Below are positions 1 through 43,343 of a stretch of 43,343 nucleotides of DNA, one piece after another. The notes below the pieces were generated by a model. The model saw only the letters and a program-made list of their open reading frames with translations, ran no database searches and had not been told where the DNA came from. The stretch is from Armatimonadota bacterium (GTDB lineage: Bacteria > Armatimonadota > Zipacnadia > Zipacnadales > UBA11051). Made by a program: the position numbers and the translations under genes. Location of the stretch: the NCBI GenBank assembly GCA_013178155.1, contig JABLXH010000105.1, forward strand, positions 1 to 43,343. The letters run 5' to 3'. Position 1 is the stretch's first letter. Every line of letters begins with the position of its first letter.

Positions 1-1069
1 AGGCGACCTCACGATGCATCTCTGCGCCCGGGTAACCAACGGCAAACCCCACGCGCCGGGTGGCCTCCGGCAGGCAGGTCCGGTAGCCAGCGTCGGTCTC
101 GGCCAGGGCTGCTTCGTCCTCAACGGTGACGGCGTCCACGCCTGCAGCGAGGGCTGCCGCCGTCATCCGCTCCTGGACATAGCGTGGAAAGAGCACGCCG
201 GTGGGCACGTAAGGGCGCCTGCGGCGGGGAGCCGACGTGTACTCCCGGTCCCATTCGCGCAGGTGCGGTGGCAAGCAGTGACGCAGGCAGCTCCCCATCT
301 CTCCGCCGCGCAGCCCGTGCTCGCGAACGGCCTGAACGATGCTCTCCTCGGTCACCTCCGCCGGCAGCTCCAGGTCCAGGTCCACCCCAAAGTGTTCCCC
401 CCAACTGCACCGCCAGAGGTTCTTGACTGCCTTGGTGTAACGATGGCCCTCGATTACCAGATCCTCTGTGCCCTGGACTTCCGCGCTGAGCGCTTTGGCC
501 CGGCAGTGCTTCACACACTCATTGCAGCGGTCACAAAGCGTGTTTCCCGGCAGCAGCGGGGTCGGGTCCAGAGGGGCCGTGGTGATGATGGACACGAACC
601 GATTGCGAGTGCCAAACTCGGGGCTCATGGAGATTCCGTGGTATCCTAGCTCGCTCAGCCCGGCGGCCACGGCGGCATAGATGTGCGAGATGTCCGGTGC
701 AAAGACCGCCTGCAGGTCCTTGTAGCGCCGGTAACGCCAGATGTTGCTGGCGGCGATGGGCACCGCCTCATGGCCGGTGTCCTCCAGGAAACGCGCCATC
801 TCGTAGGAGATGCGGTCCAGATGCATGTTCATCTGGTACTGGACATTGTACGGCCCGATGACCTGCGGGTGTTCCCGCCCACCCAGCTCGATGCAGCCAT
901 CAGGGTGGTGCAAGGCACAGACAACGACACTGCGCGCTTCCGGCAGGATGCCCTGGGGGCTCATACGCAAGGGGGCGTTAGCGAAGCGCTGGATGTTGGC
1001 GACCCCGACCATGTCGGCGCCGAGGGAGAACGCCCGATGCTTGACTTGCCCGGTCAAAACGGTGTCCAT
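1..1069 (-). CDS. QueG-like 4Fe-4S protein, C-terminus outside window
   Basis: Reading the minus strand from an ATG at 1069 gives an open frame of 356 codons that runs off the left edge, so the C-terminus is missing. A ferredoxin-type motif C-x2-C-x2-C-x3-C lies at about residues 179-189 (CDRCNECVKHC). The N-terminal part (RSVVVCALHH, then a long region with no cofactor motif) resembles the cobalamin-binding region of epoxyqueuosine reductase (QueG) and reductive-dehalogenase-like proteins. Only one 4Fe-4S motif is visible, whereas true QueG has two, so I would not call this a queuosine enzyme. It lies 37 bp downstream of the GH4 gene and is probably co-transcribed with it. The fold class is likely; the reaction is unknown. 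Confidence 0.7.
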   Translation of the reverse strand, partial: MDTVLTGQVKHRAFSLGADMVGVANIQRFANAPLRMSPQGILPEARSVVVCALHHPDGCIELGGREHPQVIGPYNVQYQMNMHLDRISYEMARFLEDTGHEAVPIAASNIWRYRRYKDLQAVFAPDISHIYAAVAAGLSELGYHGISMSPEFGTRNRFVSIITTAPLDPTPLLPGNTLCDRCNECVKHCRAKALSAEVQGTEDLVIEGHRYTKAVKNLWRCSWGEHFGVDLDLELPAEVTEESIVQAVREHGLRGGEMGSCLRHCLPPHLREWDREYTSAPRRRRPYVPTGVLFPRYVQERMTAAALAAGVDAVTVEDEAALAETDAGYRTCLPEATRRVGFAVGYPGAEMHREVA

Positions 1070-1106
1070 GGCTGTGCTGCGTCTCCTGGTGAAAGCAAAC
1101 GGTCGC

Positions 1107-2405
1107 TCAGGCGAACTGCGGCAGGTGCTCCCGGTGTGCAGCTAGCAGGTCATCGGCCAGCTTGCGGGCGGCCGACAGCTCCGTCACGCAGCGGTCGAAG
1201 AGCAGCGCCTGCACCAGGGTGTCGTAGTCTCCCGTCAGCGCCGCCTCGACGGTAATCTCCACGCCCCAAAGCGCTTCATTGATGACCGCCAGCACCCCGG
1301 GTGGCAGCGGGGGCAAGGCGATGGGCACACAGCCCGCCCGCGAGGCCACCGTCGGCATCTCCAGCACGAAGCCTGTCGGGATGCCGGCCACCGTCTCGTT
1401 CGGAGCGTTCATCGGGAACAGCGCCTGCTGGTCGGCTGCCATGGACTCCAGGATGGGGATGAGCGACTCGTGTTCTCCCAGCGTCCGCTGCAGCAGGCCC
1501 TCCTCGAGAGGCTCGGTGCCTTCGGCCATCGCCGCCATCTTGGCGTAGCGGGCGTCACCGCCCTCAATGGCTTCGAGGATGTTCCAGGTGTCCACCCCGA
1601 TGAGCTGTCCGTAGTAGTTGCCGCCCGGAATCCGCTCCGGGAAGAACTCGGTAACATGCCGGTCCAAGACCGCGGGGAATGCGCCGTAGGTCTCAAAGAG
1701 CTCCCAACTGAAGCGGTCCTCTGTCGGTGGCTCCGCCTGCAACTTCGCTCGCACCCGCGGCCAGAGGTCCTCGCCCTGGCGCCGGAACTCGGTGATGAAG
1801 GTCAGATGGTTCATCCCGCAGTACAGGATGCTGGTCTCCTCCGCCGGGACACCGATGAAGCTCGCCAGGTAGCGGTGGGTGCCCTGCACGCCGTGGCACA
1901 GACCGATGAGCCGCTGTGGTGTGGCCTTATTCACCGCCCGGCAGATAGCGGCCATGGGGTTGGCGTAGTTGAAGAACCAGGCCCCGGGAGCCAGCCGGTG
2001 CACGTCATTGGCGATGTCCAGCATGGGCGGGATCTGGCGCAGCGCCCGCGAGATGCCCCCGGCCATCACCGTGTCGCCCACCGGCTGGTAGATGCCGTGC
2101 TGGCGGGGAACCTTGATGTCTGCCTCCCAGCCCCGGCGGCCGCCGACGGCGATCGTGGTGACCACGGCCTGGGCCCCTGGCAGCAGGTCGCGGCGGTCCA
2201 GCGAGGCCTCCAGGGTCACCGGCGCATCCAGTTGCTCTACCATGCGCCGGGTCAGCCCGTGGGCCACGTCCAGCGCCCGCTGGTCAATGTCGCAGAGGGC
2301 CACCGTGTAGCTGTCGGCCATCTTGCTGGCTAGCAGGTCCGCCACTAGCCCGGCGGTGAAGCTGGCGCTGCCCGCGCCGATCATGACGATCTTCAGGCTG
2401 TCCAT
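1107..2405 (-). CDS. GH4 family NAD-dependent glycosidase, probable alpha-uronidase type
   Basis: A 432-aa protein with the layout of glycoside hydrolase family 4: a Rossmann start (KIVMIGAGSASFTAGL), the NPMA segment (FNYANPMA), the metal-ligand tetrapeptide CHGV (near residue 170) and GMNHLTF. GH4 enzymes use NAD+ and a divalent metal, usually Mn2+, and cleave by an oxidation/elimination mechanism. From memory, the residues after the metal-ligand Cys track substrate: CHS(I/V) in alpha-galactosidases, CHEV in alpha-glucosidases, CHGx in alpha-glucuronidases and galacturonidases, CN or CD in 6-phospho enzymes. CHGV therefore suggests a uronidase. That agrees with the PL22-like oligogalacturonate lyase gene 27 bp upstream. 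The start has GGGAGG five bases upstream. No signal peptide, so cytoplasmic. Family is firm; substrate is inference. Confidence 0.9.
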   Translation of the reverse strand: MDSLKIVMIGAGSASFTAGLVADLLASKMADSYTVALCDIDQRALDVAHGLTRRMVEQLDAPVTLEASLDRRDLLPGAQAVVTTIAVGGRRGWEADIKVPRQHGIYQPVGDTVMAGGISRALRQIPPMLDIANDVHRLAPGAWFFNYANPMAAICRAVNKATPQRLIGLCHGVQGTHRYLASFIGVPAEETSILYCGMNHLTFITEFRRQGEDLWPRVRAKLQAEPPTEDRFSWELFETYGAFPAVLDRHVTEFFPERIPGGNYYGQLIGVDTWNILEAIEGGDARYAKMAAMAEGTEPLEEGLLQRTLGEHESLIPILESMAADQQALFPMNAPNETVAGIPTGFVLEMPTVASRAGCVPIALPPLPPGVLAVINEALWGVEITVEAALTGDYDTLVQALLFDRCVTELSAARKLADDLLAAHREHLPQFA

Positions 2406-2432
2406 TCGTGCCTCCCGGTGCTTGGGGTTATC

Positions 2433-3560
2433 TCAAAGTGTGTCTAGCCAACCGTCGGCCAGCCGCGCCCCGTAGACCTGCGGGTGGCCGCCGCGACGGG
2501 CCGCGAAGATGAGCCAGCGGTTATCCGCGGTCAGGTAAGGGTGGGCGTGGGACCATTGCTGGCCGTCATAGATGGTGCGGCTCAAACAGGCGCGGCGGCA
2601 CTTCCCGCTGGCGAAGCTGCCGATGTAGATCGGGACGCCCTCCTCGCCCGTGTCGCCGATCCAGTAGCGCCCGCAGCGCGAGACGCTGACATGGCCGAAG
2701 CGCAGCGGGCCTGAATGGACCAGCGTCGGGGCCGGGTCACCGACCTTCCCTCGCCAGACGTTGCCCTGGTTATCGGGGTCGCTGGCCGTTGAGAAGAACA
2801 CCTCGCGCGTCTCGCCGATCCAGGCTTCGTGACCCGTGGGGCGCGGCGTATGGGGACGGTCCGCCGGGAAAAGCCACGTATGCCCGCCCACCTCGATCTC
2901 ACCCAGGAGCACCTGTTTGACGTCCGGCATCTGGTTTAGCTGGATCAGGACCCGATTGCGTCCGTCCCGGGAGAACTGCTCATGTTTGGCGTGGTAGCCG
3001 GTCTTGGCGAGCATCACGCTCCACTGACCGGTCTTCAGATCGAGGAGGTGCACCTCGGCGGGCGAACCCGCAGAGGGCGTGACACTCACCGCATAGTACC
3101 GGTGGTCGGGCGATACCGTGCCGTAGCTGTAGCTCCCGCGTTCGGGAGGCAGCACGGCCACGTCTTCGACCTTCAGAGTCAAGTAGTGGCAGCGGCACAG
3201 CCAGCGCTTGCCGTCACGCTTCTCCTGGTAGTACAGCCAGTCACCCCAGGCATGGAAGGCAGGGAAGGGGACCTGCCCCACGAGAATGTCATGGCGCGAG
3301 CCGTCCACCAGGTCCAGGATGCTGATGCCGCCTGGCCTGGTCTCCGTCTGGTAGTAGCGGATCGCGATGCGGCGCCCTGACGAGTCGCCATAGGGCTGCT
3401 CACCGTAGATGTTGTCGGCAGGCCGGTCGTCGGCGCCCAACAGGAAGACCTGCGCGCCGCTGTCAGGGTCGGTCTCAACCAGGGGTCCGGGCATGGCGGC
3501 GCCTCCCACGGCCGGCGTGAACGCCAGCAGCCACAGCAGCAGGGGCATGCGCACGGGCAT
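2433..3560 (-). CDS. PL22-like oligogalacturonate lyase (beta-propeller)
   Basis: A 375-aa beta-propeller protein. The likely active site is complete by comparison with the family as I remember it (Yersinia PL22: base His242, Mn ligands His287, Gln350, His353, His355). Here His244 lies in TGHEAW, His290 in FGHVSVS, and Gln335, His338 and His340 in QWSHAHP, with the same Q-x2-H-x-H spacing and followed by LTADNRWLIF. PL22 enzymes cleave unsaturated or saturated digalacturonate in the cytoplasm. This one starts with a signal-peptide-like stretch (MPLLLWLLAFTPAVGGAA), so it may be exported. It probably forms an operon with the GH4 gene and the QueG-like gene downstream. A remote propeller protein without lyase activity remains possible. 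Confidence 0.72.
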   Translation of the reverse strand: MPVRMPLLLWLLAFTPAVGGAAMPGPLVETDPDSGAQVFLLGADDRPADNIYGEQPYGDSSGRRIAIRYYQTETRPGGISILDLVDGSRHDILVGQVPFPAFHAWGDWLYYQEKRDGKRWLCRCHYLTLKVEDVAVLPPERGSYSYGTVSPDHRYYAVSVTPSAGSPAEVHLLDLKTGQWSVMLAKTGYHAKHEQFSRDGRNRVLIQLNQMPDVKQVLLGEIEVGGHTWLFPADRPHTPRPTGHEAWIGETREVFFSTASDPDNQGNVWRGKVGDPAPTLVHSGPLRFGHVSVSRCGRYWIGDTGEEGVPIYIGSFASGKCRRACLSRTIYDGQQWSHAHPYLTADNRWLIFAARRGGHPQVYGARLADGWLDTL

Positions 3561-3625
3561 CGCCTCCTGAACGGATGGTCTGTCGGGGTTCGCGCCCTGT
3601 CGCCCAATGTCCTCCCTGAACGCGC

Positions 3626-3654
3626 CACGGCCCCCCTGCGTGAGGGGGGCCGTG
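3626..3654 (-). terminator. Strong GC hairpin downstream of the Ig-domain gene
   Basis: A perfect 11-bp inverted repeat (CACGGCCCCCC / GGGGGGCCGTG, 7-nt loop) lies between the stop of the Ig-domain gene (3693) and the start of the PL22-like gene (3560), both on the minus strand. It sits where a terminator would be, but no T-run follows it, so it could also be a processing or attenuation hairpin. Confidence 0.5.
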
Positions 3655-3692
3655 CGGACCGCTCTTGCTGCCCGTAAGGCAGCTGAAGCCGG

Positions 3693-5003
3693 TCACAGAT
3701 TACCGTAGTAGAAGCGAACGACCCTTCGGTCCTCAACGCGCCCGCTTGGGTCCAGGGACTCCACCTCCGCCCGGTACCGACCAACGCCCGGCACGCGCAC
3801 CGTCAAGTACCAGCCGCCGTTGCGGGCTACGTCGGTCGAATAGCCGAACACACGCTTTCCGCGCGAGTCATAGACTTCGATGCGGACCCTGTTGTCGGGC
3901 TGAGCCGTACCAGAGAAGCCGTAGGTGGTGCTGTAGAGACGCTGTCCGTCTTTGGGGGTGTTGACTGTCAGACGCTCCCAACTGCCACCGCTGCCTCCAC
4001 CCCACTTGCCGTAACGGAACTCCACCGTCGCCGTCGTCGTCACCCGTCCCTGGTCATCGAGAAGCTCTGCGCGAGCGCGGTGCTGGCCTTCGCGCGACAG
4101 GCCCACCTTGACACCCCAGCGTCCATCGCCGTCCACGCGCGTCATCTCGTAGTGAACGCGTTCTCCACCGGGACCGAAGACCTGTACCCGAACCTCGCGT
4201 CGCGCCAGGCCACGGCCCGCGACAGTCACCGATGGGCTCGACACAGTCTGACCGGGGGTCGGCGTTGTGAAATACAGGGCGCTGGAACCACTGCCACCGA
4301 AGTCCCCTCCGGTGTTGATATGGAAGCTGACCGAATCCCGGGCCAGAGTGTTGCCCCGGGAATCCTTCAGATCAGCATAGGCCGAGTGCGACCCGTCGTT
4401 GGACAGACGCACACTGGCGCTCCAGCGACCGGAGCTTCCGACCCACAGTGTCTCATCGCCAGCCAGGCGTCCCCCTGGGCCATAGATGTGCAGACGCACA
4501 CGCATGTTGGGTGAGGCGGTACCGCTGAACTGGACGGTGCTCTGTGTCAGTACACTTCCCTTGGCCGGCCTGTCGATGTGAACCGACCGGCTGCTTCCTG
4601 AGCCCCCGAAATCCCCCGCCTCTACGCGGAACCCCCGCACTACTTCCGCAACCACCTGGCCGCGGTCGTTGATGACCCGGGCGATGGCTCGGTAGGAACC
4701 GCTATTGCCCCCGGCACTGGTCGTCCCGTTCCATCGACCGCGTCCACTCGCCCGCATGGTCTCGTCATAGATGGTGGCCCAGTTGGTGCCAAAGAGCTTC
4801 CGTTCCTCGCGCTGCACGATGAGTCTTATGCGCGAGTACCTCCCCGATGTCCCCTGAATCTCGATCCGGTTTCCGCGTAATACCTCGTTGGCGTACGGCC
4901 TGGTGATCTCAAGCGCATTCGCCGCCCCGGCAAGCACTGTCAGACCACCCAGGACCAGCGTGGAAATCAGCCAACGTGAAACTGCCCGCCTTTTACTTGC
5001 CAT
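3693..5003 (-). CDS. Secreted protein with four Ig-like repeats
   Basis: A 436-aa protein from the ATG at 5003, which has GGAGGT eight bases upstream; in-frame ATGs lie further up at 5018 and 5039. A signal peptide (WLISTLVLGGLTVLAGAANA) is followed by four Ig-like beta-sandwich units of about 90 residues. Each opens with a pattern like I-x-x-P-x-x-G-x-x-L and contains a GRW or GGW turn (RPAKGSVL, TPTPGQTV and TPKDGQRL start repeats 2-4). Linkers rich in Gly and Ser (DFGGSGSS, WGGGSGGS) separate them. No catalytic or sortase motif is visible. It stands alone with its own promoter-like region and a downstream hairpin. A cell-surface or matrix structural role is plausible but unproven. Confidence 0.82.
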   Translation of the reverse strand: MASKRRAVSRWLISTLVLGGLTVLAGAANALEITRPYANEVLRGNRIEIQGTSGRYSRIRLIVQREERKLFGTNWATIYDETMRASGRGRWNGTTSAGGNSGSYRAIARVINDRGQVVAEVVRGFRVEAGDFGGSGSSRSVHIDRPAKGSVLTQSTVQFSGTASPNMRVRLHIYGPGGRLAGDETLWVGSSGRWSASVRLSNDGSHSAYADLKDSRGNTLARDSVSFHINTGGDFGGSGSSALYFTTPTPGQTVSSPSVTVAGRGLARREVRVQVFGPGGERVHYEMTRVDGDGRWGVKVGLSREGQHRARAELLDDQGRVTTTATVEFRYGKWGGGSGGSWERLTVNTPKDGQRLYSTTYGFSGTAQPDNRVRIEVYDSRGKRVFGYSTDVARNGGWYLTVRVPGVGRYRAEVESLDPSGRVEDRRVVRFYYGNL

Positions 5004-5085
5004 CGCTACCACCTCCATGAGTCCTCTCTGCTTGCGCATCCCCGGGAACGCGGCGCAATTGCCAACTTGTTCAGTGGCAACGTCG

Positions 5086-5120
5086 ATTATACCCGGTCAC
5101 AGGGATTTGTACATATACAA
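5086..5120 (-). promoter_or_regulatory. Promoter and overlapping dyad for the Ig-domain gene
   Basis: On the minus strand a consensus -10 TATAAT (5091-5086) is preceded by a 16-bp spacer and TGTACA (5113-5108, 4 of 6 matches to TTGACA). The start would be near 5079, about 75 nt before the ATG at 5003. A dyad TTGTA-CATA-TACAA (5107-5120) covers the -35 element and could be a repressor site. This roughly 60-bp stretch is markedly AT-rich for the window. Confidence 0.6.
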
Positions 5121-5191
5121 GTTATATTTATTTTCTGTGTACGTAGTTTCTTTTTTCCGGGTGCGCAGGCGAAAACCTGCCGGGCACGGAC

Positions 5192-6460
5192 TCACTGGCG
5201 GCTGATAACACGGTGCGTGACCAACAGCAGCACCACTCCCAGCACGCCGCTTACGCTGGCGATGAGGAAGGGAAGAGTGGAAGAGAATCCGGGAGTGTCG
5301 GGGGTCTGGATGGCCCGGCTGAGCACCATGAAGAGCCAACCGCCCAGGCCGGACAGCATCACCGTCAGCGAGATGGCCGGGGCTCGTCGCTCCTCGGGCA
5401 CCAGCTCCGAGATGAAGCCGGTCTGACTCCAGCGGATGAGCTGACGCACCATCTCAAAGAGTCCGGCCGAGAGGATGAGCACCCATGCGTTGGGCGCGAT
5501 CCCGGTGAGCAGTTGGCAGACGGTAAAGGCAGCGAGGATCAGAGCGCCGGTGACGCGGTTGGCCTGGCGTCCCGCGAGGAGGCCGATGAGCAGCCCGCCT
5601 AGCAACTGACCTACATAGCCGGCCGACTGCAATAGCGAGAAGCCGTGGTCGGCGGAGCCCACGATGAGCCCAATGTGGGGTTCGGCGGCCCTATAGGCGC
5701 GGTAGACGTTTGTGGCCTGAAAGACCGGGCCGGTCAGCAGCCCCAGCGACAGGACCGTGGCTGCGAAGCGCTTTGAGCGCAGCAGGCTCGGTATTCCCGC
5801 GGTGAGCGAGTCCCCCGACGCCGCCCCTGGCGGAACGGGGTCACGGCCGTAGGCTCCGCGCTGTCCCCACAGCAGCACCATCACGCTGGCGATGGCGGCC
5901 ACGCCGGCGTAGAAAATGAGCAAGTCGTGGAAGTCTGCCGCCCCTGCGCCCGCCGCCTTGGCTCCGGTGCCGATCAGCAGCCGCCCGATCTGGGGCGCCA
6001 CCGCCGCTCCCAGCGCCACCGCCGTCATCGTCGAGGCGTTGGACAGGCTCTTGCGGCGGTGAGGCACGATCTGCGCCAGGGAGATGCCGCCGATCCAGAT
6101 CAGCGCCGCCACACTGCCGTACCACAGGGCCGCCAGGTCCAGTACATACAGCGACCAGGGCCCGGCCAGGGGGATGGCATAGAGGATGCCAGGGAGCAGC
6201 ACATAGAACAGCAGTCCCGAGGCCCACGCCCGGCGCTCGCCGATGCGGCTGGCTACCACCGCCGCGATGGCCGGGCCGCACATCCAGGCGAAGATGGAAC
6301 GCGTGCCCCAGCGTTCCCAGGCGGAGTCCGGCAGCCCGGCCGCTGGGAAGTACAGCGGGAGCGCGTACTCCAGGAGAGAAGAGCACAGGAAGCTCAGGCC
6401 GGCGGCCAGGGCCACGATGCGCAAGCGCGCGGTGCCGGCCAGGTCAGGCTGGCATGGCAT
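5192..6460 (-). CDS. MFS-type transporter
   Basis: A 422-aa, very hydrophobic protein with about 12 predicted membrane helices in two halves. These are separated by a hydrophilic loop around residues 205-225 (RGAYGRDPVPPGAASGD). The basic cytoplasmic loop after helices 4-5 (VPHRRKSLSNAS) and a second one (VPEERRAPAIS) resemble major facilitator loops. The substrate cannot be read from sequence; nearby glycan genes make a sugar or glycoside plausible. There is only one usable ATG (6460), with a weak ribosome site. An AT-rich region separates it from the Ig-domain gene downstream. Confidence 0.8.
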   Translation of the reverse strand: MPCQPDLAGTARLRIVALAAGLSFLCSSLLEYALPLYFPAAGLPDSAWERWGTRSIFAWMCGPAIAAVVASRIGERRAWASGLLFYVLLPGILYAIPLAGPWSLYVLDLAALWYGSVAALIWIGGISLAQIVPHRRKSLSNASTMTAVALGAAVAPQIGRLLIGTGAKAAGAGAADFHDLLIFYAGVAAIASVMVLLWGQRGAYGRDPVPPGAASGDSLTAGIPSLLRSKRFAATVLSLGLLTGPVFQATNVYRAYRAAEPHIGLIVGSADHGFSLLQSAGYVGQLLGGLLIGLLAGRQANRVTGALILAAFTVCQLLTGIAPNAWVLILSAGLFEMVRQLIRWSQTGFISELVPEERRAPAISLTVMLSGLGGWLFMVLSRAIQTPDTPGFSSTLPFLIASVSGVLGVVLLLVTHRVISRQ

Positions 6461-6570
6461 GGGTAGCTCAGTCGGCGTTGTGAAGATGACTGTGGTGACG
6501 GACCAACGCGTCCGGGGGATAGGTTAGACAGCGCCTACGCGTTACCTGCCAGACAACAGGCCCCATAGCG

Positions 6571-6609
6571 CGCCCAGCCAGGGCAAGCCGCGCTTCCCCT
6601 GGCTGGGCG
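6571..6609 (-). terminator. Hairpin downstream of the prepilin-like gene
   Basis: A perfect 13-bp inverted repeat (CGCCCAGCCAGGG at 6571-6583 with CCCTGGCTGGGCG at 6597-6609, 13-nt loop) starts about 20 bp after the prepilin-like stop at 6630 on the minus strand. There is no T-run. The rest of the 6461-6629 gap shows nothing else I can name. Confidence 0.45.
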
Positions 6610-6629
6610 GTTGCTAACGTCACGGTTGG

Positions 6630-7242
6630 TTACTTGGCGTAGTTGACGATGTGGTCCGCCATCCACGCATCGTTGAACACAGCGCTGGCGGGGTACCACT
6701 TCGCATGACCGTCACAGAAGTTCACGTTGCTGCCGCCGTTGTGTCGGGTGTTGGTGTCGACGCAGACCGAGGGGGTGCAGTGAGCAGCGCAGGCGTTAGC
6801 GTAGGCGATCTCCCAGGCACAGGCCAGGAACATCGCCGAGTCCGCCACGAACACAATCTCCGCAGGCCGCGGCATGGAGCCGATGGAGATCCCCTTGGTG
6901 TGCACGCACCAGTGCGGACAGAGGAAGCAGGAGTTGATACCGTAGCCGTTGTCGTTGGGACGAGTGGGGCACTTGAAAATCTGGGTGTTCTTCACGTAGG
7001 GCTGCACCAGGTCATACCAGTTGCGGGGCGGAGTGCTGGAGCGATCGCCCTCCGGCACACACTCACTCGTAGTCCTGGGCGTACATCAGCATCCCCAGCC
7101 CGATCTGCTTCAGGTTCGACAAACAGGACGTCTGGCGCGCCTTCTCCCGGGCCTTGGCGAAGACGGGGAAGAGGATCGCGGCCAGGATCGCGATGATCGC
7201 GATGACAACCAACAACTCGATTAGAGTGAACCCCTTGCGCAT
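6630..7242 (-). pseudogene. Prepilin-like H-X9-DG protein, frameshifted
   Basis: The start at 7242 has AGGAGG seven bases upstream. The product opens with a class III prepilin leader: a short basic MRKG, then F-T-L-I-E with the conserved Glu at mature position 5, and a hydrophobic helix. [12 protein letters not shown] and [17 protein letters not shown] follow, then a TGA at 7065-7063. The other half continues in a second frame (CVPEGDRSS, WYDLVQPYVKNTQIFKCP) and ends with the H-X9-DG box RHNGGSNVNFCDG. Removing one base, for instance T at 7065, joins both halves as AQDYEECVPEGD and gives about 203 aa, a normal size for the family. These pseudopilin-like proteins are processed by a prepilin peptidase; their function is poorly known. 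It is either a sequencing indel or a recent pseudogene. Confidence 0.8.
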
Positions 7243-7308
7243 CGACGTGCCTCCTTGGGCTATGCTCATGCCGGAAGCAATCCGGCCATCACTGCCTAGA
7301 GTCTCATT

Positions 7309-8514
7309 CTACCCCTGTGGCTCTGCACCAATCGCCAATGTCACCAGTGGCCCCACCTCACCCGGGGCCGGTCGTCGGAACAGGTCCTCCAGCACCAACT
7401 CCGCGGCCCCGACCGCGATCGTGTCGGGCCATAGCGGGTCGGTCACCACGCCCTGCGCCGGCGGCTGGTCCAGGTAGCCCCAGTAGTCCGGGGTGGCCGT
7501 CAGCAGTTCGCGGACGAAGTTCACTGCATCGGGCTCCAAGGCCGTGAACTCTCCGCCCAGCACCACGCAGTCGGGGTCCAGTGTCTGGCAGAGCGCGGTG
7601 GCATGGGCGATCATGGGTCGGCGCAATTCCAGGACGGCACGGCGAGCCCCCCGGTCTCCGGCCACGGCGGTGGCCCACAGGTCGCGGATTTCAGGCTCGT
7701 GCAGGGCTCGCCCCGGTACCATGATCTCTCCCGCGGCGCCGTGGGCCCCGGTGTAGGGCTGGCCGCGCAGCACCAGACCACTACCGATGCCGCCGGCATG
7801 CTCCGTCAGGAAGAGATAGAACAGCGACCCGTCTGGCGTCACAGCGCCAGCACGGACCAGACGTCGGAAAATGGCTAGTGTACCTACATTTGCGTCGTTG
7901 GCGACGTGGATCGGCCAGGGCACCAACTCCGCCAGGGCTGCCTGCAACGGGTAGTCCATGGCGCTGGCTCCGGCCTCGTCGCGGAGGCTGGCGGCCCGCG
8001 TGACCATCCCGGATTCCGGGTCAACCACACCGCCCATGCCCACGCCGAGCCCCAGGATGCGCTGGTGCGGAATGTCCGCAGTAGCGGAACGGATGAGTTC
8101 GTGGGCACGCAAGGGGAGGGTCGCGGTCGTCAGCGCCGGTGAGGGACGGAGGGTCTCACGCCGACAGACCTGGCCGCTGAGGTCCACCACGACTGCTCGC
8201 AGGACCTTGGGGTCAATGTGAATGCCGACGGCATAGCCCGCCTCGCCCCGCAAAGCCCATCTCTTGGGCGGGCGCCCTACCTGGGCGTCACCGGTGTGCA
8301 GAGTGCTTTGAACGAGGCCCGCATCCTCCAGCGTCTCCAGCAGGCGCTTTACGGTGGATGGGTAGACCTCCAGCACGCGCCCGATCTCGGGACCCGTCAG
8401 AGGGCCACTGTTGTGCAGCACGTTGAGGGCGGCCTGCAGGTTCATACAGCGAACCGCGAGGCCGTTGCTGGTGGAGGTACGCCGGTTGCGAGTGAAGGGA
8501 TTGGGGGCGGGCAT
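7309..8514 (-). CDS. ROK family transcriptional regulator
   Basis: A 401-aa protein. The N-terminal winged helix-turn-helix (about residues 25-85, LTGPEIGRVLEVYPSTVKRLLETLEDAGLV in pieces) is followed by an ROK sugar-kinase-like domain with GIGVG-like (LGLGVGMGGVVDP), VANDANVGTLA and GAAGEI segments. ROK regulators of the NagC/XylR type bind DNA and release it on sugar binding. The usual zinc motif CxCGxxGC after GAAGEI is absent (MVPGRALHEPEIRDLW follows), so it is an atypical member. I prefer ATG 8514 to the in-frame TTG at 8532 because the TTG would lie upstream of the predicted transcription start. The target is unknown; adjacent glycan genes are candidates. Confidence 0.85.
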   Translation of the reverse strand: MPAPNPFTRNRRTSTSNGLAVRCMNLQAALNVLHNSGPLTGPEIGRVLEVYPSTVKRLLETLEDAGLVQSTLHTGDAQVGRPPKRWALRGEAGYAVGIHIDPKVLRAVVVDLSGQVCRRETLRPSPALTTATLPLRAHELIRSATADIPHQRILGLGVGMGGVVDPESGMVTRAASLRDEAGASAMDYPLQAALAELVPWPIHVANDANVGTLAIFRRLVRAGAVTPDGSLFYLFLTEHAGGIGSGLVLRGQPYTGAHGAAGEIMVPGRALHEPEIRDLWATAVAGDRGARRAVLELRRPMIAHATALCQTLDPDCVVLGGEFTALEPDAVNFVRELLTATPDYWGYLDQPPAQGVVTDPLWPDTIAVGAAELVLEDLFRRPAPGEVGPLVTLAIGAEPQG

Positions 8515-8534
8515 GATAATTCTTTGCTGCAAAA

Positions 8535-8563
8535 AACATAATCCAACCCGCTTCCTCTGTCAA
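8535..8563 (-). promoter_or_regulatory. Promoter of the ROK regulator
   Basis: On the minus strand a perfect -35 TTGACA (8563-8558), a 17-bp spacer and -10 TATGTT (8540-8535). The predicted start, near 8528, leaves a leader of only about 14 nt before the ATG at 8514. Translation may therefore be nearly leaderless. Confidence 0.65.
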
Positions 8564-8616
8564 TACCCAATCCGTGCGACTTCCGTGCGATTCCATCCCG
8601 AATAATCCTAGCTAAG

Positions 8617-9951
8617 CTAGCGATTTCCCTGCCACACGATGTCGCCCTGCTCGCCGATGTAGCCGGGGGGGGTGGGGTGCACGCCGCCATCATCCTGCAG
8701 GTTCGGGCCGACGCTCCACAGGACGAAGCCCTTGTCCGTGCGGCGATAGCCCAGCGGCTTGCCGCTGAACACATCCTCACGCACCGTCACGCCGGGGACG
8801 GGCAGGCGCGGCGGGTAGGAGCCGTGAGCGGTGCGGTAGGCCTTCAGTTCCAACGCCGTCCGCAACAGGTCCAGTTCGGCCAGGGCCTGGTCGCGCTTGA
8901 AGCTGGCCTTTCTTAGCACCGGGATCAGCATGGCCGAGATCATGTTGCCAAAGCCAGGCTGAATCTCCACGCTGGCCGCCAATGTCGCGCGCGACGGTCG
9001 GCGGGCCTGCTGGACCATAGCGGTCATGCTGCGCAAGTAGTTGGCCTCCTCCAGCTTGAAATAGGGGCGAAAGACACCAGCACCCATGATCGCAAAGACC
9101 GCCGCCTCTGCCCCCTCGCCGCCAGTCGCCTGCGCCAGGTAGCCAGGTTCCTGCCGGACGCGCTCGGCGGTTTCGAGGCCCATGGCCCGCTCGCCCAACA
9201 GGGCTCGGTGAAAGCGCTCGGCGAGACGCAGCCGGTCCACGGCGCTCCGCAGTCGCGCCGTCTGTGCTGGCGTCAGGTCGACCGTGTTGAATATGCTTTC
9301 CGCCGCGCGGTTGGTGATGGCCAGAATGGCGATGGCAACCAGTTGCCCGATAAGCGTCGGCTCCAGCGAAGCATGGTCCGCCATGCGGTAGCCGGTGCAG
9401 AGCCAGTCCACCGCCTCGTCGGGCTCTCCATCCTTGGCACAGAGCATAGCCTGGGCGGCGGCGAGACGGGTGGCCTGACGCATCTGCGCCATGTGGGGGA
9501 AGAGGGCATCGGGCCCAACCTCCCAGCGCACCGGGAAGGCGCACTGGGGCCGCAGGGAGGCCTGCTGCAGCACGCGCAGGTCGGCCTGGCACTGCGGGTC
9601 GGCCAGGACGGGCCGCATCAGTTCGGCGGTGCTCATGTCGCCGGTCTTCCAGTCACTGGGGGTCTGGTAGCGGTTCAGGCCGGTGTTCTGGTTACCGGCG
9701 GCGCTAGTCGAATCGAAGCTGACCTGGAAGACCTGCAGGTAGAGCATGGCGGCGTTGGTCTGCGGGGAGTCGGCCCGAGGCGCGGCCTCGGCCATCGTCA
9801 GGGGCTCACCGGCCGCGCGGATTTTGGCGAGTTCGCGGTCCAGCTCCCGGCTGTACTTGGCGTCCAACCCCAACCAGACGACCCAGGGGATGCCAAACAG
9901 CACGAGCCCTACCACGATCACGATCCATAGCCAAGCCGGGACACTGCGCAT
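8617..9951 (-). CDS. Membrane-anchored protein of unknown function
   Basis: A 444-aa protein starting at ATG 9951, which has AGGAG eight bases upstream. One N-terminal membrane helix (AWLWIVIVVGLVLFGIPWVVWL) is followed by a mostly alpha-helical, probably extracytoplasmic region. The C-terminal segment has a pattern seen at the ends of pseudopilin-like proteins of Planctomycetota and relatives: AYRTAHGSYPPRLP, then GYRRTDKGFVLWSVGPN and DDGG. No enzymatic motif is visible. It is transcribed away from the sulfatase, towards the ROK gene. I do not recognise a named family. Confidence 0.75.
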   Translation of the reverse strand: MRSVPAWLWIVIVVGLVLFGIPWVVWLGLDAKYSRELDRELAKIRAAGEPLTMAEAAPRADSPQTNAAMLYLQVFQVSFDSTSAAGNQNTGLNRYQTPSDWKTGDMSTAELMRPVLADPQCQADLRVLQQASLRPQCAFPVRWEVGPDALFPHMAQMRQATRLAAAQAMLCAKDGEPDEAVDWLCTGYRMADHASLEPTLIGQLVAIAILAITNRAAESIFNTVDLTPAQTARLRSAVDRLRLAERFHRALLGERAMGLETAERVRQEPGYLAQATGGEGAEAAVFAIMGAGVFRPYFKLEEANYLRSMTAMVQQARRPSRATLAASVEIQPGFGNMISAMLIPVLRKASFKRDQALAELDLLRTALELKAYRTAHGSYPPRLPVPGVTVREDVFSGKPLGYRRTDKGFVLWSVGPNLQDDGGVHPTPPGYIGEQGDIVWQGNR

Positions 9952-10057
9952 GTTGTGCACTCCTGACAGGGAGCGGCGAGCCTTCCGTGTTGTATCGTGT
10001 AACACCTGTCGCGGGTGGGAGTTCCCTTGCCTCGGCCGGGGACCTGACGGGTGACGG

Positions 10058-10203
10058 CACCTCACCCCCGACCCCTCTCCAAGGAGCATGCGAGCAAGCT
10101 CAGCGTAGAGAGGGGGAAGGCGACAGCGATGCCGTTCGGCGTGCTACGCCTGCCCATTGAGCTTTCCCGCGAGCTCCTGGAGAGGGGGCCGGGGGATTGG
10201 GTC
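10058..10203. repeat. Intergenic repeat with inverted ends
   Basis: This fills most of the 316-bp gap before the sulfatase. The left end CCCCCGACCCCTCTCC (10065-10080) is a near-perfect inverted copy of the right end GGAGAGGGGGCCGGGGG (10179-10195); a shorter arm GAGAGGGG lies at 10108-10115. A 27-bp block at 10058-10084 recurs with two mismatches at 28753-28779. It looks like a small non-coding dispersed element (REP or MITE-like). No ORF or transposase is present. Confidence 0.6.
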
Positions 10204-10267
10204 AACGAGGCAGGGCGCTGGTCCCCTCCCGGCGAACCGCGACCCAACTCCGTCGCGGAGGTGCATC

Positions 10268-11611
10268 ATGGCTGACTCCCGACCCAACATCGTCTTCTTC
10301 TTCACCGACCAGCAGCGCTGGGACACCTGCGGGTGCTACGGCCAGCGGCTGCCGGTGACCCCTAACCTGGACCAGATGGCCGCCGAAGGTGTGCGCTTCG
10401 CCAATGCCTTCACCTGCCAGCCGGTCTGCGGGCCGGCGCGGGCGGCGCTACAGACCGGGCGCTACCCCGCGGTCTACGGCTGCCACACCAACAACCGCGC
10501 CCTGCCTCTGGATACGACAGCCATTGCCCATCGGCTATCCGCTGTGGGCTATGAGGTGGGTTACATCGGCAAGTGGCACCTGGCCTCCGGACCCGAGGAA
10601 ACTGTGAACTACCGCGAGGCGCCAGTGCCGCCGGAGCGCCGGGGCGGCTACAGGGACTACTGGCTGGCGGCCGATGTGCTGGAGTTCACCTCACATCCGT
10701 TTGAGGGGCACATGTTTGACGCCGCCGGCAACCGGGTCGAGTTTCGCGACCAGTACCGGGTGGACTGGCAGACCGACCGTGTGCTGGACTACCTCGATAC
10801 CCGTGAAGGCCGGCGGCCCTTCTTCCTGTTTGTCTCCTACATTGAGCCACATCACCAGAACGACATGAAACGCTATGTGGGGCCGCCGGGGTCGGACCGG
10901 CGGTGGGCCCGGTACGAGCCGCCGGGAGACCTGGCTCACGCGGCCGGGGACTGGCGCGAGAACTACCCGGACTATCTGGGAGCCATCAACGCGCTGGATA
11001 GCGGACTGGGGCGGGTGCGCGAGAAGCTGGCCCAGATGGGTATGGCCGACGACACGCTCGTCATCTTCACGAGCGACCACGGTAGTCATTTCCGCACCCG
11101 CAATGCCGAGTATAAGCGCAGTTGCCACGACGGCTGCCTGCGCATCCCGCTGGTGGTCTGCGGACCGGGGTTCCGCGGAGGAATCGTGCGGGAGGAACTG
11201 GCCAGCCTGATCGACGTGCCGCCGACGGTCCTCGAGGCGGGTGGCGCGGACGTGCCGGGCGACTTCCACGGCCGGCCCCTGCAGGAGGCCGTGGCGGGCG
11301 CCCCGGATTGGCCGGATGATGTCTTCGCCCAACTCAGCGAAAGCCAAGTGGGGCGCTGTGTGCGCACGCGACGGTGGAAGTACTCGGTGACGCGTCACCC
11401 CTTGGCCGATGGTGATCTGGCTCTCCCCTGGTCCGACACCTACGTGGAGGATTTCCTGTACGACCTGGAGGCGGACCCCCACGAACAGCACAACCTGGTC
11501 CTGGAGCCGGGGTATGGAGAAGTGCGGGCAGAGCTGCGGTCCCGGCTGCTCCACTGGATCGCGCGCACTGAGGGCCAGCACCCGGAGATCGTCCCGGCCG
11601 TCGGGAAGTAG
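10268..11611 (+). CDS. Type I sulfatase
   Basis: A 447-aa protein of the alkaline-phosphatase-superfamily sulfatases. Metal-site start RPNIVFFFTDQQRWD gives the first Asp ligand at residue 14. The sulfatase signature CGPARAALQTG places Cys54 in C-x-P-x-R; this Cys is converted to formylglycine by a maturase. GKWHL and TSDHG segments follow. The C-terminus has the usual DLEADPHEQHNL. No signal peptide is apparent, so it may act in the cytoplasm on imported sulfated sugars. The start at 10268 has GGAGGT at 10257-10262. Only 28 bp separate it from the sialidase/GH18 fusion gene, suggesting one operon. The natural substrate cannot be read. Confidence 0.92.
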   Translation: MADSRPNIVFFFTDQQRWDTCGCYGQRLPVTPNLDQMAAEGVRFANAFTCQPVCGPARAALQTGRYPAVYGCHTNNRALPLDTTAIAHRLSAVGYEVGYIGKWHLASGPEETVNYREAPVPPERRGGYRDYWLAADVLEFTSHPFEGHMFDAAGNRVEFRDQYRVDWQTDRVLDYLDTREGRRPFFLFVSYIEPHHQNDMKRYVGPPGSDRRWARYEPPGDLAHAAGDWRENYPDYLGAINALDSGLGRVREKLAQMGMADDTLVIFTSDHGSHFRTRNAEYKRSCHDGCLRIPLVVCGPGFRGGIVREELASLIDVPPTVLEAGGADVPGDFHGRPLQEAVAGAPDWPDDVFAQLSESQVGRCVRTRRWKYSVTRHPLADGDLALPWSDTYVEDFLYDLEADPHEQHNLVLEPGYGEVRAELRSRLLHWIARTEGQHPEIVPAVGK

Positions 11612-11639
11612 CAAGCCGCCAGGAAAGAGGTGCCTGCCG

Positions 11640-13874
11640 ATGGTGCTGTCCCTGCTGATCATCACCGGTGTCGCGATGGCCTCACTGGCCACTGCCCAGG
11701 AGCCTGAGTCCCTGCCCTGGAAGGTCAACCGCCCCCTCGTGCTGGTGAGGAAGGAAGTGTACCGCCCAAACGAGCGTCCTGGCGCGGCGATGATGGTCTC
11801 GGTGCAGTACGTGGGACCGAAGCTGCAGCGCCGCGAGGTGCATGCCCACGAGATAGCCAGTGACGTGGGCGGGGACATCCGCGCGCGCTGGTCCGCGGAT
11901 AACGGCCGCACCTGGTCGGTCTTTGTGCCCGTTCAGCCCTCCAACAACGTGGACTATGGTGGCGTCACCGTATGGGAAGGCGAGGGGTGCAGCGCGTACG
12001 ACCCCAAAGCCGACGTGCTCGTGCAGGCCTGGCTGCGGCAGATCGCGGTGGGTGGGCTCTACCACAACTTCACGTACTGGCGCGTCTCCCGCGACCGCGG
12101 CCGGACCTGGACGAAGCCTGTGCTGTTTCGCTACGAGGAGGGCGCGGAGTTCGATCCGGCAAATCCACTGAGCCCGGATTTTCTAAACCATAATGAAGGC
12201 TATCCCGGCAGCAGTTTCCTGATCCGCAGCAACGGCGACCTGGTCTTCTGCCTGGCCCATGCCAACGCTCCTGGCGACCCGCGCAACAATGAGCGTGTCT
12301 GGCGCCAGGGCTCGGTGCTATTCCTGGGGCGCTGGGATCCCGAAGCGCAGACTTACCATTGGCAGCCGGGCGCGCGGACGGAAATCTCGCCGGAGGTATC
12401 GGCACGGGGACTGATGGAGCCGGAGGTGGCCGAGCTGCGCGACGGGCGGCTGCTGGTGGTGTGGCGCACCTCGACCCACGGCTGGGACGGCTCGGTGGCC
12501 CGATCGCCGGGGCACAAGCACTTCAGCCTCTCGACCGACGGCGGCAAGACTCTGTCTCCGGTGGCCGAGTGGAAGTATGACAACGGCACCAGCTTCTACT
12601 CCCCGTCGTCCTTTCATCGGATGCTTCGCCACAGCAACGGAAAGCTGTATTGGTTCGGCAACATCAGCGCCACGCCACCGGTGGGCAACTCGCCGCGGTA
12701 CCCGCTGGTCATCGCCGAGATAGATGAGGAGAAGGCGGCTCTGAAGCGAGACACCGTGACGGCAATAGACGATCGGCAGCCGGGCCAGCCGGAGATAGAG
12801 CTGTCCAATTTCTCGCTGCTGGAGAACCGTGAGACCCACGAGATCGAGCTCTATCTGGCGGGCTACGGGCAGAACCCGGTGGGCGCTGACTGTCTGAAGT
12901 ACACACTGACGCTGACCGAGGGGCTGAAGCCCCAGGCCGGGCGTGGCCTGGCGCCGTGGTTCGTCTACCAGGGGGAAAGCAGCATCGAGGCCCTGCGGCC
13001 CAACGCGGACCTGCTGCGCTCAATCAGCGTCTGCGGTGCGCCGACGGCACGGTTCGTCCAGAAGTGCCACGACTTGGGCCTGAAGGTACACCTGCTGGTG
13101 GGCATTGAGGGGCATCACGGGGAGCAGTTCAGCACGGCCAGCAAACGGCAGGAGCTGATTCGGGGCTACGTCGAGCGCTGCCAGGACCTCGGCGCCGACG
13201 GCATAGATCTGGACTACGAGAGCATGGACCGCGCGTGTCGGGACAGCTACAGCGCGCTCCTGCGCGAGGCCGCCTCGGCTCTGCATGCCGCCGGCAAGGA
13301 GCTGGCGATGTGTGTGAGCTATGTGATGTGCACATGGCGCAGTAACGCCGCGCCGGCGGCCAACCCGGAAGCGGCCATAGACGGGGGATGGTACGAACCG
13401 CAGGTCATCGGTGAGACCTGCGACCTGGTGCGGGTGATGTGCTATGACATGATAAGCCCCTCCAGCACGGCCGTGGGGCCGGTGAGCACCGCCCCCTGGG
13501 CCCGGGATGCCATGCGCTTCTGGAGTCGCTTCGTGCCCAGGGAAAGGCTGGTGATGGGGCTGCCCGCCTACAGCCGGGACTTCGTCCTCAACGGTAAGCG
13601 AGAGATCAACTCGCTCTATGCGCCCGCGCCAGACCTGGCCGGGGCCACCAACGTGCAGCGCCTCTGGATGCCCTACGAGGCCATACATCAGTACCGCTAC
13701 ACCTCAGCCGATGGCACGGAGCACCTGTTCCTGGCCAGCGATGCCGCGAGCACTCGCGCTCACCTGCACACAGCGACAGAGCTAGGGATCACGAACATTG
13801 GCTTCTGGCACTATGATGCCGTCACACCGGAGACCTGGCAGGCGGTGCGGGGGTGGGTGTATGGGCTGCGGTAG
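11640..13874 (+). CDS. Sialidase-like (Asp-box) and GH18 fusion protein
   Basis: A 744-aa protein with a possible signal peptide (MVLSLLIITGVAMASLATA). Residues about 30-425 form a sialidase-like beta-propeller with Asp boxes SADNGRTW, SRDRGRTW and STDGGKTL. From about 440, a TIM barrel of the chitinase type follows (LAPWFVYQGESS, then SISVCGA). It carries the GH18 catalytic motif D520-G-I-D523-L-D525-Y-E527, with Glu527 as expected acid, then LVRVMCYD and IGFWHYD. Both halves lie in one continuous frame with no stop between. Such a pair could act on a glycan with both a non-reducing cap and internal HexNAc links, but that is inference. It lies 28 bp after the sulfatase and ends 3 bp from the convergent GH116 gene. 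Confidence 0.87.
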   Translation: MVLSLLIITGVAMASLATAQEPESLPWKVNRPLVLVRKEVYRPNERPGAAMMVSVQYVGPKLQRREVHAHEIASDVGGDIRARWSADNGRTWSVFVPVQPSNNVDYGGVTVWEGEGCSAYDPKADVLVQAWLRQIAVGGLYHNFTYWRVSRDRGRTWTKPVLFRYEEGAEFDPANPLSPDFLNHNEGYPGSSFLIRSNGDLVFCLAHANAPGDPRNNERVWRQGSVLFLGRWDPEAQTYHWQPGARTEISPEVSARGLMEPEVAELRDGRLLVVWRTSTHGWDGSVARSPGHKHFSLSTDGGKTLSPVAEWKYDNGTSFYSPSSFHRMLRHSNGKLYWFGNISATPPVGNSPRYPLVIAEIDEEKAALKRDTVTAIDDRQPGQPEIELSNFSLLENRETHEIELYLAGYGQNPVGADCLKYTLTLTEGLKPQAGRGLAPWFVYQGESSIEALRPNADLLRSISVCGAPTARFVQKCHDLGLKVHLLVGIEGHHGEQFSTASKRQELIRGYVERCQDLGADGIDLDYESMDRACRDSYSALLREAASALHAAGKELAMCVSYVMCTWRSNAAPAANPEAAIDGGWYEPQVIGETCDLVRVMCYDMISPSSTAVGPVSTAPWARDAMRFWSRFVPRERLVMGLPAYSRDFVLNGKREINSLYAPAPDLAGATNVQRLWMPYEAIHQYRYTSADGTEHLFLASDAASTRAHLHTATELGITNIGFWHYDAVTPETWQAVRGWVYGLR

Positions 13875-13877
13875 GGA

Positions 13878-16454
13878 CTAGGTGAGCGTGACCCGCAGCG
13901 GTTTGCCGGGCGTGATCGTCACCGGCTCGGCAAATGACAGGCTAACCCCGCCCTTGACCTTCTCTGCCTTCAATCTGACCGCGGTCTCGCCCAGCATGGC
14001 CGTCGGCTTGCGCTTGCCCTTCAGGGCCACGTCCAGTCTCGCCAGGGTCAGCGAACCGGAAGCAACCTCGACGGTCACCGTCGCCTGTCGTCCGGAGACC
14101 TTCTGCGCATACGTCCCCCAGCCGCTGCCCACACAGAAGAAGCTGCGAAAGTCCTCGGGCTGCACGCGGGGAGCCATGCCCAGCCTCTTGTCAGGTGCGG
14201 AGTACGAGAAGCCCGAGAGCGCCGTCAGGAGGGCGTAGCTGGCCAGCGAGCGGGCGTAGTGGTGGCCGCACTCAAACTCGTCCCACGGGTTGCGTCGCTC
14301 GCCGGTGTGCCGGTCCCGGACCCCCTTGACGATGGCCAAGCCCTCCTCCACCATGCCCTCGTAGATGAGGTGGCTGGCGACCTGGTACTCGATGCCGCAC
14401 CAGACTTCATCGGCAAACCAGAAGGGATACCCGGGCCGCCCTCCGAGAGGCCAGGAAGCGATCAGCAGTCCGGCCTCGTCATTGAGAGCGTAGACCCTTA
14501 GCGAGCAGAAATGGTCGGTGAGGTCCGGCTTCCAGTTGTACCTGAAGATGGACTGCAGCGTCTTGCGGACATGCTTGCCGTTGTAAAGCTTGCCCAGGCC
14601 CAGCATCTCGGCATACCACTGGCCGATGAGCTGATCGGAGAGGCAGCCCTTGCCGAACTGCCAGCGCGGCCAGTCGGGGAACTTGTCGTCCATCCCGTGA
14701 TCTATGGACAACTGGCGCAGGTTGTCGGGCCAGCATTCGTGGGCGGTTGGGTTCACGATCTGCTCGTAGTACCGCCCATTGAAGAGCTTTTCGTCCGAGA
14801 AGGCGGCGCCCTGAGCGGCCAGGCGCCGGTAGGTCTCGGCACGCTCCGTGTCACCGAGGTGATCGGCCAGCTTCGCGGCGGAAGTCAGCGCGGCCAGGTA
14901 GAGGCTGCCCATCATCGTGTTGGGGCCCAGGAACTCCATGTCGTAGGTGTTGTGCTGCATTCCCTCCATCACCCCATCCCGGTCGGCGTCCCAGTACTTC
15001 CAGGCGAACTCCAGCGCCTTGACGCAGGAGGGCCAGATGCCGCGCAACCATTCGTCGTCGCCGGATATGAGCCACTCTCGATAGACCTGGATGACGGTAC
15101 CCATCTGGCCGTCGGCGGCAGGGTGAAAGCCCGTGCCGCCCCTGGTTCCCAGGGGTAGCGGCATGCGGAAGCAGACGAAACCGTCGTCCTGCATGGAGTT
15201 GGCCCACTCGGCCTGGCGGACCGAGCGCTGCAAGGCAGGGAAAAGGTAGGGGAGAGCCTGGGCGTAGTTCCAGACGTGGGTGCAGGTGCCCTCACAGCAG
15301 CCCACGGTGTCACTGCAGCCCTCGAAGCCATAGAACGTGCCATCGGTCAGGCGCAGACAGGTGTTGGTGCGCAGGATGGAGAGTTGGCTGCTGATGGCGT
15401 CGAGAGCCACCGCCGGCAGGGTGGAGGCAAAAAGGGTGTCGTGGAAGAGCTTCGTGTCTCCCAGCAGGCGCTCGAGGTTCTTTCCCACATACCTGCCCAC
15501 CGCCCAGGCATCCTCCCACTGCGTGGCATACCAGTTCTCCCAGGTGACGGGCTGGCCGTCCTCCGTCCGGGACCAATGAGGGTAGTTGGGGAAATGCCAG
15601 GTCAGGATGAACGGGATGGTCGCCTTCTGCCCCGGCAGCAGTTCAACCTCGACGCCCAGGGTGCCGCTGTGTCCTGTGCCCTGGCGCACCGGAGGCCAGC
15701 TTTCTTTCTCGGTAACCGCCTCCCAGAACTTGAGGATACGGTCGTCGTGCCACGAAGGCCAGACCCACGCCGTCGCGGCCGGCGTGGCCAGGGCCAGCGA
15801 GCCGCGGCGCGGATCAGCGCCCTCATGCTGGGTATTGCCCAGCACCAGGCCGGTGAGGCCGCCGGCGCGGCGGGACTTGTTCGTCCGGCCCGCCGCCTCC
15901 CCGATGTCATTGTACAGGTTGCCCATGACCGACACGCGCAGTGGTGTGTCGCCGCAGTTGCGGACCGTGTACATCAGCACGGCCACCGGTATACTCGAGT
16001 CGAAGTCGTTGAGGGGTATGAAGGGGCTCCAGGCTACCAGGTTGGCCTCGATGGGGAAACCCTCGTCGCGTAAGGCCACGTGCGCGAAGGGAAACTCCCC
16101 GCGGAAGGACACCTCGCGGAAGTGCGGCAGACCCTCGCCCGTCTCATGGCCAGCCGTGTGCCCGCCCCGGTTATACGAGCCGCCTTTGGGACCCTGGAGC
16201 ACCTTGGCCCTCGCGGCCTGGCCCTTGCCTGCAATCCGGACAAGGAAGAAGGCGTTCGGTAGCGTGCGTCCCTTGGCCGGGCGGTTCTGGATCTCCCAGT
16301 CGCGGAGTTGGCCCCAGCCACCCAGGCTGACCGAGCCGGTGCCGATGCCCCCCAGGGGGAAGGCAATCTCGTCGAGCTGGCGTCCGGTGTAGGTTCGCTG
16401 CGGCCCCATGCCCAGCAGGTCCTCGCGGCTGTAGGGGATGCTCTTCTTCGCCAT
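13878..16454 (-). CDS. GH116 (DUF608-type) glycosidase
   Basis: An 858-aa protein starting at ATG 16454, which has GGAGG seven bases upstream. The N-terminal domain opens with AFPLGGIGTGSVSLGGWG, typical of the GBA2-type N-domain. The catalytic (alpha/alpha)6 region has CCEGTCTHVWNYAQALPYLF with Glu388 as probable nucleophile. Then NTYDMEFLG with Asp505 as probable acid/base aligns with the TYDxW segment of human GBA2, followed by LYLAAL and LFNGRYY. Family members cleave beta-glucosides and beta-xylosides; the bacterial substrate is often a glycoside rather than glucosylceramide. No signal peptide, so probably cytoplasmic. Residue roles are by alignment from memory. Confidence 0.88.
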   Translation of the reverse strand: MAKKSIPYSREDLLGMGPQRTYTGRQLDEIAFPLGGIGTGSVSLGGWGQLRDWEIQNRPAKGRTLPNAFFLVRIAGKGQAARAKVLQGPKGGSYNRGGHTAGHETGEGLPHFREVSFRGEFPFAHVALRDEGFPIEANLVAWSPFIPLNDFDSSIPVAVLMYTVRNCGDTPLRVSVMGNLYNDIGEAAGRTNKSRRAGGLTGLVLGNTQHEGADPRRGSLALATPAATAWVWPSWHDDRILKFWEAVTEKESWPPVRQGTGHSGTLGVEVELLPGQKATIPFILTWHFPNYPHWSRTEDGQPVTWENWYATQWEDAWAVGRYVGKNLERLLGDTKLFHDTLFASTLPAVALDAISSQLSILRTNTCLRLTDGTFYGFEGCSDTVGCCEGTCTHVWNYAQALPYLFPALQRSVRQAEWANSMQDDGFVCFRMPLPLGTRGGTGFHPAADGQMGTVIQVYREWLISGDDEWLRGIWPSCVKALEFAWKYWDADRDGVMEGMQHNTYDMEFLGPNTMMGSLYLAALTSAAKLADHLGDTERAETYRRLAAQGAAFSDEKLFNGRYYEQIVNPTAHECWPDNLRQLSIDHGMDDKFPDWPRWQFGKGCLSDQLIGQWYAEMLGLGKLYNGKHVRKTLQSIFRYNWKPDLTDHFCSLRVYALNDEAGLLIASWPLGGRPGYPFWFADEVWCGIEYQVASHLIYEGMVEEGLAIVKGVRDRHTGERRNPWDEFECGHHYARSLASYALLTALSGFSYSAPDKRLGMAPRVQPEDFRSFFCVGSGWGTYAQKVSGRQATVTVEVASGSLTLARLDVALKGKRKPTAMLGETAVRLKAEKVKGGVSLSFAEPVTITPGKPLRVTLT

Positions 16455-16583
16455 GGTGGTGCCTCCATCGGTCGCCTTACCGAGGCGCGGCGGTTGCGCA
16501 GAAGGTCCGCGCAGGCGCGGCAGTCCCCCGAGCGCCCGGCTGGCCGTCAGCAACTGTTAGCCTTGCGCGAGGTGTTCCGGACT

Positions 16584-16603
16584 GCGGCCTCACGCGAGGC
16601 CGC
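16584..16603 (-). terminator. Hairpin after the TIM-barrel isomerase
   Basis: GCGGCCTC-ACGC-GAGGCCGC, an 8-bp stem with a tetraloop, directly abuts the TAG stop of the sugar isomerase gene on the minus strand. No T-run follows. The rest of 16455-16583 shows nothing definite. Confidence 0.4.
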
Positions 16604-17409
16604 TACAGCCCCATCGTCATCCGCACATGCTCACGGGACTGACGCAGGATATCGGCGATGGGCCGGGTGCTTGGGTCTGACCCCGGAGGGATGGCCAGCT
16701 CAACCACAAAGTCGCCGGCGAACCCGATCTCGTCCAGCACCCGCGCCAGCTCGCCATAGTCCGCATCGCCCTCGCCCAGCGCCCAGGTCCGCGTTCCGCC
16801 CAGCCAGTAGTCGCGCGCATGCAGCATTACCAGCCGCTCGGCGTGGGCGCGGAGGAAGGGGATGGGGTCGGTGCCGCCGAACCGCAGCCAGTCGAGGTCG
16901 GGGCCCAGCGGGAGGACGTCGGCCGGAACGTGCTCAAGGATGAAGGCGATGTCCTCGGGCGGTTCGCCGTGGGTGTGGTAGTTGAGCGTGATGCCCTTGG
17001 CCCGCAGCATCTGTGACAGCTCCAGCCAGGCACGAACCATCTGGGCGTTCTCATCGTCAGTGCGCTCGGCCAGTTTCTTGCCGCCGCAGGTGAAGCCACA
17101 CTTGAGGCCCGGCCCGAAGCGCGCCAGCTTATCACTGTAGGCGTCCATCTCGGCCCGCAGATCGTCCCATCTGGCCGCATCCCAAAGCGAGCCGCCGTGC
17201 GAGCCACCAATCAAGCGCAGGCTGTTGCGCTCCAGGGCCCGGCTGACCGTCTCGTACCAGTCCGGGCGGTCGAGGGTCGGGGCGAAGATCTCGATGGCCG
17301 GGTAACCCGCCGCGGCTACGGTGTCGAAGATCTCATCCAGACGCTCGGCCTGGTTGTAGCCGTACTCGCTGAAGACATAGATGTGAGTGCCCAGTTGGTA
17401 AGCGGGCAT
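16603..17409 (-). CDS. Sugar phosphate isomerase/epimerase-like TIM barrel
   Basis: A 268-aa protein of the xylose-isomerase-like TIM barrel (AP endonuclease 2 superfamily). Probable divalent-metal ligands lie in IEIFAP, NYHTHGEP, GPDLDWL and MLHARD, with a final Glu in VVELAIP. Such enzymes epimerise or isomerise keto sugars or inositol derivatives; the exact substrate is unreadable. The start at 17409 has GAGGT six bases upstream. It is divergent from mutY with 42 bp between them, and upstream of the co-oriented GH116 gene, with which it may work on released sugars. Confidence 0.82.
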   Translation of the reverse strand: MPAYQLGTHIYVFSEYGYNQAERLDEIFDTVAAAGYPAIEIFAPTLDRPDWYETVSRALERNSLRLIGGSHGGSLWDAARWDDLRAEMDAYSDKLARFGPGLKCGFTCGGKKLAERTDDENAQMVRAWLELSQMLRAKGITLNYHTHGEPPEDIAFILEHVPADVLPLGPDLDWLRFGGTDPIPFLRAHAERLVMLHARDYWLGGTRTWALGEGDADYGELARVLDEIGFAGDFVVELAIPPGSDPSTRPIADILRQSREHVRMTMGL

Positions 17410-17451
17410 GGCGGCACCTCGCCGGCGGTCGAAGTGCGGCGACTCTTCGAC

Positions 17452-18594
17452 ATGGCCCGCGTTCCTCCTCTCTCTGAGCTATCTGAACAGGGGACTCTGC
17501 TTGCCGTGAAGACTCCTGCGCTCGCGCATCCTGCCGACCTCGCTCCCCGCCTGCTGCGCTGGTTCGATCAGCACCGACGCGACCTGCCGTGGCGCCGCAC
17601 CACCGACCCGTACCATGTGTGGGTCTCCGAGGTCATGCTGCAGCAGACACAGGTCACCACGGTCATACCGTATTACGAAGGGTTCCTGAAGGCGTTTCCT
17701 GATGTGCAGGCCCTGGCGGCGGCTCCCCTGGACGCGGTGCTGGGGCTATGGGCGGGACTGGGCTACTATTCCCGGGCCCGCAACCTGCATGCCGCCGCCC
17801 GGGTCATATGCACCAAGCATGGGGGTAGATTCCCTGATGACTATGAGGCGGTCCGAGCTTTGCCCGGTGTCGGCGAGTATACGGCCGGCGCGGTCCTCAG
17901 CATCGCCTATGGCATGCGGCTGCCGGCTCTCGATGGCAACGCCTTCCGGGTGCTGGCACGGGTCTGGGGCGTCCGTGGTGAGGTGCAGCGGGGGCCGGCT
18001 CGGCGGCGCCTGGTAGCGCTGGGGCGTGAGGCCGTGCCCACCGACCGACCCGGTGACTACAACCAAGCGCTGATGGAGCAGGGGTCACAGGTCTGCGTGC
18101 CGCGCCAGCCGCACTGCGGTGAGTGCTGCCTGGCTGACATCTGCGTCGCGCTGGCGCAGGGGCTGCAGGAACAGATTCCGGAGTCGCGTCGTGCAGCTCC
18201 CACCCACGTGACCATGTCGGCGGCGCTGGTCCTGCGCCGGGGGAAGGTGCTGCTGGCCAGACGCCCGCCGACGGGGGTGTGGGGAGGGCTGTGGGAGCTG
18301 CCAAACACCGAGGGCGACGAGCGGCAGTTGCTGGCGAGCCTGCGCGATGCCTTTGGCCTGGCTAGCAGCGAAGCGGTGCAGTTTGCCCGCCTGACACATG
18401 GCATCATGAACCGGAGGGTCACCCTGACAGCGTACCTGGTGCCAGGCAACACCGGACGATCGCGGGCCTCCGGGCATGAGGCTGTCGCCTGGGTGGATCC
18501 CGCCGCGGCCGATGGTCACGCCATGCCCGCTCCCCACCGCAAGCTCCTGGCGCGGCTGGCAGAGCATCTGCGTGCAGGGCGGCTGGCGCTATGA
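17452..18594 (+). CDS. mutY: Adenine DNA glycosylase MutY
   Basis: A 380-aa protein with full MutY architecture. Base-excision Glu60 lies in VSEVMLQQTQV. The helix-hairpin-helix is LPGVGEYTAGAV and the catalytic Asp lies in LDGNAFRVLAR. The 4Fe-4S motif C-x6-C-x2-C-x5-C is CVPRQPHCGECCLADIC. A C-terminal NUDIX-like 8-oxoG recognition domain begins near AALVLRRGKVLLARR and includes GVWGGLWELPNTE. It removes A mispaired with 8-oxoguanine. The ATG at 17452 lacks a good ribosome site; GTG at 17506, with AGGGGA upstream, is a credible alternative and still keeps the whole domain. The 3' end overlaps the convergent mscS-type gene by 6 bp. Confidence 0.95.
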   Translation: MARVPPLSELSEQGTLLAVKTPALAHPADLAPRLLRWFDQHRRDLPWRRTTDPYHVWVSEVMLQQTQVTTVIPYYEGFLKAFPDVQALAAAPLDAVLGLWAGLGYYSRARNLHAAARVICTKHGGRFPDDYEAVRALPGVGEYTAGAVLSIAYGMRLPALDGNAFRVLARVWGVRGEVQRGPARRRLVALGREAVPTDRPGDYNQALMEQGSQVCVPRQPHCGECCLADICVALAQGLQEQIPESRRAAPTHVTMSAALVLRRGKVLLARRPPTGVWGGLWELPNTEGDERQLLASLRDAFGLASSEAVQFARLTHGIMNRRVTLTAYLVPGNTGRSRASGHEAVAWVDPAAADGHAMPAPHRKLLARLAEHLRAGRLAL

Positions 18595-19530
18595 GACCTC
18601 GTGCCTGGTGCCGACTTGCGGGAAGTGCCTGAGGTCCTGATAGGCCCGGGGGGCTGCCCCTTCAGGCATTGCGAGTTCGCGAGCCTGCATAGTGCGGCGC
18701 AGGCTGGCCGGAATCTCTTCCTTCACAAGCCACTCCTGCGCCGGGAAAACGCTGATCGGGGCCCGCACCAGCGCACCGCCATCAGGAGTGTCCGCGGTCG
18801 TCACCTCGCCGGCGGCAAGGAAATATCCCGGATAGAGCCGCCTGGCCGCTTTGATGACTTCCGTCATCGCGTCCGCGGCAGCAGGCGCGTCTCCGGCTGC
18901 CAGGAGGGGGCACTCCAGGACCCAATCCAGCTGGTCCTGCTCATAGACAACCACCGAACTGATCGCTCCGTTGGGGAGGTACACCCTTCGGTTATCGGCA
19001 TCGCGCAGGACGGTGACGCGCAGGCCGACCTCCTCCACGCGGCCGAAGACGCCGTTCAGGGCCACGTAGTCATCCACCGCATACTGGCCCTCGAGCAGCA
19101 GAAAGAACCCGCTCATGAAGTCGCGGACCAGCGTCTGCGCGCCAAAGGCCACCGCGACGCCGAGGATTCCCGCGCCGGTTAGCACTGGCACCAGGTTGAG
19201 GCCGGCGATGACCAGCGCCTCGACGATTGCCCCCAAGAGCAGGACCCATTTGGCCAGGTTCGCCATGAGCGAGAGCATGGTGGCCGCACGCTGCGCTCGT
19301 CGCTTTGCCGCCGGACTGCCAGCAACGGCAGCGAGCTCGAGGCGTGCCTGGGCCCGGCGCAGCATACCCCGGACGATCCAGTACAGCAGCAGGGCAGCCA
19401 GAACAACCAGGACAATGAGCGCCAGCTTCGCCAGCAGCACCTCCGGCTGAGCGGCGAACCGGACTAGTGCTTCCCACAGGCGTTCGCGCATGCTGCTGGT
19501 CGGGACTGCCCTGGCTGCCTCGGAACCCAT
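18589..19530 (-). CDS. Small-conductance mechanosensitive channel (MscS family)
   Basis: A 313-aa membrane protein with three predicted helices: about residues 35-57, 88-110 and the pore helix. The pore segment GAGILGVAVAFGAQTLVRDF, with small residues lining it, and the following FLLLEGQYAVDDYV and NGVFGRVEEVGLRVTVLRD match the MscS pore and beta domain. The cytoplasmic alpha/beta domain completes it. It gates under membrane tension to relieve osmotic shock. The start at 19530 has GGAG eight bases upstream, and the gene lies 21 bp after the Gfo/Idh/MocA gene, so it is probably its operon partner. Confidence 0.92.
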   Translation of the reverse strand: MGSEAARAVPTSSMRERLWEALVRFAAQPEVLLAKLALIVLVVLAALLLYWIVRGMLRRAQARLELAAVAGSPAAKRRAQRAATMLSLMANLAKWVLLLGAIVEALVIAGLNLVPVLTGAGILGVAVAFGAQTLVRDFMSGFFLLLEGQYAVDDYVALNGVFGRVEEVGLRVTVLRDADNRRVYLPNGAISSVVVYEQDQLDWVLECPLLAAGDAPAAADAMTEVIKAARRLYPGYFLAAGEVTTADTPDGGALVRAPISVFPAQEWLVKEEIPASLRRTMQARELAMPEGAAPRAYQDLRHFPQVGTRHEVS

Positions 19531-19551
19531 GGGCGTCGCTCCGTGACCCGG

Positions 19552-20523
19552 CTACTTGGCCAGTATCTCCGCCACCGCTACTTCACGGCCCTCGGCCAGT
19601 GAAAGCTTTCCGGCCTCCAGCGCGGCGATGAGCTCGACTTCCTCGTCCACCGGGACGGTCTGCTTGTCCTTCAAGACATAGTCCACGAAGGCCTGCAGGA
19701 GGTAGGTGTACAGGTCGGTCAGGTCCGGAGTCATGGCCTTCCAGCCGGCACTGCCATAGAGGTTGAACTGCCAGCCGGCTGACGTCCATGGCGGTTCGCC
19801 AACGATCAGCATGACGTCGCGGCCGCTGGCGAAGCGCACCCGGCAGAAGTTGCGCCCCTCCTGGCCCACATTGTTGACGGACACCGCCCCCGGGCCGAAC
19901 ACGCCATAGGCCATGGAGAGAGCGTGCATCCCGTAATACACCAGGTCGTTGCCACAGGCCGCAGTCGCCATCCAGACGTCCCCCCACTTGCCCTCGGCGA
20001 CCTCCTGCTTCGTCTGCACGATGTCGGGGACAAAGCGCAGCGAGCTGGCGGACATGAACTTCGTGCCGGTCTCATGCACCGCCTGGGCCACGCGCTGACA
20101 CTCCTTCGCGGTCATCGCCAGGGGCTTGTCGCAGAAGGTAGGGATACCACGTTGCAACGGCGTGAAGGCGTACTCGTACTGCCGGGCTGTGCCATCGTCC
20201 ACGATGACCACGGCGTCGACCCCTTCTGAACAAGCGTCGGGGCTGTCGGTCACCTCCGGGATGTCACAGACCTCGGCCAGCATCTCGGCGGTCTCCCGCA
20301 GCGGGTCCCAGACCTTGGTGACCTTGCAGTCGGGAATGATCTTGGTGGCGGCGGCGAAGGTGTACCCGCGGTCCTGATAGATCGCCTTGGCCTTATCGGC
20401 GTCAAAGCCGTTGAAGGTGCAGGCGAAAGCCGTGCCGTGGAATGAGCCCGGCGTGCGGGGCAGGGTCGGGTCCTTGTATTGCGGGGCATAGCTGCCGGCG
20501 GACACGAGACCGATCTTGAGCAT
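19552..20523 (-). CDS. Gfo/Idh/MocA family oxidoreductase
   Basis: A 323-aa protein starting at ATG 20523, which has AGGAGG seven bases upstream. It has the Gfo/Idh/MocA layout: an N-terminal nucleotide-binding fold (MLKIGLVSAGSYAP), VDAVVIVDDG, and FCDKPLAM in place of the usual EKP motif with its catalytic Lys. A C-terminal alpha/beta domain follows (LRFVPDI, VVYYGMHALSM-like). The N-terminal glycine loop is degenerate (GLVSAGSYA rather than GxGxxG), and a roughly 30-residue insertion precedes AKAIYQDRGY, so NAD binding may be altered. These enzymes oxidise or reduce sugars and cyclitols. The cupin and amidohydrolase genes lie upstream on the same strand. Confidence 0.82.
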   Translation of the reverse strand: MLKIGLVSAGSYAPQYKDPTLPRTPGSFHGTAFACTFNGFDADKAKAIYQDRGYTFAAATKIIPDCKVTKVWDPLRETAEMLAEVCDIPEVTDSPDACSEGVDAVVIVDDGTARQYEYAFTPLQRGIPTFCDKPLAMTAKECQRVAQAVHETGTKFMSASSLRFVPDIVQTKQEVAEGKWGDVWMATAACGNDLVYYGMHALSMAYGVFGPGAVSVNNVGQEGRNFCRVRFASGRDVMLIVGEPPWTSAGWQFNLYGSAGWKAMTPDLTDLYTYLLQAFVDYVLKDKQTVPVDEEVELIAALEAGKLSLAEGREVAVAEILAK

Positions 20524-20577
20524 GGGAAGGCCTCCTGGCATGTGTATGGCGGGCGGAACAGCTCTCTGATTGGGTAA

Positions 20578-20633
20578 GAGCGCTCACCGGAGCGCGACCC
20601 GCTGCAGCCGGCATCGCGCTCTGGTGAGCGCTC
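20578..20633 (-). terminator. Long inverted repeat between cupin and Gfo/Idh genes
   Basis: Two 20-nt arms (20578-20597 and 20614-20633) pair at 19 of 20 positions around a 16-nt loop, in the gap after the cupin stop (20648) and before the oxidoreductase start (20523). There is no T-run in either direction. It could be a terminator, an mRNA stabiliser or a small repeat element. Confidence 0.5.
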
Positions 20634-20647
20634 CCACCGCGTCTCGG

Positions 20648-20983
20648 CTAGATGGCGCCGTGGGCGTAGATGACCTGCACCGGTGCCTCGCTGGTCCGTC
20701 GGGCGCAGTGTTTCACCCCGGGGCCCACGTAGAAGGCATCTCCGGGTCTGATGGTGATGACCTCATCGCCGATCATCACCTCGCCGACGCCTGAAATGAC
20801 ATAGACCGCTTCCTGGTCGGCATGGACCTGCGGCTCGCCGAACTCGCGTGTCGTGTAGCAGGCCCGACCCAGGCTGAAGCCAGAGGTCGTGGGCAGGGCC
20901 TCGGTGCCGATCAGATCCTTGCTCCAACGGTCCGGAAACTGTCTCGGCGGTACGTCGTTCTCATTGACCGACAGGTTAGGCAT
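20648..20983 (-). CDS. Single-domain cupin protein
   Basis: A 111-aa protein almost entirely made of one cupin barrel. Motif 1 appears as VHADQEAVYVISGVG (His and Glu metal ligands, with an Asp in the second usual His position). Motif 2 is PGDAFYVGPGVKH. Small cupins of this kind bind a divalent metal and act as sugar isomerases, dioxygenases or ligand sensors; this one is not assignable. The start at 20983 has AGGAG seven bases upstream. It lies between two amidohydrolases and a sugar oxidoreductase on the same strand, which suggests a catabolic helper. Confidence 0.85.
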   Translation of the reverse strand: MPNLSVNENDVPPRQFPDRWSKDLIGTEALPTTSGFSLGRACYTTREFGEPQVHADQEAVYVISGVGEVMIGDEVITIRPGDAFYVGPGVKHCARRTSEAPVQVIYAHGAI

Positions 20984-21064
20984 GAGGTGGCTCCTATGTA
21001 GTCCGACTAAACGAAACCGATACGCTGTAGGCCGGCGGATTGTGCCTGTGGGAGGGCCTGCCCG

Positions 21065-21847
21065 TCAGGACAACAGTGCCCTGGCATTCCCGCTGCCGAT
21101 GGCCGCGACGTCGTACCCCTGAGCCTGCAGGACTTCCATGCGGACGACGGCAGGCTCCGGATAGTTGAACGGGATGCCGCTGCCAAAGACGATGCGCTCA
21201 GGGCCAAGTGCTTCGATGAGCGCGATGGCGTCCTTGCCGTAGACGACGTCCGGCCGACAGATGTCCACCCAGTAGTTGTCGGGCATATCCCCGCGCCGCG
21301 TCACGAAGTCGCTGCCGGAGACGCCAAGAGCGTTGCTGACCAGAAAACGCGTGTCAGGGTGGCTGCGGACCAGTGCTGCCAGTTCGTTGAGGCCGACATC
21401 GGGTGCGTCTATGAGCCAGTGTCGCTGGCGGTAGTCTTCGACGCGTTGCGGGACGCTGACCACCAGCTTCAGCTCCGCGGCCGCCTGCATCAGCTCGTGG
21501 CAGCAGGCGTCACTGAGGCGATAGCGATGGTAGGCGGGGTAAAGCCGCAGCCCGCGGGCGCCCATGGTGTCCACGCACCAGCGCAGGTCGCGCTCCCACC
21601 CAGCGTAGGCGGGGCTGATGACCGCAAAGGGGATGAGTCGCCCCTGATGAGCCGCGCCAGTGAGTGCCTCGTGCAGCTCCTCGTTCCCCGCGTGGCAGTT
21701 GCGGTACATGATAGCGCTGGCCGACGAGACCCAGGCCTGCTCGATTCCCGCGCGGTCCATGAGCCGTAGCAAGCCTTCGGGCGTGTTGTGCCTGAGTCGA
21801 CGGGCCGCCCAATGCCCCAGATAGGCGTTGGTGTCTATCAGTCTCAT
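21065..21847 (-). CDS. Amidohydrolase-fold protein without metal ligands
   Basis: A 260-aa TIM-barrel protein of the amidohydrolase-2 type (PF04909). Compared with its neighbour, the metal site is gone: the HxH of strand 1 reads N7-A-Y9 (LIDTNAYLG), the strand-5-like His is Asn172 (FLVSNALG), and the final Asp is Gly224 (IVFGSGIPF). The rest of the fold, including VDICRPDVVYGKDA, is intact, so it is not simple decay. It overlaps the upstream amidohydrolase gene by four bases (ATGA), which suggests translational coupling and perhaps a heteromeric complex. A pseudoenzyme or a metal-independent variant are the main readings. Confidence 0.78.
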   Translation of the reverse strand: MRLIDTNAYLGHWAARRLRHNTPEGLLRLMDRAGIEQAWVSSASAIMYRNCHAGNEELHEALTGAAHQGRLIPFAVISPAYAGWERDLRWCVDTMGARGLRLYPAYHRYRLSDACCHELMQAAAELKLVVSVPQRVEDYRQRHWLIDAPDVGLNELAALVRSHPDTRFLVSNALGVSGSDFVTRRGDMPDNYWVDICRPDVVYGKDAIALIEALGPERIVFGSGIPFNYPEPAVVRMEVLQAQGYDVAAIGSGNARALLS

Positions 21848-22617
21848 GCCACGGACCTCCCGAGCAGCCGCAGGAAGTTGCCCGAGGCGATAGCCTGGCG
21901 GTCCGCCTCGCTGATCCGGGCGCCCCGGAGCTTGCCCACGCCGGCGCTGTGGCTACCGTCGCAGGCGAAAAGCAGCCTATCGGCGCCGATCCGAGCCACC
22001 GCCGCCTCGATCAACCCCTCGTCCACCACGCTGCCGCTGGTGTCAGCGTAGAGGGTGGGCGCCTCCGCCGTGGCCTTGATGACCCACTCCCAGTCACCGC
22101 CCCCGCCAATGTGGCCAACGATGAGTTTGGCCTCGGGGTACTCTCGCGCCACGCGGGCCATGTGCCCGGCGTCCGAGATGTAGGGCTGGCCGGGCAGCGG
22201 GTCGGTGCAGCGCCCCTGGTGCTCCAGAATCGGGACATCCAACTCGATACACTTCTCGATGACGGGACGCAGCACCGGGTCATCAAAGAAGTACTCGTTG
22301 TAGAGCTTCACGCCCACCACATCGTCGTGAGCGAGACAGCGCTCGATCTCGGCCAGAGCCTCTCGCGAGTAGCCCGGATTCACATAGCAATAGCCCCACA
22401 CACGTCCCGGCCAGCGCTGAATGGCCGCCAGCATGCGGTCATTGGCAGCCCGGAAGCTCTCCGGGGTGGAAGGGCGGGGGGCCAGGCAGGAGCAGACGAA
22501 GACATCTATCCCGAGAGCATCTCCGGCGTCGATCTGAGCCTGGTCCAGAGCCCAACTGGTCTCCTCCGAGCTCGTACCGCCAGGCCAGGAGACGTGCGCA
22601 TGGGCATCAATGACCAT
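21844..22617 (-). CDS. Metal-dependent amidohydrolase (amidohydrolase-2 type)
   Basis: A 257-aa TIM-barrel protein with a complete metal-ligand set: His6 and His8 (VIDAHAHVSW), His133 (ILEHQGR), His169 (IVGHIGGGG) and Asp220 (FACDGSH). The family includes hydrolases, lactonases and decarboxylases acting on aromatic and sugar-acid substrates. The start at 22617 has GGAG eight bases upstream. It is the first of a coupled pair with the ligand-less paralogue. Specificity is not readable; a lactonase or decarboxylase role in sugar-acid catabolism would fit the cupin and Gfo/Idh neighbours. Confidence 0.85.
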   Translation of the reverse strand: MVIDAHAHVSWPGGTSSEETSWALDQAQIDAGDALGIDVFVCSCLAPRPSTPESFRAANDRMLAAIQRWPGRVWGYCYVNPGYSREALAEIERCLAHDDVVGVKLYNEYFFDDPVLRPVIEKCIELDVPILEHQGRCTDPLPGQPYISDAGHMARVAREYPEAKLIVGHIGGGGDWEWVIKATAEAPTLYADTSGSVVDEGLIEAAVARIGADRLLFACDGSHSAGVGKLRGARISEADRQAIASGNFLRLLGRSVA

Positions 22618-22647
22618 GTTGGTTACTCCTCGTGGCGCATGGGGCCG

Positions 22648-23454
22648 CTACTGCAGAGCCGCCAGCAGGGCCTTCCGCAGGATCGAGCGGACCTCGTTGT
22701 CGTACTGATCATAGCGGTCCAGGCAAACCAGACGCAGCTTGTTGATGGCTGCCCGGATGCCATCGGCGCGCTCCGCTGGCACCGTGTTGGCCACTGCGGC
22801 CTTCAGCTCCGCATAGCCCTCGGCCAAAGCCTTGGCCACATCCTGTCGGTAAGAGGCCCGGGCTTCAGCGATGGACTTCTCGGCAGAGGCGATCACGTCA
22901 TCGGTCTGGACCGCACCGGTCAGGTCGGGCATGCCCTCGGCGATGGTGGGGGCCACATCCGCCGGGATGCCGCCGATAGCCGTAGTGGCTGACTGCTGGG
23001 CTGTGGAGAGAGCCTGGTTCAGGGTCTGCTGCGCCGCGCCCTCGTCCTGGTTCAGGCGTTGGAAAGCCGCGTTAACCTGGGTGCTCCACTCCTGTTGTGA
23101 GGCGTTGACGACCTGTGTAAACTGCTGCATGGCGGTGTTGATGGCCTGCACGTACTGTGCCCTCAGCTGCGCGGGCTGCAGGGCCGGGTCAGCGCCCACC
23201 ATGCTGGCGGCCCCGGCCGCCAGGTCGGCGGACAGTTGCTGCCGCGCGATGGCCATGTCCAGGTCGCGCTTGTCGGAGGCGACGGTCAGTGCCGCCGTCA
23301 GACGCAGCTCCTGCACCGCACACACATTCCGTCGCTCCGCCAGTGCCCGCTGGATACGCTGGGTCAGGGCAGTTGCGGCTTCCTGCTCGGTCGCGGCGGC
23401 AGCCAGGGCCGTGCAGAGGACGAGCAGCAGGCAGACGACTGTAAGCTGTCTCAT
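22648..23454 (-). CDS. Secreted alpha-helical protein, unknown function
   Basis: A 268-aa protein with a clear signal peptide (MRQLTVVCLLLVLCTALAAA), then an almost purely helical, Ala- and Gln-rich mature part (LSTAQQSATTA, ASYRQDVAKALAEGYAEL) likely to form coiled coils. Two cysteines remain in the mature protein. No known domain is recognised. The start at 23454 has GGAGGT seven bases upstream. It lies 33 bp after the GYF/TM2 gene and 30 bp before the amidohydrolase pair. Its signal peptide is very similar to that of the duplicated protein at 28825-30944 (MRLLTVVCLLFVVSLGLA). Confidence 0.75.
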   Translation of the reverse strand: MRQLTVVCLLLVLCTALAAAATEQEAATALTQRIQRALAERRNVCAVQELRLTAALTVASDKRDLDMAIARQQLSADLAAGAASMVGADPALQPAQLRAQYVQAINTAMQQFTQVVNASQQEWSTQVNAAFQRLNQDEGAAQQTLNQALSTAQQSATTAIGGIPADVAPTIAEGMPDLTGAVQTDDVIASAEKSIAEARASYRQDVAKALAEGYAELKAAVANTVPAERADGIRAAINKLRLVCLDRYDQYDNEVRSILRKALLAALQ

Positions 23455-23487
23455 TTCCGTTACCTCCCGTTGACGCCTTTGTTGCGG

Positions 23488-23931
23488 TTAGGGGCCGCTG
23501 CAGAACCAGTTGCGGTAATTGCGCTGGAACTGATCCTCGGGCTTGGTCAGGTACAGGATGCCGTCTATGATACCGAGGATGGGCGAGACGCCCACACAGC
23601 TTAGCAGAATGTAGATAATGCCAATGCTGGTGTTGCCCAGGTAGAAATGGTGAATGCCGAAGGCTCCCAGAAGTATCGCCAGGACACCGGCAACGGTCCG
23701 ATCCTTGGCCCCAGGCGCCAGGGCCGGGGCTGCCGGCGGGACACTGAAGGCTGACGGGCTCACGGCGCCGGCAAACTCCGGCAGCATGTCAGCCGACGAC
23801 CAGGTCTGGTCACCCTCGCGGCAGAGCTTGTCCTGAGCAGACACTTGCCCGGCCCGGATCCAGTCGCGGATCTGCTTCTCGGGGTATGGGCCGTGGGTCT
23901 GGCCATCACGATAGAGATACCAGTTCGCCAT
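23488..23931 (-). CDS. GYF-like and TM2 domain membrane protein
   Basis: A 147-aa protein starting at ATG 23931 behind AGGGAGG. Residues 1-50 form a GYF_2-type domain (WYLYRDGQTHGPYPEKQIRDW) as found in many bacterial membrane proteins. A Pro/Ala linker leads to a TM2 domain: KDRTVAGVLAILLGAFGIHHFYLG, then a second helix and LGIIDGILYL. Both are well-known partner domains, thought to mediate protein interaction at the membrane, but the cellular role is not established. It is transcribed divergently from the GHL10-type gene with a 184-bp gap that shows no strong promoter match. Confidence 0.88.
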   Translation of the reverse strand: MANWYLYRDGQTHGPYPEKQIRDWIRAGQVSAQDKLCREGDQTWSSADMLPEFAGAVSPSAFSVPPAAPALAPGAKDRTVAGVLAILLGAFGIHHFYLGNTSIGIIYILLSCVGVSPILGIIDGILYLTKPEDQFQRNYRNWFCSGP

Positions 23932-24115
23932 CTTCCTCCCTGCCTTCACTGGGGTGATCAACGCCAACAGCCGCCCTCTTGCGGTCCGTCCAGAGGAGGT
24001 TGCCTGTCCAGCAGTTCCACAGCCGACAGCACATACCTCCTGCAGGAGCAGGGCTGTCAGACTGCGAATAAGGTGTCGCCACCGCGTCTCACTTCTGATC
24101 CCGGGGGAGGTCACG

Positions 24116-25114
24116 ATGCAGATTTGGGCTTGGTATTACCCGACTCAAGACGACCTGTCCGATGCTGAAAAGGTGCATAGTGTCTTTGACCGACTGCGAC
24201 GCATGCGGGGCAGCGGCCTGTACGTCATGGCCCCGGAGGCGGACGTTCTCGACCACCCGGAGGCACTGCGCGCCTTCCTCCGAGTGGCTCGCGATGAAGA
24301 GATCGAGGCGCATGTGGGTCTGTGTCCCTTCAGCGAACCACCGGGCATGACCATAGAGATGGAGCGACGCCGTTACCGATACGTCGAGCAAGGCGAGGCG
24401 AAGCATCATGGGCTGTGCCCGGCCTGGCCCGAGAACCGTCTGCTGGCCCTGAACCGCCTCCGGCGGCTGATGGAAACGTTCGAGCCGGACGCCCTGCACC
24501 TCGACTACGTCCGTTACTGTTTTGCCAACTTCCACGGTTTCGCCGAGGACCTCGAATGGGAGACCGGCCGCAAGTGGCTGGACACCTACCACCGCTGCCA
24601 GTGCCCCTTGTGTCAAAGTGAACGCCTGGCGCTGCTGGGCCGCGAGGCCACCTGCTGGGACGAGCAGCATCCTGGCTTCATCTACTGCATACTCGAGCAC
24701 CGGCATGCAGCCATCACCGGCTTTCTTCGGCAGTTGCGGGAGTTGCGCGCTCAGACCGAGACGCGTCTCTCGATCGCCGCGCGCGTGCAGTATCTCAACC
24801 GGGCTCTCATCGAGGGCCAGGACTGGGTGGCGTGGGCCCGCCAGGGGCTTGTAGATATCATCTCGCCGATGAACTACAGCCCCTGGGCCGACGTGGTGCG
24901 GGGGCGCCTGCAGGAGAACCAGCGCTTGCTTGGCCAGGCACCCGTGACCGTCCTGGAGGGTCTGGGCCGCAAGAGCAGCGCCGGAGAGCCTACCCCGGAG
25001 GAGTTCGCGCGGCAGGTTGAGGTGGTGGCCGAGGCCGGGCTGGCGGGGGTGGCCCTGTTCCACCTGGACCACCTCACAGACTGGGACTGCGACATGCTGG
25101 CCGAGCACGCCTGA
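24116..25114 (+). CDS. GHL10-type putative glycoside hydrolase
   Basis: A 332-aa TIM-barrel protein starting at ATG 24116 behind GGGGGAGG. The segments DALHLDYVRYCF, DIISPMNYSPW and AGVALFHLDHL match the glycosyl-hydrolase-like 10 family (PF02638, YngK-like), whose members have DGIHLDYIRYP at the active-site strand. The domain is close to the usual family length. There is no signal peptide, so it is probably cytoplasmic. A paired Cys set (CQCPLCQSE) might bind metal. Substrate unknown. It is convergent with the sialidase-like gene, 10 bp away. Confidence 0.75.
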   Translation: MQIWAWYYPTQDDLSDAEKVHSVFDRLRRMRGSGLYVMAPEADVLDHPEALRAFLRVARDEEIEAHVGLCPFSEPPGMTIEMERRRYRYVEQGEAKHHGLCPAWPENRLLALNRLRRLMETFEPDALHLDYVRYCFANFHGFAEDLEWETGRKWLDTYHRCQCPLCQSERLALLGREATCWDEQHPGFIYCILEHRHAAITGFLRQLRELRAQTETRLSIAARVQYLNRALIEGQDWVAWARQGLVDIISPMNYSPWADVVRGRLQENQRLLGQAPVTVLEGLGRKSSAGEPTPEEFARQVEVVAEAGLAGVALFHLDHLTDWDCDMLAEHA

Positions 25115-25124
25115 CCCCGGGCCG

Positions 25125-26282
25125 CTAGTCCACCTTCAGGCGGAAGGCCAGCGCCTCGATCTGCTGGTCCACTGTGCCGTCGTAGGGGTCGTCGCTGCCG
25201 CGGTGGCCGACGCAGAAGATACGGCCATCGGGCAGTTGCACGCTGGATGGGTAGTAGGACGTGTGCAGGTCCAGGTCGGCCCAGGTGGCGCCGGCGTCGG
25301 CGGTCCACGAGACGTTGCTGGTGGCGATGTGCAGGGCCACCCCCTCCCGGGCCCAGAGCACATCCGGCATCCCGCTGTGCGGGAAGGGTGCCATCCCCCG
25401 GCTCTCCACCGCGTAGGTGTCGCCCACGGGCCTCAGCACCGCCTGACGACGGTCCGGCACATTGGTCCGGTTGACGAGCAGCAGCCGCCCATCGGGCAGC
25501 TCCGCCACATCGCTCTCCTCGGTGGGAGCCGCGCCGTCGGCTGCGGTCATAACGACCACGGGTTCCGACCAGCTCTTCCCACCATCACCCGACAGCCAAA
25601 GCGCCGCCTCGATGTGCGCCAGGCCCTGGCGAAAAGTGCGCACCTCGTCAGTGAGCCTGATCAGCCCCCCGACCACCAGGATACGGCCGTCGCGAAGCAC
25701 GCGCACTCGTTTGGGGAGCGTCAACGCCCGCCTTTCGTCCATGAGAAGGATGGGGCCGCTCCAGGTCCGGCCCCCGTCCTCCGAGCGCTGGACGTGGCCG
25801 GTCTGGGGTACATCGTAGAAGGGCAGATACATGCCCCAGACCGTCCGCAGTATCGTCCCGTCAGGCAGCACGGCATAGCCGCTGTACACGCCATTCATGG
25901 GCGTGTGAAAGGGCTCCGACCATAGCTGCGTCCAGGTCTGACCGGCGTCGCGGGATTCCAGCGTGATGAGCTGCTGGATGGTGCCGGTCATGTCATACCC
26001 GACAGAGTGGTTGGCGGGCGGCCAGCCCAGGGCCTCCTGGACGCTCCTGGGGGCCATCGGGCGGCCGGTGAGCGGTCCCGTGGCCTGGTGGAAGGACACC
26101 CGCAGGGCCCCGTCAGGCATGAGCCAGGTGCTGACCCAGCAGGTGTAGCCTGGCGTCTGCGGTGAGTGGTAGACCGTGGACTGCTGCACGTCCGTGGCGG
26201 TGACGGTCATGGGAGCACCTCCGGTGCAGACAATCGGTAACAGCGCAAGAGCGATAGGCCAAGGGGCGGCGCGGGTGAACAT
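25125..26282 (-). CDS. Sialidase-like Asp-box glycosidase
   Basis: A 385-aa beta-propeller with four Asp boxes (SRDAGQTW, SEDGGRTW, SGDGGKSW, TADAGATW). It belongs to the exo-alpha-sialidase-like proteins that release terminal acidic sugars, although many such proteins act on other substrates. Two starts are possible. ATG 26282 has GGGAG upstream and gives a hydrophobic signal-like stretch (APWPIALALLPIVCTGGAP). ATG 26210 has a much better GGAGGT and would give a cytoplasmic protein. I list the longer form but the shorter one is a real alternative. It is divergent from the epimerase gene. Confidence 0.8.
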   Translation of the reverse strand: MFTRAAPWPIALALLPIVCTGGAPMTVTATDVQQSTVYHSPQTPGYTCWVSTWLMPDGALRVSFHQATGPLTGRPMAPRSVQEALGWPPANHSVGYDMTGTIQQLITLESRDAGQTWTQLWSEPFHTPMNGVYSGYAVLPDGTILRTVWGMYLPFYDVPQTGHVQRSEDGGRTWSGPILLMDERRALTLPKRVRVLRDGRILVVGGLIRLTDEVRTFRQGLAHIEAALWLSGDGGKSWSEPVVVMTAADGAAPTEESDVAELPDGRLLLVNRTNVPDRRQAVLRPVGDTYAVESRGMAPFPHSGMPDVLWAREGVALHIATSNVSWTADAGATWADLDLHTSYYPSSVQLPDGRIFCVGHRGSDDPYDGTVDQQIEALAFRLKVD

Positions 26283-26411
26283 AGGACACTCCCTCTCTGT
26301 GGCGGCCGTCCCTTCCTCGGCACGGCCCCCTCGCCCTGCCTGACGCCCAAGAGGTGATGACGGCGACGCAGCGAACAGGTCCTGACCTCGTTGAGCAGGA
26401 GGGCTTCCTTG

Positions 26412-27446
26412 ATGAACGAACTCGGCATCTCCAAGATCGCCGTCTACGGCGGTAGCGGCAAACTGGGGCGCGCTCTCATCCGACACTTCCTCGGCCAGGG
26501 CGTGGCCGTCCGCGCCATGCACCACTCCACGCCTTTAGATATCACCCCCTGCCCGGTAGCCGGAGCTTCCAGTACCACCCCCGCCTCCCCGGTAGCCGGG
26601 GCTTCCAGCCCCGGCACGCTGGAGTCCATCCAGGGCGATGTCCGCAACCTGGACGACGTCAAGCGCGTCCTGGGCGACGCTGACGCCGTCTTTGCCCTGG
26701 CGACTACCAAGGAGGACCCGGAGACCTTCTTCGATGTGAGCCTGCGGGGCACTTTCAACATCCTGGAGGCGGCGCGGGAGACGCCCGTCAAGCAACTCAT
26801 CCTGGCCGGGGGCGACGCGGCGGTGGGCATCTGGTTCTACCCGCACCCCGAGCCCATTGATGAAACCCACCCCCTGATGGCCTACCCCGGCTACTACGCC
26901 TTCAGCAAGGTCATGGAGGAGGAGATGTTCCGCCAGTACCACTACCAGTACGGCCTGCCGACGACCATCCTGCGCATGTCCTGGATCTTTGAGAAGACGG
27001 ACATCCTGAACCACCTGTCTCTGCGCAATCTCAATCCCGCCGAGAAGGGCCACGGCTGGGATGATTACCTGACCGACGAGCTGCGCGAGATCATCGCCCG
27101 GGGCGAAAACCGCGTGCCGGTGCTTGTCAACCAGGACGGTGTGCCCTATACCCGCCACATCGTGCACCTGGACGATGTGGTCCACGCCTTCGACGTTGCT
27201 ACCGGCAACCCGGCGGCGATTGGCGAGACCTTCCACATCGCCGCTCCCAAGGCGTTCCGCTATGACCAGGCCGCCGCTTACCTGTCAGAGAAGACTGGGC
27301 TACCTACCTGCACCATCACCGCCTCAGGCTACCACAGCTTCGAGGTCAACATCAGCAAGGCCCGCCACGTCCTGGGCTACAACCCGCAGTACGACATCTA
27401 TGGCATCATTGACCGGGCGCTGGAGTGGCGGGCGGCCAACGCGTAG
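26412..27446 (+). CDS. NAD-dependent epimerase/dehydratase with repeat insertion
   Basis: A 344-aa extended short-chain dehydrogenase. The nucleotide loop is GGSGKLGRAL, YYAFSKVMEEE carries the catalytic Tyr and Lys (YxxxK), and RHIVHLDDVVHA is typical of sugar epimerases. Residues about 44-68 carry an insertion: PVAGASS occurs twice, 12 residues apart, encoded by an imperfect 36-bp tandem repeat. Without it the text would read STPLD...LESIQGDVRN, as in relatives. The start at 26412 has GGAGG about nine bases upstream. It is followed after 40 bp by the beta-helix gene, a probable operon. The substrate is likely a nucleotide sugar or sugar acid. Confidence 0.85.
   Translation: MNELGISKIAVYGGSGKLGRALIRHFLGQGVAVRAMHHSTPLDITPCPVAGASSTTPASPVAGASSPGTLESIQGDVRNLDDVKRVLGDADAVFALATTKEDPETFFDVSLRGTFNILEAARETPVKQLILAGGDAAVGIWFYPHPEPIDETHPLMAYPGYYAFSKVMEEEMFRQYHYQYGLPTTILRMSWIFEKTDILNHLSLRNLNPAEKGHGWDDYLTDELREIIARGENRVPVLVNQDGVPYTRHIVHLDDVVHAFDVATGNPAAIGETFHIAAPKAFRYDQAAAYLSEKTGLPTCTITASGYHSFEVNISKARHVLGYNPQYDIYGIIDRALEWRAANA
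26552..26608. repeat. 36-bp-period tandem repeat inside the epimerase gene
   Basis: Two copies of CCCGGTAGCCGGRGCTTCCAG, at 26552-26572 and 26588-26608, lie 36 bp apart, exactly 12 codons, so the frame is kept. The second is followed by CCCCGGC, pairing with GCCGGGGC as a short palindrome. This looks like a dispersed palindromic repeat that entered a coding region. Confidence 0.75.
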
Positions 27447-27486
27447 GGACAGACACGCAACCTCCCATACTTACCGGAGACCAGAC

Positions 27487-28725
27487 ATGAACCCCTTCGG
27501 ACTGCTTCTGTGCCTTGCTCTTCTGCCTGTCGGCGCGCTCTCCCTCGCCGCCGACAAGCCCCTCGACCCCTGCGACTTCGGGGCAGCGGGCGATGGCGTC
27601 GCCGATGACACCGCCGCCATCCAGCAGGCCCTGGATGCGGCAGCGAAGGGACCGCGGGTGGTCATCCTGCGCCCGGGGAGCTACCGCCTGACCGCGACCC
27701 TGGATATCCCCCAGGGGGTCTGCCTGTCCGGCGCCATGCCGCGGTGGGAGGACACCAGCACGCGGCTGGTCATCGAGCAGCCCGGCTTCGCGGCGGTGCG
27801 CCTGAACCACACTTCCAACGTCCGCGCGCTGTGCTTCTCATACCCCAACAACCGCGACACCGACAACCCGGTGGAGTACCCGCCCGCCATCCTGCTGGTC
27901 GGCATCAACCCCAGCGTGGAGCAGATCGTCTTCGACTGCGCTTATGTGGGCGTCTCCACGCCGCCCGAGGGGGCCAATGTCGGCCAGTCACTGTTTCGCG
28001 ACCTTACCGGCTTCGTGCACAGGACCGGCCTGCGCCTGGATGGCACCAAAGACATCGCCCGCATCGAGGATGTGCACTGGTTCGTCGGGGGCGTCGGCAA
28101 CGGCAGCTTCTACCGCCGTGAGCGTGTGGGCTTTGAGTTCGGCGCGGTGGACGGGATCATCATGGCCCGCTGCTTCATGATCGGCGGCAAGACCTTCGTG
28201 CACCAGATGCCGACCAACGGGGCGGGGGAGAACGTGCACAGCCTGGGCCTGCACATCACCCAATGCTGGACCGAGGCCGTCACCTACGGCTTCCTGATCG
28301 AGGGAACCTGCGGGCTCATTCTGTCGGACACGCAGATCTACGTCTCCGACCCGGCCGGTGCGGGCATCGCCATGCGCATGCCACACCTCTACTACCACTC
28401 TACCATCACCAACACCCAGGTCCGCTGCGACGGAAGCCAGGCGCTGGGCGTGGACTACAGCCCCACCGATGACCACAACCGCAACCACCTGAGCCTGAGC
28501 CACTGCCAGATCGTGGAGGCGGGGACGGGGGTCCGCCTGGGGCCGAAAGCGCGGCGGGTGTGGGTTACGGAGAACCACATCACCGCCGGTGGCCCGGCTA
28601 TCGAGGTCGCTGAAGGCGCGGACGCTTTCTTCATCCGCGACAACATCGTCCGCGCCGCCGAGGTGGTCGTGGACCACTCCGCCGCCGAGGCGCAGAAGAG
28701 CATCAGCGGGGACATCAGGGACTGA
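27487..28725 (+). CDS. Secreted beta-helix pectate-lyase-like protein
   Basis: A 412-aa protein with a signal peptide (MNPFGLLLCLALLPVGALSLA) followed by the pectate-lyase-3 start DFGAAGDGVADDTAAIQQAL and RPGSYRLTATLDIPQGV. Then come stacked short beta strands rich in N, T and V. These folds occur in polygalacturonases, lyases and phage tailspikes. I see no complete catalytic triad and do not assign a reaction. The start at 27487 has GGAGA seven bases upstream. It lies 40 bp downstream of the epimerase gene. Confidence 0.83.
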   Translation: MNPFGLLLCLALLPVGALSLAADKPLDPCDFGAAGDGVADDTAAIQQALDAAAKGPRVVILRPGSYRLTATLDIPQGVCLSGAMPRWEDTSTRLVIEQPGFAAVRLNHTSNVRALCFSYPNNRDTDNPVEYPPAILLVGINPSVEQIVFDCAYVGVSTPPEGANVGQSLFRDLTGFVHRTGLRLDGTKDIARIEDVHWFVGGVGNGSFYRRERVGFEFGAVDGIIMARCFMIGGKTFVHQMPTNGAGENVHSLGLHITQCWTEAVTYGFLIEGTCGLILSDTQIYVSDPAGAGIAMRMPHLYYHSTITNTQVRCDGSQALGVDYSPTDDHNRNHLSLSHCQIVEAGTGVRLGPKARRVWVTENHITAGGPAIEVAEGADAFFIRDNIVRAAEVVVDHSAAEAQKSISGDIRD

Positions 28726-28752
28726 CGACGTCTCACCCCCGCGGCCTGACGA

Positions 28753-28791
28753 CACCTCACCCCCGGCCCCTCTCCAAAGAGTGGAGAGGGG
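28753..28791. repeat. Second copy of the intergenic repeat end, with hairpin
   Basis: CACCTCACCCCCG and what follows (28753-28779) repeats the block at 10058-10084 with two mismatches. It overlaps a perfect hairpin CCCCTCTCCA-AAGAG-TGGAGAGGGG (28767-28791), which could end transcription of the beta-helix gene. No T-run follows it. Confidence 0.6.
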
Positions 28792-28824
28792 AGTAGGGCA
28801 GAGGCTGTAGGGCGGCAAGGCGCT

Positions 28825-30944
28825 CTACAGCGCCGCCAGCGCCCGCTCGGTCTCCGCAATCGCCTGCGCCTCCAACCGGTGCGCCTCGGCCAGGGCGTCG
28901 GCTTCGCGCTGCCGGTCCTCGGTCGTCCAGTGGGCAGCCTCGGCGGGGCGTCCCGCGGGCGAGTACTTAGCGAGCGCGGTGCCCTCCTGCTCATAGAAGT
29001 CCGCCGCTCGCAGGAGCGCCGCCCTGGCCTCGCCCTGTGTCAGGCAGGACCAGACCTCGAGGAACTGCACCGCTGCCTTCCGCGCGCCCACGAGCTGCGC
29101 CCACACCCAGCCGTCGAGACTCAGCAACCTCTGCCGCGTCTCCGCCGGGTAGGTGTCCGCCGCGCGCAGGTCGCGCTCCCAGGCTTCCAGGGCCGCCTCG
29201 CCATACCAATACTCGCGCCCGGAGAGGCCGCCGTCGTGCTTGGCCCTCCGCCAGTTGGTGACGGCCACTTGCAGCGCCGTCCGCAGGGCCTCACGGCGCG
29301 CCGGCGGGGCCGTGCGGGTGCCCAGGACCGTGCGCAGCGGCCCGAGCTGGCTGACCTGCAGCCGCGCGGCTTCCCTTGGGGGCTGCCCTCCGGCGATGGG
29401 TCGCGGTACGGCGTCACCAGCACCGTATGGCCCTGGTCGGCATAGCCGTGGATGACGGCCATGTCCCACGTGTCCGGGTAGCCGATGAGCGGCCGCCCGG
29501 CGTCCACCTCCGCCATGATGAGCTTCGCCAGGGTCTCGTTGTCGCGTCCCTCGCGCCCCTCCCAAGTGGTGTCGAGGCTGTAGCCGATCTGGCGCTGGAG
29601 CAGCTCGCATTCGTCGGGCATCTCGCCTATCGCGCACGAAGGGCACCACTGGGTCGCGGTCTCGCCGTTGCTCCAGCGCGTGCGGAAGGCGAGGCCGGAG
29701 AGACCCATCAGGTCAGGGTAGGTGTAGAGGTCCGGCGAGAACTTCAGCGCTTCCGTGAGCGTGCCGATGAAGGTGCAGTCCTGGCCGCGTCCCCATGTCA
29801 GGCCAGCCACGCCGCGCAGCAGCACCGCGTCGGGGCCGCGCTCAATGACCCCGCGCTGCGTGGCACGGAGCGCCGCGTCGGGACCGATGGCCGCCAGGGC
29901 CCGCTCCAGGTCACGGATGCCGCGCCTGTAGCCATCACGGGCGCTAGTGAATAACTCTACGGCGCGGGCGGCCTTGGCGGGGTCGGGTTCTGTCCACTTT
30001 GTGTCCCATATAAGCAGGTCGCGCCACAGCTCCCCAAGAGACTTCGCCTCGGCGGCGAAGTGCTCACCGGCGCGGTCCAAGGACAACTTGGCCGCCGGGA
30101 AGTGGGGCGCGATCTCACGCAGGAAGATCGGCGCGGCCTCGCGCGTGCTGGCATACACGCCCAGCGGATAGCTGTCTTGCTGACCGTTGGGAACGGTGTT
30201 CGGATCATCGGCATACCGGCGGATCCAGGCGTCGTAGCAGGCCTCGCCCTGGCGCATGCGCCAAGGCACGGGCTGAGCCGCCGGGTCGTCGAGGAACGGG
30301 TCACGTTGGCCGTGAGCGTGACGGACCGCCTCCTCCAGCGCTGCCAGCTCCGCCGCGCGAGCGTCGAGGGTGCTGGTCTTCTGCCCGATGATCATGACGT
30401 GATAGCCCGGGCTGACCTCCGCCTTGGTCATACGCGTCTGTGGCGCCTCGGCGTAAGCCTCGGGCGTCCCGGCGTAGGAGCCCCGACCCAGGAAGACCTC
30501 CTGCGTGTCGTCATATCCGCAGACCAGGTCCCATTCATAAGTGGTGAAGGCGTGCCAAACAGGAGTAGGTCGCCCGGCGCGGACCTCGGCCCTCACCCGC
30601 TCCACCACCTCCGGCACCGGCTGCTCGGACGACTCGGTTCTCTCGCCCAGGACCAGTGGCTCGAACTCATACCCCAGCAATGTCAGTAACTCTTCCGGGC
30701 TCAACCCGGAGGAACAAGTAGGCGCGCAGGGGCAGGGCCCGGCGAGGCGGAAGGCCATGCCGCTGAGGCCTTGGATGTAAGCGGCGGAGTAGGTCTCGCC
30801 GCGCGCCTGCAGGGCCAGGCGGAAGGCCTCGAACATGGCGTCCATGTACGCATACGGCGGGATATCGCGGATGACCACGGGGTCACCTCCGGCCAGGCCG
30901 AGGCTGACGACAAAGAGCAAGCAGACGACAGTGAGGAGGCGCAT
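28825..30944 (-). pseudogene. Duplicated BtrH/C39-like secreted protein, frameshifted
   Basis: The ATG at 30944 gives a signal peptide (MRLLTVVCLLFVVSLGLAGG). The first half has AAYIQGLSGMAFRLAG, then TTYEWDLVCGYDD; the second repeats the plan with CTFIGTLTEAL, DLMGLSGLAFRTRW and TWDMAVIHGYAD. Both recall the BtrH N-terminal / papain-like C39 fold. Only the second has an early Cys (QDCTF). A helical C-terminus (WYGEAALEAWERDL) follows in another frame: after DPSPEGSP the frame must move by one base in the C-run complementary to 29378-29382. Adding one C restores SPPREAARLQ and about 706 aa. It lies 43 bp after the URO-D gene. Indel error or true mutation cannot be told apart here. Confidence 0.7.
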
Positions 30945-30987
30945 GGAGGAAGGCTTCGACAGCGGGAGGGGGAAGGTCTGCCGCCAG

Positions 30988-32188
30988 TCACGACGAGTCC
31001 GGCCAGGCGTGGACCGTCTCCACCATGGCCAGGAGGTTCTCCGGGGGGACCTCGGGCAGGATGTTGTGCACGGTGTTGAACACAAAGCCGCCGCCGGGGG
31101 CGAAGATGTCCAGGCGCTGGCGTGTCTGGGCGCGCACCTCGTCGGGCGTGCCGAAAGGCAGCACGCGCTGGGTGTCCACGCCGCCGCCCCAGAAGACCAG
31201 CCTGTCGCCGAACTCTCTTTTCAGCGCCGCCGGGTCCATGTTGGCGGCGCTGCACTGCACCGGGTTCAGGATGTCCACACCCACGTCCACCAGCACCGGC
31301 AGCAGGCTCCAGATGCTGCCGCAGGAGTGCAGGAAGACCTTCAGGCTGGTGTGCTCGTGCATCCAGCCGAACACGCGGCGATAGTACGGCGCCACGCGCT
31401 CCTCGAACAGGTCGCGGCGGACCCATTCGCCCCGCTGGGTGCCCAGGTCGTCGCAGAATACCACGGCGCAGACATACCGGCCGACCGCCTCATCATAGAG
31501 CTTGAGATTGGCTATCCAGTTGTCAGTCAAACGCTCGTAGATCGCATGGACGTAAGCCGGGTCGGTGTGGAGCGTCACCATCCACTCCTCGAAGCCGCCC
31601 AGGTAGATCTCAAACAGGTTGCCGATATAGAGGCCGCCCAGGATGGCCTTGTCGGTCTCCGAATAGAGCTGTCGGGCCTGGTCCTGCATCCACTGCAGTT
31701 CTTCGTCGGTCAACAGCGGCGGTCTGAACTCCTCCGGCGGCACCTTCGCCGCAATGGCCTCGGGCACAGCGTCGAAGAAATCGCCTCCCTTTGGCATGCG
31801 CGCCGCAGGGCGTCCCTCGTGGTAGACCAACAGGTCGCCGTTGGCTTGGACCTCCGGCGCGAAGCCCGCCGGAACCTGGACCGGGGTGCCGTCCCAGAGT
31901 CGCCACGGCTGCCACTGCTCCACTCCCAGACCCCAGATGATCTCCCGGCGGTGCAGGGGGATGACATCAATGCCCAGCAGGTCCAACACGTCGGGCTCGA
32001 CCAGGGCGAGCATCTGCATCAGGTCATAGACGCGGGGCGGGTCGCCGCGCAGGCCCAGATGGTTCCGGCAGGGCCTGGTAGGCACGGACGTGGATGCCGG
32101 TGACCCGCGAGCCGCCGATGTCCAGCGGCACGCGATCCGGCTGTTCATGGTTGACTGCGGCTTGCACCCGTTCGCGGGAGGTCATCAT
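30988..32188 (-). pseudogene. URO-D-like methyltransferase, frameshifted
   Basis: Two frames join at 32067-32068. The first gives MMTSRERVQAAVNHEQPDRV and ITGI-like GSRVTGIHVRAYQAL; the second continues NHLGLRGDPPRVYDL. Dropping one C from CTGCCGG restores QALRNHLGL and about 399 aa, the normal family size. URO-D-like proteins (PF01208) outside haem synthesis often act as cobamide-dependent methyltransferases of the MtaA or CmuA kind. The motif FLHSCGSIW supplies an H-x-C zinc-type pair, with another Cys in NPVQCSA. No haem gene is nearby. It starts 5 bp after the M20 peptidase stop and precedes the BtrH-like gene. Confidence 0.78.
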
Positions 32189-32193
32189 TGGTC

Positions 32194-33324
32194 TCAGCTC
32201 GGCCACATGATCTCACGGTAGACAGCCACGGCTTGCTCGACCTGCGCCACCTCCACCCACTCGTCAGCGGTGTGGGCCTGGGCAATGTCGCCGGGGCCGA
32301 GCACCACGCTGGGAATCCCGGCTCTCGACAGCCGCGAGGCATCGGTGCCGTACTGGACGCCAGCGATCTCGTGACCGCCAAGCACCCGGTCGAGGGCATC
32401 GGCGCACTTGCCGACGATCGGCGCCTCAACCGGCGTATCCATGCCGATACCGTACAGCATCACGCTCATCTCCCAGGCGACGCCTGGGCAGTGCTGGGTC
32501 AGCCAGGCACGCACCTCGGCCTCCGCCGCCTCGGGTTGCTCATCCGGCAGCAGACGGCGATCCACGACGATCGAGCACTCGCTGGGCACAATGTTGGGGG
32601 CCTGGCCGCCGTGGATGGTGCCGATGCTGCAGGTGGGTCTGCCAACCAAAGGATGAGCCTGCCGCGACCCAAGAGACTCGGCATACCCTCGCAAGGCCTC
32701 GATAAGAGGTGCCATCAGGTAGATGGCGTTCTCGCCCTTGTCTGGCTCGCTGCTGTGGGCGGCCAGGCCGTGGGTGGTGATGCGCAGGCGCACGGCCCCC
32801 TTGTGTGCCACGACAAGCCGCAGGCTCGTCGGCTCGCCGACGACGGCCCCATCGGCGCGCAGCCCTTGGTCGATCAGGTGCTGCACGCCCGAGCCGCTGT
32901 ACTCCTCGTCGGCGGTCGCGGCGAGGATGATGTCCCCGGGAGGGGTCCCGCGTCGCGCCGTCTCCTCCAGCGCAACGACCATGGCGGCGAGCGCGGCCTT
33001 ATCATCGCAAGCGCCGCGGCCAAACAGACGCCCGTGCTCCAGCGAGGCGGCGAAGGGGTCGCGGACCATGTCCGCCGCCGAAACGGTGTCCATGTGTGCT
33101 TCGAAGATGGTTGCGGGGCCATCGCCGCCGGCCAGGCGCGCCACCACGTTCGGCCGGCCGGGGGCACCCTCGCTCACCTCACAGGCGAAGCCGGCAGCCC
33201 TCAGCCGACTGACCAGTGCCCGTGCTATCTCGCCCTCTCCTTCGCCACGGCCGGGTGGGTTCCCCATGGGGCTGACGCTGGGTATGGCTACCAGTTGTTG
33301 CAGCAGGGCTACGACGTCACTCAT
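32194..33324 (-). CDS. M20 family peptidase/deacylase (ArgE/DapE type)
   Basis: A 376-aa protein starting at ATG 33324 with GAGGTG upstream. It carries the M20 di-zinc ligands: FEAHMDTV, GRGACDDKAAL (bridging Asp), TADEEYSGSG (EE base and ligand), GEPTSLR, and a late His in AQAHTADEW. A dimerisation/lid domain sits in the middle (KGAVRLRITTHGLAAHSS). Members remove acyl groups (acetylornithine, succinyl-diaminopimelate) or cleave dipeptides. The true substrate cannot be told; no arg or dap genes are near. It heads the minus-strand set ahead of the URO-D-like gene. Confidence 0.9.
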   Translation of the reverse strand: MSDVVALLQQLVAIPSVSPMGNPPGRGEGEGEIARALVSRLRAAGFACEVSEGAPGRPNVVARLAGGDGPATIFEAHMDTVSAADMVRDPFAASLEHGRLFGRGACDDKAALAAMVVALEETARRGTPPGDIILAATADEEYSGSGVQHLIDQGLRADGAVVGEPTSLRLVVAHKGAVRLRITTHGLAAHSSEPDKGENAIYLMAPLIEALRGYAESLGSRQAHPLVGRPTCSIGTIHGGQAPNIVPSECSIVVDRRLLPDEQPEAAEAEVRAWLTQHCPGVAWEMSVMLYGIGMDTPVEAPIVGKCADALDRVLGGHEIAGVQYGTDASRLSRAGIPSVVLGPGDIAQAHTADEWVEVAQVEQAVAVYREIMWPS

Positions 33325-33410
33325 CCGGCAGCACCTCAAGGCACGGTTAGCCGGCCCTTCCCCGGACGCCCACCTGTCCCCTTCCCCTGGCACCCCCCCG
33401 CCGACACGCC

Positions 33411-33443
33411 CAAAGCAAAACGGAGCCTCCGGGGAGGCTCCGT
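33411..33443 (-). terminator. Rho-independent terminator of tRNA-Pro
   Basis: On the minus strand the stem ACGGAGCCTCC / GGAGGCTCCGT (33443-33433 with 33430-33420, 2-nt loop) is followed by TTTTGCTTT. It lies 27 bp after the tRNA 3' end. This is the clearest intrinsic terminator in the window. Confidence 0.9.
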
Positions 33444-33469
33444 CTGCAGTCGAGTTCAGAGCAGAGAGC

Positions 33470-33547
33470 TGGTCGGGGAGGCCGGACTTGAACCGGCGAC
33501 CTCACGGTCCCGAACCGTGCGCGCTAGCCAAACTGCGCCACTCCCCG
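33470..33547 (-). tRNA. tRNA-Pro (CGG)
   Basis: A full cloverleaf reads on the minus strand. Acceptor CGGGGAG pairs with CTCCCCG plus discriminator A. The anticodon stem CACGG/CCGTG holds loop TTCGGGA, so the anticodon is CGG (codon CCG). The T arm is GCCGG-TTCAAGT-CCGGC. CCA is encoded at 33472-33470. The C1-G72 pair is typical of bacterial tRNA-Pro. Confidence 0.97.
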
Positions 33548-33597
33548 ACGGGGCGCAGTATAGCACAGCCCCTCCGAGGGGTCAACGCTGATTCGCC

Positions 33598-33627
33598 TTG
33601 TCGCCGGTACGGGCCGGGAACTATAAT
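33598..33627 (+). promoter_or_regulatory. Promoter of the thioredoxin-like gene
   Basis: TTGTCG (33598-33603), an 18-bp spacer and a consensus TATAAT (33622-33627) precede the gene. The start near 33634 would leave a leader of about 28 nt to ATG 33662. Confidence 0.6.
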
Positions 33628-33661
33628 CGGTCATACTCCACCTAACCCGCAAAGGAGGCGC

Positions 33662-34612
33662 ATGGCACCCATGAATGGGGTTGGCAAGCTGTGCCCCTGG
33701 GCCTGCTCACTGGCCGGGCTACTGGCTCTCGGCTCTGTGGGCATGGCGGCAGAGGGCGTGGAGTGGCACAGGGGTTGGGAACAGGCGCGGACAGCAGCCC
33801 GTGCGTCCGGCCGCTGCGTGTTTGTCTATGTCTACCAGCACTATCGCCCCACTTGCGTTGAGATGGAGACCAAGACCTTCGCCCAGGCCGAGATCATCAA
33901 GGCTCTCCGCGCCCATTTTGAGCTGATGGCCGTAGCGGCGAACAGCACCCAGCAGCGTGAGTTCCTCGACCGGTACCGCCTGGGGATGCAGGAGATTGAC
34001 GATGGCGAGTACGAAGTCGGGGTCACGGCCTGTCCGGCCTATGTAGTGCTGGACGCCACGGGGCGCGAGTATATCCGCTTCTTCGGCTACTACCCGCCCG
34101 GCCAGTTCCGAGAGATTATCGACTATCTGGCCGAGATCGTCAGACTGAGCGACCACTTGGCAGACCAGCCGGACGACGCCCTGGCCTGCGCGCGGCTGGG
34201 GCACCTCCACCTGGCGCTTGACCGCATGCAGACCGGCAAGCCGTGGCTCGAGCGGGCCGTGGCCCTGGATGCGGACAACAGGCTGGGGGCGCGCCAGGAG
34301 GCCGAGCTGGACCTCGCGATCTTGAGCATACCGGACGAACCACAGGCGGCCTATGGGCGGCTGGTGGCCTATCGCCTGGCGCACCCTGATAGCCCGCGCG
34401 CCCTGGAGGTTCTCTACTACATGGCAGTGGCACAGGTGGCGGCAGAGCACTACCAGGATGCCGAGCGCATCCTGCTGGACTTTCAGTCCATCCCCCCGCT
34501 CCTGCCGGACAACAAGACTCCCAATCCGCTGTACCGCAGTAAGTGGTGCGAACAGGCAGACGTGCTGCTGAAGCAGTTGCGGCGGCTGGACCGCGGTACA
34601 GCCGCCCAGTAA
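33662..34612 (+). CDS. Secreted thioredoxin-fold and TPR-like protein
   Basis: A 316-aa protein with a probable signal peptide (CPWACSLAGLLALGSVGMAA) and AGGAGG just before ATG 33662. Residues 45-150 form a thioredoxin-like fold (CVFVYVYQHYRPTCVEMETKT, VTACPAYVVLDATG). Where CxxC is expected there is a single Cys (RPTCVEME), so it cannot be a standard dithiol oxidoreductase. The conserved cis-Pro context is kept (ACPAYVV). The C-terminal part is helical with TPR-like repeats (CARLGHLHLALDRMQTG, LYYMAVAQVAAEHYQDAE). Role unknown; perhaps a scaffold or monothiol protein in the cell envelope. Confidence 0.78.
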   Translation: MAPMNGVGKLCPWACSLAGLLALGSVGMAAEGVEWHRGWEQARTAARASGRCVFVYVYQHYRPTCVEMETKTFAQAEIIKALRAHFELMAVAANSTQQREFLDRYRLGMQEIDDGEYEVGVTACPAYVVLDATGREYIRFFGYYPPGQFREIIDYLAEIVRLSDHLADQPDDALACARLGHLHLALDRMQTGKPWLERAVALDADNRLGARQEAELDLAILSIPDEPQAAYGRLVAYRLAHPDSPRALEVLYYMAVAQVAAEHYQDAERILLDFQSIPPLLPDNKTPNPLYRSKWCEQADVLLKQLRRLDRGTAAQ

Positions 34613-34641
34613 GCGTAGAGCTGGCCTGGCGGGAAAGAGAA

Positions 34642-34666
34642 AGCGCCACCCCGGCGGGGTGGCGCT
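34642..34666. terminator. Bidirectional terminator hairpin
   Basis: A perfect 11-bp stem AGCGCCACCCC-GGC-GGGGTGGCGCT lies between two convergent genes (ends at 34612 and 34689). On the minus strand it is followed by TTTCTCTTTC, a weak T-rich tract, so it serves the TPR gene best. Confidence 0.75.
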
Positions 34667-34688
34667 GGTGATTCGCGGGTACGGCGCT

Positions 34689-35738
34689 CTACTCCATGGG
34701 GATGTCTACCTTCATTTCGCGCCTCCCCTGCCGTGCCTGACGCTCGCGGAAGATGTACTGCGCGCTCTTTGGTGTGGAGATGCCCAGCTTCACGCCCAGC
34801 TCGTCGACCTTGGCGGCCGCATGGGCATTGAGGGCATGGGTGTCGGCAGCCAGTTTCCAGACCACATAGGCATCGCGCAGCCGCCCAGCCTTCTCGAGAA
34901 TGGTAGCCTTGAGGTGCAGGCCAAGCTGGCTGTTGGGCTCAACCTGCAGCCACTTCTCGATTGCCGCCAGGGCCTCGTCATACCGCTGCTCGGTCATCAA
35001 TCGCCAGGCCGGCATGTAGCGTTCACGGATGGTGATGGTCGCGCCAGTGGCGGTGCCGTCCGTGGGATTGCGCTTCAGGCAGTAGTCATACCAGTCCAAC
35101 GCCCTTGGCATGTCGGGTTGGCGTTCGAAGGCGTGAGCGATCATCCGGTCGGCAAACTCGGGATGCGGGAACTGGATCGAGGCGATCAGCCACTTGGTGG
35201 CCTCTTCGAAGTCACGCACCTTGTCGAAGTAGGTCCAGCCCAGCTCAAAGTACAGGTCATACCGATCGGGGTTCCATGAGATGCCCTCCTTCAGGCAGTC
35301 CACCCCCATCTGCAGGAACTCGGCCCGAAGCTTGGGGTCATCGGTCTCGACGTAGAGGTTGTAGGCCAGGTGCCAGCCGGTCATCCGCCAGGGCTCCAAC
35401 CAGTGTGGGTCCAATAGCGTCGTCAGGCGCATGACCCACAGAGCCTCCACGCTGGCGCCCTCGCCCTTGTCCCACAACTCGTGAGATTTCATCCACAGCA
35501 TGGACGCCGCGACTTCGCGGAAGCCTCCCAGCACGGCGCCGACGATAACCCCGGTCACGCCCGTCACCGCCAGTTTGCTGTCCTTGCCGCCGGCAGCGAG
35601 AATGCGGGTCCAGGGGGTAGGCGGATTGACCCCCAGGATCAGACGGTCCAGATTGACGCGGTCCGAGAGCGGCTGGATGGCAACCACCAGTACCAGCACG
35701 ATGATCCAGCCCACCCAGCGACGGTTCTTGCTCTTCAT
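34689..35738 (-). CDS. Membrane-anchored TPR protein of an ABC exporter operon
   Basis: A 349-aa protein starting at ATG 35738 behind GGGAG. One N-terminal membrane helix (WVGWIIVLVLVVAIQPL) is followed by helical TPR-like repeats (WHLAYNLYVETDDPKLRAE, RYDLYFELGWTYFDKVRDFEEA, AALAAIEKWLQ). It is the last gene of a three-gene set after the ABC ATPase and permease; a short hairpin CCAGCC-TTC-GGCTGG lies in the 37-bp gap. It probably forms part of, or regulates, that transporter. No known substrate. Confidence 0.78.
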   Translation of the reverse strand: MKSKNRRWVGWIIVLVLVVAIQPLSDRVNLDRLILGVNPPTPWTRILAAGGKDSKLAVTGVTGVIVGAVLGGFREVAASMLWMKSHELWDKGEGASVEALWVMRLTTLLDPHWLEPWRMTGWHLAYNLYVETDDPKLRAEFLQMGVDCLKEGISWNPDRYDLYFELGWTYFDKVRDFEEATKWLIASIQFPHPEFADRMIAHAFERQPDMPRALDWYDYCLKRNPTDGTATGATITIRERYMPAWRLMTEQRYDEALAAIEKWLQVEPNSQLGLHLKATILEKAGRLRDAYVVWKLAADTHALNAHAAAKVDELGVKLGISTPKSAQYIFRERQARQGRREMKVDIPME

Positions 35739-35775
35739 AAGCTTCTCCCGACGAGTCTCCAGCCTTCGGCTGGCA

Positions 35776-36588
35776 TTACACCTCACGTTCGTTGAAGAAC
35801 AGGTAGCCCACCAGCATCACGATCACCGTGTAGGCAATGCCCTGGACGATGATCTTGCCCATCACGTCCCAGGGCATGAACTGGTCCTTCATGATCGCTT
35901 CGCGAATATCGAAGATCTCGAAATGGGGCAAGAGGCGATAGATGGTCGCTAGCAGGACCTGTGCCGCGTGACTGATGTCACGTTCGGGGTTGGCGAGTTG
36001 CTTGAAAAACTCGGCCATCTGCCCCACGAAGTAGACAAAGAAGGAGAAGATCGAGGCAATGATCCAGGAGAACACGGTCGAGCTGGCGACAGCGATGGCC
36101 AACAGCACCAGGAGCTCGAAGAAGATCAGGATGACCGCCTTGACGAGATTCCCACTCATGAACTCCATGGTCATGGTGGACTCGGTGGTCATCGCTTTGA
36201 ACTGCGGAGCCTTGACGGCAAAGACGATCAGGAAGGCCGCGCCCATCAGCGCGACGTTCATGAGAATGGTTGCCGCGGCCCCCAGGTACTTGCCGAACAG
36301 GAACTGGGCTCGGCTCACCGGCTTGGCCAGGATCGTGTGGATAGTCCGCTTCTCGATCTCATCGGGGATCAGGCGGGTGCCCATGAAGACCGCGATGAGC
36401 ATCCCAAAGAAGCGGATCGCTCCCAGGCTCACGTCAATGATCATCTTGAGCTCAGCGCCGGGCTGCAGGTACGCAAAGACCCAGGAGGAGCCGATGATGA
36501 GAATGGCAAACACCAGGATGCCGTTGAGGAACCGGCGCCGCCAGGCTTCGTGGAAGGTGGCCTTCGCCACGCGATAGATCGGGCGCAT
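35776..36588 (-). CDS. ABC transporter permease (ABC-2 type)
   Basis: A 270-aa protein with six predicted membrane helices, starting at ATG 36588 just after the ATPase stop (36596), with GAGGT four bases upstream. The arrangement (an N-terminal amphipathic segment YRVAKATFHEAWRRRFLNG, then LIPDEIEKRTIHTILAKPVSRAQFLFGKYLG) matches ABC-2 permeases of the NatB or GldF sort, where RxxxILakPvsR is a common loop. It partners the upstream ATPase. Substrate unknown; export of ions, antibiotics or surface components are all possible. Confidence 0.87.
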   Translation of the reverse strand: MRPIYRVAKATFHEAWRRRFLNGILVFAILIIGSSWVFAYLQPGAELKMIIDVSLGAIRFFGMLIAVFMGTRLIPDEIEKRTIHTILAKPVSRAQFLFGKYLGAAATILMNVALMGAAFLIVFAVKAPQFKAMTTESTMTMEFMSGNLVKAVILIFFELLVLLAIAVASSTVFSWIIASIFSFFVYFVGQMAEFFKQLANPERDISHAAQVLLATIYRLLPHFEIFDIREAIMKDQFMPWDVMGKIIVQGIAYTVIVMLVGYLFFNEREV

Positions 36589-36595
36589 CTGACCT

Positions 36596-37513
36596 CTAAC
36601 CTCCGACTTTCTCGATGAAGACTTCTTCCAGCGTGTGGCGCTGCGGTCCCAGGAACAGCACCCGCCCCCCGCCCTCACTCACCGCCTGCGCCGACTGCAG
36701 AGCCTGAGCCTGGGTCTCGAAGTAAGCCGTGTACAGATGGGCCTCCTGCTCCGTCTTCTGCGCGCCCTGGCTCATCTTGGCAACGACTTCGGGCGTGAGG
36801 CCCTCAGCGCGCACCATGAACCGGTCACCGGTGGTCAACAGGTCCAGGACCCTGCCCAGGGCTCGCAGCTCGCCGCGGGCCAGAATGGCCACATTGTCGC
36901 AAAGCGGCTCCATCTCTTTGAGCAGGTGAGAGCACAGAAAGACCGTCTTGCCCCGTTCGCGGATGTTGATGATCACCTCGCGCATCTGCATGGCCCCGAT
37001 GGGGTCCAGGCCCGAGGTCGGTTCGTCCATGAACACCAGATCGGGGTCATTGATCAGCGCCTGAGCCACACCCACGCGCTGCCGCATGCCGCGCGAGTAG
37101 TTGCGGACGCGGATGTAGCGCCGGTCCCACATGCCGACCAGGTCCAGCAGCTCCTTAATCCGTGTCTCCAGGGCACTGCCGCCCATGCCAAAAAGCCCAC
37201 CATAGAAGCGGAGAAGCTCAATGGCGTTCAGATGGTCGTAGTAGTAGGGTTCCTCGGGCAAAAAGCCGATGCGCTCCCGGTACGCGGGGTCGCCAAGCTT
37301 CATGCCCAGGATCTCGCCGCCACCGCTGTCGGGGAAGATGAGCCCCAACAAGAGCTTGAGTGTGGTCGTCTTGCCCGAACCGTTTGGTCCGACGAGCCCA
37401 AAGATCTGTCCCTCCTCCACCTCCATGCTCAGGTCGAGCAGGCCGACCTCTCGCCCCTCAGCATCCTTCCCGTACACCTTGCGCAGGTTCTCAGTGCGAA
37501 TCGCGAGTCCTAT
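36596..37513 (-). CDS. ABC transporter ATP-binding protein, probable ATA start
   Basis: A 305-aa ATPase with all motifs: Walker A GPNGSGKTT, signature YSRGMRQRVGVAQAL (a variant of LSGGQ), Walker B LVFMDEPTSGLD, and the H-loop CSHLL. It is the NatA/GldA-type subunit of the permease 3' of it. The domain begins at AIRTENLRKVYG. No ATG, GTG or TTG lies just before it in this frame. The best ribosome site, GGGAGGT (37528-37522), is eight bases upstream of ATA at 37513. An AUA start, or AUU at a later codon, is therefore likely; an unconvincing 59-residue extension would be needed to reach the TTG at 37690. Confidence 0.82.
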   Translation of the reverse strand: MGLAIRTENLRKVYGKDAEGREVGLLDLSMEVEEGQIFGLVGPNGSGKTTTLKLLLGLIFPDSGGGEILGMKLGDPAYRERIGFLPEEPYYYDHLNAIELLRFYGGLFGMGGSALETRIKELLDLVGMWDRRYIRVRNYSRGMRQRVGVAQALINDPDLVFMDEPTSGLDPIGAMQMREVIINIRERGKTVFLCSHLLKEMEPLCDNVAILARGELRALGRVLDLLTTGDRFMVRAEGLTPEVVAKMSQGAQKTEQEAHLYTAYFETQAQALQSAQAVSEGGGRVLFLGPQRHTLEEVFIEKVGG

Positions 37514-37725
37514 GGCCCAACACCTCCCACCTGCCGGGGCCCACCACTCGGCGCGGCGCCCACGCAGGTTAGCTAAGACGTCCGCCCGGCCGTCCAGCGA
37601 CCCGTGGCTGGTCCTTTTGTGCAAACGCCCGGATTCCCGGCACCGGTTCCCCACACGCACAAATCTCTCGCGCAACCACGAAATCTCCAACCGATTATCG
37701 AACTCGGCGACGGGTGCCGCCGTTG

Positions 37726-37731
37726 TATAAT
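37726..37731 (+). promoter_or_regulatory. Possible -10 of the hdr operon
   Basis: A consensus TATAAT lies 122 bp before hdrC in the 340-bp gap that separates it from the ABC ATPase start. No good -35 is found 16-18 bp upstream, so the element is weak evidence. The rest of the gap holds GC-rich sequence with a short CGGCCG-containing repeat and no ORF I can support. Confidence 0.4.
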
Positions 37732-37853
37732 AGGGATGGGTAGGGGGACCGACGGCCGCTTTCCCCGGCCGATGGGCGGTCCGGGCACCAGCGCTTGACC
37801 GGCCTCAAGGTTCTGTGTAAGCTACTGTCAGCACAACCCGAAGGATCCCCTGC

Positions 37854-38444
37854 ATGCGTCTTGTCGAAGACCAGAAGATCACCCGCAGCGTTCCGGGCTT
37901 CGCCGAGCGGGTGGCCCAGGAAAGCGGGCAGCCCATCGAGGCCTGCTACCAGTGCGGGAAGTGTACCGCGGGCTGCCCCCTGGCGTCGGTCATGGATATG
38001 AAGCCCAATCAGGTTATTCGCGCGGTTCAGTTGGGCCTTGAAGACACGGTCCTGGACTGCAACGCCGTCTGGCACTGCTCGGGCTGTGAGACCTGCTTCA
38101 GTCGCTGCCCCCGTAACATCGACATGTCCAGGGTCAACAAGGCGCTGGCGCGTCTATGCATCATCGAGGGTCGCAAGCCCCGGGACCCGGCGGTGGCCAC
38201 CTTCCACAAGGCTTTCCTGGAATCAATGGGCCGTTGGGGCCGCGCGCACGAAGTGGAGGTTCTCAGTCTCACCAAGCTGCGCGAGGCCAGTCAGCGCCTC
38301 AAGGACATCCGACTGGGCGCCGTGCTCTTTGAGAAGGGCAGGCTGGGCTTGCTCCCGAGCTGGGTGCGCAAGTCCCGCGACGTGCGCCGCATATTGGCCG
38401 ACAGCGAGGCCCGAGCCAGGACGACTCAGGAGACGGAGCCCTGA
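37854..38444 (+). CDS. hdrC: Heterodisulfide reductase subunit C-like
   Basis: A 196-aa iron-sulfur protein with two 4Fe-4S sites, C-x2-C-x2-C-x3-CP: CYQCGKCTAGCP and CSGCETCFSRCP. In methanogens HdrC relays electrons to HdrB; in bacteria related subunits serve electron-bifurcating complexes. The start at 37854 has AGGA eight bases upstream. Its stop shares one base with the start of hdrB, which shows tight coupling. First gene of the operon running off the right edge. Confidence 0.92.
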   Translation: MRLVEDQKITRSVPGFAERVAQESGQPIEACYQCGKCTAGCPLASVMDMKPNQVIRAVQLGLEDTVLDCNAVWHCSGCETCFSRCPRNIDMSRVNKALARLCIIEGRKPRDPAVATFHKAFLESMGRWGRAHEVEVLSLTKLREASQRLKDIRLGAVLFEKGRLGLLPSWVRKSRDVRRILADSEARARTTQETEP

Positions 38445-39331
38445 TGGCCACTAGCGACGCGCTGGCCGTGACCTACTACCCCGGTTGCTCGCTGGAGTCA
38501 ACCGCTCGCGAGTACGCCGAGTCCATCTCGGCCATGTGTCGCAAGCTGGATGTGGAGCTTATCGAACTCGAGGGCTGGACCTGCTGCGGGGCAACTTCCG
38601 GCGGAGTGCTGCTGGACCATGAGGCCGCCACCGCACTACCCGCCCTGACACTGCAGGCGGCCGCCGAGTTTGAGCGCCCGGTTTTCGCCCCCTGTGCGGC
38701 CTGCTATAACCGCCTCATGGTGGCCCAGCGGGATCTTCGGGCCGAGCCTGAACTGATGGAAAAGCTCGGGCTGGAGCCCAGAGTGCTGGACCTCAAGGTC
38801 TACAGTCTGGTAGACCTGCTGCGTGACTTTGTGGGCCTGGACCGCATTCGCGAGCGCGTGGTGGCCCCGCTCACCGGCATCAAGGTGGCCTGCTACTACG
38901 GCTGCTTGCTGCTACGCCCGCGCGACATGGAACTGTTTGACGACCCGGAGCAGCCGCGCTCGATGGAGGAGATCATCGAGGCCATCGGCGGAGATCCCGT
39001 GGAGTGGGCCCTGAAGATGGAATGCTGCGGCGCCGGGCTGGCCGCAACCATGCAGGACGCCTGCGAGCATCTGGTCGGACGCCTGGTCCGGAATGCCAGG
39101 GCCGCCGGCGGGGAGTGCGCGGCCACGGCCTGCCAGCTTTGCAGCATGAACCTGGAGAGCCGCCAGGGCGACACGTCGCCCGCCGCCAAGCCCCTGCCAG
39201 TTGTCTACCTGAGCGATCTGGTGGGCCTGGCCCTGGGCTGCACCGTTAGCGAGGTCGGTCTGGGCCGGCACCTGGTGGACGTCCGTCCGCTGCTCGCGGC
39301 GCGGGAGGCGGTATCGGCTGAGGGGCACTGA
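38444..39331 (+). CDS. hdrB: Heterodisulfide reductase subunit B-like
   Basis: A 295-aa protein with the two CCG motifs of HdrB, which bind the non-cubane 4Fe-4S clusters at the disulfide site: GWTCCGATS then CAACYNR, and CYYGC then MECCGAG and CQLCSMN. The start overlaps the hdrC stop by one base. In archaea the substrate is CoM-S-S-CoB; bacterial versions act on unknown or different acceptors. No methanogenesis gene is present here. Four bases after its stop begins mntA. Confidence 0.93.
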   Translation: MATSDALAVTYYPGCSLESTAREYAESISAMCRKLDVELIELEGWTCCGATSGGVLLDHEAATALPALTLQAAAEFERPVFAPCAACYNRLMVAQRDLRAEPELMEKLGLEPRVLDLKVYSLVDLLRDFVGLDRIRERVVAPLTGIKVACYYGCLLLRPRDMELFDDPEQPRSMEEIIEAIGGDPVEWALKMECCGAGLAATMQDACEHLVGRLVRNARAAGGECAATACQLCSMNLESRQGDTSPAAKPLPVVYLSDLVGLALGCTVSEVGLGRHLVDVRPLLAAREAVSAEGH

Positions 39332-39335
39332 CGCC

Positions 39336-39626
39336 ATGACCGTGCGAGAGCTGGTCCACAGCAAGCGTGACGAGGTCCTGCGTCTGGCGGCGCTGCACAA
39401 GGCGAGGCGCGTCTGCCTGTTCGGCTCGGCGGTGCGTGGCGAGGAAGGCCCGGATAGCGACGTGGACTTCCTCGTGGAGTTTCAGCCTGAGGCAAGCCTG
39501 TTGGACCACGTTAGGCTCATGCAGGACTTGGAGCGTCTTCTCGGCCGCAAGGTAGATGTGGTCTCAGACCGAGCCCTCCACTGGTTCATCCGGGACCGTG
39601 TACGCGCAGAGGCGTCCCCACTATGA
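39336..39626 (+). CDS. mntA: MNT-type nucleotidyltransferase antitoxin
   Basis: A 96-aa minimal nucleotidyltransferase with the signature GSxxRG...SDxD. Gly30-Ser31 and R34-G35 lie in FGSAVRGEEGPDSDVDFL, with Asp42, Asp44 and a third acid Asp74 in GRKVDVV. Antitoxins of this family inactivate the partner HEPN RNase by adding AMP to a Tyr. The gene overlaps hepT by four bases (ATGA) and lies only 4 bp after hdrB, so it is probably read with the hdr genes. Confidence 0.93.
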   Translation: MTVRELVHSKRDEVLRLAALHKARRVCLFGSAVRGEEGPDSDVDFLVEFQPEASLLDHVRLMQDLERLLGRKVDVVSDRALHWFIRDRVRAEASPL

Positions 39627-40012
39627 GGGACGAGCGCCTGTACCTGGTGCAGATCGTCGAGGCGCTGCGCCTTGTTCTCGAATACGCCGCAGTTGGCGCC
39701 GAGGCCTTCTATGCCAGCCAGCAGGTACAGGACGCCATCGCTCGCCGCTTTGAGATCGTGGGCGAAGCCGCCAAGCGCCTCTCGCCTGAGATGCGATCCG
39801 GGGCGCCCCACATCCCGTGGACCGAGCTGGCCGGTTTCCGTGATGTTCTGATCCACCAGTACGATCGCGTGGACGCATCCGAGATGTGGCGCGTGGTCAG
39901 TACGGAATGTGAACAGTTATTGGAGCAGGTCGAGTCGTACCTCGTGAGCCTGGGAGTGACGGTGCCCGACCCGCGTTCAGCAGGCGGGTCGGCCGGCCTG
40001 AGCGGCGCCTAG
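39623..40012 (+). CDS. hepT: HepT-like HEPN ribonuclease toxin
   Basis: A 129-aa helical HEPN protein with the catalytic motif R-x4-H-x-Y intact: Arg73, His78 and Tyr80 in RDVLIHQY. The usual FEIVGEAAKRL segment precedes it. Toxins of this type cut RNA, typically tRNA, and Tyr80 would be the AMP acceptor for the MntA partner. The start overlaps mntA by ATGA. A 64-bp gap then leads to hdrA. The last 15 residues (PDPRSAGGSAGLSGA) look like low-complexity tail. Activity is likely but not shown. Confidence 0.93.
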   Translation: MRDERLYLVQIVEALRLVLEYAAVGAEAFYASQQVQDAIARRFEIVGEAAKRLSPEMRSGAPHIPWTELAGFRDVLIHQYDRVDASEMWRVVSTECEQLLEQVESYLVSLGVTVPDPRSAGGSAGLSGA

Positions 40013-40033
40013 ACGGTCTGGCTGGCTCTCCCG

Positions 40034-40054
40034 GTGCAGCTCGCGAGCCTGCAC
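40034..40054. promoter_or_regulatory. Dyad between hepT and hdrA
   Basis: GTGCAGCTCG and CGAGCCTGCAC form a 10-bp dyad with one bulged base in the 64-bp gap before hdrA. It could be an operator, a processing site or chance; no promoter elements are clear beside it. Confidence 0.4.
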
Positions 40055-40076
40055 ACACTTGACCAGGGACCCCACA

Positions 40077-42053
40077 ATGGCCCGTACCGGCGTCTTCGTC
40101 TGCCACTGCGGCAGCAACATAGCCAAGACCGTCGATGTAGCCTCGGTGGCCGAACAGGCCCGGGAACTGCCAGGCGTCGTCTACACCGAGGACTATCAGT
40201 ACATGTGCTCTTCTCCCGGCCAGGAGCATATTCGCCAGGCCATCGAGGAGCACCGTCTCGACAGCATCGTCGTCGCCTCATGCTCACCCCGCCTGCATGA
40301 GCCGACGTTCCGCCGCTGCGCCGCGGAAGCCGGTCTCAACCCTTACCTGGTGGAAATGGCCAACATTCGCGAGCACTGCTCGTGGGTGCACAAGGAGAAG
40401 GAGATCGGCACCCCCAAGGCCTTTGACCTGGTCAAAGCCGCGGTCGCCAAGGTGCAGCGCAACGTGCCTCTGCACACCGGCAGCATCTCCATCACCAAAC
40501 GAGCGCTCGTCATCGGTGGAGGCATCGCCGGCATCCAGGCCGCTCTCGACATCGCGGACGCGGGTCACGAGGTCATTCTCGTGGAGAAGACCCCGTCCAT
40601 CGGCGGACGCATGGCCCAGTTCGACAAGACCTTCCCCACCCTGGACTGCTCCGCGTGCATCCTCACCCCCAAGATGGTGGAAGTCGCCCAGAACCCCAAC
40701 ATCAAGCTCATGACCTGGTCCGAGGTCGAGCATGTTGAGGGATATGTCGGCAACTTCAAGGTGACCATCCGCCAGAAGGCGCGTTTCGCCGACTTGCAAG
40801 AGTGCATCGGCTGCGGCCAGTGCTGGGAGAAGTGCCCGGTCAAGAAGATCCCGAGCGAGTTCCAGGCCGGCACAGGCAACCGCACCGCCATCTACGTGCC
40901 CTTCCCCCAGGCCGTGCCCAATGTGCCGGTGATTGACAAGGAGCACTGCCTGTATCTGACCCAGGGCAAGTGCGGTGTCTGCGCCAAGGTGTGCCCCAAA
41001 CAGTGCATCAGTTACGAGGACCAGGACAAGCTGGTGGAGGTGGAGGTGGGCGCCATCGTCGTCGCCACCGGCTTCGACGTGGAGCCGGGGAAGTTGTACG
41101 GCGAGTACGTCTACGGCGACCACCCCGACATCATCACCGGGCTGCAGTTTGAGCGGTTGATGAACGCCTGCGGTCCTACCGGTGGGCACCTGGAGCGCCC
41201 CTCGGATGGTCGTGAGCCCCGGACGGTTGTGTTCGTGAAATGCGCCGGCTCCCGGGACGAGGTCAAGGGTGTGCCGTACTGCTCCAAGGTCTGCTGCATG
41301 TATACCGCCAAGCATGCCCTGCTGATCAAGGAGAAGTACCCTGACACGAAAGTCTATATCTTCTACATAGATGTTCGGGCCACGGGCAAGGGCTATGAGG
41401 AGTTCGCCGACCGCACCCAGCGCGAGTTCGGGGCCGAGTACATCCGCGGGAGAGTCTCGCGCATCTACCCCGAGGGCGATCACCTGGTTGTCGTGGGCGT
41501 GGACACTCTCCTGGGTAAGCAGGTGGAGGTGGATGCGGACCTCGTCGTCCTGGCCACGCCGATGCTGGCGCGCGAGGACGCCAAGGACCTGGGGCGGATG
41601 CTAAACATCGCCTCGGACAACTACGGCTTCTTCACCGAGGCCCATCCCAAGCTACGCCCGGCGGAGACGCTGACCGCCGGCATCTACCTGGCCGGAGCCT
41701 GTCTCTTCCCGCGAGACATCCCCGATTCGGTGGCCTCGGGTGGGGCGGCGGCAGCGAAGGTGAACGTACTCCTCGCGCGGGAGAGCATCGAGTCGGAGCC
41801 GATTATTGCCGAGGTGGATGAGCAGACTTGCGTCGGTTGTCTGAACTGCGTGCGCGTCTGTCCCTTCAAGGCTATCGAGGAGAAGGTTCTGGAGAATCCG
41901 AAGACCGGTGAGACGCGGGTGGTGGCGGCCGTCAACGAGGGAGTCTGCGAGGGCTGTGGCACCTGCGCGGCAGCCTGTCCCTCGAAGTGCATCATGCTGC
42001 GCGGCTTCACCGACGAGCAGATCCTCGCCGAGGTTGATGTACTATGCGTGTAG
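40077..42053 (+). CDS. hdrA: Heterodisulfide reductase subunit A-like flavoprotein
   Basis: A 658-aa protein close to the usual HdrA length. Order: N-terminal TGVFVCHCGSNI; FAD fold ALVIGGGIAGIQAAL with EKTPSIGGRMAQFDKTFPTLDCS; ferredoxin motifs CIGCGQCWEKC, then CGVCAKVC; a second thioredoxin-reductase-like FAD region; and a C-terminal pair, CVGCLNCVRVC and CEGCGTCAAAC. HdrA carries the flavin that bifurcates electrons between a low-potential ferredoxin and a high-potential acceptor. ATG 40077 has AGGGA seven bases upstream. It overlaps mvhD by 10 bp. Confidence 0.94.
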   Translation: MARTGVFVCHCGSNIAKTVDVASVAEQARELPGVVYTEDYQYMCSSPGQEHIRQAIEEHRLDSIVVASCSPRLHEPTFRRCAAEAGLNPYLVEMANIREHCSWVHKEKEIGTPKAFDLVKAAVAKVQRNVPLHTGSISITKRALVIGGGIAGIQAALDIADAGHEVILVEKTPSIGGRMAQFDKTFPTLDCSACILTPKMVEVAQNPNIKLMTWSEVEHVEGYVGNFKVTIRQKARFADLQECIGCGQCWEKCPVKKIPSEFQAGTGNRTAIYVPFPQAVPNVPVIDKEHCLYLTQGKCGVCAKVCPKQCISYEDQDKLVEVEVGAIVVATGFDVEPGKLYGEYVYGDHPDIITGLQFERLMNACGPTGGHLERPSDGREPRTVVFVKCAGSRDEVKGVPYCSKVCCMYTAKHALLIKEKYPDTKVYIFYIDVRATGKGYEEFADRTQREFGAEYIRGRVSRIYPEGDHLVVVGVDTLLGKQVEVDADLVVLATPMLAREDAKDLGRMLNIASDNYGFFTEAHPKLRPAETLTAGIYLAGACLFPRDIPDSVASGGAAAAKVNVLLARESIESEPIIAEVDEQTCVGCLNCVRVCPFKAIEEKVLENPKTGETRVVAAVNEGVCEGCGTCAAACPSKCIMLRGFTDEQILAEVDVLCV

Positions 42054-42625
42054 AGACCGAGGCCCCGCCGCAGGCCGAGGCCACCGGGCCCGCCGAAGCC
42101 GACTGGGAACCCCGCATCGTGGGGATCCTGTGTTACTGGTGCAGTTACGCCGGTGCCGACCTGGCGGGGTCATCACGCATGAGCTACCCGGCCAACATCC
42201 GTATCGTGCGGGTGCCATGCTCCGGGCGGGTAGACCCCCTGTTTGTGCTGCGGGCCTTTGAGCGCGGCGCCGATGGTGTGCTGGTGGCTGGCTGCCATCC
42301 CGGAGACTGCCATTATGCCAAGGGCAACTACTACGCCCGACGGCGCTTGTCGCTGCTCAAGCGGCTCGTGGCCTATGTGGGCATCCCTGCCGAACGGTTC
42401 AAAGCCCTCTGGGTGTCCGCCTCGGAGGGCCGGGAGTTCGCGGCCGTGGTGAACGAGATGACCGAGGAGCTGCGCCCTCTGGGGCCCTTCCGGCCCGAGT
42501 TGGCTACCCGCTTCGCCGAACTGCCGATGGTGGTGGACGAGGAAGGCCCGGCGTGTCCGGTGCACGTCGGGGCCGGCCAGACGGTTGCCGAAGACCATCA
42601 GGAGACCAGCGGCCAGGATGAATGA
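42044..42625 (+). CDS. mvhD: MvhD-like hydrogenase iron-sulfur subunit
   Basis: A 193-aa protein with the MvhD pattern that binds a 2Fe-2S cluster: GILCYWCSYAGADLAG, VRVPCSGRVDP, and GCHPGDCHYAKGN. MvhD links HdrA to its electron donor, a hydrogenase or formate or other dehydrogenase. It overlaps hdrA by 10 bp and the following gene by 8 bp. Both ends (residues 1-22 and the Gln/Glu-rich tail) are non-conserved. Confidence 0.93.
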   Translation: MRVETEAPPQAEATGPAEADWEPRIVGILCYWCSYAGADLAGSSRMSYPANIRIVRVPCSGRVDPLFVLRAFERGADGVLVAGCHPGDCHYAKGNYYARRRLSLLKRLVAYVGIPAERFKALWVSASEGREFAAVVNEMTEELRPLGPFRPELATRFAELPMVVDEEGPACPVHVGAGQTVAEDHQETSGQDE

Positions 42626-43343
42626 AGCCACCGCGAAGCTCAGGGACATCGCCAGGGAGCTTCTCGCCTCCGGGCAGGTCACGCAGGTCATCGGCTGGGA
42701 GCGGGGCACCGAGGGCTATCGCAGCCGCCCCGCCTTCGTCACCGACGCCGAGCAGTGCGAGCGGCTCATCGTGGGCCCGACGTGCACAGCCAACCTCGCT
42801 AACTATGTGCGCAAGCTGCCGGGCAAAGCTGCCGTTGTGCTCAAGGGCTGTGACGCCCGCGCCATCGCCGTCCTGATCAGCGAGAACCAACTCAGTCGCG
42901 AAGCACTGTACCTGATCGGAGTGCCCTGTGAAGGCCTGGTGGACCTGGAGAAGCTGAAAGCCCACGGCATCAACGTGAACCGTGTGACCGACCTGGCCAT
43001 CGAAGGAGACGAGGTAGTCGCAGGCTTCGGAGAGGAACAGTCACGGGTCCCGGCGGCCGAAGTGCTGCGCGACGAGTGCCTGGGCTGCCAATGTCCGACG
43101 CCGCCAGTGTCTGACGTGCTGATCGGTGAGGAGATCGGTCCCCGCGACGAAGCTCTCTTCCGGGCCCTGCAGGACCGCCTCGAGGCGATGACCCCGGAGG
43201 AGCGCGAGCAGTACTTCGCCGACCAGTTCAGGCGCTGCATCCGCTGCTACGCCTGTGTCAAAGCGTGCCCGATGTGTTACTGCACGGTCTGCTTCGCGGT
43301 CCAGACCCGGCCGCAGTACGTGCCGCCGTCGGGCTGGCCGGGG
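42618..43343 (+). CDS. FrhB/FdhB-like iron-sulfur protein, cut by window edge
   Basis: An open frame from ATG 42618 to the right edge (242 codons, 3' end missing). Segments VIGWERGTEGYRSRPAF, KAAVVLKGCDARAIAVLI and ECLGCQCPTPP match the F420 hydrogenase/dehydrogenase beta-subunit family (FrhB, FdhB type). Then a Cys-rich block follows: CIRCYACVKACPMCYCTVC. These proteins pass electrons from a donor to HdrA-MvhD, often with F420, NAD(P) or formate as partner; here the donor is unknown. It overlaps mvhD by eight bases. Confidence 0.83.
   Translation, partial: MNEATAKLRDIARELLASGQVTQVIGWERGTEGYRSRPAFVTDAEQCERLIVGPTCTANLANYVRKLPGKAAVVLKGCDARAIAVLISENQLSREALYLIGVPCEGLVDLEKLKAHGINVNRVTDLAIEGDEVVAGFGEEQSRVPAAEVLRDECLGCQCPTPPVSDVLIGEEIGPRDEALFRALQDRLEAMTPEEREQYFADQFRRCIRCYACVKACPMCYCTVCFAVQTRPQYVPPSGWPG

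Follow-up and report, generated by a model that had tools for sequence, protein, structure and literature searches.

The gene at 11640–13874 (+) of the window, by which is meant the whole stretch of 43,343 nt analysed here, encodes a protein of 744 residues in which a propeller of the sialidase fold is joined, in a single frame, to a GH18 domain. The fusion is genuine, since the identical domain order is found in a second genome, and the architecture is rare. With regard to function, a probability of about one half is given to the reading that this is a secreted protein whose propeller would trim or grip an acidic or sulfated amino-sugar glycan, which the GH18 domain would cut with the cooperation of a neighbouring sulfatase.

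Architecture of the fused gene

An earlier note on this DNA had described one frame without a stop between its two domains, and the frame listing and translation agree with it, the frame having 744 codons and no internal stops. The frame is listed as an ORF of 821 residues starting at 11409, within the sulfatase gene; the start codon is likely the ATG at 11640, with AGGAAAGAGG just before it. Codon-phase G+C is unbroken across 11640–13739, the junction included, with a third-position G+C of 0.72–0.92 in all 14 blocks of 150 nt.

The protein has a signal-peptide-like N-terminus at residues 1–20 (11640–11699, +), which, as judged from the translation, is hydrophobic and ends in ATAQ; in the AF2 model a helix spans residues 2–14. 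The sialidase-fold propeller, with its Asp boxes and BNR_2 match, occupies about residues 31–427 (11730–12920, +) according to Pfam, GH33 profile matches and a structural model. It is followed by a linker, GLKPQAGRG, at about residues 428–436 (12921–12947, +), placed by alignment of the two fused proteins, and by the (beta/alpha)8 domain of GH18 at residues 437–744 (12948–13871, +), as placed by Pfam, motif invariants, profile and VIA-align. In the alignment, the final strand of the propeller is separated from the opening strand of GH18 by some 10 variable residues, and the linker sequence differs between the two proteins.

The Pfam domain-architecture search that had been proposed in the earlier note places both halves above their cut-offs: BNR_2 (PF13088) matches residues 134–362 with 35.3 bits against a cut-off of 31.4 (E 1e-8), and GH18 (PF00704) matches residues 476–669 with 64.2 bits against 29.6 (E 2.2e-17). 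Both matches are far above chance. NCBIfam returned no model for the fused protein. Three Asp boxes had been reported within the first 425 residues; two of them are exact, SADNGRTW (85–92) and SRDRGRTW (150–157), while the third, STDGGKTL (298–305), is degenerate and has no Trp.

Authenticity and rarity of the fusion

The second fused protein (L009/L028) is encoded on JACPDV010000347.1 of 'Armatimonadetes bacterium NC_groundwater_318' (G094) by a gene of 736 aa. It has the same domain order and its match spans residues 12–740 at 69–70% identity, and because of this identity the second record is not a copy of that of the window. It is the sole other whole-length match in the protein search, which covered 291 genomes of the Armatimonadota, a phylum that has received little study, and the 151 nearest, and the fusion is present in 2 of the 291. 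The neighbours of the two fused genes are unrelated; indeed, the gene ahead of the G094 copy reads as a threonine synthase and not as a sulfatase.

An assembly error or a lost stop that merged two adjacent genes, which the earlier note had named as the finding to guard against, is extremely improbable. Separate homologues of each half do exist, and the nearest propeller relative (L010, 77–78% identical) stands alone. Against this, the codon phase is continuous, the halves are adjacent as two genes in no relative among the stretches examined, and the G094 gene, joined in the same way and lying among other genes, refutes the idea.

Beyond the Armatimonadota, no match to both halves was found in 392 genomes from the phylum of the Phycisphaerae genome G296 (at most two candidates scored per genome), or in 68 genomes from the phylum of the Hydrogenedentota genome G295. 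In viral contigs, 37 stretches fit a pattern and none of them encodes a relative. Among the phages (2 records) and plasmids (12 records) with a match, none covers 80% of the query, and for both phages and 10 of the 12 plasmids the matches listed are confined to the GH18 half, at query positions of at least 425. The impression that this order is no standard architecture is borne out by the count of 2 in 291 and also by the literature, since no publication on a propeller–GH18 fusion was found among open-licence papers, as judged by titles and abstract openings. In the portion consulted of the Zipacnadia paper PMC10290634, the terms sialidase, sulfatase and GH33 are absent.

The GH18 half

The motif DxxDxDxE is intact, with DGIDLDYE standing at 520–527 of the translation just as had been noted, and its catalytic Glu is Glu527. 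In the alignment of GH18 relatives (A4, which omits L043 with its broken frame; A5 omits both L038 and L043), neither of the first two Asp varies in any of the 15 rows, nor does the Glu, nor MCYD at 600–603. In L031 (JALGTR010000020.1, gene at 5944–6957) Asn stands in for the third Asp, the motif reading DGIDVNFE, and the catalytic Glu is kept. The omitted L043 (JAJBTC010000145.1, 5908–6923) is a GH18 relative lying in two adjoining frames of 149 and 190 aa, by frameshift or assembly error.

A profile of 15 GH18 relatives matches 4wiw, 5jh8, 4q6t and SleL/YaaH (4s3k) with E values from 1.2e-22 to 2.2e-21, and the AF2 model of this half aligns with GH18 chains at Z 27–28 over about 280–290 residues (VIA-align); model and alignment both show a (beta/alpha)8 barrel. 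It is the sole GH18 match in the source assembly (5.5 Mb, 211 contigs). With the chitinases and spore cortex hydrolases of the 4wiw, 5jh8 and SleL/YaaH kind, the domain shares a whole-domain profile match, the fold (Z 27.3–27.5) and DxxDxDxE, whereas it differs from them in its N-terminal propeller and in forming a subfamily of its own with a conserved VRVMCYDM segment. In the SleL/YaaH spore cortex hydrolases, moreover, LysM domains accompany the GH18 domain; the fused protein has no LysM among its Pfam matches up to E 1, and in this it departs from the SleL/YaaH type.

The propeller and its comparison with GH33

As a single sequence the propeller has no match in the PDB up to E 10. A propeller profile of 23 rows, by contrast, finds GH33 sialidases through several repeat-sized stretches, the best with E 1.2e-14. 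A separate propeller model was built because fold searches with the whole model had probed the GH18 half only; drawn from three input sequences, it has a pLDDT of 66.6 and a pTM of 0.74, with residues 42–102 below 50. Sialidases rank first against it in both Foldseek and VIA-align, the latter giving Z 22.1 and rmsd 3.8 over 287 aligned residues with 1w8o.

The yardstick for GH33 was a set of four Bacteroides BNR proteins, L061 (G292), L063, L065 and L066 (G291), of which L061 is a true GH33 by its PDB match (E 1.7e-246 to Sialidase26). The profile of the propeller matches that of this set with E 1.4e-14. Within the set R208 (of the RIP motif), D233, E403, R419, R483 and Y514 are all invariant, and these we take, from general knowledge of GH33, to be the six catalytic positions. 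The assignment draws also on the description of the GH33 site in an excerpt of PMC12018670. The profile alignment pairs D75 with D233, E260 with E403, R276 with R419 and R353 with R483; in other words, the propeller retains four of the six canonical positions, as Asp75, Glu260, Arg276 and Arg353. None of the 12 close relatives departs from these four or from R64, R83 and N390, and E260, R276 and R353 are invariant in all 23 rows of alignment A3.

As for the other two positions, propeller residues 20–110 contain no RIP motif, and the strand matching it has no invariant Arg among the 12 close relatives; R64 or R83 could conceivably stand in for the RIP arginine. No Tyr occurs between residues 355 and 404, a segment in which S389 and N390 are invariant in the 12 close relatives. 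N390 falls at the place of the tyrosine when the strands that follow (Y405, Y529) are aligned by hand; the C-terminal profile alignment is non-significant there (hhalign E 0.13–0.39), and for this reason the exact counterpart of the tyrosine is one that we infer. Since neither the RIP arginine nor the Tyr was found, sialidase chemistry is not to be assumed and, judged by its sequence, the propeller is not a canonical sialidase. Indeed, with the GH33 sialidases of Micromonospora viridifaciens (1eur/1w8o) and P. gingivalis (PG_0352, 8t1z) it shares the fold, the Asp boxes and the positions of the Asp, the Glu and two Arg, but it is ~15% identical to them, is without the RIP arginine and a Tyr at the nucleophile's spacing, and is fused to GH18.

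A precedent is the GH181 sialidase Amuc_1547, which is described in the same excerpt as an active enzyme of the sialidase fold although one Arg and the Tyr are lacking; GH181 of this type has an Arg-Arg-Gln triplet, with His/Gln replacing Tyr (PMC12018670). The likeness to the window propeller is one of description, the distance from the Glu to the first listed Arg being 16 residues in both, and the excerpt mentions no GH18 domain for Amuc_1547.

The halves as separate genes

Separate, secreted relatives of each half occur across several phyla. Stand-alone propellers are, besides L010 (G014, 443 aa), L011 of G026 (462 aa, 63–65% identity), L081 of G740 (61–62%), L029 of a planctomycetote (441 aa, 55–58%) and L071 and L072 of G296 and G295 (47–52%). 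Stand-alone GH18 genes, which have hydrophobic or lipoprotein-like N-termini of their own, include L030/L012 and L031/L013 (57–59%), the Hydrogenedentota copy L032 (55–57%), the Phycisphaerae copy L033 (52–54%) and ten Bacteroidota loci (36–39%), the broken L043 among them. Both halves occur in G295 and in G296, in each case on different contigs. The two fused genomes excluded, close GH18 copies (at least 50% identity) are found in four genomes; a close propeller accompanies them in G295 and G296, and distant propeller relatives only in G020 and G015. When 12 propeller genomes were searched with the GH18 half, matches came from two of them, at 38% and 28% identity, and no propeller relative was found in the three Bacteroidota genomes with a GH18 relative that were searched. 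The linkage of propeller and GH18 across genomes is suggestive only. G294–G296 entered the sample through a matching locus of their own.

The propellers of the two fused proteins are not sisters in the tree of this half: L010, a stand-alone protein, branches with that of the window within the fused pair (99/96 and 100/99). The AU test disfavours a tree in which the two fused proteins are held together (p 0.011, with L010 taken without its last 22 residues and the group named after the first tree had been seen). For GH18, the tree unites the two fused proteins at an unsupported node (67/30). The first trees were built from 14 rows for the propeller, drawing on 12 of the 22 A3 rows other than the window's, with L015 standing there twice, and from 12 of the 15 available for GH18. 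The simplest history is a single fusion after which L010 lost its GH18 part; two separate fusion events, or transfer of the gene, are alternatives. A GH18 remnant behind L010 was considered and is not claimed: its tail, GRDGRAQPW, resembles the junction, yet the DNA score of 20 lies at the shuffle mean (20.8) and the protein score gives p 0.09. A convergent gene starts after the L010 stop, and G014 (86% complete) has no GH18 match.

The propeller subfamily also occurs in frame with other domains and, on this account, seems to be a portable module. L076 (G615:C417, 1337–4048, −) carries a close propeller relative (59–61% identity) behind a PQQ_2/BamB-type propeller, the joint being a linker rich in Glu, Ala, Pro and Gly, and L078 (G426:C244, 43–2718, +) has a propeller of 39–41% identity behind an alkaline-ceramidase-type domain (PF04734).

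The sulfatase and other neighbours

As the earlier note had observed, the fused gene sits behind a sulfatase. This gene, of S1 type (10157–11611, +; PF00884, 1.1e-49), lies 28 nt upstream and is a probable operon partner; its best PDB match is the GlcNAc-6-sulfatase 5g2v (7.3e-42), narrowly above others. On the other side lies a convergent GH116-type gene (13878–16553, −; PF12215 and PF04685), and the window flanks also hold genes of GH4, MFS and ROK/MarR types (Pfam).

The hint that the target may be sulfated gains support from the Hydrogenedentota GH18 relative L032, which likewise stands directly behind a sulfatase, ending 68 nt before it. This second sulfatase is 28% identical to that of the window. 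Its nearest relatives of solved structure are 5g2v (E 1.6e-137), to which it is far closer than the window's sulfatase, and the mucin-desulfating sulfatase 7p24 (E 3.3e-131). The GH18 gene of G015 has a sulfatase at a distance of ~4 kb, and none was found among the scanned neighbours of G094 (5 proteins), G020 (3) and L033 (3). The sulfate link, in other words, recurs and is not universal. Among the Bacteroidota copies, L035, the only one scanned for SusD, has SusD next but one; BACON proteins lie immediately upstream of L035, L036 and L040, arylsulfotransferase-like proteins lie upstream in L034 and L042, and a GH20 adjoins L034, the Prolixibacter copy.

Proposed function

On the reading given most weight here, two genes that other bacteria keep apart became fused end to end, and the product is presumably exported. 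The propeller would recognise, and probably remove, a terminal acidic sugar, sialic-acid-like or otherwise carboxylated, by means of a non-canonical active site, thereby exposing or holding the amino-sugar chain for the GH18 domain. The latter would cleave beta-N-acetylglucosaminide bonds, and the adjoining sulfatase would strip sulfate off the same glycan. The 'two-step enzyme' of the earlier note, with both domains catalytic, is a hypothesis, because the RIP arginine and the Tyr were not found in the propeller.

It is possible, if somewhat doubtful, that the propeller has given up catalysis altogether and acts as a carbohydrate-binding or scaffold module anchoring GH18 to its substrate. The failure to find the RIP arginine and the Tyr fits with such a role, as do the in-frame partners of L076 and L078, which are what would be expected of a portable module, and the 22 BNR_2 matches against one GH18 in the source genome; yet the seven residues invariant in all 12 close relatives go beyond what a scaffold needs, and stand-alone secreted propellers exist. 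A more far-reaching reading, held to be rather improbable, is that the propeller is a working enzyme of an undescribed family of the sialidase clan, which would take an acidic cap different from ordinary sialic acid off sulfated GlcNAc glycans in a coupled uncap-then-cut reaction, with Asp75 as acid/base, Glu260 and two arginines kept, the RIP arginine gone and the conserved Asn390 at the tyrosine's place. An ordinary GH33 sialidase, which would make the whole a sialidase-chitinase, is quite unlikely: GH33 sialidases do lead the profile and fold matches and four canonical residues are kept, but the RIP arginine is absent and no tyrosine was found at the nucleophile's spacing.

Environmental genomes can hold many sialidase-fold proteins with no assigned substrate, as the 22 BNR_2 matches here (E up to 0.001) illustrate. 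For one branch of these, the fusion to GH18, the finding of both parts as separate genes in G295 and G296, which belong to two further phyla, and the sulfatase neighbours together point to a concrete substrate class, namely acidic or sulfated GlcNAc glycans.

Further propeller genes

Another BNR_2 propeller gene, strongly diverged, lies in the window at 25128–26525 (−; 37.4 bits) and matches the family of the first with E 2.9e-10 (hhalign). Elsewhere in the source genome, at G000:C131:18295-19495, a propeller relative lies as two adjoining pieces with stops (L006, L008), and is probably decayed or frame-shifted. Tandem propeller genes of the same family, of 459 and 410 aa, are found as L015 and L016 (G002, G006).
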